DNA from: Candidatus Nitrosocaldus tengchongensis | Lineage (GTDB): Archaea > Thermoproteota > Nitrososphaeria > Nitrososphaerales > Nitrosocaldaceae | Length of the DNA stretch: 56,517 nt | Direction of reading: 5' to 3' | Assembly: GCA_013538675.1 (NCBI GenBank) | Contig: JACAFJ010000004.1 | Coordinates: forward strand, 1-56,517 | Shown: in pieces, positions 1 to 56,517 of the stretch | Numbering within the stretch: the stretch's first letter is position 1 | Layout of the letters: the number at the start of each line of letters is the position of its first letter | Made by a program: the position numbers and the translations under genes | The notes under the pieces: generated by a model | What the model saw: only the letters and a program-made list of their open reading frames with translations | Told to the model about the DNA's origin: nothing | Database searches by the model: none

Positions 1-11
1 AGAACAACAAC

Positions 12-20
12 CTTATATCA
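12..20 (+). promoter_or_regulatory. TATA box of the radical SAM gene
   Basis: The AT-rich element cttatatca is centred about 30 bases before the ATG at 46. That spacing places transcription start at or beside the start codon, so the mRNA is probably leaderless. Confidence 0.45.
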
Positions 21-45
21 TATCATCTCCATATGAACGAAGGGT

Positions 46-1095
46 ATGGATGCTATAAGGACTATTAAGGTACTTGGTAGATGGTCTCTTAACAGGATGC
101 AAGGCAAGAGGATGCCTCTCATAGCAGTATTCAGCATGACCCACTACTGCAACTATTATTGTGCCATGTGCCCATTTGGTGATCCAGATAAGGATGTTCA
201 GATGAGGCTAGCAATGCATAGGGATCTTAGCACGGAGCAATGGAAGGCAATAATGAGCAAGGTTGCTCCTCATGTGATATGGAGCATAGTTGAGGGAGGA
301 GAACCTACAAGCAGGAAGGATATACTTGAACTGTTAGAGCATCTTAAGAGTTTAAGCCTTCCAGTTACTATGATAACCAATGGCTCATTACTACACACAC
401 TAGATCTCGATAGGCTCAAGCAGTGTGTTGATTACATATGCCTAAGCATAGACTCTCTAAAGCAGGATTCATACTGCAAGGTTAGAGGCGTTAAGCCTGA
501 ACTATTCAATAGGGTGATGAGCAACATCATGCTCCTAAAGGATCATGGCATAAAGCATTACATAAACTCAGTTATAACCAAGTGGAATACTGAGGAGTTC
601 ATAACGCATGAGTACTTCGATACTGCTAGAAGCCTTGGGATAAGAACAGTGAGCATGACATTCGTTGAGGATAGGTCCGATGTGAACTACTCATTGCTCC
701 CAGATAGGCATACAATGGTTAAGGTATGTAATAGCATATTGGATTACATGAAGAGGCATGATGAGCCATTCATCCTCATCCCTCCACTATACTGGGAGCA
801 GATAATTGCCTATGGAAGGGTGCTATTCGATGAGTGTGGTGTATGGAAGAGCATATTCGTCAATGCAGATGGTACTGTTATGGCACCATGCTGGAAGTAC
901 AAGGATAATGTGTATAACCTTCTCGAGCATGATGTTGATTATATATGGAGGAGGAAGGAGTGGGATGAGGTTAAGCACTGCAAGGAATGTGATGTTCTAG
1001 CATGCATATGGTACTCATCCCAGAGTCCCTCTGTCATTGCAAATGGATACATGCGTGGTATAAGGATGTTGCTAAGAAGGCATCTAGCCTTATAG
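46..1095 (+). CDS. radical SAM protein with cysteine-rich C-terminus
   Basis: The 349-residue protein carries the radical SAM cluster motif CNYYCAMC at residues 35-42 (Cys35, Cys39, Cys42), which in this family holds the [4Fe-4S] cluster that cleaves S-adenosylmethionine. A GGEP motif follows near residue 85, the usual SAM-binding loop. The last 80 residues contain further cysteines (ECGVWK, APCWKY, HCKECDVLACIW), which resemble a SPASM/twitch auxiliary cluster domain. Members of this group modify peptides, cofactors or lipids; the substrate cannot be read from the sequence. The gene stands alone, with an unrelated small ORF downstream. The start at 46 is supported by TATA spacing and by alignment with the family N-terminus. 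Confidence 0.85.
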   Translation: MDAIRTIKVLGRWSLNRMQGKRMPLIAVFSMTHYCNYYCAMCPFGDPDKDVQMRLAMHRDLSTEQWKAIMSKVAPHVIWSIVEGGEPTSRKDILELLEHLKSLSLPVTMITNGSLLHTLDLDRLKQCVDYICLSIDSLKQDSYCKVRGVKPELFNRVMSNIMLLKDHGIKHYINSVITKWNTEEFITHEYFDTARSLGIRTVSMTFVEDRSDVNYSLLPDRHTMVKVCNSILDYMKRHDEPFILIPPLYWEQIIAYGRVLFDECGVWKSIFVNADGTVMAPCWKYKDNVYNLLEHDVDYIWRRKEWDEVKHCKECDVLACIWYSSQSPSVIANGYMRGIRMLLRRHLAL

Positions 1096-1114
1096 TAATA
1101 TTTATTAAATATTA
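1096..1114. repeat. AT-only palindrome after the radical SAM stop codon
   Basis: The 19 bases directly after the TAG stop form arms TAATATTTA and TAAATATTA around one central T. It could mark the transcript end or bind a protein. AT-rich intergenic DNA can form such palindromes by chance. Confidence 0.4.
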
Positions 1115-1125
1115 AATTTCTAATT

Positions 1126-1160
1126 ATTATCCAATTTGATCTGAATAGACGCTGGATAAT
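1126..1160. repeat. inverted repeat ATTATCCA/TGGATAAT
   Basis: Perfect 8-base arms at 1126-1133 and 1153-1160 flank a 19-base spacer, between the radical SAM gene and the small ORF at 1226. It lies upstream of the TATA box at 1195, where an activator or repressor could bind. No function is known. Confidence 0.4.
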
Positions 1161-1194
1161 CTTGCTATCTTTATAATATAATTGCCTAGGAAAG

Positions 1195-1203
1195 AATAAA
1201 ATA
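1195..1203 (+). promoter_or_regulatory. TATA box of the 66-residue ORF
   Basis: The element aataaaata is centred 27 bases before the ATG at 1226. This supports a leaderless transcript and the reality of the small gene. Confidence 0.45.
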
Positions 1204-1225
1204 TTCAAGACCCTATAATCTAAGC

Positions 1226-1426
1226 ATGCTTGTAAAACTACGAACCATAGTAGGTAAGGAGGGCGAGGTTAATGAGAAGTATGGTGGTTACGAGATTATA
1301 GTCAACAACCCAGACTTCTTCCCTTGGAAGGATGTCTTCAATCTACTCGTAGATGCGTCATACGAGATATGGATCAAACGGCAGGCCAATAGGCTGACTA
1401 TACTATCAAAACCATCCGTTGACTAA
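1226..1426 (+). CDS. small protein of unknown function (66 residues)
   Basis: I do not recognise this protein. It is a compact mixed alpha/beta sequence with no membrane segment, no cysteines and a central aromatic patch (NPDFFPWKDVFNLLVD). It begins with a beta-like stretch (VKLRTIVGK) and ends with another (RLTILS). Evidence that it is real: a TATA box at the right distance, a position alone between two same-strand genes, and no longer ORF overlapping it on either strand. The antiporter downstream has its own promoter, so the two need not be linked. Confidence 0.55.
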   Translation: MLVKLRTIVGKEGEVNEKYGGYEIIVNNPDFFPWKDVFNLLVDASYEIWIKRQANRLTILSKPSVD

Positions 1427-1477
1427 GCTATAAAAAGTACTAGTCAGATGTCTTCATAATATCAATATAAGAAAAGA

Positions 1478-1486
1478 CTTTAAAAG
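1478..1486 (+). promoter_or_regulatory. TATA box of the antiporter gene
   Basis: The element ctttaaaag is centred 26 bases before the ATG at 1508, which fits a leaderless transcript. Confidence 0.5.
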
Positions 1487-1507
1487 TACTCACTGATAAG
1501 AGTTAGC

Positions 1508-2896
1508 ATGCCAAAAACATTTGCATATCCTGCTGTACTTGCTGGTGTAGTTGTAATATCAATAGCAGTAGGGCTGGAGCCTATACAGATAGCCTCTCTA
1601 ACCATATTCCTTGGGCTTATAACTGGTACACTCATGTACTGGAGGTTCAGGCTTGCATTTGCACTTTGTGGTATCGCTGCACTTATGGCCTTTGGCCTGA
1701 TCACTACTGGCACACTCATCCAGTTTGCAGGGTTCGATATCATCCTATTCCTTGTTGGTATGATGATAGTCATAGGTTATCTTGAGGAGAGGCACTTCTT
1801 CGAGCACTTACTTGAGAGGATAGTGAGAGGTGTTGGCAGCAACCCTACAAGGCTAGTAGTTATACTCATGCTCCTAGCAGGGCTCTTTGCTGCTCTAGTT
1901 GATGAGGTAACCTCCATACTCTTCATGACTGCTACCATACTCCATCTCACATCGAAGTTGAGGATAAGTCCAGTACCATTCGTTATAATGATAGTCTTTG
2001 CAACCAACATAGGGAGTAGTGCAACAGTGGTAGGTAATCCTGTTGGAGTGCTGATAGCGTTAAGGGCAGAGCTTACATTCATGGACTTCCTAAGGTGGGC
2101 AACCCCTATCTCAATAACAGCATTAGCAGTAACGATCCCATTATCGCTCAGATACTTCTCAAGTGATATAAGAAGGATGGGGCAGATGATGGAGACTCTG
2201 AAGAGTATACCAAACTCAACTAATACAACAGACAACCCTATGGAGCGTAAATCGTTCAAGCTTCCTTGGATGCTATTCCTAGGTACAATAGCAAGCCTAG
2301 TTGCTCATGGACCAGTAGAGTCACTTTTAGGCTTGGAGAAGAATGCCATGCTACTTGGAACTGCACTAGGCGCTGCTGGTGTTACACTCTTCATAAATCG
2401 TAACGCTGCTAGGGAGTTGGTTGAGAAGAGGGTTGACTGGTGGACACTAAGCTTCTTCATATTCCTCTTTGCATCAGTTGGCACATTGAAGGTAACAGGT
2501 ATAACTGCACTTATAGCAAAGACACTCTTTGATGTTAGCAATGGCGATGATGTTATCCTATTCTTCCTCTTCACTCTAATTGCAGGGATAATGAGTGCGT
2601 TCATGGACAATATACTTGCAGTAGCAACGTTCATACCTATAGTGTATGATATGGGCGAGTTGGATGTGCATATCTATCCACTCTGGTGGGGTTTACTGTT
2701 TGGGGGTACACTGTTTGGTAACATGACTCTCATAGGGAGTACAGCAAACATAGTTGCTATAGGCATGCTTGAGAGGCAGAGGCTTGGGCATATAACATTG
2801 CTCCAGTGGATGAAGCCTGGGCTTATCGTATCCATACCTACTCTACTCCTTGCCATGCTATTGCTCTACATACAGATGCCATTGATGCCCCGTTAA
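1508..2896 (+). CDS. ArsB/NhaD-type ion transporter
   Basis: This 462-residue integral membrane protein has about eleven to twelve hydrophobic helices. It belongs to the ion-transporter superfamily of ArsB arsenite permeases and NhaD sodium/proton antiporters. The two internally related halves each carry a signature loop: VGNPVGVLIAL near residue 178, and MDNILAV near residue 370 with GSTANIVAIG near 416. The family moves oxyanions or exchanges Na+ for H+ across the cytoplasmic membrane. The sequence alone does not decide between arsenite and sodium. No arsR, arsM or arsA lies nearby, which slightly favours ion homeostasis. It is a single-gene unit, convergent with thrB. Confidence 0.8.
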   Translation: MPKTFAYPAVLAGVVVISIAVGLEPIQIASLTIFLGLITGTLMYWRFRLAFALCGIAALMAFGLITTGTLIQFAGFDIILFLVGMMIVIGYLEERHFFEHLLERIVRGVGSNPTRLVVILMLLAGLFAALVDEVTSILFMTATILHLTSKLRISPVPFVIMIVFATNIGSSATVVGNPVGVLIALRAELTFMDFLRWATPISITALAVTIPLSLRYFSSDIRRMGQMMETLKSIPNSTNTTDNPMERKSFKLPWMLFLGTIASLVAHGPVESLLGLEKNAMLLGTALGAAGVTLFINRNAARELVEKRVDWWTLSFFIFLFASVGTLKVTGITALIAKTLFDVSNGDDVILFFLFTLIAGIMSAFMDNILAVATFIPIVYDMGELDVHIYPLWWGLLFGGTLFGNMTLIGSTANIVAIGMLERQRLGHITLLQWMKPGLIVSIPTLLLAMLLLYIQMPLMPR

Positions 2897-2958
2897 TGTA
2901 TAGAATTTTAGACCAGTTGATTAAAGCTGATTAAGGAGTAGATGAGTAGAGAGGAGGA

Positions 2959-3975
2959 TCACTTGCACTCTAATACAGATGCACCCTTTGCAGCCTTACA
3001 CACCCTCACATAACATTCTAACCCCTCCTTAGCATATGCTTCCTTCACCATCTTCGCTATACTATCTGCTGCTTCTCCTCCACCATCCCTAGCATCTGCC
3101 ACCACTATCAGCATTGATGGTCCTGCTCCACTTATAGTTACTGCTAGTGCTCCAGCATCTAGTGCTGCTCTCTTCACACTAGCATAAGCAGGGATGAGGT
3201 GCATCCTTGCTGGTTCAACTATCGCATCTCTCATCATAGCATCTGCTATAAGCCTTGTATCCTTCATCAAGAACCCTGCAACAAGCATGCTTGCATTTGC
3301 TACATTGCTAACCATCTGCTTCAACTGCACCTTATCTGGGAGCACGCTTCTAGCAACCCCTGTCTTGCCTTTAGGTACATCAATCTTTGGTGTTGCTACG
3401 CATAGCAGTAGATCATCTGGAGGCTCTATCCTTATAGCATGTAATGGCTCCTGCCTTACTATCACGAATCCTCCAAGGAGTGATGCTGCAACATTATCGT
3501 AGTGTGCAGTGCCAGCAGATGCTATCTCGCCTTGAGCAGCATGCCTTAAGAGCGTTAGATCATCAAGCTCTAGTCCATACATAACATCCAGAGCCTTGAC
3601 AGAAGCAACAGCAGATGCAGCACTACTCCCAAGCCCATACCCTGCTGGTATACCCTTTCTTACCCTAACCCTTATCCTATCCCTTATACCATACTCCTTC
3701 ATCATACTCAATAGTGCTAGACCAGCGGAGTTATGCTCTGCAGCATCTGGTATATGCTCAGTACCCATGTCCAAACCATGTACCTCTATTGCAAGTGAAC
3801 CAATACTAGCATGACTACTATTACTACTATTACTACTACCATGACCTTCCAACGATAACTCAACCTCATCACTATATGCATCTAGTGCAAGTCCAAATAC
3901 ATCGAACCCAGGACCTAGGTTTGCAGTTGATGCTGGTGCAACTACCTTAACCTGTCTAAAGGCCTCCTTACTCAT
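2959..3975 (-). CDS. thrB: homoserine kinase
   Basis: Homoserine kinase phosphorylates homoserine with ATP, the step before threonine synthase in threonine biosynthesis. The N-terminus VVAPASTANLGPGFDVFGLA is the GHMP-kinase start with the homoserine-kinase substrate loop. The ATP-binding motif PAGYGLGSSAASAVA sits near residues 111-125, and the C-terminal GHMP motif SGAGPSML is near residue 288. Its 338 residues are slightly more than usual because of a short Ser/Asn-rich insert (SSNSSNSSH, about residues 47-55). The start ATG overlaps the stop of the upstream GPN GTPase gene by four bases, so the two are probably co-transcribed and translationally coupled. Confidence 0.93.
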   Translation of the reverse strand: MSKEAFRQVKVVAPASTANLGPGFDVFGLALDAYSDEVELSLEGHGSSNSSNSSHASIGSLAIEVHGLDMGTEHIPDAAEHNSAGLALLSMMKEYGIRDRIRVRVRKGIPAGYGLGSSAASAVASVKALDVMYGLELDDLTLLRHAAQGEIASAGTAHYDNVAASLLGGFVIVRQEPLHAIRIEPPDDLLLCVATPKIDVPKGKTGVARSVLPDKVQLKQMVSNVANASMLVAGFLMKDTRLIADAMMRDAIVEPARMHLIPAYASVKRAALDAGALAVTISGAGPSMLIVVADARDGGGEAADSIAKMVKEAYAKEGLECYVRVCKAAKGASVLECK

Positions 3976-4733
3976 TGCTCAACATCCTCCCCTTCTCTAA
4001 GCATCCTTGCTAGTGCTCCTGCAAGGTTAACCATCCCTTCATATGTGATGCTTGATACTGCTAATAAACCCATTGATATCCCTTGCCTCCTCAGACCCTT
4101 GAGTATGGATATGCTAAGCATGTAGAGTTCGCTATCCTTCTCTCTCTGTAGGGCATGCTCAAACCTTGCTGGATCAGCAGAGTACTCTATCAACTCAGCA
4201 AGCCTATCCTTCTTGATTAGATCTATCTTTGAGAGTACGTTCACCTGTGCTAGCCCAAGCCTTAACCTTATGGATGTTGCCAGTAACGCTATTGAGAGCA
4301 TGTTCAATGGAGAGTTGGCAAGCATGGAGTCGAAGAGGAATACAGATGCCTTGGCGTCACATCTAAACTCCTTAGCAAATATAACTCCACTAGCCCTATA
4401 AGCAAATAACTCTAGTTGTCCAGGTGTATCAACTATGACATAATCAGGATTAAGTTCATCAACCTCCCTCTGTATCTCATCAAGTCTATCTGCTATGAGA
4501 TCACTTGCAAGTATGAGTGCACCATTTGGGCCTAGCCTGTACCTACTCATTATCTCATCGATGCTCACATGTTCTCTAACATCAACATCAGGCTCGTAAG
4601 GAAGATCTATAACCCCTGGATCTAGATTCAGGGTTATGGCATATGCACCCTTGCTTGCATACCACTCAACCAGCCTTGCCGTTAATGTTGATTTGCCAGA
4701 CCCTGCAGTACCAAGTATGAGTACAGCGTACAT
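3972..4733 (-). CDS. GPN-loop GTPase
   Basis: The 253-residue protein has a P-loop (GTAGSGKST, residues 8-16) and the GPN tripeptide (RLGPNGALI, near residue 69) that defines the GPN-loop GTPases. Those are homodimeric in archaea; the eukaryotic relatives help assemble RNA polymerase II. Further G motifs are VDTPGQLE near residue 102 and the base-specificity stretch VLSKIDLI near 163. Archaeal copies are usually single and of this length. It is the first gene of a two-gene unit with thrB, a linkage with no evident functional logic. A TATA box about 24 bases upstream of the ATG supports the start. Confidence 0.88.
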   Translation of the reverse strand: MYAVLILGTAGSGKSTLTARLVEWYASKGAYAITLNLDPGVIDLPYEPDVDVREHVSIDEIMSRYRLGPNGALILASDLIADRLDEIQREVDELNPDYVIVDTPGQLELFAYRASGVIFAKEFRCDAKASVFLFDSMLANSPLNMLSIALLATSIRLRLGLAQVNVLSKIDLIKKDRLAELIEYSADPARFEHALQREKDSELYMLSISILKGLRRQGISMGLLAVSSITYEGMVNLAGALARMLREGEDVEQ

Positions 4734-4750
4734 CTAAATAGCAGGGTAGG

Positions 4751-4764
4751 GTAAATTATTTAAT
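4751..4764. promoter_or_regulatory. shared AT-rich divergent promoter
   Basis: The stretch gtaaattatttaat lies between the divergent starts at 4733 and 4794 and reads as a TATA-like element on both strands. It is about 24 bases from the GPN GTPase start and about 36 from the membrane-protein start, so the latter mRNA may carry a short leader. Confidence 0.4.
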
Positions 4765-4793
4765 CCTTGTTGAGGATTATTAGTATGAAATAG

Positions 4794-5798
4794 ATGAGGA
4801 GAGGGCTAGGGAGGGTAATAGCGATAGTAGCAAGTGTGATACCCTTGATAATAATAAGTCTACTCCTTGATGTTAAGGTTGAGGATATATTCTCCATAGG
4901 CTTACTCCCCTTCATCGTATCTTGTCTGATAGCAGTAGCGAAGCTCTTCATGCAGGGCTTGAGGTTTCACTATTATGTTAGATCATTCATAGGCAGCAAT
5001 GTTGCCAATATGTACAAGAATGTGCAGATAAGGATGGGGAGTGAGTTCGTTACACTAACAACACCAGCATACACTGGAGGGGAGTGGGTTAGGGTTGCAT
5101 GGCTACACAGGAATGGAGTGCATTCAGGTAAAGGGCTATGGATAATAACTATTGAGATAATAAGCGATGTGCTGGTAGGGAGCACTCTAGCATACATAGC
5201 AATGGTTGTAGCCTTTGGGGCTCATAACTATGTGATCTCTAGTGCTATACTGTTAATAACCACACCTGTATTTGCTTCATACCTGATACTTCTAACATTA
5301 TCAGCAAAGAGGATTATACAGATGCCTAGGTTCACTCAGCCACTGCTTACAAGGTTCTTTGGCGAGGAGAGGGGAGAACGATGGACCAATTTTATGAACG
5401 ATAGCCTTAGAGGGTTATGTGAGATGTCAAGGATTTACCTTAAGAGATCATCACTAAGGGTATTTGCTGTGGGGCTTGCACTGACATTCGCTGGGGCATC
5501 ATTGCATGCTTTAACATTCATGGTAATAGCAAGTGCAAAGGCATCGGTAGGCTTCTTCGAGTCACTGATAATGGTTGCTGCTGCAATATCCATAGGAACA
5601 ATACCAGTAAGCCCTGGTGGCTCTGGTCTTACAGAGTTAGGGATAGCGTACTATCTTAACACATTCAGTATAGACCCAGCAGCATTTGGAGATGTGATTG
5701 TAGCATGGAGGATAGCATCCTACCATGTACCTCTATTCGTTAGCTGGATATTACTTGTTCGCTCTTTAAGTAGAGGAAGTAATAGTAGCAAGCAGTAG
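4794..5798 (+). CDS. flippase-like membrane protein (UPF0104/LPG synthase TM family)
   Basis: This 334-residue polytopic membrane protein has about seven to eight hydrophobic helices. It carries the family signature IPVSPGGSGLTELGIAYYL near residue 275 and an earlier polar loop TPAYTGGEWVRVAWL near residue 90. The family covers the membrane part of lysylphosphatidylglycerol synthases and archaeal AglD-like proteins, which are thought to move or elongate lipid-linked intermediates. There is no C-terminal aminoacyl-transferase domain, so only the transmembrane part is present. A role in lipid or glycan transfer is inference. The gene is monocistronic. Confidence 0.75.
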   Translation: MRRGLGRVIAIVASVIPLIIISLLLDVKVEDIFSIGLLPFIVSCLIAVAKLFMQGLRFHYYVRSFIGSNVANMYKNVQIRMGSEFVTLTTPAYTGGEWVRVAWLHRNGVHSGKGLWIITIEIISDVLVGSTLAYIAMVVAFGAHNYVISSAILLITTPVFASYLILLTLSAKRIIQMPRFTQPLLTRFFGEERGERWTNFMNDSLRGLCEMSRIYLKRSSLRVFAVGLALTFAGASLHALTFMVIASAKASVGFFESLIMVAAAISIGTIPVSPGGSGLTELGIAYYLNTFSIDPAAFGDVIVAWRIASYHVPLFVSWILLVRSLSRGSNSSKQ

Positions 5799-5884
5799 TG
5801 ATAGCAGTAGCAGGTAAGCATAAGACTATAGATTAATAGCCTTACAGCTATGCTATAGTTCTTGTTAGATAGATAGAGATTGAC

Positions 5885-5896
5885 TCATATATATTC
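5885..5896 (+). promoter_or_regulatory. TATA-like element of the permease gene
   Basis: catatatattca is centred about 35 bases before the ATG at 5926. Either the mRNA has a leader of about eight bases or the true start differs slightly. Confidence 0.35.
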
Positions 5897-5925
5897 AGGT
5901 AAGATGCATCAGTAGTAGTAAGCAT

Positions 5926-8130
5926 ATGGCTACACATGAACCCAGACTTGTACGTACTCTAGGTCTACTCGATGTTATAATGATAGGTATAGCAGCCATG
6001 ATAGGGGGAGCAATGTTTGTGCTTGTAGGCCCTGCCATAGGGCTTGCTGGTCCTGCTGTAGTGATAGCATTCCTTCTTAATGCTGTGATAACCATGTTCA
6101 CGGCGATGTCATATGCAGAGTTGGGCTCATCGATACCAGAGGTTGGGGGAGGCTACAGATGGATAAGGGAAGGGTTACCCAGGCCAATGCCGTTTATAAA
6201 CGGCTGGCTTGGATGGTTTGCTCATATAGTTGCTACAAGCCTATACGCTGTTAGTTTTGGTACATTCATGCAGGGTCTGCTTGCTCTAGCAGGTATTGAT
6301 CTAGAGCATGGTGATAAGTTATTTGCTGCTATTGCTATAGTTGCACTAGCATATGTTAACTTTAAAGGTACATCACCAACAGGCAAGGCAGGTAATATAA
6401 TCACATTATCGCAATTAGCAGTAGCACTAACATTCATTATCTCTGGCCTTTACATAATGAGCATAAAGCCTGAATGGACAGTTCAGTTCTCTGACTTTGT
6501 ACCCATGGGCGTTGCTGGCATATTTGCTGCAATGGCACTAACATTCATTGCGTTTGAAGGCTATGAGGTTATAGTGCAGGCTGGGGAGGAGGTGAGGAAT
6601 CCAAGGAGGAATATACCTGTAGCAATATTCATCTCCATAGCATGTGTAGTAACAATCTACAGCCTAATAGCCATAACTGCCATAGGTGCCAGTGATCCAG
6701 GCTCAGATACACCAGCATGGATGTTCATAGGTATGCATGGCGAACTTGGCATAATGAGGGCTGCAGATACCTTCATACCATTTGGTGCACTCATGGTACT
6801 TGCTGGAGGCATGGTATCTATGCTTGCTGCCCTTAACGCTAGTATATTCTCCTCAGCAAGGGTAGCACTTGCAATGGGCAGATACTACAACCTCCCCCAT
6901 GTACTCAGCATGATACATGCAAAGAATAGAACACCATATGTAGCAATAATCGTCTCAGCAGGGATAACACTATTCATGGCATACTTCTTTCCCTTGCAGG
7001 ATATAGCAAAGGCAGCAGGGCTGATCTTCCTCATACTCTTTGCACAAGTTAATGCAGCAGTGATAAACATAAGGAGGCTTTATGGTGAGAGGTTGGAGTA
7101 CGGGTTCAAGATACCACTCTTCCCAGCAATACCTATGATAGGTATACTCCTGAATATAGCATTAGCATTATACATAATCATAACACAGCCTATAAGCCTA
7201 GTGGTGATGATCATATGGGTTGCAATAGGGTTACTGATGTACAGGGTATACTCATTCAAGCAGGAGGTTGAGCATACAGCTCCTCTCCTTGCATCGACTG
7301 GCTACCTTGAGAGGAAGGACTTTAGGGTACTTGTGCAGTACATGCCAGAGGACCCCATCAAGATGATAAGGTATGCTATTAGGGTAGCAGAGGCTTCAGA
7401 TGGAGAGGTTAATATACTGAGAGTGATAACTGTACCATACCAGATGCCTCTATCTAGTGGGATAGCGTTTGTTGATGATGCTATAAGATCGTTTGCACCA
7501 GTGAGGAGTGTGCTAGAGGAGAGGAGGGTACCATACCATTACCTACCAAGGATAGCACATGATGTAACAGATGCTATACTTGCAAGTATTGAAGAGCAGA
7601 GGGTAGATCTTCTAGTCCATGAGTTCGATAGCTTCAAGCGCAACAGGAGGCTCCAGATGCTACTCACATCCGATGTAATGGTAGTCAGGGATGTGAAGGG
7701 TATAGATGGGAGCAAGAGGGTACTAGCATTCTACGATGATGAGGGAGAGCACTCAAGGCTTGTACTCAAGGTACTTGGATGGCTCAAGGATACAGAGAGG
7801 GCTGTGGTCTACCTATCTAGGTTAGAAGGGATAGAGTATGTGAATGAGAAGGATAGGCTCAAGGCCCATGGTTATGAGGTTTTAGAGGTTACAATACCAG
7901 ATAGGATAGGGGATAGATGGCTCTCTAACCTTATATTTGAGAAGGTAAAGGCGTATGAACCAGATACAATAGTGCTACCTGCTACCTTGTTGGGTATAGA
8001 TGTAATAAACAGTATGAACATGGTTAGAGCATTAGATATGGTTGATTGTAATGTGATAGTTGTAAGGCATTTCACCATACATGCAATGCATCAGGCTAAG
8101 GTCATGCTCAAGAGAATACTGCAGAGATGA
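5926..8130 (+). CDS. APC-family amino-acid permease with C-terminal stress-protein-like domains
   Basis: Residues 1-450 form an APC-superfamily transporter of about twelve helices. It opens with the family's first-helix motif (MIGIAAMIGGAMFVLVGPAI), followed by a PEVGGGYRWIREG loop. The last 280 residues are soluble. They contain two repeats resembling universal stress protein domains: KDFRVLVQYMP to MVVRDV (about residues 464-590) and KRVLAFYDD to CNVIVVRHF (about 597-720). Such tails occur on some archaeal and bacterial permeases and are presumed to sense nucleotides or energy state. Neither repeat shows a clear glycine-rich ATP loop, so regulatory rather than ATP-binding use is possible. 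The substrate is unknown. Confidence 0.85.
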   Translation: MATHEPRLVRTLGLLDVIMIGIAAMIGGAMFVLVGPAIGLAGPAVVIAFLLNAVITMFTAMSYAELGSSIPEVGGGYRWIREGLPRPMPFINGWLGWFAHIVATSLYAVSFGTFMQGLLALAGIDLEHGDKLFAAIAIVALAYVNFKGTSPTGKAGNIITLSQLAVALTFIISGLYIMSIKPEWTVQFSDFVPMGVAGIFAAMALTFIAFEGYEVIVQAGEEVRNPRRNIPVAIFISIACVVTIYSLIAITAIGASDPGSDTPAWMFIGMHGELGIMRAADTFIPFGALMVLAGGMVSMLAALNASIFSSARVALAMGRYYNLPHVLSMIHAKNRTPYVAIIVSAGITLFMAYFFPLQDIAKAAGLIFLILFAQVNAAVINIRRLYGERLEYGFKIPLFPAIPMIGILLNIALALYIIITQPISLVVMIIWVAIGLLMYRVYSFKQEVEHTAPLLASTGYLERKDFRVLVQYMPEDPIKMIRYAIRVAEASDGEVNILRVITVPYQMPLSSGIAFVDDAIRSFAPVRSVLEERRVPYHYLPRIAHDVTDAILASIEEQRVDLLVHEFDSFKRNRRLQMLLTSDVMVVRDVKGIDGSKRVLAFYDDEGEHSRLVLKVLGWLKDTERAVVYLSRLEGIEYVNEKDRLKAHGYEVLEVTIPDRIGDRWLSNLIFEKVKAYEPDTIVLPATLLGIDVINSMNMVRALDMVDCNVIVVRHFTIHAMHQAKVMLKRILQR

Positions 8131-8177
8131 ACCCTTGTGTATGCTCTTCCTCCATCAATCATTCCCCATTCCTCTCC

Positions 8178-8588
8178 TCAACCATCCTCTTCCCCTAATA
8201 CTTCTCCTCTACTTCCTCCTTCATAACTCACATCCTCTAGAGGTTCTAACGAGTGTAGTTCGAATCTATAAACTCCATCCATGTTAAGGTTGAAGTTCTT
8301 CTTAAGATACTCTGCAAGTCTATCACTTATAGAGGCTTTAAGTACCTTCAGCCTATACGTGTAGACTATACCCTTCCTGAATTCATCCATCCTTAAAGCA
8401 TCGCTCACCCTAACAGTTACTATATGCTTGCCATTTGGGAGCCTCTCGTAGAAGTTTATATCAACAAGTCTAGCCTTGCCATCTATATCAAGGAAGTAAC
8501 CAGTGCCTTCCCACTCCTCCTCCAACCTGAAACTTGAGTCTGTTATGGAGTTTATCTCATCCTCAGCCCACTTTGGTAGCTCACTCAT
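8178..8588 (-). CDS. uncharacterised 136-residue protein
   Basis: I do not recognise the family. It is acidic, soluble and of mixed alpha/beta character. An amphipathic start (LPKWAEDEINSI) is followed by several beta-like strands, including LPNGKHIVTVRVSDAL and GIVYTYRLKVLKA, and by a helix (SISDRLAEYLKKNF). It lacks cysteines and membrane segments. The last 15 residues are Gly/Glu-rich and probably disordered. A TATA box (8611-8618) centred 27 bases from the ATG supports it as a real leaderless gene. Confidence 0.65.
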   Translation of the reverse strand: MSELPKWAEDEINSITDSSFRLEEEWEGTGYFLDIDGKARLVDINFYERLPNGKHIVTVRVSDALRMDEFRKGIVYTYRLKVLKASISDRLAEYLKKNFNLNMDGVYRFELHSLEPLEDVSYEGGSRGEVLGEEDG

Positions 8589-8880
8589 ACCATAAGATTA
8601 TCTCAAACTATATTAAAACCGTATCCTTTAATAAACAACCAGGGTAGAGATCATCATCACGATGCTATTGCAGTACAGTATATAGTAGTAGTAATAATAT
8701 ATGCGATGTACAGTAGTTATACTGTCTAACTAGTTAACTAACCAACCATTATATCCTGCTATCTTATTCACCATGAATATCCTTCACTATATATTACAAT
8801 AATTTAGACTACCAGTTATGCTACCATTCTACCCCTCCCTACCTACCTATACACTACTACCTAATCCTCTCCACCATTAC
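8589..8880. other. 292-base gene-free stretch
   Basis: This AT-rich gap holds the TATA box of the gene ending at 8178 (8611-8618) and an AGT/AAT trinucleotide run near 8685-8700. I see no tRNA-like fold, no C/D-box sRNA with both boxes and no ORF that looks coding. A small RNA cannot be excluded. Confidence 0.5.
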
Positions 8881-9078
8881 TTACTTCTTACTCATCCACC
8901 ATTCTAGATACTCCGATTCCTTACTACCCTTCTTCCTTGGTCTCAACCTATCCCTTATATCATCCAACTGCTCCCTTGTTGCATAAAGGCCGCAGTTCTT
9001 GCATATAAAGTGCTTTGTGCTAACCTCATACAGCAGATTACCATTGCACTCAGGGCATGTATTTGCCAACAGCAGCAT
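8881..9078 (-). CDS. small zinc-ribbon protein
   Basis: The 65-residue protein has two CxxC pairs (CPECNG at residues 8-13 and CKNCGL near 27-32) spaced as in a zinc ribbon. A basic, helical tail follows (DRLRPRKKGSKESEYLEWW). Proteins of this shape are common in archaea and usually bind nucleic acid or a protein partner; the exact role is unknown. A TATA-like tract ttttatatg lies about 20-25 bases upstream on the minus strand. Confidence 0.7.
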   Translation of the reverse strand: MLLLANTCPECNGNLLYEVSTKHFICKNCGLYATREQLDDIRDRLRPRKKGSKESEYLEWWMSKK

Positions 9079-9159
9079 TACATTACTCGCATATAAAAAT
9101 CCTTGTCATTGCAATAGAGATTTACTTACAAGAAGGTGAAGGATCGCTGAAGCAAGTAA

Positions 9160-9169
9160 GTTTAATTAA
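9160..9169 (+). promoter_or_regulatory. TATA box fixing a TTG start
   Basis: gtttaattaa is centred 28 bases before the TTG at 9193, so the RPA-like gene most likely starts leaderless at that TTG. Confidence 0.5.
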
Positions 9170-9192
9170 CTAATCTACACCAATCTAATAGG

Positions 9193-10971
9193 TTGGATAC
9201 AGAGGGTATAGTAGTACTGATACTCAAGCATAGACCAGATCTAAGTAGGGAAGATGTATTGAGTATGGCTAGGGAGAAGATGAAGAACATAGGTGCTGGG
9301 TACCTGACTGAACAGGGAGCCCTATTCCTTGTAGCAGCAGATCTGGGCATAAGGATAGATGAGGAGATGAGCAAGATGAGGATGAGTAGTAGTAATAATA
9401 GTGGTGGTGGAGGAGCAATCACAGCGCTCAAGGACCTCTACTCTGGTGCAAGGGATGTAAGCGTAGTTGCTAGGGTCATGAAGATATACCCTGTGAAGAG
9501 GTATGGCAGGAAGAGTGATGGAACGGTATCAAGGTTGAGGAGGCTAGTGGTTTATGATGATGAGAAGAGTATGAGTGTGAACCTCTGGGATGATATTGCA
9601 GATTCCATTGAGAGGCTTGGTATAAAGGCTGGAGATGCTATAAGGATATCAAGGGTGTATATCAAGAGTGGTCTAGATGGTAGCAGTCTAGTTATAAATA
9701 CTGGTATGAGGAGCAGTGTAGAACCTCTTGGCTCTGACTACTATGATGATATCGGTAGAGGTAAGGGTATGAGCATAAGCATAGAGATAAAGAGGCTTGA
9801 GGATATAGCAATAGATGTTAGCGATATAGTATACAGGGTAGGGGAGGAGGAGGGGAAGGGAGATAACTTTGTAGTTACAGGCATACTATGCTCCAACCCT
9901 ATAATATCTACCTACAGGAATAAGGATGGTGAAGAGAGCAAGGTCATGAGTATGCTACTTAAGGGCAGTACATCCAAGGTTAGGGTGGTTGTATGGGATC
10001 TTAACTATGCAAACCTAGCAAAGGTGATGCCCCTCAACTCTAAGGTTATGGTAACTGGTGTAAGGGTTAGGCGTGATGGAGATAGGGTAGAACTCCATGG
10101 TGATTCTGGAAGCATAATAAAGACCCTTGAGCATGGATGGAGGTATCATAGCACTGGCAGTAACATTGAGTCTAGCAGCGATGGGGATTACTTGGAGTTG
10201 ATGAGGTTGAGGGTACTTGCCATAAATAGTGGTAGCAGTAATGATGATAATGAAGAAGAAGAGGGTAAGTATAGCATTGGTAGTAGTAGTAATGACAACA
10301 ACAGATATGCCATAGTGGTGGTTGATGCTGCGGATGAGGTTAATCATCATCATGATGATGAGGAGGAGGCTAAAGCAGCATTATACCTCTTGGATATCTC
10401 ATCACTTGCTGATAGAAGCAGGGTTGTGATGAAGGAGGGTATGAGTATAGAATGCATACCTAGCAGGTTTCTAGGCTACACGATATACTTGGATGAGGAC
10501 TCATACGTAGCAAGTAGAGATGAGTATGATGCCAAGGGTAATGGAACTGGATACGAACCCATAAGCAAGATAATAAGTATGGAGGAGGAGAATCTATACG
10601 CTATTGAGGTTATCGTGCTAACCATGCCTAGAGTAGATGAGGTAAGGCGTAGGGATGGGAGCGTGAGCAGGTATGCAGAGGTCTTGGTAGGGGATGATAC
10701 AAATGAGGCAAGGCTCATCGCATGGGATAAGCAGGTAGAGAAGATAGAGGCTCTAAGGGTTGGGGAGAGGATAAGGCTCTACGGTGTTGTTGTTAGGAGA
10801 AAGACAATAGCAAGCAAGAGGAGGAGAAGGGGGGATTATGATAATAATAATACTTTCTACTATGATACCACTAGTAGTAGTAATGATAGTAATAGTGATG
10901 ATAACAGTAATAGTAGCGATGTTTATGAACTTAACGTAAAACCGTTCACTATCATAAGGCATATCGGCTAG
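9193..10971 (+). CDS. RPA-like single-stranded DNA-binding protein
   Basis: The 592-residue protein resembles archaeal replication protein A. Its start (ILKHRPDLSREDVLSMAREK, then LTEQGALFLVAADLGI) is the typical N-terminal helical segment. At least three OB-fold-like regions follow: about residues 80-175 (DVSVVARVMKIYPV), 215-310 (FVVTGILCSNPI) and 470-540 (YAIEVIVLTMPRV). Such proteins coat single-stranded DNA in replication and repair. No zinc finger is visible. Long Asn/Ser/Asp-rich inserts (about residues 55-65, 335-375 and 535-580) are encoded by AGT/AAT/GAT repeats and are probably disordered linkers. The TTG start is supported by the TATA box and by family similarity from the first residues. 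It converges with the Lhr helicase gene. Confidence 0.85.
   Translation: MDTEGIVVLILKHRPDLSREDVLSMAREKMKNIGAGYLTEQGALFLVAADLGIRIDEEMSKMRMSSSNNSGGGGAITALKDLYSGARDVSVVARVMKIYPVKRYGRKSDGTVSRLRRLVVYDDEKSMSVNLWDDIADSIERLGIKAGDAIRISRVYIKSGLDGSSLVINTGMRSSVEPLGSDYYDDIGRGKGMSISIEIKRLEDIAIDVSDIVYRVGEEEGKGDNFVVTGILCSNPIISTYRNKDGEESKVMSMLLKGSTSKVRVVVWDLNYANLAKVMPLNSKVMVTGVRVRRDGDRVELHGDSGSIIKTLEHGWRYHSTGSNIESSSDGDYLELMRLRVLAINSGSSNDDNEEEEGKYSIGSSSNDNNRYAIVVVDAADEVNHHHDDEEEAKAALYLLDISSLADRSRVVMKEGMSIECIPSRFLGYTIYLDEDSYVASRDEYDAKGNGTGYEPISKIISMEEENLYAIEVIVLTMPRVDEVRRRDGSVSRYAEVLVGDDTNEARLIAWDKQVEKIEALRVGERIRLYGVVVRRKTIASKRRRRGDYDNNNTFYYDTTSSSNDSNSDDNSNSSDVYELNVKPFTIIRHIG
10834..10925. repeat. trinucleotide repeat tract in the RPA-like gene
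   Basis: An interrupted run of AAT, AGT and GAT units encodes a disordered stretch of Asn, Ser, Asp and Tyr near the C-terminus of the RPA-like protein. The frame is kept throughout. Confidence 0.75.
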
Positions 10972-11058
10972 ATGAGAGAACTCATAATATCTCTATATCT
11001 ACTCATATATGTGTAACCTAACTATTGATAATTATATCCAATCCTAACCCAGACTTAA

Positions 11059-14000
11059 TTAATCATCCCAGAACCCTCTAGTTGTTATATACTGCCTCTC
11101 AGCCTCATATATGTACTTCACCAGCATCTCATCCTGCTCGTAAGCATAGTTCTTGAGCATCCTCGCTGCAGTATCAACCCCTATACCATATCCAGATAGT
11201 ACGAGTAGTGCCCTCCTCCCAAATGTATGTACTAGGGATGCAGACTTCCATGCCCTCCTGAATCTATGCTCCTGCTCACCATCAAGTCTAGCATTCCTTA
11301 CCTTGAGCAATATAGCATTGTATGTATCATCATCATAAGGATGTATTGCAGCAACTATCCTTGAGTTGCACTTCAAGCATGCTATCTGCTCTGGAGCATT
11401 GCCAACCTCAACTATTCTGTTGGATGCACACTTGAGGCATACAAGTCTATGCTTGCTCTTCATAAGCCTATTCCTTACCATTTCCATTACTGCTTGCTCG
11501 TTACTCAATGGGCTTGAGTATGCTCCAACCCTAATCCTACTCCTCTCCATCATAGGTTCTGCAAGAGGGGAGAATAGATTACTACTACTACTACCATTAC
11601 CTTCTTCTCTCACATCCCTCCATACCATCTTGAACCTTCCGTCCCTTAACCTTTTTATTATGCTCTTTGCACCATCAACATCGTACTTCTCATGCAACAC
11701 CTCCCTTAGCGCTTCCCTAACTATTGGTGTATTAGCATATCTCTCATAGATCATCCTTGCTATCTTCTTATCGTACATGGCATTAGCATCAACAAGACCA
11801 AAGCGTTTCGCTACATTCCATACGCTCCAGCTGAGGTTGTGTGTATCCTTGAGCGATACTCTTATTATTTCTTCAGCATCGTAATCATCTACTAGACAAT
11901 CAATGATATGCTTCTTGCCTATCCTTGCTGTTGAACTCAGCATTATCCTATAAGCATCAGACCTTACATTGACTATATACCCAAGGCTTGATGATATTAT
12001 GGTTGATAGTAATGATGCCAATGTATTGTTTATCCTTGTGCCTAAGCATGCATGTATGATCACAAGGTTAGGAGAGTATTCTATAACGAATGTCTTATCA
12101 TCTGGTACGATGTTACCCAACTCCCTATAGGCATCTATTAATAATGCCCTGCTCATTATATCATTATTGATCCTACCCTGTACTATAAGCCTCCTCATCA
12201 TACCTACCAGTTGTGCAGTTCTATGATCAACTGGTATCATCTCACCACTCCAGTATGGTACGTTTATGCTCATAGCATAGTAAGGCTCAACGTTGACCCT
12301 CATCCTAGCATAGTCTACTGCAAGTATCCTCCACTGCATGCCTTTGAGTATGAATACATTGCCCTGCTCACCATAATCTCCTACAAACTCCTGATCTAGA
12401 GAGCCTATGACTCTATTGCTTGCGGTGTCTACAACATCGAACTTGAGTACATCTGGTATCATGGATGCGTTATCATAGTAGTATGCTCTAACCCTAGCAG
12501 CCCTGAACCTCAACCTATCTCTATCGAACCTCACTATACCATTCTTGCTGAGGAGTTCTAGGCAATCCATCATATCATTAATGTTGATATTCCTGAACTG
12601 GTAGGCTCTCCTTACTAATGCTAGTGCTTCCTCAACGCTAACCTCAACATCCTCCTTCTTCTTCTTACCATCCTTATTACCATCTCTGCTGTTGCAATTA
12701 TCATTGTTATTGTTATTACTACCATCATTACCATCTATATTGTAGCGCTCCAATGCTAGCCCTACAAGATGGTGTGCAAGAACATCTAGAGGAGACTCAT
12801 GGATCCTCTGCTCCTCAACATCCCCCTTTGCAAGTCTCTTGAGTATTGCAAGTGCCTCAATCTCATCATCAGCACTGTTAGTGAATATTACTCCCTTGGC
12901 TGATTCTGTGGATCTATGCCTACTCCTCCCTATCCTCTGGGCCATCTTGGATACCTGTCTAGGAGAGCCATAGTGTATAACAGTGCTTATAGAGCCAACA
13001 TCTATACCAAGCTCTAGGGAGGATGTGCACACAACAACATTGGTTTGTTCTGTATCACCATGATGATGATAATGGTCATCTCCATCGCCCTTACCCTTAC
13101 CCTTACCCTTATCACTGCTCTTATAACCATCTCTACCCCTAAGCCTACTCTCTGTCTCCTCCCTAACCTCTCTGGAGAGTGAGCCATGGTGCACATCTAC
13201 ACTTATAGTAGCATCATCGATACCCTCACGCATTATACTTGCCATGTATTCAGCCTCATCCCTAGTATTTGTGAATAAGAGTATCGATCCTCTATTGCTA
13301 GATTTAGCACTCCTTATATATCCTATTATATGTTCTGCTACATCTGTTATTGGCGCATCTATATACACTACATCAACATCATACTTGCGGAGAGAGTCAT
13401 CAACTATTATTGCACACTTGCTACCCCTCCTCCCCCTCCTTCTTCTTATTTCCTTACTATTACTACTACCATCATCATCATAACATGCACATACATCACC
13501 ACCTCTAACATATGATATGAACTTGGCTGCAGTATCTAGATTGCCAAGGGTTGCACTCAACCCTACCCTTACTACCCTTCTACTCGATAACCTCTCAACC
13601 CTCTCAAGACTCAAGGCTAGGTGTGCCCCACGCTTGTTCGCTAGCAGTTCGTGTAGTTCATCTATGACTATCCATTCTAGAGCATGGATTGCTCTAGCCA
13701 TCTTCCCTACTAGGATTATTGCTAGGGTCTCTGGAGTAGTTATGAGTACATCTGGAGGATCATCCTGTATCTTCCTCCTCCTATAACTACTTGTATCACC
13801 ATGTCTAACAGCAACACTCAAGCCTAGCATCCCAGCATAGTGTACAAGCCTCCTAAGCATATCCCTATTCAATGCCCTTAGCGGGGTTATGTAGAGTACC
13901 TTTACCCCTTTGACCTTAGCATTATTATTATTATCATCATAATAATAATTATTATGATGATTAGCCTCTGCTACCATGGTAAGTATGGGTATCATTGCAG

Positions 14001-14241
14001 CCTCTGTCTTCCCTGAGCCAGTAGGTGCCACTATGAGCGAGTCTCTCTTTCTAGCAAGAATTGGTATGCTCTTCCTCTGTATAGGCGTTAGTCTAGAGTA
14101 GCCTAACCTATTGAAGGCTTCTAATATCCTACTCTCTAACTTTCTGTAAGTACTGCTTTTGTTGTTGCTGCTACTGCTACACCTGTTAGTGGTGGTATGG
14201 CGATAGTATCTATCTGTGATGCGTGATCTATCACTATCCAT
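11059..14241 (-). CDS. Lhr-type superfamily 2 DNA helicase
   Basis: The 1060-residue protein has the helicase motifs in order: Q-motif region (LTPIQRKSIP), Walker A (APTGSGKTEAAMIP), Walker B (VIDELHELLANKRGAHL), motif III (LSATLGN), motif IV (LLFTNTRDEAEYM), and motifs V-VI (SSLELGID, QRIGRSRHR). DELH followed by ANKRGAHLALSLERV is the Lhr signature; these enzymes unwind DNA and RNA:DNA hybrids in repair. A winged-helix/Lhr-core region follows. Near residue 970 two CxxC pairs (CLKCAS and CLKCNS) form a zinc ribbon. The usual length is near 900. The excess lies in Asn/His/Asp-rich inserts (near residues 96-107, 385-400 and 505-530). It starts just downstream of a TATA-like element. Confidence 0.88.
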   Translation of the reverse strand: MDSDRSRITDRYYRHTTTNRCSSSSNNKSSTYRKLESRILEAFNRLGYSRLTPIQRKSIPILARKRDSLIVAPTGSGKTEAAMIPILTMVAEANHHNNYYYDDNNNNAKVKGVKVLYITPLRALNRDMLRRLVHYAGMLGLSVAVRHGDTSSYRRRKIQDDPPDVLITTPETLAIILVGKMARAIHALEWIVIDELHELLANKRGAHLALSLERVERLSSRRVVRVGLSATLGNLDTAAKFISYVRGGDVCACYDDDGSSNSKEIRRRRGRRGSKCAIIVDDSLRKYDVDVVYIDAPITDVAEHIIGYIRSAKSSNRGSILLFTNTRDEAEYMASIMREGIDDATISVDVHHGSLSREVREETESRLRGRDGYKSSDKGKGKGKGDGDDHYHHHGDTEQTNVVVCTSSLELGIDVGSISTVIHYGSPRQVSKMAQRIGRSRHRSTESAKGVIFTNSADDEIEALAILKRLAKGDVEEQRIHESPLDVLAHHLVGLALERYNIDGNDGSNNNNNDNCNSRDGNKDGKKKKEDVEVSVEEALALVRRAYQFRNININDMMDCLELLSKNGIVRFDRDRLRFRAARVRAYYYDNASMIPDVLKFDVVDTASNRVIGSLDQEFVGDYGEQGNVFILKGMQWRILAVDYARMRVNVEPYYAMSINVPYWSGEMIPVDHRTAQLVGMMRRLIVQGRINNDIMSRALLIDAYRELGNIVPDDKTFVIEYSPNLVIIHACLGTRINNTLASLLSTIISSSLGYIVNVRSDAYRIMLSSTARIGKKHIIDCLVDDYDAEEIIRVSLKDTHNLSWSVWNVAKRFGLVDANAMYDKKIARMIYERYANTPIVREALREVLHEKYDVDGAKSIIKRLRDGRFKMVWRDVREEGNGSSSSNLFSPLAEPMMERSRIRVGAYSSPLSNEQAVMEMVRNRLMKSKHRLVCLKCASNRIVEVGNAPEQIACLKCNSRIVAAIHPYDDDTYNAILLKVRNARLDGEQEHRFRRAWKSASLVHTFGRRALLVLSGYGIGVDTAARMLKNYAYEQDEMLVKYIYEAERQYITTRGFWDD

Positions 14242-14333
14242 AACAATTCAACCCATTATATACATACATATAAGAGGTATGAATAGTTTGATACAATTAT
14301 GTGTTGTGTTGCTATGTAATGTAATGTAATGCA

Positions 14334-14354
14334 ATAAAAACCATCATTAAAAAA
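14334..14354 (-). terminator. T-rich transcription end of the cupredoxin gene
   Basis: On the minus strand the gene is followed by runs of six and then five T residues, the usual archaeal intrinsic termination signal. Confidence 0.45.
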
Positions 14355-14360
14355 GTGATT

Positions 14361-15296
14361 TTAGTAGTTAATGGGTAGTCTACCCTTGAACCTGCTCATG
14401 GCTACTGCTATACCTGCTATGGAGGCGAATACAGCAACTATACCAATTGGGAACTCTGGAACTACAGATATGCTCAAGGCTGACTTGCCACTAAACTTTG
14501 TATCGAATGGCTTGTTTATACCAGTGCCTAGAACGTTTATGTCTATTGTGTATGCACCTGTGCTTGCAAAGTTAACCTTATGGCTTGCATCACCAGTATG
14601 TGTATGCTGCTCTGGTCTATTGATCACAGTATTGCCATCAGCATCTATAACCTTGAAGTCATAGTTTACATGCTCTATCAACTTACCGCTAGCAGGGTCT
14701 ACGAACTTTATGTTGAAGGTTACCTCCTGTGGTGGATCTACAGTTAGCATGCTGTCTGTAGCAGTACCAGCACTGAACTCAACCTCAACCTTGACTGAGT
14801 TGTTATCTGTTGTAAGGGTTATCAGTCTAGTCTCTGGAGGGGGAGCAGCAGCCTCAACTATCACTCTACCTATCATCCATGGATGCACATAACATACATA
14901 GGGATGCTCGCCAACCTCGTCAAGAACAACGCTCCACTTGCCATTTGGTAGCACTAATCCAGAGTCGAACTTTGGATCTCCCAACTTCCATGTAGTAGCA
15001 TCTAGAGGGTTGCTTGCAAATGCTACAGTATGGCTAGCAGTATCCTTGTTAACAAAGGTTACAGTACTACCTGCTGGCACTGTTAGGGTTGAGGGGTTGA
15101 AGCATTTATCGTTAAGCATCTTCGTCCAATCTCCAGTTGGTGAGTATGCTGGATTACAAGCCATGTTCTGTGAGCCTACAGGCATATCTATTATGAACTC
15201 TGCTGCACTTGCCTGCTTGCCATCGCCATAGAATGCTAGTGATGCTACTGCTATGCTCAGTATGCCTAGGGTAAGGATGTTACTATAGTACTTCAT
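14361..15296 (-). CDS. secreted, membrane-anchored cupredoxin with PEF-type C-terminal signal
   Basis: The 311-residue protein starts with a signal peptide (KYYSNILTLGILSIAVASLAF). Residues about 30-140 form a plastocyanin-like domain with type 1 copper ligands visible: His in SHTVAF, then Cys, His and Met in CYVHPWM. A second beta-sandwich domain follows (about 145-270). The C-terminus has PEFPIG, a hydrophobic helix and a basic end, matching the PEFG-CTERM sorting signal seen in thaumarchaea. It probably carries electrons outside the membrane, as thaumarchaeal energy chains rely on such copper proteins. ATG 15296 is preferred over ATG 15311 because it lies 29 bases from the TATA box and begins the signal peptide directly. 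Confidence 0.88.
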   Translation of the reverse strand: MKYYSNILTLGILSIAVASLAFYGDGKQASAAEFIIDMPVGSQNMACNPAYSPTGDWTKMLNDKCFNPSTLTVPAGSTVTFVNKDTASHTVAFASNPLDATTWKLGDPKFDSGLVLPNGKWSVVLDEVGEHPYVCYVHPWMIGRVIVEAAAPPPETRLITLTTDNNSVKVEVEFSAGTATDSMLTVDPPQEVTFNIKFVDPASGKLIEHVNYDFKVIDADGNTVINRPEQHTHTGDASHKVNFASTGAYTIDINVLGTGINKPFDTKFSGKSALSISVVPEFPIGIVAVFASIAGIAVAMSRFKGRLPINY

Positions 15297-15320
15297 TGTT
15301 GTACTATTCAACTGACCAGT

Positions 15321-15330
15321 ACTTAAAGCT
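15321..15330 (-). promoter_or_regulatory. TATA box of the cupredoxin gene
   Basis: On the minus strand it reads agctttaagt and is centred 29 bases from ATG 15296 but only 14 from ATG 15311, which favours the inner start. Confidence 0.5.
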
Positions 15331-15374
15331 TACAGATTATATTACATGTTGAGGATAAGATTAAACATACGTTG

Positions 15375-16226
15375 CTAGATATCAACTATACCTCTCTCTA
15401 CTATACTGAAGAGTGCTGTATTGTTCCTAGTCAATAATGGTTGCAGTAGTGTTGCCTTGAACAAACTTCCATACATCCTTCCCATACCTTCCTCCCCCTC
15501 CTTCTCCTTCATCTTCTTGCTTCTCTGCCTCTCAAGCCTAACCTTAAAGTGTGTAAACATGGATACAGATCTATCCATTATCTGCCTCTCCCCCATCTCC
15601 ATTCTCATTCCTTCTTCAAATCCAGAGTCAGGAACAGTAGTAGTATCAGCATCACCATGCTTACCCATTGCACTAACAATCCCATTGGTTACAATCACAG
15701 CTGTATTCCTAAGCACTGCTCTAAGGGCAAGGTCATGCATGAGCCTCATCAGTCTAAAGTGCCCTTCAGCACTCCTGCTTCCATACTCCAACCTGAATAG
15801 CGATGGGGAGTCCTCCACTATAAGCAATGATACACCATGATCATATCTATCGTGCATGCCATATACATCGCACAGGGAATTGAGTATATCATCAACATGA
15901 TACGCTCTCTGCACATAGATCCTATTCATGATGCTCATTATTGTATTGATATCTTTACCGTATCCAGATCCACCATTTCTCTCAGAATAGTTCATGTAGG
16001 TAGCCCTATAGATATCAATAATCCTTTCAGGTCTAAAGTCACCCTTTGCATCTACAATAAACACCCTTGCCCTCTCACTACTTCTTGCAGAGTTCAACGC
16101 CAACTGCATACAGAGCTGTGTCTTTCCAGAGCCCGATGCACCAAATACACAGTAGAGTAGACCCCTTCTAACACCACCCAGCAGTAGTGCATCTAATGCT
16201 CTAGACCCTGTGCTTATCACCTGCAT
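15375..16226 (-). CDS. RadB/RecA-like ATPase
   Basis: This 283-residue RecA-superfamily protein starts like archaeal RadB (VISTGSRALDALLLGGVRRG). It has Walker A (GASGSGKTQL, residues 29-38) and a Walker B-like stretch (SLLIVEDSPSLFR, near residue 132). It lacks the N-terminal helix-hairpin-helix domain of RadA, as RadB does. The L1/L2 DNA-binding loops are not obvious, and the C-terminal part is rich in basic and methionine residues (ERQRSKKMKEKEGEEGM). RadB-type proteins assist recombination, but that role is inference here. It shares a symmetric TATA element with the divergent lsm gene, which fixes this ATG. Confidence 0.78.
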   Translation of the reverse strand: MQVISTGSRALDALLLGGVRRGLLYCVFGASGSGKTQLCMQLALNSARSSERARVFIVDAKGDFRPERIIDIYRATYMNYSERNGGSGYGKDINTIMSIMNRIYVQRAYHVDDILNSLCDVYGMHDRYDHGVSLLIVEDSPSLFRLEYGSRSAEGHFRLMRLMHDLALRAVLRNTAVIVTNGIVSAMGKHGDADTTTVPDSGFEEGMRMEMGERQIMDRSVSMFTHFKVRLERQRSKKMKEKEGEEGMGRMYGSLFKATLLQPLLTRNNTALFSIVERGIVDI

Positions 16227-16246
16227 GCAAGAGATTAGATGCTAGT

Positions 16247-16260
16247 AAGATTTTTATCTT
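16247..16260. promoter_or_regulatory. symmetric bidirectional TATA element
   Basis: AAGATTTTTATCTT has complementary AAGAT/ATCTT ends and is centred 27.5 bases from both the ATG at 16226 (minus strand) and the GTG at 16281 (plus strand). One element can therefore serve two leaderless transcripts. Confidence 0.6.
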
Positions 16261-16280
16261 GGGGTAGGCTCATCTTTCAA

Positions 16281-16541
16281 GTGAAGTCTTTGTCAAACCA
16301 ACAGCAGCAACACCCAAAGAAACCATTGGTGGTACTGCAGAGGGCAATAAACAAGAAGGTATCTGTTAGGCTGAAGAACGAGGCTGAGTATAGAGGGAAG
16401 ATGAGCAACGTTGACTCTTACATGAACCTCATCCTTGATGATGCTGAGGAGTTCAATGGCTCAACACATCTTGCAAACTACGGCAAGGTTGTGATAAGAG
16501 GCAACAACGTGCTCTTCATAAGGCTGGAGGATGAGCTGTAA
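16281..16541 (+). CDS. Sm-like archaeal protein (Lsm)
   Basis: This small protein (86 residues) carries the Sm1 motif (VSVRLKNEAEYRGKMSNVDSYMNLIL) with the conserved hydrophobic-Gly pattern. The Sm2 motif is at the end (YGKVVIRGNNVLFIRLED, where RGNNVLFI replaces IRGxxV). Archaeal Lsm proteins form heptameric rings that bind U-rich RNA in RNA processing. The start is GTG 16281, because the shared TATA element lies 27.5 bases upstream. The longer reading from ATG 16239 would begin within that promoter. The first 15 residues are a Gln/His-rich tail. Confidence 0.87.
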   Translation: MKSLSNQQQQHPKKPLVVLQRAINKKVSVRLKNEAEYRGKMSNVDSYMNLILDDAEEFNGSTHLANYGKVVIRGNNVLFIRLEDEL

Positions 16542-16636
16542 GTCTGTATTCAAATAGCGGGATAAAGCAATAGCAACAACAGTAGCAGTTAGGGATAGTA
16601 GCAGTAGTAGTGTAATACAAAGGGGAGGAAGGAAGA

Positions 16637-16645
16637 TTTTATAAT
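16637..16645 (+). promoter_or_regulatory. TATA box of metK
   Basis: ttttataat is centred 27 bases before ATG 16668. It rules out ATG 16650 as the main start, which lies only 9 bases away. Confidence 0.55.
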
Positions 16646-16667
16646 ACCCTTGAATGGTGTAGCCTTG

Positions 16668-17813
16668 ATGAAGCAACTGTTCACCTCAGAGTCTGTTACT
16701 GAAGGGCATCCAGACAAGGTATGCGACCATATAGCAGATGCGATACTGGATGAGTATATAAGGCAAGATATGTACTCAAGGGTAGCAGTGGAGATACTTG
16801 CTACTGCTGGGCTCATGGTTGTGGCAGGTGAGGTTACAAGCAGTGCACACGTTGATATCCCTAGAGTTGTAAGACAGGTTGTGCAGGATATAGGATATGG
16901 GAGCAATGACTCTGGTCTAGACCTTGAGAGATGCAAGTTGATAACATCGCTACATGAGCAGAGCCCTGATATAGCGATGGGTGTGGTTAGAGGCAATAGC
17001 ATAGGTGCTGGGGATCAAGGCTTGATGTTTGGGTATGCATGTGATGAGACCGAGGAGTTGATGCCAATGCCCATAATGCTTGCAAACAAACTATGCATGA
17101 GGCTTGCAGAATTGAGGAAGAGGGGTATCATACCATGGCTAAGACCAGATGGTAAGTCTCAGGTTACTGTTGAGTATGAGGATGGTGTGGTGAAGAGCAT
17201 AAAGGCAATAGTGCTATCTGCACAGCATGCTCCAGATGTTGATATGGAGACTGTAAGGAAGGAGTTGATGGACAAGGTTATACTCCCAGTATGCAATGAA
17301 CTCATAGACAGTAGTACTAGATTCTACATAAACCCAACTGGAAGGTTCGTTATAGGAGGGCCAGCAGGTGACACTGGTTTGACAGGGAGGAAGGTTATAG
17401 TTGATACCTATGGAGGGGCATGCAAGCATGGAGGAGGTGCATTCTCTGGCAAAGATCCTACAAAGGTTGATAGGAGCGCATCGTACATGATGAGGTACAT
17501 AGCGAAGAACGTAGTTGCATCTGGGTTAGCGAAGAGGTGTGAACTGCAGGTAGCATATGCAATAGGTGTTGCAGAGCCTATAGCACTGTATGTTAATACA
17601 TTCAACACTGCTGGCAAGGTATCAGATGAGGAGTTGAGTAGATACATAGTGAGGAACTTCAACCTTACACCATCAGGGATAATAGAATTCCTTCAGTTAA
17701 GAAGACCAATATACAGGAAGACATCTGTGTATGGGCACTTCGGCAGGAATGAGCCAGAGTTCACATGGGAGAGGCTGGATAGCGTAGATGTATTCAGGAG
17801 ACTAGCAGTTTAG
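16668..17813 (+). CDS. metK: S-adenosylmethionine synthetase, bacterial type
   Basis: The enzyme makes S-adenosylmethionine from methionine and ATP. All hallmarks are of the bacterial/eukaryotic family rather than the separate archaeal family. These are [20 protein letters not shown] at the N-terminus, [15 protein letters not shown] near residue 108, [26 protein letters not shown] near 225, and [19 protein letters not shown] near 258. Its 381 residues match the family length, and the catalytic His of GHPDK and the phosphate-binding lysines are present. It supplies methyl groups to the cobalamin methyltransferases encoded downstream, among many users. ATG 16668 is chosen from TATA spacing. Confidence 0.95.
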
Positions 17814-17832
17814 ATGGTCAAGGTTCAAGGTT

Positions 17833-17849
17833 ATCTATTTATTATTATT
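17833..17849 (+). terminator. T-rich transcription end of metK
   Basis: A ctatttattattatta-like stretch starts about 20 bases after the stop codon. It is a plausible but weak archaeal terminator. Confidence 0.3.
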
Positions 17850-17862
17850 AGTACTACTACTA

Positions 17863-18744
17863 TTAACGCTCTTCTTCAGCTATGGTAACGTAGGCTATAG
17901 CCTTGCTCAGATCATACTCTAGATCGAACCTCTTGCTGAAGAAGCGTAGTATATTGCTAAGATCCCTCTCAAGCAATATCCTAGCATTTGGATGTACTCT
18001 AGCATCTATGCTCTGAGGCCAGTCTATTATCCATACCTTGCCATTAACATCGTAGAGTATGTTGTACTCGCTCAGATCAGCACTGATCATCCCTATGGAG
18101 TATGCCAACCTTATATTCTCAAGCACATCCTCAAGTACATGTATGGGATCATCTAGGCTAGTGCACTCTACAAGCCTTATACCCTCTACATACTCCATCA
18201 CAAGAGCATGCCTTGCCAGTGCTCTTGCCTCTGGTACATTAACACCTACAGCCTTCAACCTCCTAAGAGAGTGAAACTCCTTTCTAGCACTCTCTATGCT
18301 GGCAAGGAGCCAACTATGCACATCCTTGAACATGCGCTTCCTTGCTATACTCCTGAAACTTACCCTTCCTATCCTGAAGAACTTTACAGCAAGCATATTA
18401 TCATCAACATCTATAGCCTCGAATACATCGGCCTCCTTACCTATGCCTACTGCCCTACCTATGCTTGCTATCACACCCCTATCAGCAAGTTCCCTAAGCG
18501 CTAGAACATCAAGCCCTGCATATACTAAATGGTAGCCCCTGCTGGGGCTCTTGTATATAAGGCTCTTCCCGTTGAGTCTAGTTAGAGCATACCTTACCCT
18601 GTCTATATGCATCTTTGCACTTATGGCTATCTGCTCCTCATCTATACTCTCATAATCCCTCATCATCCTCACAAATGCCTTAAGTACTTTAACCTCCTCA
18701 TCCTCCAGTTCCCTCACATGCCTAGCTATATCTAGCATTGACAT
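17863..18744 (-). CDS. rio2: Rio2 serine kinase
   Basis: The 293-residue protein has an N-terminal winged helix (about residues 1-85). The RIO kinase domain follows, with the Rio2 nucleotide loop GIGKEADVFEA, the catalytic loop SADLSEYNILYD and the metal-binding IIDWPQSID. Archaeal and eukaryotic Rio2 act as an ATPase/kinase in final maturation of the small ribosomal subunit. The length and order are standard. ATG 18738 is a second possible start two codons in. It converges with metK and is divergent from cbiD. Confidence 0.92.
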   Translation of the reverse strand: MSMLDIARHVRELEDEEVKVLKAFVRMMRDYESIDEEQIAISAKMHIDRVRYALTRLNGKSLIYKSPSRGYHLVYAGLDVLALRELADRGVIASIGRAVGIGKEADVFEAIDVDDNMLAVKFFRIGRVSFRSIARKRMFKDVHSWLLASIESARKEFHSLRRLKAVGVNVPEARALARHALVMEYVEGIRLVECTSLDDPIHVLEDVLENIRLAYSIGMISADLSEYNILYDVNGKVWIIDWPQSIDARVHPNARILLERDLSNILRFFSKRFDLEYDLSKAIAYVTIAEEER

Positions 18745-18776
18745 ATTATTATCATGCTAGTTAGATCTGGCTCAAT

Positions 18777-18790
18777 AATATAAAATAAAT
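18777..18790 (+). promoter_or_regulatory. TATA region of the cbiD operon
   Basis: aatataaaataaat lies about 25 bases before ATG 18808. On the other strand it may also serve the divergent rio2 gene with a short leader. Confidence 0.4.
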
Positions 18791-18807
18791 AGACTAGAGT
18801 GTAAAGG

Positions 18808-20070
18808 ATGATTGATTGTATGAGCAACAGTAATAATAACAGTGTTGGTACTGATGCTAGTACTGATGCTGATGATCCCATGATGCTGAAGGAGATGGAA
18901 CAGGAGCAGGAGTTACCAGAGGAGATATTGGAGAAGAAGAGGAGAGGATTGTTGAGGACAGGTTACACAACTGGCACGTGTGCAACAGCAGCAGCAAAGG
19001 CAGCACTAATAGCGCTGATAAGCATGGGTAGAGAGTTGCCAACTAGCGTTACTGTTACTCTACCTAAGGGCAGTGAGGTTACGCTACCAGTTAAGGAGTG
19101 TATCTTTACTGCTACTTCTGCTTATGATGGTTATGCTGTATGCACAGTTGTAAAGGATGCTGGAGATGATCCAGATGTTACACATGGTGCAGAGATAGTT
19201 GCTAGGGTTGAGTGGCTAGATGGTGAGCCTGAGAGGATAGAGGTTACAGGGGGCAAGGGTGTAGGGATAGTAACAAAGCCAGGGCTAGGGTTAGAGATAG
19301 GGAAGCATGCAATAAACCCTACACCCATGCGCATGATAACCAATGCTGTTAGAGAGGTTGCATCTGAGCATCTTAAGAGCAAGGGTGTGAAGGTTACAAT
19401 ATCAGTGCCTAGGGGAGAGGAGTTGGCAAAGCAGACAGATAACCCAAGGCTTGGTATAGTTGGGGGTATAAGCATCCTAGGCACTACAGGGATTGTTGTA
19501 CCATACTCAACAGCATCATTTGCAGCAAGCATAAGACAGTGTATAGATGTTGCAGTTGCCATGCATGATGATACCATAGTGTTAACAACTGGAGGTAGGA
19601 GCGAGGATTTTGCTAAGCGTATTATGCCCAACCTTCCAGAGCACTGCTTTGTGCAGATGGGCGATTTTGTTGCATACTCTGTAAGACAGGCTGCGATGAA
19701 GGGTATAAGGCATATAGTAGTTGCTGGGTTCATAGGCAAGCTCTCAAAGGTAGCAAAGGGTGTGAAGCAGACACATGTCAAGGGCTCACATGTAGATATG
19801 GAGTTCCTTGCAGATGTTGCTAGAGACTGCTGTAATGCAAACCATGAACTCCAAGAGAGGATAAGGAGTGCAAATACTGCAAGGCATGTTATGGAGATCG
19901 TTATGGAGAGCAGGTTGGAAGGTTACTTCAATACGCTATGCAGCAAGGTATGTGAGAGGCTAAGTTCGTATATAGATGGTAGGGCAGGTGTAGAGTGTAT
20001 AATGTTTGATTTCGATGGCAAGATAATAGGCAGGGCAAGTATGAGCATGAAGGAGGTTCGTGCAGTATGA
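18808..20070 (+). CDS. cbiD: cobalt-precorrin-5B C1-methyltransferase
   Basis: CbiD methylates C1 of the corrin ring with S-adenosylmethionine in the anaerobic (early cobalt) cobalamin pathway. The family start LLRTGYTTGTCATAAAKAAL appears near residue 49. Further family stretches are NPRLGIVGGISILGTTGIV, VLTTGGRSEDFAKR and HIVVAGFIGKLSKVAKG. A low-complexity acidic leader of about 45 residues (Asn/Asp/Glu/Gln-rich) precedes the conserved part, so a later start is conceivable, though no better candidate codon is evident. It is the first gene of the cbiD-cbiG-cbiX-cbiC unit. Its stop overlaps the cbiG start by four bases. Confidence 0.93.
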   Translation: MIDCMSNSNNNSVGTDASTDADDPMMLKEMEQEQELPEEILEKKRRGLLRTGYTTGTCATAAAKAALIALISMGRELPTSVTVTLPKGSEVTLPVKECIFTATSAYDGYAVCTVVKDAGDDPDVTHGAEIVARVEWLDGEPERIEVTGGKGVGIVTKPGLGLEIGKHAINPTPMRMITNAVREVASEHLKSKGVKVTISVPRGEELAKQTDNPRLGIVGGISILGTTGIVVPYSTASFAASIRQCIDVAVAMHDDTIVLTTGGRSEDFAKRIMPNLPEHCFVQMGDFVAYSVRQAAMKGIRHIVVAGFIGKLSKVAKGVKQTHVKGSHVDMEFLADVARDCCNANHELQERIRSANTARHVMEIVMESRLEGYFNTLCSKVCERLSSYIDGRAGVECIMFDFDGKIIGRASMSMKEVRAV

Positions 20071-21233
20071 ACAACTCCAATAGCGTTGGGAATGATGATA
20101 GGGAGATGAAGAGGAGGAGAGTTGCTATAGTAGCAATAACAAAGCATGGGATAGAGATAGCATGTAGGTTGAAGAAGACCATGAATGAATGGGATATCTA
20201 TGCTCCAGAGAAGTTCAGGGCAGGAATAGGTGATGATGAGAGCGTTGAGGTGAACTGGTACACTGAGCCTAGCACAGCACTAATGGCAAGGCTCTTCAAC
20301 TCATACAACGCTCTAATCTGCATATTCTCTCTTGGTGCAGTGATAAGGATGATCGCCCCATACATAAGGGATAAGAGAAGTGATCCTGCTGTGCTTGTTA
20401 TAGATGATACAGCAAGATTCGTAATAAGCGCACTCTCAGGCCATATAGGAGGGGCAAATGCATTGGCAAGGCTAGTAGCAAGGATACTTAACTCTACCCC
20501 TGTTATAACAACAGCAGCAGATGTGAATGAGACTATAGCGGTTGATCTACTAGGTAGTGAGTTTGGATGGCGTATAGATGAGGTTAGTGAACATAACATA
20601 ACCATGATGAGCGCTGCCATGGTAAATGAGGAGCCAATAGGCATATACCAAGATGCTGGTGAGCATGGATGGTGGAATGGTAAAGAGTTGCCAAGGAATG
20701 TGAGGGTATTCAAGAGCATCGATGAGTTGTATACCTCGGGGCTTAAAGCACTTCTAATAACTGATAGGCTCATAGACCCTAGATATGGTGAACTCCTTGC
20801 TAGAGCAGTTGTTTATAGACCGAAGAGCCTAGTTGTAGGACTAGGGCTACACTGGGATACAAGTAGTGATGAGATAGCAAGAGGTGTAGAGCATGCATTC
20901 AAGGATGCCATGTTGAGCATGCACTCAATAAAGTGCATAGCAACCCTCGAGAGAGGGTATGAGATAATTGGTTTGAAAGAGTTCAGCGAGCATGCAAAGA
21001 TACCTGTTGAGTACTACAGCAAGGAGCAACTTGCATCCATACAAGTGCCTAACCCATCAAACCTAGTGAGGATGTATGAAGGGACTCCTAGCGTTGCAGA
21101 GGCAGCAGCACTTGCAGGTACAAGGGGTAAGGGCGAGTTGGTTATGCAGAAGCGCAAGTTCCCCCCTAACCTTACGGTTGCTGTTGCAAGGATTAAATAC
21201 GATGAGAGTGATGTGCAAGGGCAGGTAGGCTAG
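20067..21233 (+). CDS. cbiG: cobalt-precorrin-5A hydrolase
   Basis: CbiG opens the delta-lactone of cobalt-precorrin-5A and releases acetaldehyde during ring contraction. The 388 residues show the N-terminal domain (VAIVAITKHGIEIACRLKK), the central motif IRMIAPYIRDKRSDPAVLVIDD with SALSGHIGGANALAR, and the C-terminal CbiG domain (LVVGLGLHWDTSSDEIARGVEHAF). Here family members usually read GxGCxxG; the cysteine position is replaced by LHW. The gene overlaps cbiD by four bases, which suggests translational coupling of two consecutive pathway steps. Confidence 0.92.
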   Translation: MNNSNSVGNDDREMKRRRVAIVAITKHGIEIACRLKKTMNEWDIYAPEKFRAGIGDDESVEVNWYTEPSTALMARLFNSYNALICIFSLGAVIRMIAPYIRDKRSDPAVLVIDDTARFVISALSGHIGGANALARLVARILNSTPVITTAADVNETIAVDLLGSEFGWRIDEVSEHNITMMSAAMVNEEPIGIYQDAGEHGWWNGKELPRNVRVFKSIDELYTSGLKALLITDRLIDPRYGELLARAVVYRPKSLVVGLGLHWDTSSDEIARGVEHAFKDAMLSMHSIKCIATLERGYEIIGLKEFSEHAKIPVEYYSKEQLASIQVPNPSNLVRMYEGTPSVAEAAALAGTRGKGELVMQKRKFPPNLTVAVARIKYDESDVQGQVG

Positions 21234-21291
21234 CTATGTCTATGGTGTTAGTTGCAGTAGTAATTGCAGTAGCAATAGGTAGGCGATCCAG

Positions 21292-22092
21292 ATGATGAGG
21301 AATGGTATAATCCTTATAGATAGAGGGAGTAACGATTCAGATGTACTTTTAGAACTGGAGGAGTTGTGTGCATTGGTTAAGGATGAGTGTGCATGTGAGC
21401 ATGTTACATTCGCACTCCTAGAGGTTACTTCACCAACGATAGAGGATGCATTCCTAGACTCTCTAGGCTATGGTGTAGAGCATCTAACTATAGTGCCATA
21501 CTTCCTCTATCCAGGCTTGAAGATGAAGGTTGCTGTAAGTAAGAGCGTAAAGGTAGCAAGGGAGTTAGGTGTCGAGTTTACGGTAACAGATTGCCTGAAC
21601 TACCATAATCAGTTGATAGAACTTGTCAGGGCAAGGATAGATGAGGCTAGGATGATGATGAAGAAGATGAGGAGTAATAGTAGCACTGGCAATGCCTACA
21701 TTGAGGATGAGGAGTGCGATGTCCTTCTCATAGGTCATGGGAGTAGTGATCATGATGCAAGGAGGGTATTCAGGCTCATAGGGGATAGGCTCAAGCAGTA
21801 CTACAGGAGTCTTGGGATATGCTTCCTTGAGTTGGATGAGCCAGACATCCATGATGGTATAAGGATTATGCTTGAGAGAGAGCCTAAACTACTGATACTC
21901 ATGCCATACTTCCTCCACAACGGGGAGCATATGAAGCATGATATAAGGGAGGATATAGAGAAAGCATTGGAGGAGTTCAAGCCATCCTGCAGTGTTATAA
22001 TGGCCAAACATCTAGGAGTCGATAGGAGGATAGCCAAGGTTATAATGGAGAGGGTTAGGGAGGCCAAGCAAGTAAGAAGTAGACAAGGCTAG
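21292..22092 (+). CDS. cbiX: sirohydrochlorin cobaltochelatase, two-domain CbiX
   Basis: CbiX inserts cobalt into sirohydrochlorin, the entry to anaerobic cobalamin synthesis. The 266 residues form two tandem chelatase-like domains. The C-terminal half keeps the catalytic pattern: LLIGHGSSDHDARR near residue 146, and MPYFLHNGEHMKHDI near 204 with the second His. The N-terminal half has the same layout, but IDRGSNDSD replaces the GHGS motif and FLYPGLKMKV lacks the second His, so it probably cannot chelate metal. A Met/Asn-rich linker (about residues 120-140) joins the halves. It lies 58 bases after cbiG and 24 before cbiC. Confidence 0.87.
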   Translation: MMRNGIILIDRGSNDSDVLLELEELCALVKDECACEHVTFALLEVTSPTIEDAFLDSLGYGVEHLTIVPYFLYPGLKMKVAVSKSVKVARELGVEFTVTDCLNYHNQLIELVRARIDEARMMMKKMRSNSSTGNAYIEDEECDVLLIGHGSSDHDARRVFRLIGDRLKQYYRSLGICFLELDEPDIHDGIRIMLEREPKLLILMPYFLHNGEHMKHDIREDIEKALEEFKPSCSVIMAKHLGVDRRIAKVIMERVREAKQVRSRQG

Positions 22093-22116
22093 AGTTCATA
22101 GAGGGATGGATTAAGC

Positions 22117-22776
22117 ATGACCTCAAGGGGGGATGAGATAGAGGAGAGGAGCATGCAGATCATAGAGGAAGAGGTTGGTACCTCCAAATCAAACTATAGT
22201 AGTGATGAGTGGATGGTAGTAAGGAGGGTTATACATGCTACTGCTGATTTTGATTACGTTAGAAGCAAGGAGGACTCAATAGTATTCAGCAGTAATGCCA
22301 TAGCAAGTGCATTACTTGCTATAGAGAGCAGGTGTAGCATAGTATGTGATACAGATATAATCCCTGCAGCACTAAACAAGAACGCAATTCATACTTTAGG
22401 ATTAAAGTGTATAAGCAGGATATCTGATCCATCGATAGTAGAGGAGGCTAGGAGGAGCAACAGGACTAGGGCAGAGGTAGCAATGAGAGCGATGCAGGAT
22501 CAAATAAGCAATGGTGGTATAGTTGCAGTAGGCAATGCACCAACAGCACTCTATGAACTTATAAGGATGGTAAGGGATGGTAACGTCAAGCCCATGCTGG
22601 TTATAGCACTACCAGTTGGGTTTGTATCTGCTGTTGAGAGCAAGATAGCATTTATAGGAACTGCAGAAGATCATGGTATAGAGTATATATCAAATAGGGG
22701 AAGGAAGGGAGGGAGTACTGTAGTAGCATCGATACTCAATGCACTCTTCAAACTGTACATACAAAATAGGAGGTGA
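22117..22776 (+). CDS. cbiC: cobalt-precorrin-8 methylmutase
   Basis: CbiC shifts the methyl group from C11 to C12 and yields cobyrinate. The 219-residue protein has the family features: VVRRVIHATADFDY near residue 31 with the catalytic His, SIVCDTDIIPAALN, VAVGNAPTALYELI, and PVGFVSAVESK near 170. A polar leader of about 25 residues precedes the conserved core. It is the last gene of the cbiDGXC unit and converges with cbiA, whose product acts on cobyrinate next. Confidence 0.92.
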   Translation: MTSRGDEIEERSMQIIEEEVGTSKSNYSSDEWMVVRRVIHATADFDYVRSKEDSIVFSSNAIASALLAIESRCSIVCDTDIIPAALNKNAIHTLGLKCISRISDPSIVEEARRSNRTRAEVAMRAMQDQISNGGIVAVGNAPTALYELIRMVRDGNVKPMLVIALPVGFVSAVESKIAFIGTAEDHGIEYISNRGRKGGSTVVASILNALFKLYIQNRR

Positions 22777-22806
22777 TGTAGGTTTGAGTAGAGATCGATC
22801 AATAGA

Positions 22807-24291
22807 TCATCTCGCTGAGTATCTCCTGCATGAGTATATGAACGTTTCAACCAGACTCTTGCGTGAGAAGTGTAGATGCATGTATGATGCAAGTGTATTC
22901 TGCATTATGAACCCATCCCTCTTACCATCAACCCCCTTGCCTCTTAGCATCTCATATGCAAACCTACTATCCCCTGCTATATCAGCAAGGGTTGAGTAGT
23001 GGAACTCATGCCCTCTAACCATACTACCAGGATCAGCAATTATACATGATGGGGCATCTACCCTAGCCTCCGTATAGTTCAATGTAAGCCTCCTATCCAT
23101 TATAGTATCTGCATCTATGAGCCCAACCATATTGTACTTTGAGCCATCAGTATCTGTTATGCTCCTGCTCAAGTACATGAGCCCTCCACACTCAGCATAG
23201 ATTGGCATGCCATCCTCAGCATTATCCTTTACTCTCTTCATCATCTCTGCATTACTTGCAAGCATGGATGCTAGGACCTCTGGGAAGCCTCCCCCTATGT
23301 AGAGACCATCGCACTCTGGAGGCTCCTCATCCTTTATGGGGCTGAAGTACACTACTCTAGCATACCTTGAGAGCATCTCCAAGTTATCAGCATAGTAGAA
23401 GTTGAATGATTCATCAAGTGCAACACCTATGATAACATCCTTCCTTGAATATGAATGGTCTACTACTACTGCATCATCATCATTATCTACCTCTACCCTT
23501 TCATGTTTGAGCCTTGATGATGATGATGCACTCCTTGCAATATCAAGTATCCCATCAACATTGATATACTCGCTAACATACCTTGCAGTTGCCAATGCAT
23601 CATCCCTAGCCTTGCTACTCTCATATGTTGGTACAAGCCCAAGGTGCCTCTCCTTCAATCTTGTATCCTTGTTACGCCTCACAATACCAAGCACTGGTAT
23701 ACCCTTCTGCTCAAGCGCATCCAAGCAGTACCTAGCATGTCTATCCCCTGCTACGTTGTTGAGTATAACGCCCTTAACCTTAACCTCTCTGTTGAATTCT
23801 ATGAACCCTAAAGCCATGGCAGCAACAGATCTAGCTGCCTTGCTTGCATCTATAACAAGTATAACTGGGCTATCGAGCAGGGTAGCAATGTATGCAGTAC
23901 TGGCATAATCATCAATACCAGATAGGCCATCGTAGAGTCCCATAACCCCTTCTATCACTGCTATCTCTGCATTACTTGTATGCATTGAGTTGATGAAGCT
24001 CTCGACTACACCATCCTCACCCATGAGCCAAGGATCTAGGTTCCTGCTTGCTACTCCAGTTACACTTGTATGGTATGATGGGTCTATGTAATCAGGCCCA
24101 ACCTTGAAGCCTTGAACTTTATAACCCTTCTCCTTAAGGGCATACATTATACCTATTGTTATACTAGTCTTGCCTACACCGCTGCTAGTCCCTGCTATGA
24201 CTACTCTTGCATGCCTCTGCTTCATACTATTGTTATTATTGTTATTATTATTCTGCCATGCGTCATCTTTATCAGTACTCATATTACTCAT
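22807..24291 (-). CDS. cbiA: cobyrinate a,c-diamide synthase
   Basis: The enzyme amidates the a and c carboxylates of cobyrinate using glutamine and ATP. The N-terminal dethiobiotin-synthetase-like ATPase domain shows AGTSSGVGKTSITIGIMYAL and VGPDYIDPSYH. The C-terminal class I glutamine amidotransferase domain has the nucleophile in YAECGGLMYLS and a downstream GHEFHYS histidine. ATG 24306 lies only about 10 bases from the TATA element, so ATG 24291 is preferred; it gives 494 residues. An Asn run (NNNNNNNNS) near the N-terminus is encoded by AAT/AAC repeats. It converges with cbiC and is divergent from cobO. Confidence 0.93.
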   Translation of the reverse strand: MSNMSTDKDDAWQNNNNNNNNSMKQRHARVVIAGTSSGVGKTSITIGIMYALKEKGYKVQGFKVGPDYIDPSYHTSVTGVASRNLDPWLMGEDGVVESFINSMHTSNAEIAVIEGVMGLYDGLSGIDDYASTAYIATLLDSPVILVIDASKAARSVAAMALGFIEFNREVKVKGVILNNVAGDRHARYCLDALEQKGIPVLGIVRRNKDTRLKERHLGLVPTYESSKARDDALATARYVSEYINVDGILDIARSASSSSRLKHERVEVDNDDDAVVVDHSYSRKDVIIGVALDESFNFYYADNLEMLSRYARVVYFSPIKDEEPPECDGLYIGGGFPEVLASMLASNAEMMKRVKDNAEDGMPIYAECGGLMYLSRSITDTDGSKYNMVGLIDADTIMDRRLTLNYTEARVDAPSCIIADPGSMVRGHEFHYSTLADIAGDSRFAYEMLRGKGVDGKRDGFIMQNTLASYMHLHFSRKSLVETFIYSCRRYSAR

Positions 24292-24308
24292 GCTTTGAAT
24301 GAGCATGG

Positions 24309-24321
24309 TTTTTATTTAAAC
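24309..24321. promoter_or_regulatory. shared TATA region of cbiA and cobO
   Basis: TTTTTATTTAAAC reads as TTTAAATA on the minus strand, about 25 bases from cbiA ATG 24291. On the plus strand it is about 29 bases from cobO TTG 24347. Two cobalamin genes are thus driven divergently from one short element. Confidence 0.5.
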
Positions 24322-24346
24322 TTCAAGTATCCATAGCGGTCTTGAG

Positions 24347-24967
24347 TTGAGAGATGTAGGGAGAGAAGAGAATGATGGCGGTGATGATAAGGGTACAGTA
24401 ATACATGATGAAGGGGCTGATGATACCAGAAGGGCATCAAGGAGAGGCCTTGTAATAGTCTACACTGGTAATGGCAAAGGCAAGACTACAGCAGCATTGG
24501 GCATGGCATTACGTGCTGTAGGCCATGGGATGAGAGTAGTTATGGTGCAGTTCATCAAGGGTTCTTGGCACTATGGTGAGATGGATAGTGCAATGAGGTT
24601 AAGGCCAGAGTTCAATCTTATAACTGTTGGTAGGGGTTTCGTAGGGATAGTGGATGATGATCTACCAAGAGAGGTGCATGTTGCTGCTGCTAGAGAAGCG
24701 CTAAAGGTTAGTAGGGAATTGTTACTATCTAACATGTATGATATAGTTATATTGGATGAGGTTAACTACGCTGTAAAGTTAGGGCTTATAAGCGTAGAGA
24801 ATGTATTGGATCTAATAAAGGTTAGGCCATACAGCACAACCCTAGTGCTTACAGGCAACTATGCAGATGAAAGGGTTATAGATATGGCTGATCTTGTAAC
24901 TGAGATGAGGGAGATCAAACATCCATTCAAGAAGGGTATAAGGGCACTCAAGGGAGTTGATTTTTAG
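24347..24967 (+). CDS. cobO: cob(I)alamin adenosyltransferase, CobO/BtuR type
   Basis: The enzyme transfers the adenosyl group of ATP to cob(I)alamin or its precursors. The core begins at about residue 32 with VIVYTGNGKGKTTAALGMA, the P-loop. MVQFIKGSWHYGEMD, IVILDEVNYAVKLG and the end TEMREIKHPFKKGI follow as in the family. An acidic leader of about 30 residues precedes the core. No ATG is available for the leader; TTG 24347 is supported by TATA spacing. It diverges from cbiA. Confidence 0.92.
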   Translation: MRDVGREENDGGDDKGTVIHDEGADDTRRASRRGLVIVYTGNGKGKTTAALGMALRAVGHGMRVVMVQFIKGSWHYGEMDSAMRLRPEFNLITVGRGFVGIVDDDLPREVHVAAAREALKVSRELLLSNMYDIVILDEVNYAVKLGLISVENVLDLIKVRPYSTTLVLTGNYADERVIDMADLVTEMREIKHPFKKGIRALKGVDF

Positions 24968-24985
24968 GGTTAGTAGTAGTAGCAA

Positions 24986-24995
24986 CATTAAATTA
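24986..24995 (+). promoter_or_regulatory. TATA box of the aIF2 alpha-nop10 unit
   Basis: cattaaatta is centred 28 bases before ATG 25019. Confidence 0.5.
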
Positions 24996-25018
24996 CAGTT
25001 CTCTAGGGATGATATAGG

Positions 25019-25828
25019 ATGAGGTATCAAGAGGAGCAGGAGCTGCCTGAGGAAGGGGATCTTGTAATGGCTACTGTACAAGAGGTCTTCCCTCAAGGTG
25101 CATATGTTACGTTAGATGAGTATGATGGGATGCTTGGATTCCTTCATGTATCGGAGATAGCAACTGGATGGATAAGGAACATAGAGCATTATGTTAGGCC
25201 AAAGCAGAAGATCGTACTCAAGGTGATAAGGGTAAATAGGACAAGGAGGGAGGTTGATCTCTCGCTAAGGCAGGTTACACATGAGGAGAGGAGGCTCAAG
25301 GTAATGGAGGTAAAGAAGGCAGAGAAGGCTAGGGCATTCCTTAGCCTGATAAGGGAGAAATGCTCCAGCATAAGTGATGATGAGTTCAGTAGATGTGTTA
25401 AGATACTCAGTGATGAGTATCCATTGCTCTACGATATGTTTGAAGAGGTTGCAAGGAAGGGCGCAAAGACACTTGAGAGGTTCAACATCCCAAAGGAGAT
25501 GCTAGATGCTATACTAGAGATAAGCAGCAAGATACCCCTGCCTAGAGTAGAGGTTGGAGGCATAATGGAGATAACATGTCCTAGAGCAGATGGCATAGAT
25601 GTTATAAAGGATGTACTTACAAGTGTGGAGGGAAATAAGCATAGTGCAGATGTGAGCATAACCTATCTGGGCGCACCAAAGTACAGGCTTGTTATAAGTG
25701 CAGAGAACTTCAAGGTTGCAGAGAGGGTACTGAACTCCATCCTTCAGAGTGTGCAGAAGGGTATAGAGAAGAAGGGAGGTACATTCAAATTCACAAGAGA
25801 GGAGTCAAGGAAGGGCGTAACATCTTGA
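25019..25828 (+). CDS. eif2a: translation initiation factor aIF2 alpha
   Basis: This is the alpha subunit of the archaeal initiator-tRNA carrier aIF2. Residues 13-88 form an S1-type OB domain (GDLVMATVQEVFPQGAYVTL to REVDLSLRQV). A helical domain and a C-terminal alpha/beta domain (SVEGNKHSADVSITYLGAPK) follow, as in all archaeal orthologues. Its 269 residues match the family. It is followed after seven bases by nop10, a pairing common in archaea. The gamma subunit is encoded nearby on the other strand. Confidence 0.94.
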   Translation: MRYQEEQELPEEGDLVMATVQEVFPQGAYVTLDEYDGMLGFLHVSEIATGWIRNIEHYVRPKQKIVLKVIRVNRTRREVDLSLRQVTHEERRLKVMEVKKAEKARAFLSLIREKCSSISDDEFSRCVKILSDEYPLLYDMFEEVARKGAKTLERFNIPKEMLDAILEISSKIPLPRVEVGGIMEITCPRADGIDVIKDVLTSVEGNKHSADVSITYLGAPKYRLVISAENFKVAERVLNSILQSVQKGIEKKGGTFKFTREESRKGVTS

Positions 25829-25835
25829 TCTTGAT

Positions 25836-26081
25836 ATGAGACATCTGCTTAGGAAGTGCTTCAACTGCGATCTATACACCTTGAAGCAGGAGTGCCCAAG
25901 ATGTCATGGTATAACACACGATCCACACCCTCCAAAGTTCTCTCCAGATGATAGATATGCTAGGTATAGGATAGCAGATAGGTACAAGGGGGGAGAGGAG
26001 GAGATTGGTAGTAGTCAAAGGGAGGAGAGTACAGGGGATGTAGAAGATGTAGAAGAAGATAGGAGGTATGAAGATGTCTAG
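25836..26081 (+). CDS. nop10: H/ACA ribonucleoprotein Nop10
   Basis: Nop10 is a small zinc-binding subunit of the H/ACA complex that guides rRNA pseudouridylation. The archaeal pattern is clear: CFNCDLYTLKQECPRC at residues 8-23 with four cysteines, then PHPPKFSPDDRYARYR. The usual length is near 60. This copy has about 25 extra acidic residues at the C-terminus (SSQREESTGDVEDVEEDRR), probably disordered. It is co-transcribed with aIF2 alpha. Confidence 0.93.
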   Translation: MRHLLRKCFNCDLYTLKQECPRCHGITHDPHPPKFSPDDRYARYRIADRYKGGEEEIGSSQREESTGDVEDVEEDRRYEDV

Positions 26082-26133
26082 TCATAACGCATTCACTTGC
26101 ATGTATGTATGTATAATTGAAGTGCAACATAAC

Positions 26134-26139
26134 AAAAAA
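26134..26139 (-). terminator. T-run after the UPF0173 gene
   Basis: On the minus strand, six T residues lie about 18 bases beyond the stop codon at 26157, a plausible end for the rps6e-to-UPF0173 transcripts. Confidence 0.35.
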
Positions 26140-26156
26140 GTAGAAGGGTAACTAAA

Positions 26157-26846
26157 CTAGTAATCATCTACAGGCTTCAGTATACGGATATCGCATTCCT
26201 CCTTTCTGACCATGCTCTTGAACCTCTCAGCATCCTTCTCAGAGCCTACTATAGTGCCGTAATGCATTGGTATAGCGATCTTTGGCTTGATCATCCTCAC
26301 AGCCTCAACAGCCTCATCTGCAGTCATCACATATGTGCCACTAACAGGGAGCAATGCCACATCTATATTTGAGATGTTCCTCAACTCCTCTACAGCATCG
26401 GTATCCCCAGCATGGTATATCCTTACACCATCAACTGTAAGAACAAAACCTATCATGCCAGCATCCTTTGGATGAAATGGCTTCTTGGTATCTGGGTTTA
26501 TCTTGCTTATGTTGTATGCTGGAACAGCCTCCACTGTTATACCTTGCAGATCAACCTTATCCCATGGCTCAACTATCCTCATATCTTTAACCTTCGCACC
26601 TTTCATCCCATCTGCACAACGCTTGGTGGTAATAACCACAGTCTTATCTGCTGCTACAACCTTCTTAGCATCCTCTACGCTTAGATGGTCGAAGTGCTCA
26701 TGTGAGATGAGCAGTAGATCTGCCTTATCCCTAGCCTCCCTCTTCAGCCTATATGGATCTATGTATATAATAGCCTTGCCAGAGCTGCTTATCTTGAATG
26801 TATCATGTCCAAGCCATGCTATCCTTACACCCTTGTACTCAAGCAT
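26157..26846 (-). CDS. UPF0173 metallo-hydrolase
   Basis: The 229-residue protein is a metallo-beta-lactamase-fold hydrolase. The metal-binding motif HEHFDH is at about residues 49-54, another ligand lies in YHAGDTDAV near 142, and a third in IPMHYGT near 194. The family (UPF0173) is widespread, and its substrate is unknown. It starts leaderless from a TATA box about 26 bases upstream (26866-26877), so it can be transcribed apart from the PIN gene 42 bases upstream. Confidence 0.85.
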   Translation of the reverse strand: MLEYKGVRIAWLGHDTFKISSSGKAIIYIDPYRLKREARDKADLLLISHEHFDHLSVEDAKKVVAADKTVVITTKRCADGMKGAKVKDMRIVEPWDKVDLQGITVEAVPAYNISKINPDTKKPFHPKDAGMIGFVLTVDGVRIYHAGDTDAVEELRNISNIDVALLPVSGTYVMTADEAVEAVRMIKPKIAIPMHYGTIVGSEKDAERFKSMVRKEECDIRILKPVDDY

Positions 26847-26888
26847 GTTCTTACTTGCATTAGAATACTTAAAAACTATACTATCTAT

Positions 26889-27311
26889 CTATACTACTAT
26901 CATGGTATCATCCTGTAGCGTTACTATACCTGCACACCTACCCTTCAACCTCTTGATCATCCCTTTATCAAGGGTTGCAACGTAGCATCTAGCAGATTCA
27001 GCATGAGCAACTATAAGGTCGTCTACCGCACCCCTACCACTACTACTATTACCTTTCCTAATCTCTGCATGCTTGCTAACATCTATAATACTGAACCTGA
27101 ATCTTACATCGTTGATAATCTGTAGTGCAGCCCTAGCCTCCTTTGCTCTCTTAACACCTGCACTTTCTGCTATCCTCTCAAGTTCTCTAACAACCACATC
27201 AGGGATGAGGAACTCAACCTTGCCCAAGTTGGTTTCAAGCCTCTCAATACCCCTCACTGGCCTGTTTGCCATTGCAATGAGGAAGCTTGTATCAACTAGT
27301 ACTCTGACCAT
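26889..27311 (-). CDS. PIN-domain RNase (FCF1/UTP24-like)
   Basis: The 140-residue protein is a complete PIN domain. The acidic residues expected to bind Mg2+ or Mn2+ are Asp in VLVDTSFLI (residue 7), Glu in VVVRELERIAE, Asp-Asp in AVDDLIVAHA and Asp in VATLDKGM. Archaeal PIN proteins next to aIF2 gamma and S6e resemble eukaryotic FCF1/UTP24, which cleaves pre-rRNA. That role is inferred from context. A free-standing VapC toxin is less likely, as no antitoxin gene is beside it. It follows the aIF2 gamma gene by 47 bases. Confidence 0.82.
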   Translation of the reverse strand: MVRVLVDTSFLIAMANRPVRGIERLETNLGKVEFLIPDVVVRELERIAESAGVKRAKEARAALQIINDVRFRFSIIDVSKHAEIRKGNSSSGRGAVDDLIVAHAESARCYVATLDKGMIKRLKGRCAGIVTLQDDTMIVV

Positions 27312-27358
27312 ACCATCTCATTTAATAACCTTGTAACGAACCAATGAGCCCTTATTAT

Positions 27359-28630
27359 TTATAGTATAACGCCAGCACCTATGAGCCTCCATCTATCTGC
27401 TATCCTTCTACTTATCGCTACCCTACTCTTAGCTATGGTACATACAGGTCTCTTCAGCCTTACCGTAAGCCTACCACCATGCACAGATCTGACTGTTGCT
27501 AGAACAGCAGCAGTACCTATGTTAAGCCTCAACTGCTCATTGACCTTTACTGGCTCAACCTTGATTAGATCTTGTGTACCAACTGCAGTATCGAAGAGAT
27601 CACCCTCTATGGTAAGTTCATCAAGCTCCTCTGGTAGTCTACCAGGCTTACCAACTATAGAGCCTACTAGGGAGTCGCTCTTGGTATATGCTGGATCTAA
27701 CCTTGTGCCTATAGCTATCAACCCTCCAGGTCTAACGAACTCAACAAGCCCTGCCCCAGTTGCTAGACTGATAGCCTTCGTTACTATAGGTTCATATGCA
27801 GCCTTCCTCTCATTGTATATCCCTGGTCTAATCTCTATCTCATCCCCAACCCTCAACTCTCCCTGTTGCAATGAGCCTCCCAGTACCCCTCCCCTAAGGT
27901 CGCTTATCCTTGTTCCAGGTTTATTGACATCAAATGATCTGATTACATGCATTATAGGCTCTAGGGAAGGGTTCCTAACTGGAGTAGGTATGCCCTCCTC
28001 TATAGCCTGTATAAGAGCATCTATGTTCACCTTCTGCTGTGCAGATACTGGTATTACTGGTATATCCTTGCCTTCATCCATGTACTCTGCTATGAACTGC
28101 TTTATGCTCTCATAGTTGGCCTTTGCTTCCTCATAACCAACAAGATCAACCTTGTTCTGAACCACAACTATACTCCTTATTCCAAGTATCTTCAATGCCA
28201 TCATATGCTCCCTGGTCTGTGGCTTTGGTACTGGTTCATTTGCTGCTATAACCAGCATTGCACCATCCATCAACGCTGTACCAGATAGCATATTTGCCAT
28301 CAGACTCTCATGCCCTGGCGAGTCTACAAAACTAACTACCCTACTCAACTCACATTCATTGCCACAGTTACTACATGATGGAGAGGTTGAGAAGCATTCA
28401 GGTGCACCACATGCCTTGCATCTGTAGAATGCAGCATCTGCATAGCCAACCTTTATGGTTATGCCTCTCTTCAACTCCTCGCTATGTGCACTGGTCCATA
28501 CACCTGTTATCGCTTCCACTAGCGTTGTCTTGCCATGGTCAACATGACCTGCAGTACCTATGTTCACGCATGGCTGATAACCATACTTCTCTACATACCA
28601 ATCTGGAAGGGTATCTCTCCAGTTCAACAC
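27359..28630 (-). CDS. eif2g: translation initiation factor aIF2 gamma
   Basis: This is the GTP-binding core subunit of aIF2, which carries initiator tRNA to the ribosome. Motifs are GTAGHVDHGKTTLVEAITG (G1), KRGITIKVGYADA (switch 1), the zinc knuckle CKACGAPECF...CSNCG, DSPGHESL (G3) and VQNKVDLVG (G4). The remaining residues form the two beta-barrel domains. The start is a GTG at 28630, with a TATA box 26 bases upstream. Its 423 residues are typical. It belongs to the cluster rps6e, eif2g, PIN RNase. Confidence 0.95.
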   Translation of the reverse strand: MLNWRDTLPDWYVEKYGYQPCVNIGTAGHVDHGKTTLVEAITGVWTSAHSEELKRGITIKVGYADAAFYRCKACGAPECFSTSPSCSNCGNECELSRVVSFVDSPGHESLMANMLSGTALMDGAMLVIAANEPVPKPQTREHMMALKILGIRSIVVVQNKVDLVGYEEAKANYESIKQFIAEYMDEGKDIPVIPVSAQQKVNIDALIQAIEEGIPTPVRNPSLEPIMHVIRSFDVNKPGTRISDLRGGVLGGSLQQGELRVGDEIEIRPGIYNERKAAYEPIVTKAISLATGAGLVEFVRPGGLIAIGTRLDPAYTKSDSLVGSIVGKPGRLPEELDELTIEGDLFDTAVGTQDLIKVEPVKVNEQLRLNIGTAAVLATVRSVHGGRLTVRLKRPVCTIAKSRVAISRRIADRWRLIGAGVIL

Positions 28631-28650
28631 ACTTGCTAATGATGAGGGAT

Positions 28651-28660
28651 GGTATTAACC
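28651..28660 (-). promoter_or_regulatory. TATA box fixing the GTG start of aIF2 gamma
   Basis: On the minus strand ggttaatacc is centred 26 bases from GTG 28630, in the gap after rps6e. Confidence 0.45.
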
Positions 28661-28745
28661 TTTGTATATGTATTACCAATGCATGTTGAATGAGTAGGCT
28701 AGATGCTGATAGAATATGACTTCTGCTTGTAACACCATCAAGACT

Positions 28746-29177
28746 CTAGCCCTCTTGAGCAGTAACCTTCTCCTCCTCTTTATCTTTCTCTCTTACCTGC
28801 CTTTCCACTCCTCCATCATCATCTTTACTGTTCTTCACTTCCCCAACCAGTACGGCATTTATCTGGTATATCTCTTCGCTTATCACATTCCCTCTAACCA
28901 ACTTCCTTACCCTCTCACCCTTACCTGCCTTCCTTAATCCTATACCCTTGGTTAAGAGTACGTACTTCTTCACAGCTCCATGAACATCTGGCCTCATTGG
29001 TACACCAGCCTTATCACTCCCTCCAGTTATCCTTATCTTTCCAGGCAAGCTTATAACTGTAGCATCGAATACATCACCTATCCTCAACCCTAGCAATGGC
29101 TTAGCCTGATCATCCTTGACCTCATAGGTAGTGCTCTTACCATCCCTGCTACCAACTACAACCTTGAAGTTGACCAA
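28746..29177 (-). CDS. rps6e: ribosomal protein S6e
   Basis: This archaeal/eukaryotic small-subunit protein shows its signatures ITGGSDKAGVPMRPDVHG and LTKGIGLRKAGKGERVRKLVRGN. The start is a TTG at 29177 with a TATA box 26 bases upstream. The last 35 residues are highly charged (Lys/Glu/Asp) and extend beyond the usual archaeal end, much as the tail of eukaryotic S6 does, but without recognisable similarity. It heads the rps6e, eif2g, PIN RNase cluster. Confidence 0.94.
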   Translation of the reverse strand: MVNFKVVVGSRDGKSTTYEVKDDQAKPLLGLRIGDVFDATVISLPGKIRITGGSDKAGVPMRPDVHGAVKKYVLLTKGIGLRKAGKGERVRKLVRGNVISEEIYQINAVLVGEVKNSKDDDGGVERQVREKDKEEEKVTAQEG

Positions 29178-29198
29178 TGTACTTGCATTGCTATCTAG

Positions 29199-29207
29199 AG
29201 TTAATCA
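29199..29207 (-). promoter_or_regulatory. TATA box fixing the TTG start of S6e
   Basis: On the minus strand tgattaact is centred 26 bases from TTG 29177. Confidence 0.45.
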
Positions 29208-29220
29208 ACCTTTCGACTAC

Positions 29221-29229
29221 AAATATAGA
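29221..29229 (+). promoter_or_regulatory. TATA-like element of the glutaredoxin-like gene
   Basis: aaatataga is centred 30 bases before ATG 29255, which favours that start over the far longer reading from 29177. Confidence 0.4.
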
Positions 29230-29254
29230 TGGATGCTTGCTTGAGGAATATGAT

Positions 29255-29548
29255 ATGGATATGGGTAGTGGTAGTAGCAGCAATAGTAGTAGGAAGGCTG
29301 TGCTCTTCATAAGCAACGGTGATGGTGATAGTATAGCAAAGGTAAGGGAGATGCTAACAAGTGCAGGGATAGAGTATGTTGAGTACAACATAGATGAGGA
29401 ACCAGCAGGATGCTGTGGTAGCTTCAGGACAGAAACACCAGCATTATTTGCACCAGAAGGGATATTCAGGGGTATTGATGGGATATCAAGGTACATACAG
29501 GCAAGGATGAGTGGTAGTCTATACAAGAGTGAGAGTGCTTACTGGTAA
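29255..29548 (+). CDS. glutaredoxin-fold-like small protein
   Basis: This 97-residue protein has a glutaredoxin-like order of elements: a first strand (KAVLFISNGDGDS), a helix (IAKVREMLTSAG), a second strand (IEYVEYNIDEE), a TPALFAPEG stretch matching the cis-proline region, and a final helix (GIDGISRYIQARM). The usual CxxC at the first helix is missing. A CC pair (GCCGS) lies later instead. Thiol-disulfide activity is therefore uncertain. A Gly/Ser/Asn-rich leader of about 14 residues comes first. It is divergent from rps6e. Confidence 0.6.
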   Translation: MDMGSGSSSNSSRKAVLFISNGDGDSIAKVREMLTSAGIEYVEYNIDEEPAGCCGSFRTETPALFAPEGIFRGIDGISRYIQARMSGSLYKSESAYW

Positions 29549-29590
29549 TATACTATCATTAACAAGGACTCAACAAAATATTTACATATC

Positions 29591-29758
29591 CTACCTCTCT
29601 AGCATGAACTCATCAACTATGCTGGATATCCTATCCTTCATCCTCTCTAGATATGCATCATACTCATCCTCATAACCACAGTGCTTACATATAACCTTGC
29701 TCATATCATCCAAGACTCTAGCCCTCTTCTCGCATACAGGGCACTTTGCTTCTAGCAT
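29591..29758 (-). CDS. small zinc-ribbon protein
   Basis: The 55-residue protein has CPVCEKR and CKHCGYED, two CxxC pairs about 18 residues apart, followed by an acidic helix (YDAYLERMKDRISSIVDEF). It is probably a nucleic-acid- or protein-binding zinc ribbon of unknown role. ATG 29758 is preferred over ATG 29773 because the TATA box at 29781-29788 is 27 bases from it. It ends convergent with the glutaredoxin-like gene. Confidence 0.65.
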   Translation of the reverse strand: MLEAKCPVCEKRARVLDDMSKVICKHCGYEDEYDAYLERMKDRISSIVDEFMLER

Positions 29759-29780
29759 GTTTACATTATGCATAAGAAGA

Positions 29781-29788
29781 TTATAAAG
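29781..29788 (-). promoter_or_regulatory. TATA box of the zinc-ribbon gene
   Basis: On the minus strand ctttataa is centred 27 bases from ATG 29758. Confidence 0.45.
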
Positions 29789-29789
29789 A

Positions 29790-31166
29790 CTATCCTACTG
29801 GAGGAGGAGATATATCCTTCTCCCCATACACCCATTTTACTCCTCTACCCTCATGCTTGGTCTTCTCCCAGAATACATCCTTGAATATGCTCTGATACAC
29901 TGCCCTCGATGCTGCAATAGGCATCATCACGTTCATGTACACGAATGCAAGTAGTGGATCTGATGCCTTGACCCTTATCCCTTCCTTCAGTGCTCCCTTG
30001 AAGAGTGTAGAGTAGTATATCGCATTGAAGAGGAACGGTATGAGGGCAAGAGATGGGAATAGATCTGTTGTTATCTTACTAGCAAGTATATTAAACTCCT
30101 CTAGGAGCCAGAGTATGGTTAATGAATAGGCTATATAGTTGAACATTACTATCAGTGGTGCTATAAGCATGAAGATAGTTGTTATAACATTTGCAAGACC
30201 TATCCTCCTTGCAGTTGATATCTTGAGCATAACTGGTAAGTACTTCCATAGACTCTGCAACCATCCTCTATACCATCTGGTCCTCTGCTTGAGCCATGCC
30301 TTGAATGTAGTTGGTGCCTCCTCCCATTGCCTAGCATCTATGAGGCATATGCTCTTGTTAGCAAGCATCAACCTTATTGCAAGTTCAGCATCCTCTGCAA
30401 GGTTTGTAGGATCCCAGCCACCAACCTCCCTCAACGCCTCTCTAGTTATGTAGTTACCAGTACCACCTAGAGGTGTATACACTCTTAACTTTGATCTTGC
30501 ATTGAGCCATATCCCGAACCATCCAGCATACTCCATAGCAAAGAGCCTTGGGATCCATCCATCCTCTACATTCCCTATCCTAAGCATTACCTGAACCGTA
30601 TCATATCCATGATCAACTATTGCAGATGCAACCTTCTTGAGCAGATCTACCTCAACTATATCCTCTGCATCAACAACCCCTATTATCTCACCAGTGCATA
30701 GTGCTAGAGCATCGTTCAACGCACTTGGCTTGGTTGGGAAGTAGTTCCTGCGCATGAGTATCTTAACACTCTCTGGATACCTCTGCTGGTAGTAGAGTGC
30801 GATCCTTGCCATATCCTCATCCTCAGTAACCACTATGATCTCCTTACTATGCATAGGGTAGTCTGTGTTGAGCAAGCATGTCTCTATGGTTCTGCTCAGT
30901 ATTGGTTCTTGTCTTACAGGTATTATCATGGATATCTTTGGATATGAATGGGGATATCTTGATCTTGATGCATTGTTGGCAAGAGGATTGAATGGCTTGC
31001 TTAACCCATGGATCAGCAGGATGAGATGGTATACACCCCATATAGTGTAGATGGTAAACAGCGCATATACGATGATTTCGATGGATTGCCTAGGAACCAA
31101 CATTATTACAAGCAGTAGCGATGCTATGAAGAGTAGGAATATGGATACCTTATACCTGATCCTCAA
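29790..31166 (-). CDS. membrane glycosyltransferase, family 2 (processive type)
   Basis: The 458-residue protein has two N-terminal helices, a cytosolic GT-2 domain and three or four C-terminal helices, like cellulose/hyaluronan-synthase relatives. Visible motifs are ISMIIPVRQEP at the start of the domain, VVDAEDIVEVDLL (the DxD equivalent), a TEDED-like acceptor loop (NLAEDAELAIR) and QRTRWYRGW, the QxxRW signature of processive enzymes. It probably makes a surface polysaccharide; the sugar is unknown. The start is a TTG at 31166 that overlaps the upstream gene by 17 bases, so the two form a unit. Confidence 0.85.
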   Translation of the reverse strand: MRIRYKVSIFLLFIASLLLVIMLVPRQSIEIIVYALFTIYTIWGVYHLILLIHGLSKPFNPLANNASRSRYPHSYPKISMIIPVRQEPILSRTIETCLLNTDYPMHSKEIIVVTEDEDMARIALYYQQRYPESVKILMRRNYFPTKPSALNDALALCTGEIIGVVDAEDIVEVDLLKKVASAIVDHGYDTVQVMLRIGNVEDGWIPRLFAMEYAGWFGIWLNARSKLRVYTPLGGTGNYITREALREVGGWDPTNLAEDAELAIRLMLANKSICLIDARQWEEAPTTFKAWLKQRTRWYRGWLQSLWKYLPVMLKISTARRIGLANVITTIFMLIAPLIVMFNYIAYSLTILWLLEEFNILASKITTDLFPSLALIPFLFNAIYYSTLFKGALKEGIRVKASDPLLAFVYMNVMMPIAASRAVYQSIFKDVFWEKTKHEGRGVKWVYGEKDISPPPVG

Positions 31167-32070
31167 CCATCTTCAAGACCTCCTGCACTATGAGTTCTGA
31201 TAACCTCAAGCCATCCTTATTGTAGAGAACCCTTATCCTTGATGTATTGAATGTAGTAAGTATATGCGCATCTATTGGCTTATCTGTCACAACTATGCTT
31301 AATGCATTAGCAAGATCTATACTCCTAGCAATTATCTTGAACCACTGTATTGCATCGTTAGGGTTTGGCATGTAATCTATTATTAGGTTCATCTCTACAT
31401 CCTTGAGTATGAATGGGATGATGTGCACTACTCCACTTGCACCAGTTACCTTGCAGAGTACATCTGCCTTGAGACCATAGTCCTTGAGCATCTTTGCTGC
31501 AGTAACAAGTTCTTCATACACACCTGCTAGATTGTTTACTGTACCGCTGACCTTGTAACCCTCAAAGATCATCATGTTAAGATCATATACGTTTGATGTA
31601 TGACCATTATCACACTCAACCATTATCACAGGGTATTGGGTTATGAACTTGCACTTCTCGCACCTGAACCCGAAACCTGGTCTACCATAGTCTATGCCTA
31701 CCTTGCTCAATTGCTTTCTACACTTTGGGCATTTATATAATACATCTGCATCGTTGGACTTGAACTCATCAGCAGGGGCTATATGGTTGCACTCGTAATG
31801 CACTATCATATCATGCTTGGTTAGCATTCTGCCCTTGCATGTTGGGCATTCGAAGATGATGTGCAGTGCTGTGCTATTACATGTACTGCACGCTGGGTAT
31901 GAGTACCTTGAGACTGGGAGCAAGAGCTCATTCTCCCTGTACTCATTGATCTTCTCTAGAGTCAACTCCATACCATTGATCTCATAGAGTAGACCAAGGT
32001 TCTTGATCCTAGGCTTTATCTCTCCATCGCCTAGAGATCTTAGCACGAGGATCATGGTGTTGATATCCAT
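31150..32070 (-). CDS. zinc-ribbon protein resembling the TackOD1 output domain
   Basis: The 306-residue protein has many paired cysteines between residues 60 and 160: CSTCNS, CPTCKG, a lone CNH, CPKCRK, CEKC and CDNGH. This arrangement of successive zinc ribbons resembles TackOD1, a predicted thaumarchaeal signalling output domain; the match is from memory and not certain. The last 130 residues form an alpha/beta domain (DVLCKVTGASGVVHIIPF) that looks like a restriction-endonuclease-type or receiver-like fold, without a clear active site. The gene overlaps the glycosyltransferase by 17 bases, which suggests it controls or assists that enzyme. Confidence 0.6.
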   Translation of the reverse strand: MDINTMILVLRSLGDGEIKPRIKNLGLLYEINGMELTLEKINEYRENELLLPVSRYSYPACSTCNSTALHIIFECPTCKGRMLTKHDMIVHYECNHIAPADEFKSNDADVLYKCPKCRKQLSKVGIDYGRPGFGFRCEKCKFITQYPVIMVECDNGHTSNVYDLNMMIFEGYKVSGTVNNLAGVYEELVTAAKMLKDYGLKADVLCKVTGASGVVHIIPFILKDVEMNLIIDYMPNPNDAIQWFKIIARSIDLANALSIVVTDKPIDAHILTTFNTSRIRVLYNKDGLRLSELIVQEVLKMVEDQV

Positions 32071-32143
32071 ATGCTAGGGTTAAGAACTATAAACTATTAT
32101 GAGTTTGAATGTTACAAGTGTAACAAACATAACTATAGAGGAT

Positions 32144-33037
32144 TTAGTTATCTATGCATCCAGATTTATTATGAAGCATATCATCTATAACCTTGCCAAT
32201 CCATTCATCCATCCAGTGTACTCTCTGTGCTATGAAGAAGTCAACACTAGCAACCCCATCTATACTCCTAGCCTTCCTTATCAGTTCGTTCATACCCTCT
32301 ACGCTCTCGCTATAGAGCACTCCAACAAGCCTATTTTGAGATACAGGGATGAGGGGCATGAGTAGGTTGCTATCCAGTACACTACCCAATCTGCTCATAA
32401 GGTTGTTATTGTAATCATTCAGCGTTATTATCATGCTGAAGTTTATGAACCCCCTCATTGCAGATGGGTTTATGAGTACTGTGAAGTGAAGTATATTGCT
32501 CTTGAGCATCTGATCAAGCCTCCTCTTCACTGTACGCTCAGATATGTTAAGCCTAGATGCTATAGACTTTATGCTTGCCCTAGGCTCCTTGAGCAGTTCC
32601 CTTATTATCCTGAGATCATTGCATAAGAGCCTCCTAGGCATGGCATCCATGCTTGATGTGTATAGCACTGTATTAGGTTGCAGCACCACTGGGAGGAGAT
32701 CTAGCCTCTCCTTGAGCATACCCTTGCTTGCAAGACCGAATACGGTTATGTCCCCAACGCATGTAACGCTCATCAGAATGTTGCCGAGTAACCTCAACCT
32801 CTCCATTACTTGAACCTCATTACCATTATGCTTCACAGCAACATGGATCATGCTGTAACCGAGGGCAGTTAGATCTAAACTAGCTACGAACCTAGTTATC
32901 AGGCCAGTGTTAAGCATGTTAAGCACTCTACTCCTAACCGTACTAGTGCTTAGACCTACACTTCTACCTATGCTCTTGTACGATGCCCTACCATCCATCA
33001 GTAGTGCTCTTAGTATCGCTAGATCCTTACCATCCAT
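32144..33037 (-). CDS. Lrp/AsnC-family regulator with two helix-turn-helix domains
   Basis: The 297-residue protein has a first AsnC-type helix-turn-helix (DLAILRALLMDGRASYKSIGRSVGLSTSTVRSRV, in part) at residues 4-45. A second is near residues 142-185 (SIASRLNISERTVKRRL). Each is followed by a region that looks like a ligand-sensing RAM-type domain (YSMIHVAVKHNGNE; NFSMIITLNDYN). Ordinary Lrp proteins are about 150 residues, so this is a tandem duplication in one chain. It is divergent from the ABC operon and probably regulates it. Confidence 0.8.
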   Translation of the reverse strand: MDGKDLAILRALLMDGRASYKSIGRSVGLSTSTVRSRVLNMLNTGLITRFVASLDLTALGYSMIHVAVKHNGNEVQVMERLRLLGNILMSVTCVGDITVFGLASKGMLKERLDLLPVVLQPNTVLYTSSMDAMPRRLLCNDLRIIRELLKEPRASIKSIASRLNISERTVKRRLDQMLKSNILHFTVLINPSAMRGFINFSMIITLNDYNNNLMSRLGSVLDSNLLMPLIPVSQNRLVGVLYSESVEGMNELIRKARSIDGVASVDFFIAQRVHWMDEWIGKVIDDMLHNKSGCIDN

Positions 33038-33061
33038 ACCTCAATATATGACACCTTCTAC

Positions 33062-33070
33062 ATATATTTG
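33062..33070 (-). promoter_or_regulatory. TATA box of the Lrp-type regulator
   Basis: On the minus strand caaatatat is centred about 29 bases from ATG 33037. Confidence 0.4.
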
Positions 33071-33090
33071 TCTATAATTTACGGAAGAAG

Positions 33091-33100
33091 TTATATATAA
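33091..33100 (+). promoter_or_regulatory. TATA box of the ABC operon
   Basis: ttatatataa is centred 28 bases before ATG 33124 but only 13 before ATG 33109. Confidence 0.5.
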
Positions 33101-33123
33101 GAAAAGTTATGTACAATCATAAG

Positions 33124-33819
33124 ATGGATTCAGGTGTTGTATTGAGGACAGAGAACCTAAGCAAGGTCTACAATGGAGGCTATGTTAGGGTTGCAGCATT
33201 GAAGAACGTTAACCTTGCAATTGGAAGGGGGGAGTTTGTAACCATAATAGGCCCATCTGGATCTGGCAAGTCAACACTACTGAACCTGCTTGGTGCACTC
33301 GATAGGCCAACATCTGGCAAGGTGTACATAGATGGTATAGATATATACTCGTATGGCGATAGGGAACTTGCCATAATAAGGAACAGGAAGATAGGGTTCA
33401 TATTCCAAGCATTCAACTTGATAAATAGAACTACTGTGCTTAGGAATGTTGAGATGCCTGCAATAATAGCAGGTGTGCAAAAAGATGTTAGAGCAGCAAA
33501 GGCCATGCAGTTGCTCAAGATGCTAGGCATAGATGATAAGGCTGCCTTTAAGCCCATCTCACTCTCTGGAGGGCAGCAGCAGAGGGTTGCAATTGCTAGA
33601 GCACTGATTAACGATCCAGCGATAATACTTGCAGATGAGCCTACAGGCAACCTTGATAGCAGGACAGGTTTGGAGGTAGTAGAACTCCTAAACACATTAT
33701 GCAGCAAGTACAACAAGACAGTGATAATGGTTACTCATAACCTAGAGCATGCAAGCATTAGCACTAGATCAATATACATAAGAGATGGGATGATAGAGAA
33801 GGAGGTGGTTTATCAATGA
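33124..33819 (+). CDS. ABC transporter ATPase, MacB/LolD type
   Basis: The 231-residue ATPase has Walker A ([15 protein letters not shown]), the Q-loop (GFIFQAFNL), the signature [16 protein letters not shown], Walker B ([12 protein letters not shown]) and the H-loop (VTHNLEHA). The pattern GNLDSRTG after Walker B is typical of the MacB/LolD/FtsE branch, which partners FtsX-type permeases. ATG 33124 is chosen by TATA distance. The stop overlaps the next gene by four bases. The three genes (ATPase, secreted protein, permease) form one unit. Confidence 0.92.
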
Positions 33820-35618
33820 TCAGGCTAGAGCGTAAGTGGTATAAGAATAGTACAAGGAGTATTGTTAGCATACTCTGTACATCATCAATTATGCTTATCC
33901 TTCTCCTATCCTCTACCATACTACCAGTAGCCTACTCTGCAGTACCAGAGCCTAGAAACCCAGAGGATTGTCCAAGCATAAAGATAGTTGGTAGCCCTAG
34001 CCCATGCGAGATAGAGCAGCAGCAGGAGATAAGCAAGGAGGTTAAGTTCGTTAACCTGTACTTTGGGGATCCTAACACAATCATTAATGGGTTCCCTGCA
34101 AAGGTTGAGATGGCACCAGGGGATGGTGTTGGTACACTTATTGCTGTCATGGCAAACTCTGGAGCATTCGAACTTACAGGGCTAAGAGCATGGATATATC
34201 TGCCAGTAGGGTTTGAGGCTTATGGTAGAGGTGAGAACGAACCAGCATTCGATACCTACGACTTCACAGTAGCAAGGGGAGGAACATTCTACTTTGAGTT
34301 CCCTGTAAGGGTCAAGGATGGTGTAGTATTGGGCATCCACCAGGCATGGATTAGGGTTGAGTACTACAGATCTAACGATGTTGGGCTCCACTTTAGGAAC
34401 TTCAACGTTGAGTTCATGCTCACTGGGAGGAGTGTAATGGATGCTAGTGTTGAGAGCAATGTGATAATCCCTGGAAGGGATAATCCTGTTAGGATAAACA
34501 TATCCAACAAGGGAAGTGCACCAGCATCAGGCGTTACAGCAAGTCTAACATCAACGAGTGCACTACTCAGCACGGGAGAAGGTAGTGTATGGAGTTTAGG
34601 TAGCATAGAGCCAGGAGCAAGCAAGCATATCGATCTCATGCTCTATGCAAACCCTAACATTGCAAATACATTACAGTCTCTACAGATAAACCTGGAGTAC
34701 AGGGACTCCTATGGGCAGCATAAGAGTGCCGTTATGAGCATAAACCTACTTGTTAGGGGGAGCATAGGTAGTGCAGATCTCAGACTTGCATCAGAGCGTT
34801 ACATCATAGAGACTATAAAGAAGAATGATCTAACAATTACAGTAAGCAATCTAGGAGATGAGAGTGCTAGGGCTGTAGAGGTTACTATAAACACAACGAG
34901 CCTAGGCGGTACACCATTAAGCATAGTGGATGGCGATGGTTACTACAAACTTGGCGATATAATGCCAGGAACAAGCAAGAGGATAAACCTAAGCATCTTC
35001 ACTAGCAGCGATGCAAACAACAAGACATTCGATATACCTGCGAGGATAACCTATCTCGATTCAACTGGTGGCTTGCATAGCATAGAGAGGAGCATCAGTG
35101 TGTATGCTCTCGGAAGTGCAAGCATAAGGATGTACGATCTAAGCATAACATACATAGGCAATGAGCCCAACCTTACAGGGTATCTACTCAACGAGGGTTC
35201 AGATACAGCATTCTTCACAAGCGTTGAGATGGTTGAAGATACGCTTAGACCAGCAGCAGGGGCACAGTACCTTGGCGATCTACTCGTGAACTCGCCATTG
35301 CCATTCAACATACCAATCAGTAGCAGCAGTAGTAGTAGTGCTGATACCCCAGGGCTCTACAACGTTAAGGTTAAGGTGAACTACAAGGATGCCCTTAGGA
35401 ATGCCCATGAACTCATACTCGAGGGCAAAGTATACTACTCCCCCGTTAGGGTATCAGCAATGGATAGGGATGGCGCTGGTAGTAGTCCATCACTCCTACC
35501 AACAGGTGTACAGTCTCCAGTAGGTGTACTGCTCATAGGGGTTGCTGGTGCAGCACTAGCAGGATACATAGCATGGAGGAGGCGTAAGAGCAGCAGGTTA
35601 CAGGAGATCAAGATCTAG
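33816..35618 (+). CDS. secreted, membrane-anchored beta-domain protein of an ABC system
   Basis: The 600-residue protein starts with a basic segment and a signal-like helix (about residues 18-42, SILCTSSIMLILLLSSTIL), followed by an extracellular part. At least three repeats are COG1361/CARDB-like (NPVRINISNKGSAPASGV; DLTITVSNLGDESARAV; PNLTGYLLNEGSDTA), each probably an immunoglobulin-like sandwich. A hydrophobic helix (VGVLLIGVAGAALAGYIAW) and a basic tail end the chain. Lying between ATPase and permease, it probably captures, guides or exports the substrate of this system at the cell surface. The substrate is unknown. Confidence 0.75.
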   Translation: MIRLERKWYKNSTRSIVSILCTSSIMLILLLSSTILPVAYSAVPEPRNPEDCPSIKIVGSPSPCEIEQQQEISKEVKFVNLYFGDPNTIINGFPAKVEMAPGDGVGTLIAVMANSGAFELTGLRAWIYLPVGFEAYGRGENEPAFDTYDFTVARGGTFYFEFPVRVKDGVVLGIHQAWIRVEYYRSNDVGLHFRNFNVEFMLTGRSVMDASVESNVIIPGRDNPVRINISNKGSAPASGVTASLTSTSALLSTGEGSVWSLGSIEPGASKHIDLMLYANPNIANTLQSLQINLEYRDSYGQHKSAVMSINLLVRGSIGSADLRLASERYIIETIKKNDLTITVSNLGDESARAVEVTINTTSLGGTPLSIVDGDGYYKLGDIMPGTSKRINLSIFTSSDANNKTFDIPARITYLDSTGGLHSIERSISVYALGSASIRMYDLSITYIGNEPNLTGYLLNEGSDTAFFTSVEMVEDTLRPAAGAQYLGDLLVNSPLPFNIPISSSSSSSADTPGLYNVKVKVNYKDALRNAHELILEGKVYYSPVRVSAMDRDGAGSSPSLLPTGVQSPVGVLLIGVAGAALAGYIAWRRRKSSRLQEIKI

Positions 35619-35619
35619 A

Positions 35620-36864
35620 ATGGATATAATCAAGATAACCCAACTTGCATTCGATGCACTTAGAGAGCGTAAGATAAGATCCATCCTTACCATACTGATG
35701 GTAACTACTGGTACAAGTCTGCTTATAGCAGTTAATGGCTTGACTACTGGGTTCCTTGCATTTGCAGATAGGCAGTTCAGCATGCTCGCACCAAACGTTA
35801 TATTTGTAAGCCCAGCACCAACAGAAGGTGGTGGTCTAGGAGGAGGACCTCCTCCAGCACCCAAGATAGTCCTAACCTCTGTAGTTGTTGATAGGATAAA
35901 GAACCTTCCTGCGGTTAGTGATGCTATACCAAACTATACTGGTGCAGTAGCCATAGAGTCTAGAGGCAAGGTTCAGAATGCAAGAGTGTTTGCACAAGAT
36001 GCTACTAAGATATACTCCATTGCCCCAGGGATAGAGTTCTATGAAGGTTCTATAATAAGCAATAATCAATCATCCATAATAATATCTGAGAGGATAGCCA
36101 GGCCTCCTGGAGAGACAGTACCATTCGCAACCCTAGGCCAAACAGTAGTTGTGAAGTACTCCTATGTGGATGAGGATGGGGAGAGGAAGACAAACTCTAG
36201 AACTCTAGTTGTTAGAGGGATATTCAAGTTGACTGGTAACCCAACCATAGATGGTGCTGCTATAATCCATCCAGATGTTGCAAATATGCTCATGAACAAG
36301 AAGAGCAGGTATGATGGTATAGTTGTGCTAGCAAGGAACAGTGATCTTGTTGAGGATGTTGAGGATGGGATAAAGAGGCTCTATGGTAACGATGTTGGCA
36401 TAACATCATCCAAGGTTATACTAACAACGATAAGGCAGTTCATAGGGGGGATAACAACATTCCTATTCAGCATAGCAGTGATCTCGCTAGTAGTTGGGGC
36501 AATAGGGATAATAACTACGCTATACACCTCAGTCCTTGAACGAACAAGGGAGATAGGCATACTCAAGGCCATAGGGGCACAGAACAGGCATATACTACTG
36601 CTGTTTCTCATGGAGGCTCTAATCATAGGGAGTATAGGTGCTGTTGTGGGTATACCATTGGGCATGGCTGGAGGAGATCTACTCTCAAACCTTGCACCAG
36701 GGAATAGGGAAGCACCTCCAGATGCCAGATCTAGGCCATTGTACACTGCAGAGGATATAGCAAGGGTCTGTGCACTCTCTATAGGGTTGAGTGCAGTCTC
36801 TGGTCTCTATCCATCGTTCAGGGCAAGTAGGCTTGATCCTATAGTTGCGTTAGGTAGACTCTAG
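35620..36864 (+). CDS. ABC transporter permease, MacB/FtsX type
   Basis: The 414-residue permease has one N-terminal helix (IRSILTILMVTTGTSLLIAV), a large extracellular domain of about 220 residues and three C-terminal helices. The FtsX signature is VLERTREIGILKAIGAQNRHI. This is the MacB/LolC architecture, used by bacteria for export or mechanotransmission. A Gly/Pro-rich loop (GGGLGGGPPPAP) near residue 70 is unusual. It starts one base after the secreted protein, which indicates tight coupling. Confidence 0.9.
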   Translation: MDIIKITQLAFDALRERKIRSILTILMVTTGTSLLIAVNGLTTGFLAFADRQFSMLAPNVIFVSPAPTEGGGLGGGPPPAPKIVLTSVVVDRIKNLPAVSDAIPNYTGAVAIESRGKVQNARVFAQDATKIYSIAPGIEFYEGSIISNNQSSIIISERIARPPGETVPFATLGQTVVVKYSYVDEDGERKTNSRTLVVRGIFKLTGNPTIDGAAIIHPDVANMLMNKKSRYDGIVVLARNSDLVEDVEDGIKRLYGNDVGITSSKVILTTIRQFIGGITTFLFSIAVISLVVGAIGIITTLYTSVLERTREIGILKAIGAQNRHILLLFLMEALIIGSIGAVVGIPLGMAGGDLLSNLAPGNREAPPDARSRPLYTAEDIARVCALSIGLSAVSGLYPSFRASRLDPIVALGRL

Positions 36865-36894
36865 TTAGTCATATACGCTCACTTACTTAAAATG

Positions 36895-36906
36895 AATAAA
36901 ATAAAT
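36895..36906 (+). promoter_or_regulatory. TATA-like element of the PCD-like gene
   Basis: aataaaataaat is centred about 31 bases before ATG 36932. Confidence 0.35.
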
Positions 36907-36931
36907 GTGATCCCTAACCATATCTAGATGA

Positions 36932-37312
36932 ATGGATAAAGCAAAGGCAATAGAAGGGTTAAGGATCAAGGGATGGCAGTATGCCGATGGGAGGTTATCC
37001 AAACAGTATATGCTAGGATCGTTCACAGAAGCAATAGAGTTCGTTAATGATATAGCCACAGTGGTAGAGAGTAGAAGGGGGCAGGTAAGCACCAATCCTA
37101 CAATAACTGTCGAGGATAAGAGCGTTAGATTACTTCTAGCAGATGATGATGTAAGCATTGCTATAGCAAGGGTTATGGATGAGATGTATGGGATGAACTA
37201 TGCTAGTGATGAGGATGAGGATGAGTTGCTCAAGAAGGAGGAGGATAGAGAGAGGGCAAGGTTTAGAAGCAGAGGACCGTATAGAAAGTCATCCAGTGCT
37301 GGTTTGAGGTAA
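36932..37312 (+). CDS. pterin-carbinolamine-dehydratase-like protein without catalytic histidines
   Basis: Residues 1-95 follow the PCD/DCoH fold in order: a strand pair (GWQYADGRLSKQYMLG), a helix (FTEAIEFVNDIATVVESR), a strand pair (TITVEDKSVRLLLA) and a final helix (DVSIAIARVMDEM). The active site of true dehydratases has HHP after the first helix. Here the same place reads STNP, and the later His is missing as well. Activity on pterin carbinolamines is thus unlikely, and a structural or regulatory role is more likely. The last 30 residues are charged and low in complexity. The assignment rests on pattern and is moderate. Confidence 0.6.
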   Translation: MDKAKAIEGLRIKGWQYADGRLSKQYMLGSFTEAIEFVNDIATVVESRRGQVSTNPTITVEDKSVRLLLADDDVSIAIARVMDEMYGMNYASDEDEDELLKKEEDRERARFRSRGPYRKSSSAGLR

Positions 37313-37401
37313 GGTAGATAGCACTAGTAGTAATAATAATAACAGTGGTGGCTCGCTTGATAATAAAATAAATAAAATATATTGATGTTATTGTCATATG
37401 A

Positions 37402-37473
37402 GCGGGATTGGTCTAGTGGTTAGGATGTTGGCTTCCCAAGCCAACGGCGCGGGTTCGAATCCCGCATCCCGCA
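37402..37473 (+). tRNA. tRNA-Gly(CCC)
   Basis: A full cloverleaf can be drawn in 72 bases without an intron. The acceptor arms are GCGGGAT/ATCCCGC, the anticodon stem TTGGC/GCCAA encloses the loop TTCCCAA (anticodon CCC), and the T arm is GCGGG-TTCGAAT-CCCGC. The discriminator is A, and CCA is not encoded. The AT-rich block ending about 20 bases upstream (aataaaatata) is a likely promoter. Confidence 0.96.
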
Positions 37474-37542
37474 TAGTTATCACTCACTCTCGCTCTTCCC
37501 TACCTCTTAATCATAGAGCATATCCTTCTCTATTCTCCTATG

Positions 37543-37558
37543 CTATATAAGATAAATA
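37543..37558 (+). promoter_or_regulatory. TATA region of the MIP18/PqqD-like gene
   Basis: ctatataagataaata has its inner part centred about 28 bases before ATG 37581. Confidence 0.45.
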
Positions 37559-37580
37559 CCCCTTGCAAGATAGATAGTAT

Positions 37581-38231
37581 ATGAAGAAGATAAGTGAGCA
37601 GCAGGTGTTGGAGGCACTAAAGCAGTGCATGGATCCAGAGATACCCCTAAGTGTTGTTGATCTAGGCCTGATATATGGTATTGATGTGGATGAGGAGAAC
37701 AACATCAAGATAAGGATGACCATGACCACCCCAGGATGCCCATTGCATAACACGCTTGTAAGGGATGTGAAGAGAGCCCTCAACAGGGTTGAAGGCATAA
37801 AGGATGTTAGCGTTGAGATAGTCTGGGATCCTCCATGGACACCAGAGCGCATGAGCCCTGAAGCAAGAGAGAAGGTCTTTGGTGCAAGATCTGCCAGCAT
37901 GCATACCGCTCCCCCTCCTAATAGCACTAGCACTGGATATGGGGCAAGGAGCCTAAGATTCACCATAGACCTTGAGAAGTCAAAGCCATTGAAGCAAGGA
38001 GAGTTCATAAGGCAGGAGGATGGCTCTCTAGTACTTGTTAACGATGCTGGCCAAGGTTTCATGGTTAATGAGGCATTGCTGGAGTTCTGGAATATGTGCG
38101 ATGGTAGTAAGAGCATAAACGAGATAATAGATGAGTTCAGTCTTAAGTTGAGACTCCCTAGGATTGAACTTGAGGGGCAGGTAGTAAACCTTGTACAGCA
38201 GATGCTGGAGGCAAGGTTACTCAAGGTGTAA
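37581..38231 (+). CDS. MIP18/PaaD-family protein fused to a PqqD-like domain
   Basis: Residues 1-105 are a MIP18/DUF59 domain: MDPEIPLSVVDLGLIYGIDV, TTPGCPLHNTLVRDVKRAL with its conserved Cys, and VWDPPWTPERMSPEAR. Such proteins take part in iron-sulfur cluster maturation. A Pro/Ser/Thr-rich linker (about 108-128) leads to a PqqD-like domain (about 130-216: FIRQEDGSLVLVNDAGQGF, VNEALLEFWNMCDGSKSINEIIDEF). PqqD domains are peptide-recognition elements usually tied to radical SAM enzymes. The fusion is unusual, and its role is unknown. It converges with a membrane protein gene, overlapping by 11 bases. Confidence 0.82.
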   Translation: MKKISEQQVLEALKQCMDPEIPLSVVDLGLIYGIDVDEENNIKIRMTMTTPGCPLHNTLVRDVKRALNRVEGIKDVSVEIVWDPPWTPERMSPEAREKVFGARSASMHTAPPPNSTSTGYGARSLRFTIDLEKSKPLKQGEFIRQEDGSLVLVNDAGQGFMVNEALLEFWNMCDGSKSINEIIDEFSLKLRLPRIELEGQVVNLVQQMLEARLLKV

Positions 38232-38532
38232 GAGCCATAGTTACATCTCTAATGAGCAGGATGTGGATTAAGAGGTGTAGGGGTAGAGCACTAACAAGAT
38301 ACAGTGCGATGCTCTTAGCACCATAGTTACTAACTCTTTTATACAGCAGAATATAACCAGATGAGAGTATCAGTGCATGTATTGTTAACTGAACCATCAA
38401 CGGCTCCCTGTTAAAGTACAGGTATAGTGCACTTGTAATACCAGATGCCATGCCAGCAGATATGAGCAGTAGCAGTGGTAGTGATGATGACGATCTTGCC
38501 TTTCTTTTATCGTTAAGATCAAGATCTGTCAT
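38221..38532 (-). CDS. small membrane protein of unknown function
   Basis: The 103-residue protein has a charged, Ser-rich N-terminus and about three hydrophobic helices (SLPLLLLISAGMASGIT; VQLTIHALILSSGYILLY; SIALYLVSALPLHLLIHILL). I do not recognise it. Its end overlaps the convergent MIP18/PqqD-like gene by 11 bases. It lies 21 bases downstream of larB on the same strand and could be co-transcribed with it. Confidence 0.55.
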   Translation of the reverse strand: MTDLDLNDKRKARSSSSLPLLLLISAGMASGITSALYLYFNREPLMVQLTIHALILSSGYILLYKRVSNYGAKSIALYLVSALPLHLLIHILLIRDVTMALTP

Positions 38533-38553
38533 ACGCTAGCCCTAGTAGTAAGA

Positions 38554-39519
38554 TCATTGATTGACTTTAGTATCGACTATGTTGGTGTTGGTATCCACAT
38601 CAGCCTTGGCCTTGATATATTCTGCTCTATACCTTGCAACCCTCTTTGCTATCATCGCTGCAAGTACACCAGCACCAACCCCATTATCTATATTCACAAC
38701 TGCAAGCCCTAGAGTGCAACTCTGAAGCATGGAGGTTAGTGCTGCAACACCACCAGCACCAAATCCATAGCCTACAGATGTTGGTACACCTATAACAGGC
38801 ACATCTACAAGCGATGCTACTACAGATGGTAACGCACCCTCCATACCAGCAACAACAACTATTGCATCAACATCTTTAGTAAGCATATCCTTAAGTATAG
38901 GGAATAGTCTATGCAGTCCAGCAACACCAACATCGTAACTTGTAATAACCTTGCAGCCCATAGCCTCTGCCACAAGCTTTGCCTCTTCAGCAACCCCTAT
39001 ATCTGATGTACCTGCAGTTATAACCCCAACTGTACCTGTATAGTAATCATAACCATTGTCGTTACCATTACTACTACTATTATTATTACTATTACTACCC
39101 TTCTTACTACCATCGCTATCATCATATTCCTTCTCCTCCTCCCTTCTCGCTACAGCTATTATCCTACCCTTCTTACTACTCTTCACTGTAAGATGTCTAC
39201 TACCACCACTGTTACTGCTGCTACTATTACTACTACCCATCAACTCCCCTACCAGCATATCAATATACTCCTGCTTAACTCTACTTATGACAATGCTATC
39301 CTTGCTCTTCAATGCAGTTACTGCTATATTTACCAGATCACTGTACTCCTTACCCTCAGCATAGACTATCTCTGGCACTCCTCTCCTCAACTCTCTACCA
39401 ACATCAAGCCTTGCAATATCCTCAACATACTCTATCTTGTGTAACTGGAGCATCTTTTCGGCATCGTCTATGCTGATCTTGCCATCGCTCAACGCCTTCA
39501 GTATATCCCTTATACTCAT
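38554..39519 (-). CDS. larB: nickel-pincer cofactor carboxylase LarB
   Basis: LarB carboxylates and hydrolyses nicotinic acid adenine dinucleotide, the first step of nickel-pincer nucleotide synthesis. The N-terminus ([22 protein letters not shown]) and the PurE-like C-terminal domain ([62 protein letters not shown]) match the family. Two Asn/Ser/Gly-rich inserts (near residues 94-107 and 139-157), encoded by trinucleotide repeats, are not part of the fold. The enzyme acts in the cytosol before LarE and LarC, which are encoded about 5 kb away. The start is fixed by a TATA box 27 bases upstream. Confidence 0.9.
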
Positions 39520-39540
39520 GCAGTAGTTTAATGCAGTACC

Positions 39541-39549
39541 AATTTAAAA
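39541..39549 (-). promoter_or_regulatory. TATA box of larB
   Basis: On the minus strand ttttaaatt is centred about 27 bases from ATG 39519. Confidence 0.5.
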
Positions 39550-39604
39550 TTTAATCCAATTCAATTCTGATGATGACAATCATCATAATATCTTCTTCTC
39601 CATT

Positions 39605-41566
39605 CTATCCATACTCATACACTATACCCTTCTCCCCTCTTGTATGTCTCCATTCAGTCTCCCCTGAGCATGTACCACACTCTATGCATCCTTCATGCTG
39701 TAGTATAACATTGGATACAACTGCCTTTAACCTTGCCTCTGTCTTTACCCCTTCTCCTTTACCAACCTCCTCCTTTCCTTCCATCTCTTCACTAGCCTCC
39801 ATCATATAGCACCTCGTTGGGCAGAGATGGACCATAGCCTTTATGAACCTGCTTCTAGGATCCTTTATTCTTATGTGGGGAACCTCATCCTCCCTTATCT
39901 TTAACCTTGCTATCCTCTCATCTATACTCAATGGTCTTACCTCTGCTATAGGCTTCACTTCACTCCCAACCTTTCTAGCAACCTCCATTGGTATCCTAAC
40001 GTATGCATCGTTGCTCTCTATTATCTTGAGTAACGTGCTCTGAGCCATCATCCTTGCTATCGCTGCTGCTAACTCCTGCACTGCTGTCTTCTGGATGAGC
40101 ATGAATGCAAGCCTTAGGAAGAGTGGGAATGGTTCAAGGGGTATGTTCCCACATGCTCTAACGAATATCTTCATATACTCGAAATCTATTCTCCTTATAT
40201 CATCTGTATACGGGCTCTCCTCTACAAGTTGTGTATAGTATCTGCCCATGTAATCTTCAGAGAAGTTGTTCATCTTTTTTGCCATTGCTACTGCTCTGGC
40301 AGCTCTAGCAGCATCATCTATCCCTATGTTTATACCTTCTATCCTCGTGCCTAGGAATATGCCTTTGCCAGCAGCATCCCCTATGAATAGTATGTTATTC
40401 TTGTACGGTTTACCCATCATCGCCCTCTTGCCATCTGGCACCAACTTGCATGAATACTCCATCTCAACGTAGTTCTTTGCAAATGTAACACCATACTCCC
40501 TCTCCAACCTGCCCCTAACCTCTTCCAATCTAGTCTTTATCTCATCCTCGTTACTGTATAGCCCTCGCCTTATGGCATCAAGCCTTGCATGCTTTGAGTA
40601 GTAGGTGTATCTCAACTCCTCATACTGTTTGAGTAACCTACTCAACCCAAACCTTATCCTCAACTGCTCCTCCTTTGGGAGCGTTCTATCCAACTCCTTC
40701 GGCACTGCTACCTCATCAACTATGTAATTTGTTACTACAGGGATCGTTAGGAACTCGTTGAGTAAGTTGTAAGGTTCTATTGGACTCTTCAGCAGGGAGT
40801 CTAGATGGTATACAAGCCCTACAGATAACGTATCCCTGTTAGTGTACAGGAAGCCTCCTCCATTATGCCCTTTCGATATATCTCCAGCGAAGAGGTGTGC
40901 TACACCCTCATCACTGCTTATATTGAACCTCTCATCCATTACATCCTCTGGAAGCCTAACTATGCACTTCACACCTTGGTAGAGTGCTTCAGGCTCGAAC
41001 TTTCCTCTAGCGTTAGAGATGAGTGCTACCTCAGAGTTTACACCATCTGCTGCTATTATTGCTCTTGCACCAAACTCCTCCAGCTCATCAGTAACTATTA
41101 TACTATTCCTACTACCTCTACCATCATCCATCCATACTATATCCCTCACATGCACACCCTCTATTATGCCTCCACCCATCTTTGCTGCCTCCTCCTCAGC
41201 CCTCGCAGCGAACCACTTGTTCAGCCTAGACATTAGCACTGAATACGCAAAGTTTGTTCTATATTCATGTGCCTCGCTTAAATCTACCGTGTATACCTTG
41301 CTTCCAGATAATGCGTTAAGGTAGTAGCGTGTGATCCTCCTCTCTACTGGAGCCTCATCCAAGAAATCAGGGTAGATATCCTCAACATTGTACACCTTGC
41401 CATTGGGGTAGTTCTTTGAGTAGAGTATGCCACCAGTTACACTCTTGGAGCCTATAGGTTTACCAGACTCTAGAAGCACAGCCTGTATACCCAGTTTAGA
41501 TAACTCCATCAGCGCTGCTAGCCCTGCAGAGCCTCCTCCAACTATCACAGCATCGAACCTATCCAT
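39605..41566 (-). CDS. fixC: FixC-type flavoprotein dehydrogenase fused to a FixX-like ferredoxin
   Basis: Residues 1-430 form a FixC/ETF-quinone-oxidoreductase FAD domain: VIVGGGSAGLAALMELSKLG, GSKSVTGGILY, and FIGDAAGKGIFLGTRIEGIN. The last 90 residues contain LCPTRCY and, after a Glu/Lys-rich linker, CIECGTC followed by TEWRHTRGEKGIVYEYG. That is the FixX ferredoxin end, with cysteines for one [4Fe-4S] cluster. FixC takes electrons from ETF, and FixX passes them on. The 653-residue length fits a FixC-FixX fusion with a linker. It is the third gene of etfB-etfA-fixCX, 20 bases after etfA. Confidence 0.88.
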   Translation of the reverse strand: MDRFDAVIVGGGSAGLAALMELSKLGIQAVLLESGKPIGSKSVTGGILYSKNYPNGKVYNVEDIYPDFLDEAPVERRITRYYLNALSGSKVYTVDLSEAHEYRTNFAYSVLMSRLNKWFAARAEEEAAKMGGGIIEGVHVRDIVWMDDGRGSRNSIIVTDELEEFGARAIIAADGVNSEVALISNARGKFEPEALYQGVKCIVRLPEDVMDERFNISSDEGVAHLFAGDISKGHNGGGFLYTNRDTLSVGLVYHLDSLLKSPIEPYNLLNEFLTIPVVTNYIVDEVAVPKELDRTLPKEEQLRIRFGLSRLLKQYEELRYTYYSKHARLDAIRRGLYSNEDEIKTRLEEVRGRLEREYGVTFAKNYVEMEYSCKLVPDGKRAMMGKPYKNNILFIGDAAGKGIFLGTRIEGINIGIDDAARAARAVAMAKKMNNFSEDYMGRYYTQLVEESPYTDDIRRIDFEYMKIFVRACGNIPLEPFPLFLRLAFMLIQKTAVQELAAAIARMMAQSTLLKIIESNDAYVRIPMEVARKVGSEVKPIAEVRPLSIDERIARLKIREDEVPHIRIKDPRSRFIKAMVHLCPTRCYMMEASEEMEGKEEVGKGEGVKTEARLKAVVSNVILQHEGCIECGTCSGETEWRHTRGEKGIVYEYG

Positions 41567-41586
41567 TTACATACACCAACCAACTA

Positions 41587-42777
41587 CTATGATGAACCCA
41601 TACCTTTTATACTCTCTATCAGGATTGGTAGCACATACTCCAACCTTCCCTGTATGAATATATCGCTCTCATCCTTTATTGGCGCATCTGGATCAGGGTT
41701 TATAGCAATGACTGTATCACTCTCCTTCATCCCAACAAGATGGTGCATTGCACCACTTATCCCTATTGCTATGTACAGTTTGGGAGCAATCTTCTTGCCA
41801 CTACTCCCAACAACCCTAGCAGGTATGAGGTACCTCTCCTTCAGTGCACTGCTCACACTGAATGGTTGCTTAGATAATGGGAGTGATATTGCAACCTTTG
41901 CATTTATGAGTTGAGCGAACCCCTCTATCATCCTTATATTATCCTCTGGATCATCTTTTATGCCTCTACCAAATGCAACTACAATCTTGCTATCCTCTAG
42001 CCCTATCTCATCCCTTATTATCTGCCTTCTCACTATCCTATACCTAAGGTCATCGCTATTGAACTCTGGCTTGTACTCCACTATCCTAGCGTATCCTTCC
42101 TCAACCCTCTTCCTTGCATCACCATCGTATTGCAATGGTTTGAATACCCCAGGTATGACACTGCATGCTTGGGGAGAGTACTCCCTTGCTATTGCTGGGT
42201 TCTTATTGTCAAGGCAGAGTATCTGGGTCCAGAGGAAGCCAGAGAAGTCTGGCCTGTACATGAAGAGTACATGCTTGTAGAGTTCAGGCTTGCCATTTGT
42301 CTTGTACTGATGTGTTATCGTAACATCATCTATCACAAGTTTGTTCACATCAGATGCAAGCCCAGACTCCAACTCTGCTAGAACAGTAGATGATATATGC
42401 CTCCCTATGCTATCAGCACCAAAGAGCATGTACCTTGGCTTTACATACTCATCACTTGTGCTTTGTGCTGCCTGCTTTACAAGCGATCTATCCCTTACTA
42501 TTGCAGATATAACTTTGGTGTACAGGTTAACCCTTGGATACCTCAACTCCTCATGATCTGCAAATATGACTGCATCTGCACCAGCGTCTATTGCTCTATA
42601 GGCAAGTTCCCTTACGTTCTGCCCTAGGAGTACTGCTATAACCTTCTCATCAAGAGCATACCTACCATTGAACTCGTCCATGAGCCTCCTTGCCTCACCA
42701 AGCATCTCATAGCTAACGTTCAGTGCATTGCCATCATCATGCTCGAATAATACAAACATGTGCTGATACCTCACCAT
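41587..42777 (-). CDS. etfA: electron transfer flavoprotein alpha subunit
   Basis: The C-terminal half has the EtfA FAD-binding signature: VVAFGRGIKDDPEDNIRM, VGSSGKKIAPKLYIAIGISGAMHHL and VIAINPDPDAPIKDESDIFI. The N-terminal half is the AMP/FAD-type nucleotide fold with HDDGNALNVSYEMLGEA. With EtfB it forms the heterodimer that passes electrons from dehydrogenases to FixC. ATG 42777 is preferred over GTG 42792, because GAGGTGA lies a few bases upstream of it. It begins four bases after the etfB stop. Confidence 0.93.
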   Translation of the reverse strand: MVRYQHMFVLFEHDDGNALNVSYEMLGEARRLMDEFNGRYALDEKVIAVLLGQNVRELAYRAIDAGADAVIFADHEELRYPRVNLYTKVISAIVRDRSLVKQAAQSTSDEYVKPRYMLFGADSIGRHISSTVLAELESGLASDVNKLVIDDVTITHQYKTNGKPELYKHVLFMYRPDFSGFLWTQILCLDNKNPAIAREYSPQACSVIPGVFKPLQYDGDARKRVEEGYARIVEYKPEFNSDDLRYRIVRRQIIRDEIGLEDSKIVVAFGRGIKDDPEDNIRMIEGFAQLINAKVAISLPLSKQPFSVSSALKERYLIPARVVGSSGKKIAPKLYIAIGISGAMHHLVGMKESDTVIAINPDPDAPIKDESDIFIQGRLEYVLPILIESIKGMGSS

Positions 42778-42781
42778 CGAC

Positions 42782-43678
42782 TCACCTCTCACCCAACGCT
42801 ATGTTAAGGATGAGGTTCCCAATCTCTCTCAACTCCTCTACATTATTTGGATCCACAACCTTTGCCCTTCTACTTGCCTTTGCCTTTGGTATCTTCTCAA
42901 CTTTGTAGACTATGGTTGGGGAGCCAGCAAGCCCTATATACCTGACATCAACACCAAGGTCCTTTGCACTCCATATCCTAAGGTAACTCTTGTAATCCTC
43001 TGCCCTCTTCCTTGCTTCCTTCTCTAGCCTAGCGTATCTGAGCCTCTCTGATACCTTTCTGTAGTTATCCCTATAACTTGGATCTAAAGCAATGAGTGCA
43101 GGTAATGGACATTCAACATCCTCAATGATGGTGTATAATCCAGGGAGATCAACCTTCCTCCTAGCATTGATCATCCTACTCCTTAGATCTATGCTGTACT
43201 CTATAACATTGCCTATGAAGTTGAACCCTAGCTTCCATGCCGTCTGGGGACCAGTCTGCCCAGTCTCACCATCAACTGCCCTATGCCCACTGAATACTAG
43301 ATCTATCCTCCTCCCCATCTTCATGATGCCATGCTTTATGGTCTCTGCAGTTGCAAGCGTATCTGCACCAGCGAATATCCTATCGCTGTAGAGGTGGAGT
43401 TCATCTGCACAGCATATAACCATGGCATCCTTGAGTGCTATCTCAGCTGTAGGAGGGCCCATAGAGCATGCACCAACCCATGCATCATAGCATACCTTTG
43501 CATACATTGCTGCCCTGCATGCTATTGCACTATGAGGTCCAAGTATGTTCTTTGTCTGCGATCTGTTCAGTGTGCCATCTGGGTTGTAACTCACATTCCC
43601 CTCTGATAGATCTGGTTCAAGTTTGACCATCACTGCTGCATTTATTACACCCTCACCATCATCATCATCCATACTCAT
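42782..43678 (-). CDS. etfB: electron transfer flavoprotein beta subunit
   Basis: The 298-residue EtfB/FixA protein has the typical elements: VMVKLEPDLSEGNVSYNPDGTLN, VDGETGQTGPQTAWKLG (nucleotide-binding loop), and a C-terminal arm (EKIPKAKASRRAKVVDPNN) that wraps around EtfA. The loop GHRAVDGETGQTGPQ is present in both conventional and bifurcating ETFs. An acidic leader (DDDDGEG) precedes it. It is the first gene of the etfBA-fixCX unit. Confidence 0.92.
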   Translation of the reverse strand: MSMDDDDGEGVINAAVMVKLEPDLSEGNVSYNPDGTLNRSQTKNILGPHSAIACRAAMYAKVCYDAWVGACSMGPPTAEIALKDAMVICCADELHLYSDRIFAGADTLATAETIKHGIMKMGRRIDLVFSGHRAVDGETGQTGPQTAWKLGFNFIGNVIEYSIDLRSRMINARRKVDLPGLYTIIEDVECPLPALIALDPSYRDNYRKVSERLRYARLEKEARKRAEDYKSYLRIWSAKDLGVDVRYIGLAGSPTIVYKVEKIPKAKASRRAKVVDPNNVEELREIGNLILNIALGER

Positions 43679-43702
43679 TACAGTACGTAGATCTTCTCCA
43701 CT

Positions 43703-43713
43703 AACTTTTAACC
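43703..43713 (-). promoter_or_regulatory. TATA box of the etfB-etfA-fixCX unit
   Basis: On the minus strand ggttaaaagtt is centred about 30 bases from ATG 43678. Confidence 0.45.
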
Positions 43714-43759
43714 TTTGCTAGCAATTGTCTGTAGCAAGTATAAATATTGGATTAACGGT

Positions 43760-44674
43760 TTAGATCTCTACAGATCTTATAGCTTCCCTAACAGCATTAA
43801 CACCATTCTCGAATACCGTTCTCTCATCATCGTTCAACATTACCTCTATTATCTCCTCTACACCCTCTCCTCCTATCACTGCTGGTACACCTATGCAGAT
43901 ATCGTTAACACCATACTTGCCATCGGGATATGCACATACAGGCATAACAGCCCTCTTATCACTTACTATTGCATCAAGCATCTCAGCAACTGCATTCGCT
44001 GGAGCATATATGGTTGCTCCCTTCAATGCTATAACCTCTGCAGCAACCTTCCTAGTCTTCTCAACGAGTTCCCTTGCCTTCTCATTGCTTATGAGATGCA
44101 TAAGGGGTATGCCTGCTATGGAAGAGTACCTAACCAATGGGAGCATATTCTCGCCATGCTCCCCTATCACTAGAGCCTGTATAGAATGCCTTGAGACCTT
44201 CAGTTCATCAGCAATGAAGTGCTTGAACCTTGATAGATCTAGCAGGTTACCCATACCCATGACCCTGCTTGACTTGAAGTTTGTTGCCTTCAACGTTATG
44301 TAGGTCATAGGATCGAGAGGGTTGGTTACTGTTATTACTATAGCATCCTTTGCATACTCTGCAACCTTCCTTGCAACATCCCTTACTATCCCAGCATTTG
44401 TATTCAGCAGATCCATCCTTGTCATCCCTGGCTTCCTGCCAACACCAGCAACAATAACCACAACATCTGAGCCCTGCATATCAGCGTATTCGTTGGAGCC
44501 TCTTAGGATGGTATCCTTGCCCTGCTCTGCAAGTGTATGGTTTATATCCATAGCCTCACCTTGGGGAAGACCCTTGATTATATCCAGCAGGAGTATGCTA
44601 TCATCCACCTCTCTCATCCCTGCTTGAAGTGCTATTGAACTACCAACCTTGCCAGAGCCTACTATCGTTATCAT
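43760..44674 (-). CDS. mdh: malate dehydrogenase (LDH-like family)
   Basis: The 304-residue enzyme oxidises malate to oxaloacetate with NAD(P). The Rossmann loop is ITIVGSGKVGSSIA. The substrate-specificity loop AGVGRKPGMTRMDLL has Arg at the place that distinguishes malate from lactate dehydrogenases, then the catalytic Arg. The catalytic His is in VIGEHGENMLPLV, and the substrate Arg is in LLDLSRF. ATG 44674 is used: GGAGG lies about ten bases upstream, and the earlier ATG (44713) lies beyond the promoter. It is divergent from larC over one TATA element, a link to hydroxyacid metabolism. Confidence 0.92.
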   Translation of the reverse strand: MITIVGSGKVGSSIALQAGMREVDDSILLLDIIKGLPQGEAMDINHTLAEQGKDTILRGSNEYADMQGSDVVVIVAGVGRKPGMTRMDLLNTNAGIVRDVARKVAEYAKDAIVITVTNPLDPMTYITLKATNFKSSRVMGMGNLLDLSRFKHFIADELKVSRHSIQALVIGEHGENMLPLVRYSSIAGIPLMHLISNEKARELVEKTRKVAAEVIALKGATIYAPANAVAEMLDAIVSDKRAVMPVCAYPDGKYGVNDICIGVPAVIGGEGVEEIIEVMLNDDERTVFENGVNAVREAIRSVEI

Positions 44675-44694
44675 CGTGCATGCTCCTCCAAGAT

Positions 44695-44710
44695 CATTTA
44701 TATATATTTG
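44695..44710. promoter_or_regulatory. shared TATA region of mdh and larC
   Basis: catttatatatatttg is almost symmetric and lies about 29 bases from mdh ATG 44674 and about 33 from larC ATG 44736. The two genes may therefore be regulated together. Confidence 0.45.
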
Positions 44711-44735
44711 CATGCAAAGTAAAGAGAGGAAGAAG

Positions 44736-46070
44736 ATGTATAGGCTCGTTATAGACTGCCAGACTGCAGGGATATCTGGTGATATGCTACTCTCCTCTCT
44801 AGCAGATCTTGCTACTCAAGAGGTAAGGAGGAGGATAGTAGATTGCTTATACTCATGCCAGGATGCTGTTAGTTGGTTAAAGATACATGATCTAGCATTC
44901 AAGCAGGTTAGTAGATCTGGCTTCAAGGCTATGCAATTAAGCATATCCTATGAACAGGAGGAAGAGGAAGGGGAGCGTAGAGGAGTTGAGGTTTACGATG
45001 CAGTTGCTAGATGCTGCAAACATCTATCTCTAAGCAAGAAGGCAGAGAGTTTTGCCCTTAAGAGTATGGAGGAGATAGTAAAGGCTGAGGCAGTGATACA
45101 TATGGAGGATAGGTCTACTGTGCATCTACATGAGATATCCAGTGCAGATACTGTAGTTGATATAGTTGGTACAGCACTTGCATTGCAAGAACTCAACCTT
45201 CTCGATGATGATGTTGAGATATATGCTACAAGGGTTGCTGTAGGAGGAGGCTACGTGAGTTTCTCACATGGTACAGTAAGTAATCCAGCAAGTGCCATAC
45301 TAGAGATATTCAAGGGGAGGAGGTTCACACTCATAGGAGGGCCAGTGGATCATGAACTCACTACTCCTACTGGAGCAGCGATGCTTGTAAGCCTAGCAAG
45401 ATGCTCTCTAGACTTCTATCCAGCATTGGAGTGTGTAAACGTTGGTTACGGTGCTGGTATGCAGGAGTTTACAACCATACCTAATCTGCTCAAGGTTGTA
45501 CTTGGTAGGGTTGATGAGAGGTATGCAAGAGACTCTATAATAATGCTAGAGACCAACCTGGATGATGTTGAAGGCGAACTCATAGCAGGTATTGTAGATA
45601 GACTGATGAGCAATGGTGCAAGGGATATCTCTGTCATACAGGCTATAGGAAAGAAGGGCAGACCATCATACATCCTTAGAGTGCTATGCAATAGGGATGT
45701 TATGAACAACCTTCTAGCCATAATATTCAGGGAGTCTGGTACACTTGGTGTTAGGGTTCAGGAGTATGATAGGTACATACTTGCTGGTAGGGATGTCCTT
45801 GATGTGCCTGTAATGGTAAGGGGAAGGGAGTTCAGGATAAGGGCAAAGGTTGCAAAGGATAGCGATGGAAGAGTAGTGCATGTTAAGGCTGAGTATGATG
45901 ATGTAGCATCCATGGCAGATGCACTTGGTTTACCATATAGGATAGCATACACAATGGCATGCAAGAGCATATCATCGATGCTTAATACTTGTATTGATGA
46001 GAGCAGTAGTAATAGTGATGATAGCAGTGGTAGAAGAAGAGATGATAGTGATAGTAGTAGCAATGGGTGA
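44736..46070 (+). CDS. larC: nickel insertion protein LarC
   Basis: LarC uses CTP to insert nickel and complete the pincer cofactor. The 444-residue protein shows DCQTAGISGDMLLSSLADL at the N-terminus, STVHLHEISSADTVVDIVG, VAVGGGYVSFSHGTVSNPA, VDHELTTPTGAAML and the C-terminal NLDDVEGELIAGIVDRL with GTLGVRVQEYDRY. In several bacteria the two halves are joined by a ribosomal frameshift. Here they are a single continuous frame. A Ser/Asn/Asp-rich end (about 20 residues) is encoded by AGT repeats. The ATG is preferred over earlier in-frame codons by its GAGGAAG leader and its TATA distance. Confidence 0.91.
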   Translation: MYRLVIDCQTAGISGDMLLSSLADLATQEVRRRIVDCLYSCQDAVSWLKIHDLAFKQVSRSGFKAMQLSISYEQEEEEGERRGVEVYDAVARCCKHLSLSKKAESFALKSMEEIVKAEAVIHMEDRSTVHLHEISSADTVVDIVGTALALQELNLLDDDVEIYATRVAVGGGYVSFSHGTVSNPASAILEIFKGRRFTLIGGPVDHELTTPTGAAMLVSLARCSLDFYPALECVNVGYGAGMQEFTTIPNLLKVVLGRVDERYARDSIIMLETNLDDVEGELIAGIVDRLMSNGARDISVIQAIGKKGRPSYILRVLCNRDVMNNLLAIIFRESGTLGVRVQEYDRYILAGRDVLDVPVMVRGREFRIRAKVAKDSDGRVVHVKAEYDDVASMADALGLPYRIAYTMACKSISSMLNTCIDESSSNSDDSSGRRRDDSDSSSNG

Positions 46071-46079
46071 GTTAGTTGT

Positions 46080-46928
46080 ATGAGCAGGTTGAATGAACTC
46101 ATCACCTGGTTCAGTACAAATACAGGAGCAGGGAGTATCTACAATGGATCAGCAGGATCTAGGAGTAGGGTTATAGTTGCATTCTCTGGAGGAGTTGATA
46201 GTGCAGTGGTTGCATATGCTGCCTATCATGCTCTAAGGGATGGTGCATTGGCAGTTACAGCAGATTATAATACACTTGCAAGAGATGATCTTGAAGAAGC
46301 AAAGAGGGTTGCAAGGGAGATAGGTATAAGACATGAGGTTATAGAGTATGATGAGTTGAGCAATCCAGCATTCGTTACAAATGATGGGATGAGATGCTAT
46401 CACTGTAGAGATGAACTAGCAAGGCATCTCATAGCAGTTGCAAGGAGGGAGGGTGCAGTACTTGTGGTTGATGGCACCAATGCAGATGACCTGAAGGATT
46501 ACAGACCTGGAATAATGGCTATGAGGGAGCATGGTATAAGAAGTCCACTAGCAGAGTTGGGTATATGCAAGGATGAGGTTAGAGCAATTGCAATGGAAGC
46601 AGGGTTATCTGTTCACAGCAAACCTTCCAATGCATGCTTAGCATCTAGGCTAGCCCATGGCATAGAGGTTACTAGAGATAGGCTTAGGATGGTAGAGGAG
46701 GCTGAGAGGATAGTTAAAGGGTTGTTCAACGTAAGGCAGGTCAGGGTTAGGTTACATGCAGATAACATAGCAAGGATAGAGGTTGGGAAGGATGAGCGAA
46801 GCATGCTCTTCGATACAGGAAAGCTTGATACCTTGGATGAGAGGTTGAAGGCATTAGGATTCAGATACGTTGCTATAGATGCTAGAGGATACAGGAGCGG
46901 TAGCCTGAATCTTATAGATAAGAGGTGA
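46080..46928 (+). CDS. larE: pincer cofactor sulfur transferase LarE
   Basis: LarE activates the pyridinium dicarboxylate mononucleotide with ATP and adds sulfur. The PP-loop SGGVDSAVVAYAAYHAL lies near residue 36. A CxxC pair (RCYHCRDEL, near 103) and a third cysteine (SKPSNACLASR, near 184) give the three-cysteine pattern of LarE forms that bind a [4Fe-4S] cluster, rather than the single-cysteine form that sacrifices its own sulfur. The gene lies nine bases after larC. The next gene, a cysteine desulfurase, starts beside its stop. Confidence 0.92.
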   Translation: MSRLNELITWFSTNTGAGSIYNGSAGSRSRVIVAFSGGVDSAVVAYAAYHALRDGALAVTADYNTLARDDLEEAKRVAREIGIRHEVIEYDELSNPAFVTNDGMRCYHCRDELARHLIAVARREGAVLVVDGTNADDLKDYRPGIMAMREHGIRSPLAELGICKDEVRAIAMEAGLSVHSKPSNACLASRLAHGIEVTRDRLRMVEEAERIVKGLFNVRQVRVRLHADNIARIEVGKDERSMLFDTGKLDTLDERLKALGFRYVAIDARGYRSGSLNLIDKR

Positions 46929-46933
46929 TCAGC

Positions 46934-48157
46934 ATGTACTCTGGAATGGGGAAGGAGGAAGGTAAGAGGAGGAGAACCGTCTACCTTGACAACGCTGCAA
47001 CAACACCCGTGCTTGATGAAGTGCTGGAAGAGATGCTCCCATACATGAGTTCTAGATATGGCAACCCTTCATCCCTGCATGGTATAGGGAGAGATGCAAA
47101 GACAGCACTGGATAAGGCTAGAGAAAGGATAAGCAGTGCTCTCAGCATCCACGACAACATAATCTTCACATCTGGGGCAACAGAGGCTAATAACCTTGCA
47201 ATCAAGGGCTTTGCGTATAGAAAGCTTAGGGATGGCTTTAATAGGGATGATGTAATGGTAGTTGTAAGCAGCATAGAGCATGAGTCAGTGCTAGAACCAT
47301 GCAAGGCACTGGCTAGGGAAGGGTTCAATGTAAGTTACTTGCCAGTGGATAGGTATGGTATGGCCAAGCCTGAGAGCCTAGAGCAGACATTATCCTCATC
47401 TAGGCATAGGGGTGGTGTACTTGTTAGCGTTATGCTTGCAAACAATGAGGTTGGTACACTGCAGAGACTCAAGGAGATGGTAGAGATAGCACATAGATAT
47501 GGCGCTCTAGTGCATAGCGATGCTGCACAGGCTATAGGCAAGGTTAAGGTTGATGCTGGAGCACTCGCAGTAGATATGCTTACCATATCAGCACACAAGG
47601 TCTATGGGCCAAAGGGTGTAGGTGCACTCTGCATTGGCAAGGATGTAAGGCTTGAACCCATACTCCATGGTGGTGGTCATGAGTATGGCTTGAGATCTGG
47701 CACACAGAATGTACCAGGGATAGTTGGGCTTGGCAAGGTAGCAGAACTTGTGCCAAGGTTCATTGCACTGTATCAAGGAAGGGTAAGACAACTAAGAGAT
47801 AGGTTGATCAAGGGTCTGCTTGAGATACCATACACAAGACTGAATGGTCATCCTGAGGAGAGGCTCCCGAACAATGCACATATATCGTTCCTTGGCGTGA
47901 ATGGTGAAGATCTTATCATCAAGCTTGATGAGTATGGCATAGCAGTATCAACAGGCTCAGCATGCTCAACACTCAAACAGAAGGAGTCCCATGTGCTTAG
48001 AGCAATGGGTTTAAGCAGGGAGGAGATAAATGGATCGTTAAGGTTAACTCTAGGCATACAGAATGATGAGCAAGATGTTGATTATACATTAGAGGTTATG
48101 GCAATGGTGGTGAAGGAGTTGAGGAGGATCTCACCATACAGCAAGTATAGACTTTAA
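46934..48157 (+). CDS. cysteine desulfurase, NifS/IscS type
   Basis: The 407-residue PLP enzyme releases sulfur from cysteine as an enzyme persulfide. Visible motifs: YLDNAATTP, SSLHGIGRDA, FTSGATEANNLAIKG, the PLP-binding lysine in SAHKVYGPKGVGAL (near residue 213), HEYGLRSGTQNV, and the active-site cysteine in STGSACSTLKQKESHVL, where the loop is short, as in NifS-like class I forms. ATG 46934 has a strong AGAGGTGATC ribosome site; GTG 46925 would overlap larE by four bases. It is the last gene of larC-larE-desulfurase and probably feeds sulfur to LarE or to iron-sulfur cluster assembly. Confidence 0.92.
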   Translation: MYSGMGKEEGKRRRTVYLDNAATTPVLDEVLEEMLPYMSSRYGNPSSLHGIGRDAKTALDKARERISSALSIHDNIIFTSGATEANNLAIKGFAYRKLRDGFNRDDVMVVVSSIEHESVLEPCKALAREGFNVSYLPVDRYGMAKPESLEQTLSSSRHRGGVLVSVMLANNEVGTLQRLKEMVEIAHRYGALVHSDAAQAIGKVKVDAGALAVDMLTISAHKVYGPKGVGALCIGKDVRLEPILHGGGHEYGLRSGTQNVPGIVGLGKVAELVPRFIALYQGRVRQLRDRLIKGLLEIPYTRLNGHPEERLPNNAHISFLGVNGEDLIIKLDEYGIAVSTGSACSTLKQKESHVLRAMGLSREEINGSLRLTLGIQNDEQDVDYTLEVMAMVVKELRRISPYSKYRL

Positions 48158-48185
48158 CTGTTCATATTGCATAGTAATAGATAAT

Positions 48186-48194
48186 GTTTAATAG
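48186..48194 (+). promoter_or_regulatory. TATA box of the peroxiredoxin gene
   Basis: gtttaatag is centred 27 bases before ATG 48216, which favours that start over the upstream in-frame codon at 48198. Confidence 0.5.
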
Positions 48195-48215
48195 TTTTTG
48201 TTGGCTAGAAGGTGC

Positions 48216-48713
48216 ATGGCAAGTAGCAAGCAGGCATACAGAGTGCCAGAGGTTGGAGAGAAGGCCCCAGACTTCACTCTTCCAGACATAGAACTGAAGA
48301 TGAGGAGTCTAGCAGAGTTCAAAGGCAAGAAGGTAGTGCTAGCATTCTTCCCTGCTGCACTATCACCAGTCTGCACTAGAGAGATGTGCACATTTAGAGA
48401 CCACTTTGATGAGTTGAACAAGGCAGGGGCTGAGGTTATAGGAATAAGTATTGATGGTCCATTTGCAAACAAGCAGTTCAAGGAGGTGCATAACCTTAAC
48501 TTCCCATTGCTTAGTGATTACAGTAGAGAGGTTATAAGCAGGTATGGGATAGTTATGGAGGATCTCCTCCATGTCAAAGGTTACAGGGCAGCAAAACGCT
48601 CAGTCTTCGTGCTTGATAGAGATGGCATAGTAAGGTACAGATGGGTATCTGATAACCCTCTCGTAGAGCCAGATTACGAGGAGGTAAAGAGGATAATCAA
48701 GAGCATACCATAG
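48216..48713 (+). CDS. peroxiredoxin, PrxQ/BCP-like
   Basis: The 165-residue protein reduces peroxides. The peroxidatic motif is SPVCTREMCTFRDHF: the first Cys is peroxidatic, and the second, five residues later, is placed as the resolving Cys of PrxQ/BCP proteins. The usual elements APDFTLPD, GISIDGPF and FPLLSDYSREV are present. The protein protects against oxidative stress. The gene is monocistronic, with its own TATA box and a T-rich end. Confidence 0.92.
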   Translation: MASSKQAYRVPEVGEKAPDFTLPDIELKMRSLAEFKGKKVVLAFFPAALSPVCTREMCTFRDHFDELNKAGAEVIGISIDGPFANKQFKEVHNLNFPLLSDYSREVISRYGIVMEDLLHVKGYRAAKRSVFVLDRDGIVRYRWVSDNPLVEPDYEEVKRIIKSIP

Positions 48714-48754
48714 ATAGGTTCAGGTTCAATCAATCGTGTTCGCTTTTAATACAA

Positions 48755-48764
48755 TTTATTTTTT
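48755..48764 (+). terminator. T-rich end of the peroxiredoxin transcript
   Basis: tttatttttt lies about 40 bases after the stop codon and ends in six T residues, a plausible archaeal terminator. Confidence 0.5.
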
Positions 48765-48779
48765 ACTTACCTCATTAAT

Positions 48780-49289
48780 TCATTCTATTATAGCGATCAC
48801 ATCGTTCCTTGCTATGTTTGCACCCTCCTTAACCTTGAGTTCCTTAACAGTGCCATCCTTATGGGCCTTTATCTTGACCTGCATCTTCATAGACTCAACT
48901 ATCATAACCGTATCACCCTTCTTAACAGGCGTATCCTTCTTTGCTAGTATGGATATCACTTTGCCTGGGACAGAACTGGTGAGATACTTGCTTCTATCAC
49001 CTGCTCCCCCACCAGCATCCTTGCCTGCCAACTTTGCATTGGGTACAAGGTTTATCCTAACCTCATCCCCGTTATCTACAACCATCCTCAACTCCCTGCT
49101 ACTACTGCTATCAGTGTACCTCACAGAGTGATACCTACCATTAAGGAGGAACTCAGCCCTATCCCTGCCTATGTTTATAATCTCTATCCTACAATCCTTC
49201 CCGTTTATCACGGCAGAGATGCTCTGCTTAGTAGCATCCTTTACCTCTGACTCTATATCAGTGCCAAGGTCCTCTATCCTAAACCTCAT
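48780..49289 (-). CDS. biotin carboxyl carrier protein of acyl-CoA carboxylase
   Basis: The biotin-accepting motif ESMKMQVKI lies near residue 135 of 169, within a lipoyl/biotinyl domain (VPGKVISILAKKDTPVKKGD to IAIIE). The N-terminal 90 residues are a beta-rich region that probably links to the other subunits. ATG 49289 is preferred because it overlaps the upstream biotin-carboxylase gene by only 11 bases; longer readings run far into it. It is the last gene of the carboxylase unit. Confidence 0.9.
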   Translation of the reverse strand: MRFRIEDLGTDIESEVKDATKQSISAVINGKDCRIEIINIGRDRAEFLLNGRYHSVRYTDSSSSRELRMVVDNGDEVRINLVPNAKLAGKDAGGGAGDRSKYLTSSVPGKVISILAKKDTPVKKGDTVMIVESMKMQVKIKAHKDGTVKELKVKEGANIARNDVIAIIE

Positions 49290-50868
49290 ACATACTCCCT
49301 CTAGCAAGCATGAGCATACCAGCCCTCTTCCATGCAGATACCTTGCCTCTATCCTGTTGAGCCCTCCTCTGCCCATCATTACTACTACTACTGCTGCTTG
49401 TCATGCCCTTACCATCACTAGCACTAAGATACCTGCTCATCTGTGTGAATATGAGGGTTGCTGCTGCTATCGCATCTGTTCTGCTCTGTATGCTAGCCTT
49501 GACCCTCTCCTGTATCCTCTCCATTATGTTGAACCTATCAAGGTAATCTGTTGATATCTCCCCCCTTGAGAATGCTGGTTCTTCCATTATGAACCTGTGC
49601 AATGGGATGGTTGTGTTTATACCCTCTATATGGAACTCATCAAGAGCATTACGCATCCTCCTCCTTGCCTCATCGAACGTGCTCCCCCACGTTATGACCT
49701 TTGCAACTAGGGAGTCGTAGTAGCCAGAGATATTACATCCAGGGTAAAGATAGGTATCAACCCTTATCCCTGGGCCATATGGTATGCTAACACTACCTAC
49801 TCTGCCGTATGATGGTGCAAACTCATTCAATGGGTCCTCAGCATTTATCCTGCACTCTATTGCAGAACCGTTTATCCTTAGATCCTGCTGCTTGAATGGC
49901 AACTCCTTGCCAGATGCTACATGTATCTGCAACTTGACCAGATCCTTACCAGTTATCATCTCAGTGACAGGGTGCTCAACCTGTAGCCTAGAGTTTATCT
50001 CTATGAGGTATAGATTGCCAGTACCCTCATCCCTTATGAACTCTACAGTACCAGCATTTATGTAGTCTAGAGCATCAGCAAGCTTCACAACCATCCCTCC
50101 TATCCTATGCCTAGTCTCCTCCTCCATGACTGGAGATGGAGCAAGCTCAACGAGTTTCTGGTACCTCCTCTGTATAGAGCATTCCCTCTCGAATAGGTAG
50201 ACACCATTACCATGCATATCCCTTAGCAGTTGGTACTCTATGTGCCTTATCCTCGGGAAGTACTTCTCAACGAACATTGCTGCTCTTCCATATGCAGCCT
50301 TTGCCTCCATCGTTGATAGTTCAAACTCCTGCCTCAACTGCTCCTCATTGTTAACAAGCCTTATTCCTCTACCTCCTCCACCAAATGCAGATTTAAGGAG
50401 TACAGGGTAGCCAAACTCCCTAGCAAACTCTGCTGCCTTGTCAGCATCCTCAAGTATACCATCACTTGCTGGAACGACTGGTATCCCAAGTCTCTTAGCC
50501 AACTGCTTTATTGCCATCTTATCCCCTGAGAAGCGCATAGTACTGCTCTTAGGTCCTATGAATATTATGCCAGCCTTCTCACAAGCATCTACAAAGTTTG
50601 CGTTCTCAGATAGGAACCCATAGCCAGGATGGATTGCATCTGCACCAGTCTTCCTTGCTGTCTCAACTATCCTCTCTATGTTGAGATAACTCTCCCTTGG
50701 AGGAGATGGACCTATATGATAGGCCTCATCTGCAAGTTTAACATGTAATGCATTTACATCATCATCAGAGTATACTGCTACTGTGCTTATCTCAAGCTCT
50801 CTACATGCTCTTATGACCCTTACTGCTATCTCTCCCCTGTTTGCTATTAGAACCTTCCTGATGCTCAT
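49279..50868 (-). CDS. biotin carboxylase subunit of acetyl/propionyl-CoA carboxylase
   Basis: The enzyme carboxylates biotin with bicarbonate and ATP. The 529 residues cover the complete biotin carboxylase domain: VLIANRGEIAVRVIRACREL, the glycine-rich ATP loop SAFGGGGRGIRLV, CSIQRRYQKLVELAPSP, IEINSRLQVEHPVTE and AIECRINAEDP. The extra C-terminal part (about 75 residues) carries a Ser-rich stretch (TSSSSSSN). In thaumarchaea this complex carboxylates acetyl-CoA and propionyl-CoA in the hydroxypropionate/hydroxybutyrate cycle. Its stop overlaps the carrier gene, and it starts five bases after the carboxyltransferase gene. Confidence 0.94.
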   Translation of the reverse strand: MSIRKVLIANRGEIAVRVIRACRELEISTVAVYSDDDVNALHVKLADEAYHIGPSPPRESYLNIERIVETARKTGADAIHPGYGFLSENANFVDACEKAGIIFIGPKSSTMRFSGDKMAIKQLAKRLGIPVVPASDGILEDADKAAEFAREFGYPVLLKSAFGGGGRGIRLVNNEEQLRQEFELSTMEAKAAYGRAAMFVEKYFPRIRHIEYQLLRDMHGNGVYLFERECSIQRRYQKLVELAPSPVMEEETRHRIGGMVVKLADALDYINAGTVEFIRDEGTGNLYLIEINSRLQVEHPVTEMITGKDLVKLQIHVASGKELPFKQQDLRINGSAIECRINAEDPLNEFAPSYGRVGSVSIPYGPGIRVDTYLYPGCNISGYYDSLVAKVITWGSTFDEARRRMRNALDEFHIEGINTTIPLHRFIMEEPAFSRGEISTDYLDRFNIMERIQERVKASIQSRTDAIAAATLIFTQMSRYLSASDGKGMTSSSSSSNDGQRRAQQDRGKVSAWKRAGMLMLARGSMYEV

Positions 50869-50873
50869 ATCCT

Positions 50874-52427
50874 CTACAGGTTTATGTTACCATGCTTCTT
50901 GAATGGCCTCCCTTCCCTCTTGTTGCTTAAACTCTCCAATGCCTTTATAAGCATAGGTCTAGTCTCTATAGGGTCTATGACAGCATCTATGTAGCCATGC
51001 TCAGCAGCAATGTATGGGTTTGCGAACTTTGCTTTGTACTCTTCTATGAACCTCTTCCTCAACTCCTCCTTGTTCTCAGCCTTTGCAAGCTCCTTCCTGA
51101 AGATTATGTTAACAGCAGCCTCTGGGCCCATGACCGCTATCTCTGCAGTAGGCCATGCAAAGTTGTAATCTATCCTTAGATGTTTGCTACCCATTGCTAT
51201 GTATGCTCCTCCATAAGCCTTGCCAACTATTAGCGTTATCTTTGGTACCGTTGCCTCACTATATGCAAAGAGCACCTTGCTCCCATGCCTTATTATCCCA
51301 TGATGCTCCTGCTCTATCCCAGGCAAGTAGCCAGGGGTATCAACAAACGTTACAATGGGGATGTTGAAGCAGTCACATGTCCTTATGAACCTAGCAATCT
51401 TGTTTGATGAATCTATATCTAGAGAGCCTGATAGATGCATTGGTTGATTTGCTATTATGCCTATACTCTTGCCATTCAGTCTAGCAAAACCTACAATGGC
51501 ATTTGGTGCCCATAACTCATGAACCTCAAAGAACTCATTGTTATCAACAACGCTCCTTATTATCTCCTTCATATCGTAAGGTTCGAATGGGTTCTCTGGC
51601 ACTATATCTGCAAGTTTAATATCCATCCTGTTTGGATCATCTGTAGGCTCTATTGCAGGAGGCTCCTCCATGTTGTTCTGTGGCAGGTAAGAGAGTAGCC
51701 TCTTCACTATATCCATGCACTCATACTCATCCCTTGCAACAAAGTGTGCCACCCCACTGTACTTTGCATGTGTGTATGCCCCTCCCAACTCCTCAAAGGT
51801 TGTCTCCTCCCCTAGAGCAGCTTTAACAACCTCTGGCCCTGTAACAAACATGTAACTTATCTTATCAACCATTATAACGAAATCTGTTATGGCTGGGGAG
51901 TAGACTGCTCCTCCAGCACATGGACCAACACTAATGGTTATCTGGGGAACTACACCTGATGCAAGTGTATTCCTATAGAATATCTCACCGTAACCAGCAA
52001 GGCTTAGCACCCCTTCCTGTATCCTTGCACCCCCAGAGTCTATCATGCCTATTATTGGACATCCAACATGCATAGCATGATCCATTATCTTTGCTATCTT
52101 CCTGCCAGACATCTCCCCAAGAGAGCCACCTAGAACTGTGAAGTCCTGAGCATATATGAAGACCTGTCTACCACTTATAGTGCCATAGCCTGTTATAACA
52201 GCATCACCATAGAACCTCTTCTGATCCAACCCAAAATCCCTTGATCTTGTGACCACAAACTTATCCAACTCTACAAACGACCCAGGATCTAGGAGCAGGG
52301 AGATCCTCTCCCTTGCTGAGAGCTTGCCTTTAGCATGCTGCTCCTTTAACTTCTCTTCGCCTCCTCCACTCTCTGCAATCTTGTTGAGTTGGGCAAGCCT
52401 CTCCTGCTTATCCTTATGCACATACAA
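50874..52427 (-). CDS. carboxyltransferase subunit of acetyl/propionyl-CoA carboxylase
   Basis: The 517-residue protein carries both crotonase-like halves of propionyl-CoA carboxylase beta. Motifs are GKLSARERISLLLDPGSF, GGSLGEMSGRKI, DSGGARIQEGV, GPCAGGAVYSPAITDF and VGKAYGGAYIAMGSKHL. Length and order are standard. The start is taken as TTG 52427, eight bases after GGAGGG. GTG 52421 is a close alternative at a better TATA distance. It is the first gene of the three-gene unit. Confidence 0.94.
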   Translation of the reverse strand: MYVHKDKQERLAQLNKIAESGGGEEKLKEQHAKGKLSARERISLLLDPGSFVELDKFVVTRSRDFGLDQKRFYGDAVITGYGTISGRQVFIYAQDFTVLGGSLGEMSGRKIAKIMDHAMHVGCPIIGMIDSGGARIQEGVLSLAGYGEIFYRNTLASGVVPQITISVGPCAGGAVYSPAITDFVIMVDKISYMFVTGPEVVKAALGEETTFEELGGAYTHAKYSGVAHFVARDEYECMDIVKRLLSYLPQNNMEEPPAIEPTDDPNRMDIKLADIVPENPFEPYDMKEIIRSVVDNNEFFEVHELWAPNAIVGFARLNGKSIGIIANQPMHLSGSLDIDSSNKIARFIRTCDCFNIPIVTFVDTPGYLPGIEQEHHGIIRHGSKVLFAYSEATVPKITLIVGKAYGGAYIAMGSKHLRIDYNFAWPTAEIAVMGPEAAVNIIFRKELAKAENKEELRKRFIEEYKAKFANPYIAAEHGYIDAVIDPIETRPMLIKALESLSNKREGRPFKKHGNINL

Positions 52428-52441
52428 TTCTCTTACCCTCC

Positions 52442-52453
52442 ATTATATAAACT
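52442..52453 (-). promoter_or_regulatory. TATA box of the carboxylase operon
   Basis: On the minus strand agtttatataat lies 15-26 bases before the TTG/GTG start region. A GGAGGG ribosome site follows. Confidence 0.45.
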
Positions 52454-52488
52454 AATTTTAGCTATGGTTGTTATAACTTATTGTTTGG

Positions 52489-52692
52489 TTAGTGTAGCTT
52501 CCTTGCACCCTTTGTCCTCCTGAATGCACTCATGCTAGATGAGTAGTTCTCATATAACATCTCTAGTACGTGTATCTCATGCTCCAACCTTGCAATCTCA
52601 TCTGGAGAGTTACCCTCTCTTGTTATCTCTTCGAGCCTCCTCCTCTTCTCATCCAAGAGCCTCCTTATACTCTCCTCATACAGTGTTGACAT
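52489..52692 (-). CDS. small helical protein of unknown function (67 residues)
   Basis: I do not recognise this protein. It is almost wholly charged and helical (YEESIRRLLDEKRRRLEEI; SPDEIARLEHEIHVLEMLYENY) with heptad-like leucines, and may form a short helical hairpin or coiled coil. A basic tail ends it (RRTKGARKLH). It has no cysteines or membrane segment. A perfect palindrome lies between its TATA box and the start, so it may be regulated. Confidence 0.6.
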   Translation of the reverse strand: MSTLYEESIRRLLDEKRRRLEEITREGNSPDEIARLEHEIHVLEMLYENYSSSMSAFRRTKGARKLH

Positions 52693-52703
52693 GGTATCCC
52701 TCT

Positions 52704-52722
52704 AGCCTCCTAGTAGGAGGCT
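52704..52722. promoter_or_regulatory. perfect palindrome, candidate operator
   Basis: AGCCTCCTA and TAGGAGGCT (nine bases each) flank one G. The palindrome sits just downstream of the TATA element (52725-52735) and upstream of the small-protein start at 52692. A repressor bound there would block initiation. As a hairpin it could instead hide or expose a ribosome-binding AGGAGG. Confidence 0.5.
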
Positions 52723-52724
52723 GG

Positions 52725-52735
52725 ATTTTAATAAT
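52725..52735 (-). promoter_or_regulatory. TATA-like element of the 67-residue gene
   Basis: On the minus strand attattaaaat is centred about 38 bases before ATG 52692, so the mRNA would start near the inner edge of the palindrome with a leader of about ten bases. Confidence 0.4.
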
Positions 52736-52776
52736 GTTTATCTTTACCCTTTATAATAGCAGACATCATCTCATCC

Positions 52777-53184
52777 CTAGCCCTTCCTCTTCCCTCTCTT
52801 CTCTCTCTTCATATCCTTTATTGCATTATAGAATAAGGTCGAGAGATGCTCTGTATAACCATCGTACCCTCTCATTAGACACTGCTTGCATATACACTTA
52901 CCTGCTACAGATGTTCTATCACAGTTAGAGGAGAACTCGCAACCAGAGCATCCCGCATCATTGCCACATATAACGCATGCTAACTCTATGCTTATCTCTT
53001 CTCTAACAACCTCCCTCAGTATGGCAAGTATGGATGCTACATCTGCACCCTCCTTGATACGGAACCTCCTGCTAGCCTTATCGTACTCTACACCAGCACG
53101 CATGAGTCTTACAAATGTATCCTTGCCAAGCATTGGTAAGGTGAAGTCCTTGTGGATGGAGAGTCTTATCATACCTTCACTCAT
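52777..53184 (-). CDS. cysteine-rich protein of unknown function beside RFC large subunit
   Basis: I do not recognise a family. The N-terminal half (about 70 residues) is an alpha/beta segment (FRIKEGADVASILAILREVV). The centre has eight cysteines, CVICGNDAGCSGCEFSSNC then CICKQC, with spacing C-x2-C-x5-C-x2-C-x5-C-x8-C-x1-C-x2-C. That is enough for two zinc sites or one or two iron-sulfur clusters. The C-terminus is basic (KDMKREKRGKRKG). The start could be GTG 53187, ATG 53184 or ATG 53172. It lies just downstream of rfcL on the same strand, so a DNA-related role is possible. Confidence 0.65.
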   Translation of the reverse strand: MSEGMIRLSIHKDFTLPMLGKDTFVRLMRAGVEYDKASRRFRIKEGADVASILAILREVVREEISIELACVICGNDAGCSGCEFSSNCDRTSVAGKCICKQCLMRGYDGYTEHLSTLFYNAIKDMKREKRGKRKG

Positions 53185-53201
53185 CACCTCCTTCCTTCAT
53201 A

Positions 53202-54434
53202 TCATCTCTCGCCTAGCATAGCAATGCTCTTGACTATATCCTCAAAGTTATCGATAGATATGTCATCACCAATCCCAACGGTACTGCCCTTTATACCCTT
53301 AAGTATGAGAGATATGTATGGTATGTAGTATGCTACAACATTACGCCTTGACTCATGTAGTCTTGATGCTATAGCATCTACTATCATCCTGAGTATCCTA
53401 CCTTCACTGAATATCTTACTACTAAGATGGTAAGGTGTATCATACTGGGAGTACGATAAACCCCTGCTATCATAGAATATCGAGAGTGCTATTATACCAT
53501 CGATGTATCTTAGCATGCTCCACATCCTCAACTTGTTCATCCTTGCAATGAGCATATCTGCATAGGATAGTGCCTCAAGTAGCCTAGCCATCCTATCAAG
53601 ATCTATGCTAGTATTGATTATGCTTGAGTATAATGCGCCTAACTTATCGGTCCTCCTCTTCTCGCTATCATAGCCAAATGAGGGATCGGTGTAGAAACCC
53701 TCGCTCCTCCTCAACGCATCTACGGCCTCCTCTATGCTCCCTGCTGCAAAGAAGGAGTTGATTGCAGCATCAATAGGGGTTGAGTAACTTATAGGCTCCA
53801 TGCCAGATACACCCATGCCTACAAATGACTGTGTCATGTTCAGCATGCTCCTAACATCACCATTACACTCTACCACTACCCTTAGCCTCTCACCTATGCT
53901 CATGCTCTTACCCTCACTTGCAAGCACATGATCCAGGTAGAGGAGAAGCAGCCTAGGGGGTATGTTCTTCATCATCACAACTTTTGAGACCTTCCTCAAC
54001 TCCTTGATAACCTCTCCAGAGTCGCTGTTTGCAGCCATGATGACTGGTATGCTTGGTGCATCCTTAAGTATTGAGAGCAGTGCAGATAACCCTCCTCTAT
54101 CATACGTGCCATGCAATCCATCAACCTCATCCAGGAAGAGCAGAATCCTCCTGCTGTAGATGTTTGCATTCTCTAGCAGTGGTTTAAGAATAGACTCTAA
54201 CCTCTCTTTGGTGCGCTCATCGCTTGCATTCAACTCAAACAACTCATAACCAAACTCATTGGCTAGAGCCTTTGCCATGGTAGTCTTACCAATGCCAGGA
54301 GGGCCTATGAGTAGTAGTGGTCTATCCCCCTGCCTCCATCCAGCAAGCCACCTGTATGCTTCAAGCCTAGCATCCTCATTACCAACCATCTCAATTATGC
54401 CTTTTGGCCTATACCTCTCAGCCCACATATACAT
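53202..54434 (-). CDS. rfcL: replication factor C large subunit
   Basis: The large subunit of the clamp loader opens PCNA and places it on DNA. The N-terminus MWAERYRPKGIIEMVGN is diagnostic. AAA+ motifs are IGPPGIGKTTMAKALA (Walker A), LFLDEVDGLHG (Walker B) and IMAANS (sensor 1). ELNASDERTKE is the usual RFC box. The middle and C-terminal helical collar is present (to about 410 residues), but the basic PCNA-binding tail found in many archaeal large subunits is short or absent. The start is one of the closely spaced GTG/ATG codons at 54437, 54434 or 54428. Confidence 0.93.
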   Translation of the reverse strand: MYMWAERYRPKGIIEMVGNEDARLEAYRWLAGWRQGDRPLLLIGPPGIGKTTMAKALANEFGYELFELNASDERTKERLESILKPLLENANIYSRRILLFLDEVDGLHGTYDRGGLSALLSILKDAPSIPVIMAANSDSGEVIKELRKVSKVVMMKNIPPRLLLLYLDHVLASEGKSMSIGERLRVVVECNGDVRSMLNMTQSFVGMGVSGMEPISYSTPIDAAINSFFAAGSIEEAVDALRRSEGFYTDPSFGYDSEKRRTDKLGALYSSIINTSIDLDRMARLLEALSYADMLIARMNKLRMWSMLRYIDGIIALSIFYDSRGLSYSQYDTPYHLSSKIFSEGRILRMIVDAIASRLHESRRNVVAYYIPYISLILKGIKGSTVGIGDDISIDNFEDIVKSIAMLGER

Positions 54435-54513
54435 CACACCACCTTCTTATTATTACTACTACAGTACTACACTATACAATATATCAACTACTGCTTCTAT
54501 TTCTATTGATTGA

Positions 54514-55650
54514 TCACCGTTCCTTCAAGCCAGCAGTGAATATGTTAAGATCGTACTCCCTAACCCTTCTATACCAGTACTCATTGTAATGCCTAACGCT
54601 TAGGACCATGAACTCAAGGAAGTGCTTTGTATTGAACCTCTCTGGGAGCATATCTATAGCGATGAGGGCATCATCAAGGTATATCTTGCTCTTCCTGAAC
54701 GTTAGATCAAATGCTAGCCTTATATCTCCAGTGTTTAGAGCATAGTAGAGAGGCCATGATGGTACCTTTATAACCCTGCCCTTTATAGAATCTTCAATCT
54801 CATTTGCACAGCCTACAGACTCCCCAGCCCTAGCCATACCATGATAGAATATCCTCCTCAATGGGCTATCCTTCAGCACCATGTTCCTTCCAGCAGTACC
54901 CATCACCGCTCTATACTTCTTGTAACACTCGTTCATGCTCTCCTCATCCATTGCACTTGGGTTGTTCTTAAGGATGAGATCCTTGTACTGACCATGCTTT
55001 GCATCCCTGAATCCCTGCTCGAACGACTCTAGCATATCCTTGCTTATTGAGGAGATCTTCCTCCTTGCTATCTTGAGCATGTATGGACATATTAACTTGT
55101 AATCATCCAGATACTCAACATCCTCATCCATATCCATTATCCTATCCATTGGCTCACTTAGATCTATTGCAATAACATGACCATCTATAAGCACATCCCT
55201 CTCAGCATCACTTGCACTTATGTTAAGATATGAGCATGCACCATCGTATAGTGCATAGAAGACTGGATAGGTCATCTTCACATAGTTAGAGTCTAGAAGT
55301 CTAAGCACACGATCTCTACACTTATCAATATCTGCCAACCTGCTCCTAACCTCCTCTATCTTACTTGCATCCATAATGAACATCCTCTCTAGCATGAAGC
55401 CATCTGGCTCTGCCTCCCTTATGAAGTTCCTAAGAGTGCTTAATGGATCATCATCATTGATTATAGAACTGTGAAGTTCCCTAACAAACCTATCGAGGAA
55501 GATTGGAAACTCTCTATCAGCAAGTTCTTTGTAATGCTGGAACTGCTTGTACCTCTCGCTCCTCAGCATAGCCTGCTTGAGTATATCCTTCCCTGCATCT
55601 GTATGCATCAGAGCCTCCTTGCTGAATATGCTCTCATCCTTGCTACTCAT
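54514..55650 (-). CDS. uncharacterised 378-residue protein
   Basis: I do not recognise a family. The protein is soluble, mostly helical and rich in charged and aromatic residues, with no P-loop, no CxxC pair and no membrane helix. Possible conserved patches are ICPYMLKIARRKIS near residue 188, NMVLKDSPLRRIFYHGM near 257 and VPSWPLYYALNTGDIRLAFD near 292. The last resembles nothing I can name. The predicted start at ATG 55650 follows a TATA-like element by about 25 bases; the reading from 55683 would begin in that element. It runs towards rfcL and may be co-transcribed with it. Confidence 0.65.
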   Translation of the reverse strand: MSSKDESIFSKEALMHTDAGKDILKQAMLRSERYKQFQHYKELADREFPIFLDRFVRELHSSIINDDDPLSTLRNFIREAEPDGFMLERMFIMDASKIEEVRSRLADIDKCRDRVLRLLDSNYVKMTYPVFYALYDGACSYLNISASDAERDVLIDGHVIAIDLSEPMDRIMDMDEDVEYLDDYKLICPYMLKIARRKISSISKDMLESFEQGFRDAKHGQYKDLILKNNPSAMDEESMNECYKKYRAVMGTAGRNMVLKDSPLRRIFYHGMARAGESVGCANEIEDSIKGRVIKVPSWPLYYALNTGDIRLAFDLTFRKSKIYLDDALIAIDMLPERFNTKHFLEFMVLSVRHYNEYWYRRVREYDLNIFTAGLKER

Positions 55651-55671
55651 AAGATGACCTCTACTTAATCC

Positions 55672-55679
55672 ATAATTTA
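55672..55679 (-). promoter_or_regulatory. TATA-like element of the 378-residue protein
   Basis: On the minus strand taaattat is centred about 25 bases from ATG 55650. Confidence 0.35.
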
Positions 55680-55691
55680 ACATTGCTTCTA

Positions 55692-56354
55692 TTATCTATA
55701 GCCTATAGGAAGTGCCTTTGCTATGTACTCCAACTCCTCTGGTCTATCTATTATGTAGTCTGGACTCTCAGCAAGTAGTGCATCTCTAGAGTTGAAACCC
55801 CAACTCACTGCTATTGTCTTTACTCCAGCCTTCTTTCCAGCCTCTATATCCCTAACCTCATCCCCAACATAGAAGATCATAGATTGGCTTGGATTGGAAT
55901 TATGATGATAGCAATAACTCCTCTTGATCTTTTTTAATATCAGATGTTTGGCAAGGAGATGGTGTGTAGATCTTATGAAATCAAACAACTCAAGATCGTT
56001 ATTCCTGAGGAATGTTCTCACATTACTGCTAGCATTAGTAGTAAGTATTCCTATCCTGTACCCTTCATCATTCAATGCTTCTAACGTAGGCTTTATGTTA
56101 ACTGATGGCTTAAGCATGGGTATCTCCTTGTTCATCTCCATTCGTATCCTCCTTATTATGAATGGTAATTTGAGCATTGGTATGTTCAGATAGGCAAGTA
56201 TATCCCTAGTCCTCATACTCTTAATATAGTGAAGATCATGCATCCTTATCTTGTTGTATGCAAACTCATCAGCAAGTCTGTTGATTATCTTTATAAGTAT
56301 GCGTAGGGTATCTGCTATAGTCCCATCAAAGTCAAATACTATCAACTTATTCAT
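55692..56354 (-). CDS. HAD-family phosphatase
   Basis: The 220-residue hydrolase shows the HAD motifs in order: FDFDGTIADTL (motif I, nucleophile Asp), ILTTNASSNV (motif II, Thr/Ser), a lysine in LAKHLILKKIKRSY (motif III) and FYVGDEVRDIEAGKKAG (motif IV). It has a helical cap after motif I, as phosphoglycolate phosphatases do. The substrate cannot be read with confidence. A small His/Asn-rich insert (CYHHNSNPSQS) lies between motifs III and IV. Confidence 0.85.
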   Translation of the reverse strand: MNKLIVFDFDGTIADTLRILIKIINRLADEFAYNKIRMHDLHYIKSMRTRDILAYLNIPMLKLPFIIRRIRMEMNKEIPMLKPSVNIKPTLEALNDEGYRIGILTTNASSNVRTFLRNNDLELFDFIRSTHHLLAKHLILKKIKRSYCYHHNSNPSQSMIFYVGDEVRDIEAGKKAGVKTIAVSWGFNSRDALLAESPDYIIDRPEELEYIAKALPIGYR

Positions 56355-56517
56355 CTTATCTATAGTAGAGGGGGTTACTTTTAATGTTTTTGAATGCAGG
56401 ATGCTGCAATAGATTCTAGAGGATTGTTGTAATAGATAGCATAACTGCTTGCTTGATGAGTATCTAACCTTAGTACCATCTATCTAACACTGCTTTAAGG
56501 TAGGTTCTGCCTTCTTG
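56355..56517. other. gene-free end of the window
   Basis: The 163 bases after the HAD gene start contain an AT-rich promoter-like part near 56378-56392 on the minus strand. I see no ORF or RNA gene. Confidence 0.4.

Follow-up and report, generated by a model that had tools for sequence, protein, structure and literature searches.

Linked larE and nifS genes in a putative nickel-pincer cofactor operon of ammonia-oxidising archaea

Introduction

The sulfur insertase LarE of Thermotoga maritima carries a [4Fe-4S] cluster, retains its cysteine sulfur and works catalytically with Escherichia coli IscS, and three cysteines are present in most LarE homologues (Chatterjee et al. 2022, PMC9283937). 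LarE of Lactobacillus plantarum (5UDQ and other structures) uses a sacrificial cysteine, C176, and structures of an mmLarE-[4Fe-4S] form are available as 8cnz, 8cp3 and 8cp4. The genes larB, larC and larE occur without larA in about 15% of genomes, for example in many cyanobacteria (PMC11796402). For ammonia-oxidising archaea (AOA), larA was reported only in deep-sea sediment clades, to which LarA was treated as specific, in an account that does not mention nickel (PMC8397731). A search of the open-access literature found no relevant paper on the nickel-pincer (NPN) cofactor or larC in AOA. The linked larE-nifS operon described here, and its presence without LarA, appear to be undescribed so far.

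Results

Gene content of the lar locus

The window, i.e., the whole stretch of DNA analysed, comprises 56,517 nt from Candidatus Nitrosocaldus tengchongensis. The genome carries archaeal amoA (PF12942, E 1e-107), which identifies the organism as an AOA. LarB, LarC and LarE are all present and constitute a complete gene set for NPN biosynthesis (Table 1). LarC and LarE were assigned with curated models, and LarB was assigned by a motif from sequence reading together with homology and clustering. The larC gene lies directly upstream of larE, and larB and the gene for an LDH-like malate dehydrogenase (mdh) are divergent from this pair. In the genus of the window, fixC-like and etfAB-like genes (39605-43678) separate larB from mdh, and elsewhere larB adjoins mdh; the fixC-like gene occupies this position in the window and in two further loci (L056 and L057) and is absent there in other families. 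Several window proteins (9193-14241, 22807-24306 and others) contain long Asn/Ser/Asp/Gly runs (e.g., NNNNNNNN and SSSSS), which are unusual low-complexity inserts within otherwise conserved proteins.

Table 1. Features of the lar locus, with positions in the window and the basis of each assignment.
Feature	Position	Strand	Basis
larB, carboxylase/hydrolase of NPN cofactor biosynthesis, putative	38554..39519	-	class-wide homologue search (clusters with larC-larE-nifS), sequence-read motif, context
fixC-like ETF-quinone oxidoreductase	39605..41566	-	ORF; identity by sequence reading
etfA-like	41587..42792	-	ORF and context; identity by sequence reading
etfB-like	42782..43678	-	ORF and context; identity by sequence reading
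LDH-like malate dehydrogenase (mdh), divergent from larC	43760..44713, likely start near 44674	-	NCBIfam PRK06223 382 bits, above cut-off
larC, nickel insertase, one ORF	44736..46070; ORF-list start 44649, ATG 44736 likelier	+	Pfam Ni_insertion 332 bits; NCBIfam LarC1 and LarC2 above cut-off
larE, CxxC-C type sulfur insertase	46080..46928	+	NCBIfam TIGR00268; AF2 model
LarE PP-loop SGGVDS (S36-S41)	46185..46202	+	invariant or nearly so in 32-sequence alignment
LarE C106xxC109, proposed cluster ligands	46395..46406 (TGC 46395-46397, TGT 46404-46406)	+	invariant in 32-sequence alignment and all listed LarE loci
LarE C186, third proposed ligand	46635..46637 (TGC)	+	invariant; aligns with CMATR Cys of 8cnz
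Shine-Dalgarno-like GAGGTGA, overlaps larE stop, 5 nt before ATG 46934	46922..46928	+	sequence
nifS-like type I cysteine desulfurase	46925..48157, likely start 46934	+	NCBIfam/Pfam/PDB matches
NifS PLP lysine K225	47597..47599	+	invariant in 61/61 loci
NifS persulfide cysteine C347 (TGSACS)	47963..47965	+	invariant in 61/61 loci
peroxiredoxin, bcp/PrxQ-like	48198..48713, likely start 48216	+	Pfam AhpC-TSA; next gene after nifS

LarE carries the CxxC-C cysteine set

The larE product scored 280 bits against TIGR00268 (cut-off 150), and the top Foldseek matches of its AF2 model (pLDDT 89) were all LarE. The model matched 8cnz, labelled mmLarE-[4Fe-4S] in Foldseek, with TM 0.82/0.89 and an rmsd of 2.1, and all three ligand-type cysteines of the mmLarE structures have aligned counterparts, although sequence identity to the window LarE is 27-28%. 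As the preliminary description had claimed, the protein contains RCYHC, which provides the CxxC pair C106 and C109, and NACLASR, which provides C186; a fourth cysteine, C163, lies outside the conserved set. In 8cnz, the cysteines that align with these two motifs belong to RCYNC and CMATR, and alignment to solved chains places C186 one residue off C176 of L. plantarum LarE. The T. maritima enzyme likewise has CxxC-C with a shifted third cysteine, whereas L. plantarum LarE, which shares the fold, the PP-loop and the phosphate-site residues, lacks CxxC. These alignments support the prediction that the window LarE belongs with the cluster-binding CxxC-C forms, with its third cysteine shifted from the sacrificial position, and agree with the earlier reading of the motifs as the cysteine set of cluster-binding LarE forms.

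The family model TIGR00268 is named 'sacrificial' in NCBIfam, and membership in it would suit a LarE that gives up C186 once, like C176 of L. plantarum LarE, with NifS being unrelated to it. Such a course is extremely unlikely, given that CxxC-C is invariant and that the displacement of the third cysteine from the sacrificial site is the one seen in T. maritima LarE, which keeps its cysteine sulfur.

The three-cysteine set was found in all archaeal loci tabulated and in 80/80 bacterial loci, which were retrieved with the LarE profile and are the top-scoring hits of a single Bacillota query. The possibility that the three cysteines are a special feature of this locus is thereby ruled out: the set is an ordinary trait of LarE in bacteria and archaea, and the mechanism has a published precedent in T. 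maritima.

The gene following larE encodes a type I cysteine desulfurase

The best NCBIfam model for the next gene product was NifS TIGR03402 (E 2e-134), with 448 bits against a cut-off of 530.75, and the score against IscS TIGR02006 was 348.6 bits (cut-off 643.2). Because both equivalog cut-offs were missed, the protein is a group I desulfurase that cannot be placed within NifS or IscS in the strict sense. It belongs to the class V PLP fold (PF00266, 268 bits), with a PLP lysine and a persulfide cysteine in an SGSAC-type loop, and its closest solved relatives in the PDB are IscS/NifS-type cysteine desulfurases. The catalytic residues K225 and C347 are intact in 61/61 loci. The model, fold and residue matches thus bear out the original call of a NifS-type desulfurase, and it is hereafter called NifS.

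It had also been stated that the start of this gene touches the larE stop. With GTG 46925 as the start, the two genes would indeed overlap by 4 nt (GTGA), but ATG 46934, which stands behind GAGGTGA and begins 5 nt after the stop, is the likelier start. A third class V paralogue in this genome (G000:C2, 408 aa ORF, L091:4990-6216) lacks an evident SGxxC-type persulfide cysteine loop and is unlikely to be a further desulfurase.

larE and nifS are adjacent across AOA

We surveyed 300 genomes of the class, with a threshold of E <= 1e-60 for NifS orthologues. LarE was found in 234/300, a NifS orthologue in 206/300 and both in 196/300. Where positions were listed for both genes, larE and nifS lay on the same strand and within about 200 bases of each other in 112/114 genomes, with a median gap near zero; in the other two, the genes are on different contigs and LarE is near a contig end. 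This adjacency is far beyond chance, and the possibility raised beforehand that it occurs in this genome alone is ruled out by the same count. The larE-nifS block is kept amid changing flanks, with bcp-accC after nifS in families f1, f3 and f5 and other genes in f2. The co-occurrence of the two genes (Fisher test) is inflated by shared ancestry and by contig gaps that remove both neighbours, and no weight is placed on this test. Since such gaps take out both genes, full weight is given only to complete genomes and to family f4; 14 f4 genomes lack both LarE and a NifS orthologue.

The link was found in 0/20 other Thermoproteota loci, one of which has a NifS-like gene 2.7 kb off on the opposite strand, and was absent from the basal families sampled. 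Among the bacterial loci, some of which were shorter than the range considered, 0/80 had a class V desulfurase within 5 kb of larE. The non-AOA family f6 has the order larC-larE-sufS-sufU (L139:3611-6153 in G151, with the same larE-sufS order in G191), apparently an independent second pairing of larE with a desulfurase. The larB-mdh/larC-larE layout also occurs in f6, and mdh adjoins larC across AOA and in f6, f12 and f14, standing beside larC-larE in the latter two. From this distribution, the lar layout looks ancestral, and we infer that nifS joined it in the AOA lineage.

Relation of NifS to LarE and to the SUF system

The window's genome has a separate sufB-sufD-sufS-sufU locus (names by sequence reading), so NifS is a second desulfurase, and housekeeping Fe-S assembly is ruled out as its sole role. 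A SufS orthologue was present in 41/42 sampled genomes, the exception (G115) having only a 29% paralogue.

A NifS orthologue was missing in 22/192 amoA-positive, LarE-positive genomes. A few of these cases are contig ends (L065), and the absence is real in genus g22 and in the single-contig genome G046; no nifS remnant was found in the 14 loci without a NifS orthologue in which it was sought. The lar operon without nifS was observed in L024-L029, L033, L153 (genus g22), L154 (G264), L155 (G046) and L156 (G131), with SufS orthologues mostly present. LarE retains all three cysteines in AOA without a NifS orthologue, which indicates that another sulfur source can serve. Conversely, G185 was the only amoA-positive genome with NifS and without LarE, and this genome is fragmented.

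Type I desulfurases serve many acceptors. NifS might therefore be a general second desulfurase, acting in tRNA thiolation, on molybdopterin or on other thio-cofactors and co-transcribed with larE by chance, and LarE might use NifS or SufS unspecifically, as the persistence of LarE and SufS in AOA without a NifS orthologue would allow. However, nifS tracks the lar operon, both in its adjacency (112/114) and in its absence from the 14 LarE-less f4 genomes, and the sole NifS-positive, LarE-negative exception among amoA-positive genomes is the fragmented G185. We consider this general role unlikely, while still giving it some weight.

The evidence supports NifS as the preferred partner of LarE, and a dedication of NifS to LarE is not proven. 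The initial suggestion of a dedicated sulfur supply thus stands insofar as larE is linked, across AOA, to a second desulfurase that is not part of the SUF system, but the word 'dedicated' does not fit the several AOA lineages that have no such gene beside larE and keep a three-cysteine LarE. Comparison with the AOA that naturally lack nifS could help to reveal what NifS does.

NPN pathway genes without canonical LarA

Among 201 amoA-positive genomes, LarB was found in 192, LarE in 192 and both in 188; the LarB counts may include some PurE-like matches, though in most genomes a strong LarB match lies close to larE. A search for canonical LarA (PF09861), the enzyme of the lactate racemase system, gave no hit in the 91% complete genome of the window, and the protein was present in only 4/201 amoA-positive genomes. 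This rarity agrees with the report on larA in deep-sea sediment AOA, which concerns the same organism group (PMC8397731). The first LarA query, a Paenibacillus 'lactate racemase domain-containing' protein, had no PDB relative by phmmer and lacked LarA motifs, and the LarA tally for bacterial loci was consequently not relied on.

The absence of LarA could also mean that LarB, LarC and LarE have been repurposed in AOA for a product other than NPN. The scarcity of canonical LarA, and the LarA-fold protein described below, which lacks the NPN residues of LarA, would fit this idea, which is nevertheless very unlikely: the scores of LarE and LarC are typical of their families, the three genes stay together, and cyanobacterial larBCE genes that occur without larA make NPN (PMC11796402). 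The larBCE-only genomes of that source, as described there, share with AOA an NPN pathway without canonical LarA; in AOA, by contrast, this state extends to nearly all members of one functional group and comes with the nifS linkage.

In its C-terminal part, a LarA-fold protein of about 360 residues (e.g., L257:3290-4369, + strand) is matched by LarA_C and by NF052593, a model for malate racemase (E 6e-13 to 5e-15). Its profile matched 228/255 genomes, and some of these matches could be canonical LarA where that protein exists; the match in the window's genome (E 5.4e-47) is not among the window ORFs. The strongest Foldseek matches of its AF2 model (pLDDT 89) were all LarA-family or LarA-like (best E 5e-19, TM 0.78/0.69), and profile comparison to LarA gave 97% probability. 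The LarA residue set (D72, R75, H108, H174, K184 and H200) was not found in the AOA protein. In the profile alignment, D125 stands opposite H174 and T135 opposite K184, the H108 region lacks a convincing equivalent, and neither His nor Lys is invariant at any N-terminal position in the alignment of the LarA-fold protein. LarE-less f4 genomes also gave matches, though weaker ones (E about 1e-22 to 1e-29), and the conserved gene neighbours (pyrE-like, GNAT, Trm5-like and ABCE1-like, named by sequence reading) are housekeeping genes and not lar genes. In view of the missing residues, the presence in LarE-less f4 genomes and the non-lar neighbours, we do not accept this protein as a proven NPN enzyme, and it may be a degenerate LarA relative unconnected to NPN. 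We weakly favour the near-universal protein as a candidate NPN user, which would hold NPN without a covalent link. We tentatively propose, with somewhat less than an even chance, that NPN is produced by AOA and serves as a core cofactor of a not-yet-known enzyme.

Discussion

We consider it fairly probable that larB-mdh/larC-larE-nifS is a nickel-pincer cofactor operon in which NifS recharges LarE. In such a system, the PP-loop of LarE would adenylylate the substrate, and C106, C109 and C186 of LarE would coordinate a [4Fe-4S] cluster. A sulfide on the open iron of the cluster would be inserted by LarE, which would not be consumed; the adjacent NifS would use L-cysteine as its sulfur donor, bind the sulfur at C347 in persulfide form and recharge LarE for the next turnover, with NPN as the expected product of the pathway. 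SufS, encoded at its own locus, would handle general cluster assembly. The bacterial lar loci without the linkage (0/80), the AOA without NifS and the lack of a canonical LarA match in the window's genome count against the recharge operon.

Sulfur insertion by a catalytic, desulfurase-fed LarE is the mechanism proposed both here and for T. maritima. In T. maritima, however, the desulfurase genes lie at a great distance from larE, and E. coli IscS served as the partner in the experiments, whereas the partner gene of AOA is adjacent and conserved. The mechanism is of a known kind, and the conserved, lineage-wide larE-nifS linkage is the new part. The catalytic LarE model, so far represented by Thermotoga LarE with an E. 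coli desulfurase, gains a natural side-by-side enzyme pair in well over a hundred genomes, so that sulfur transfer can be tested with partners that belong together.

The NPN pathway without LarA in AOA is a more interesting open question than the larE-nifS linkage. AOA, which rank among the most abundant microbes, retain an NPN pathway in the absence of the known NPN enzyme, and the question of who uses NPN outside LarA becomes askable in cultured ammonia oxidisers.
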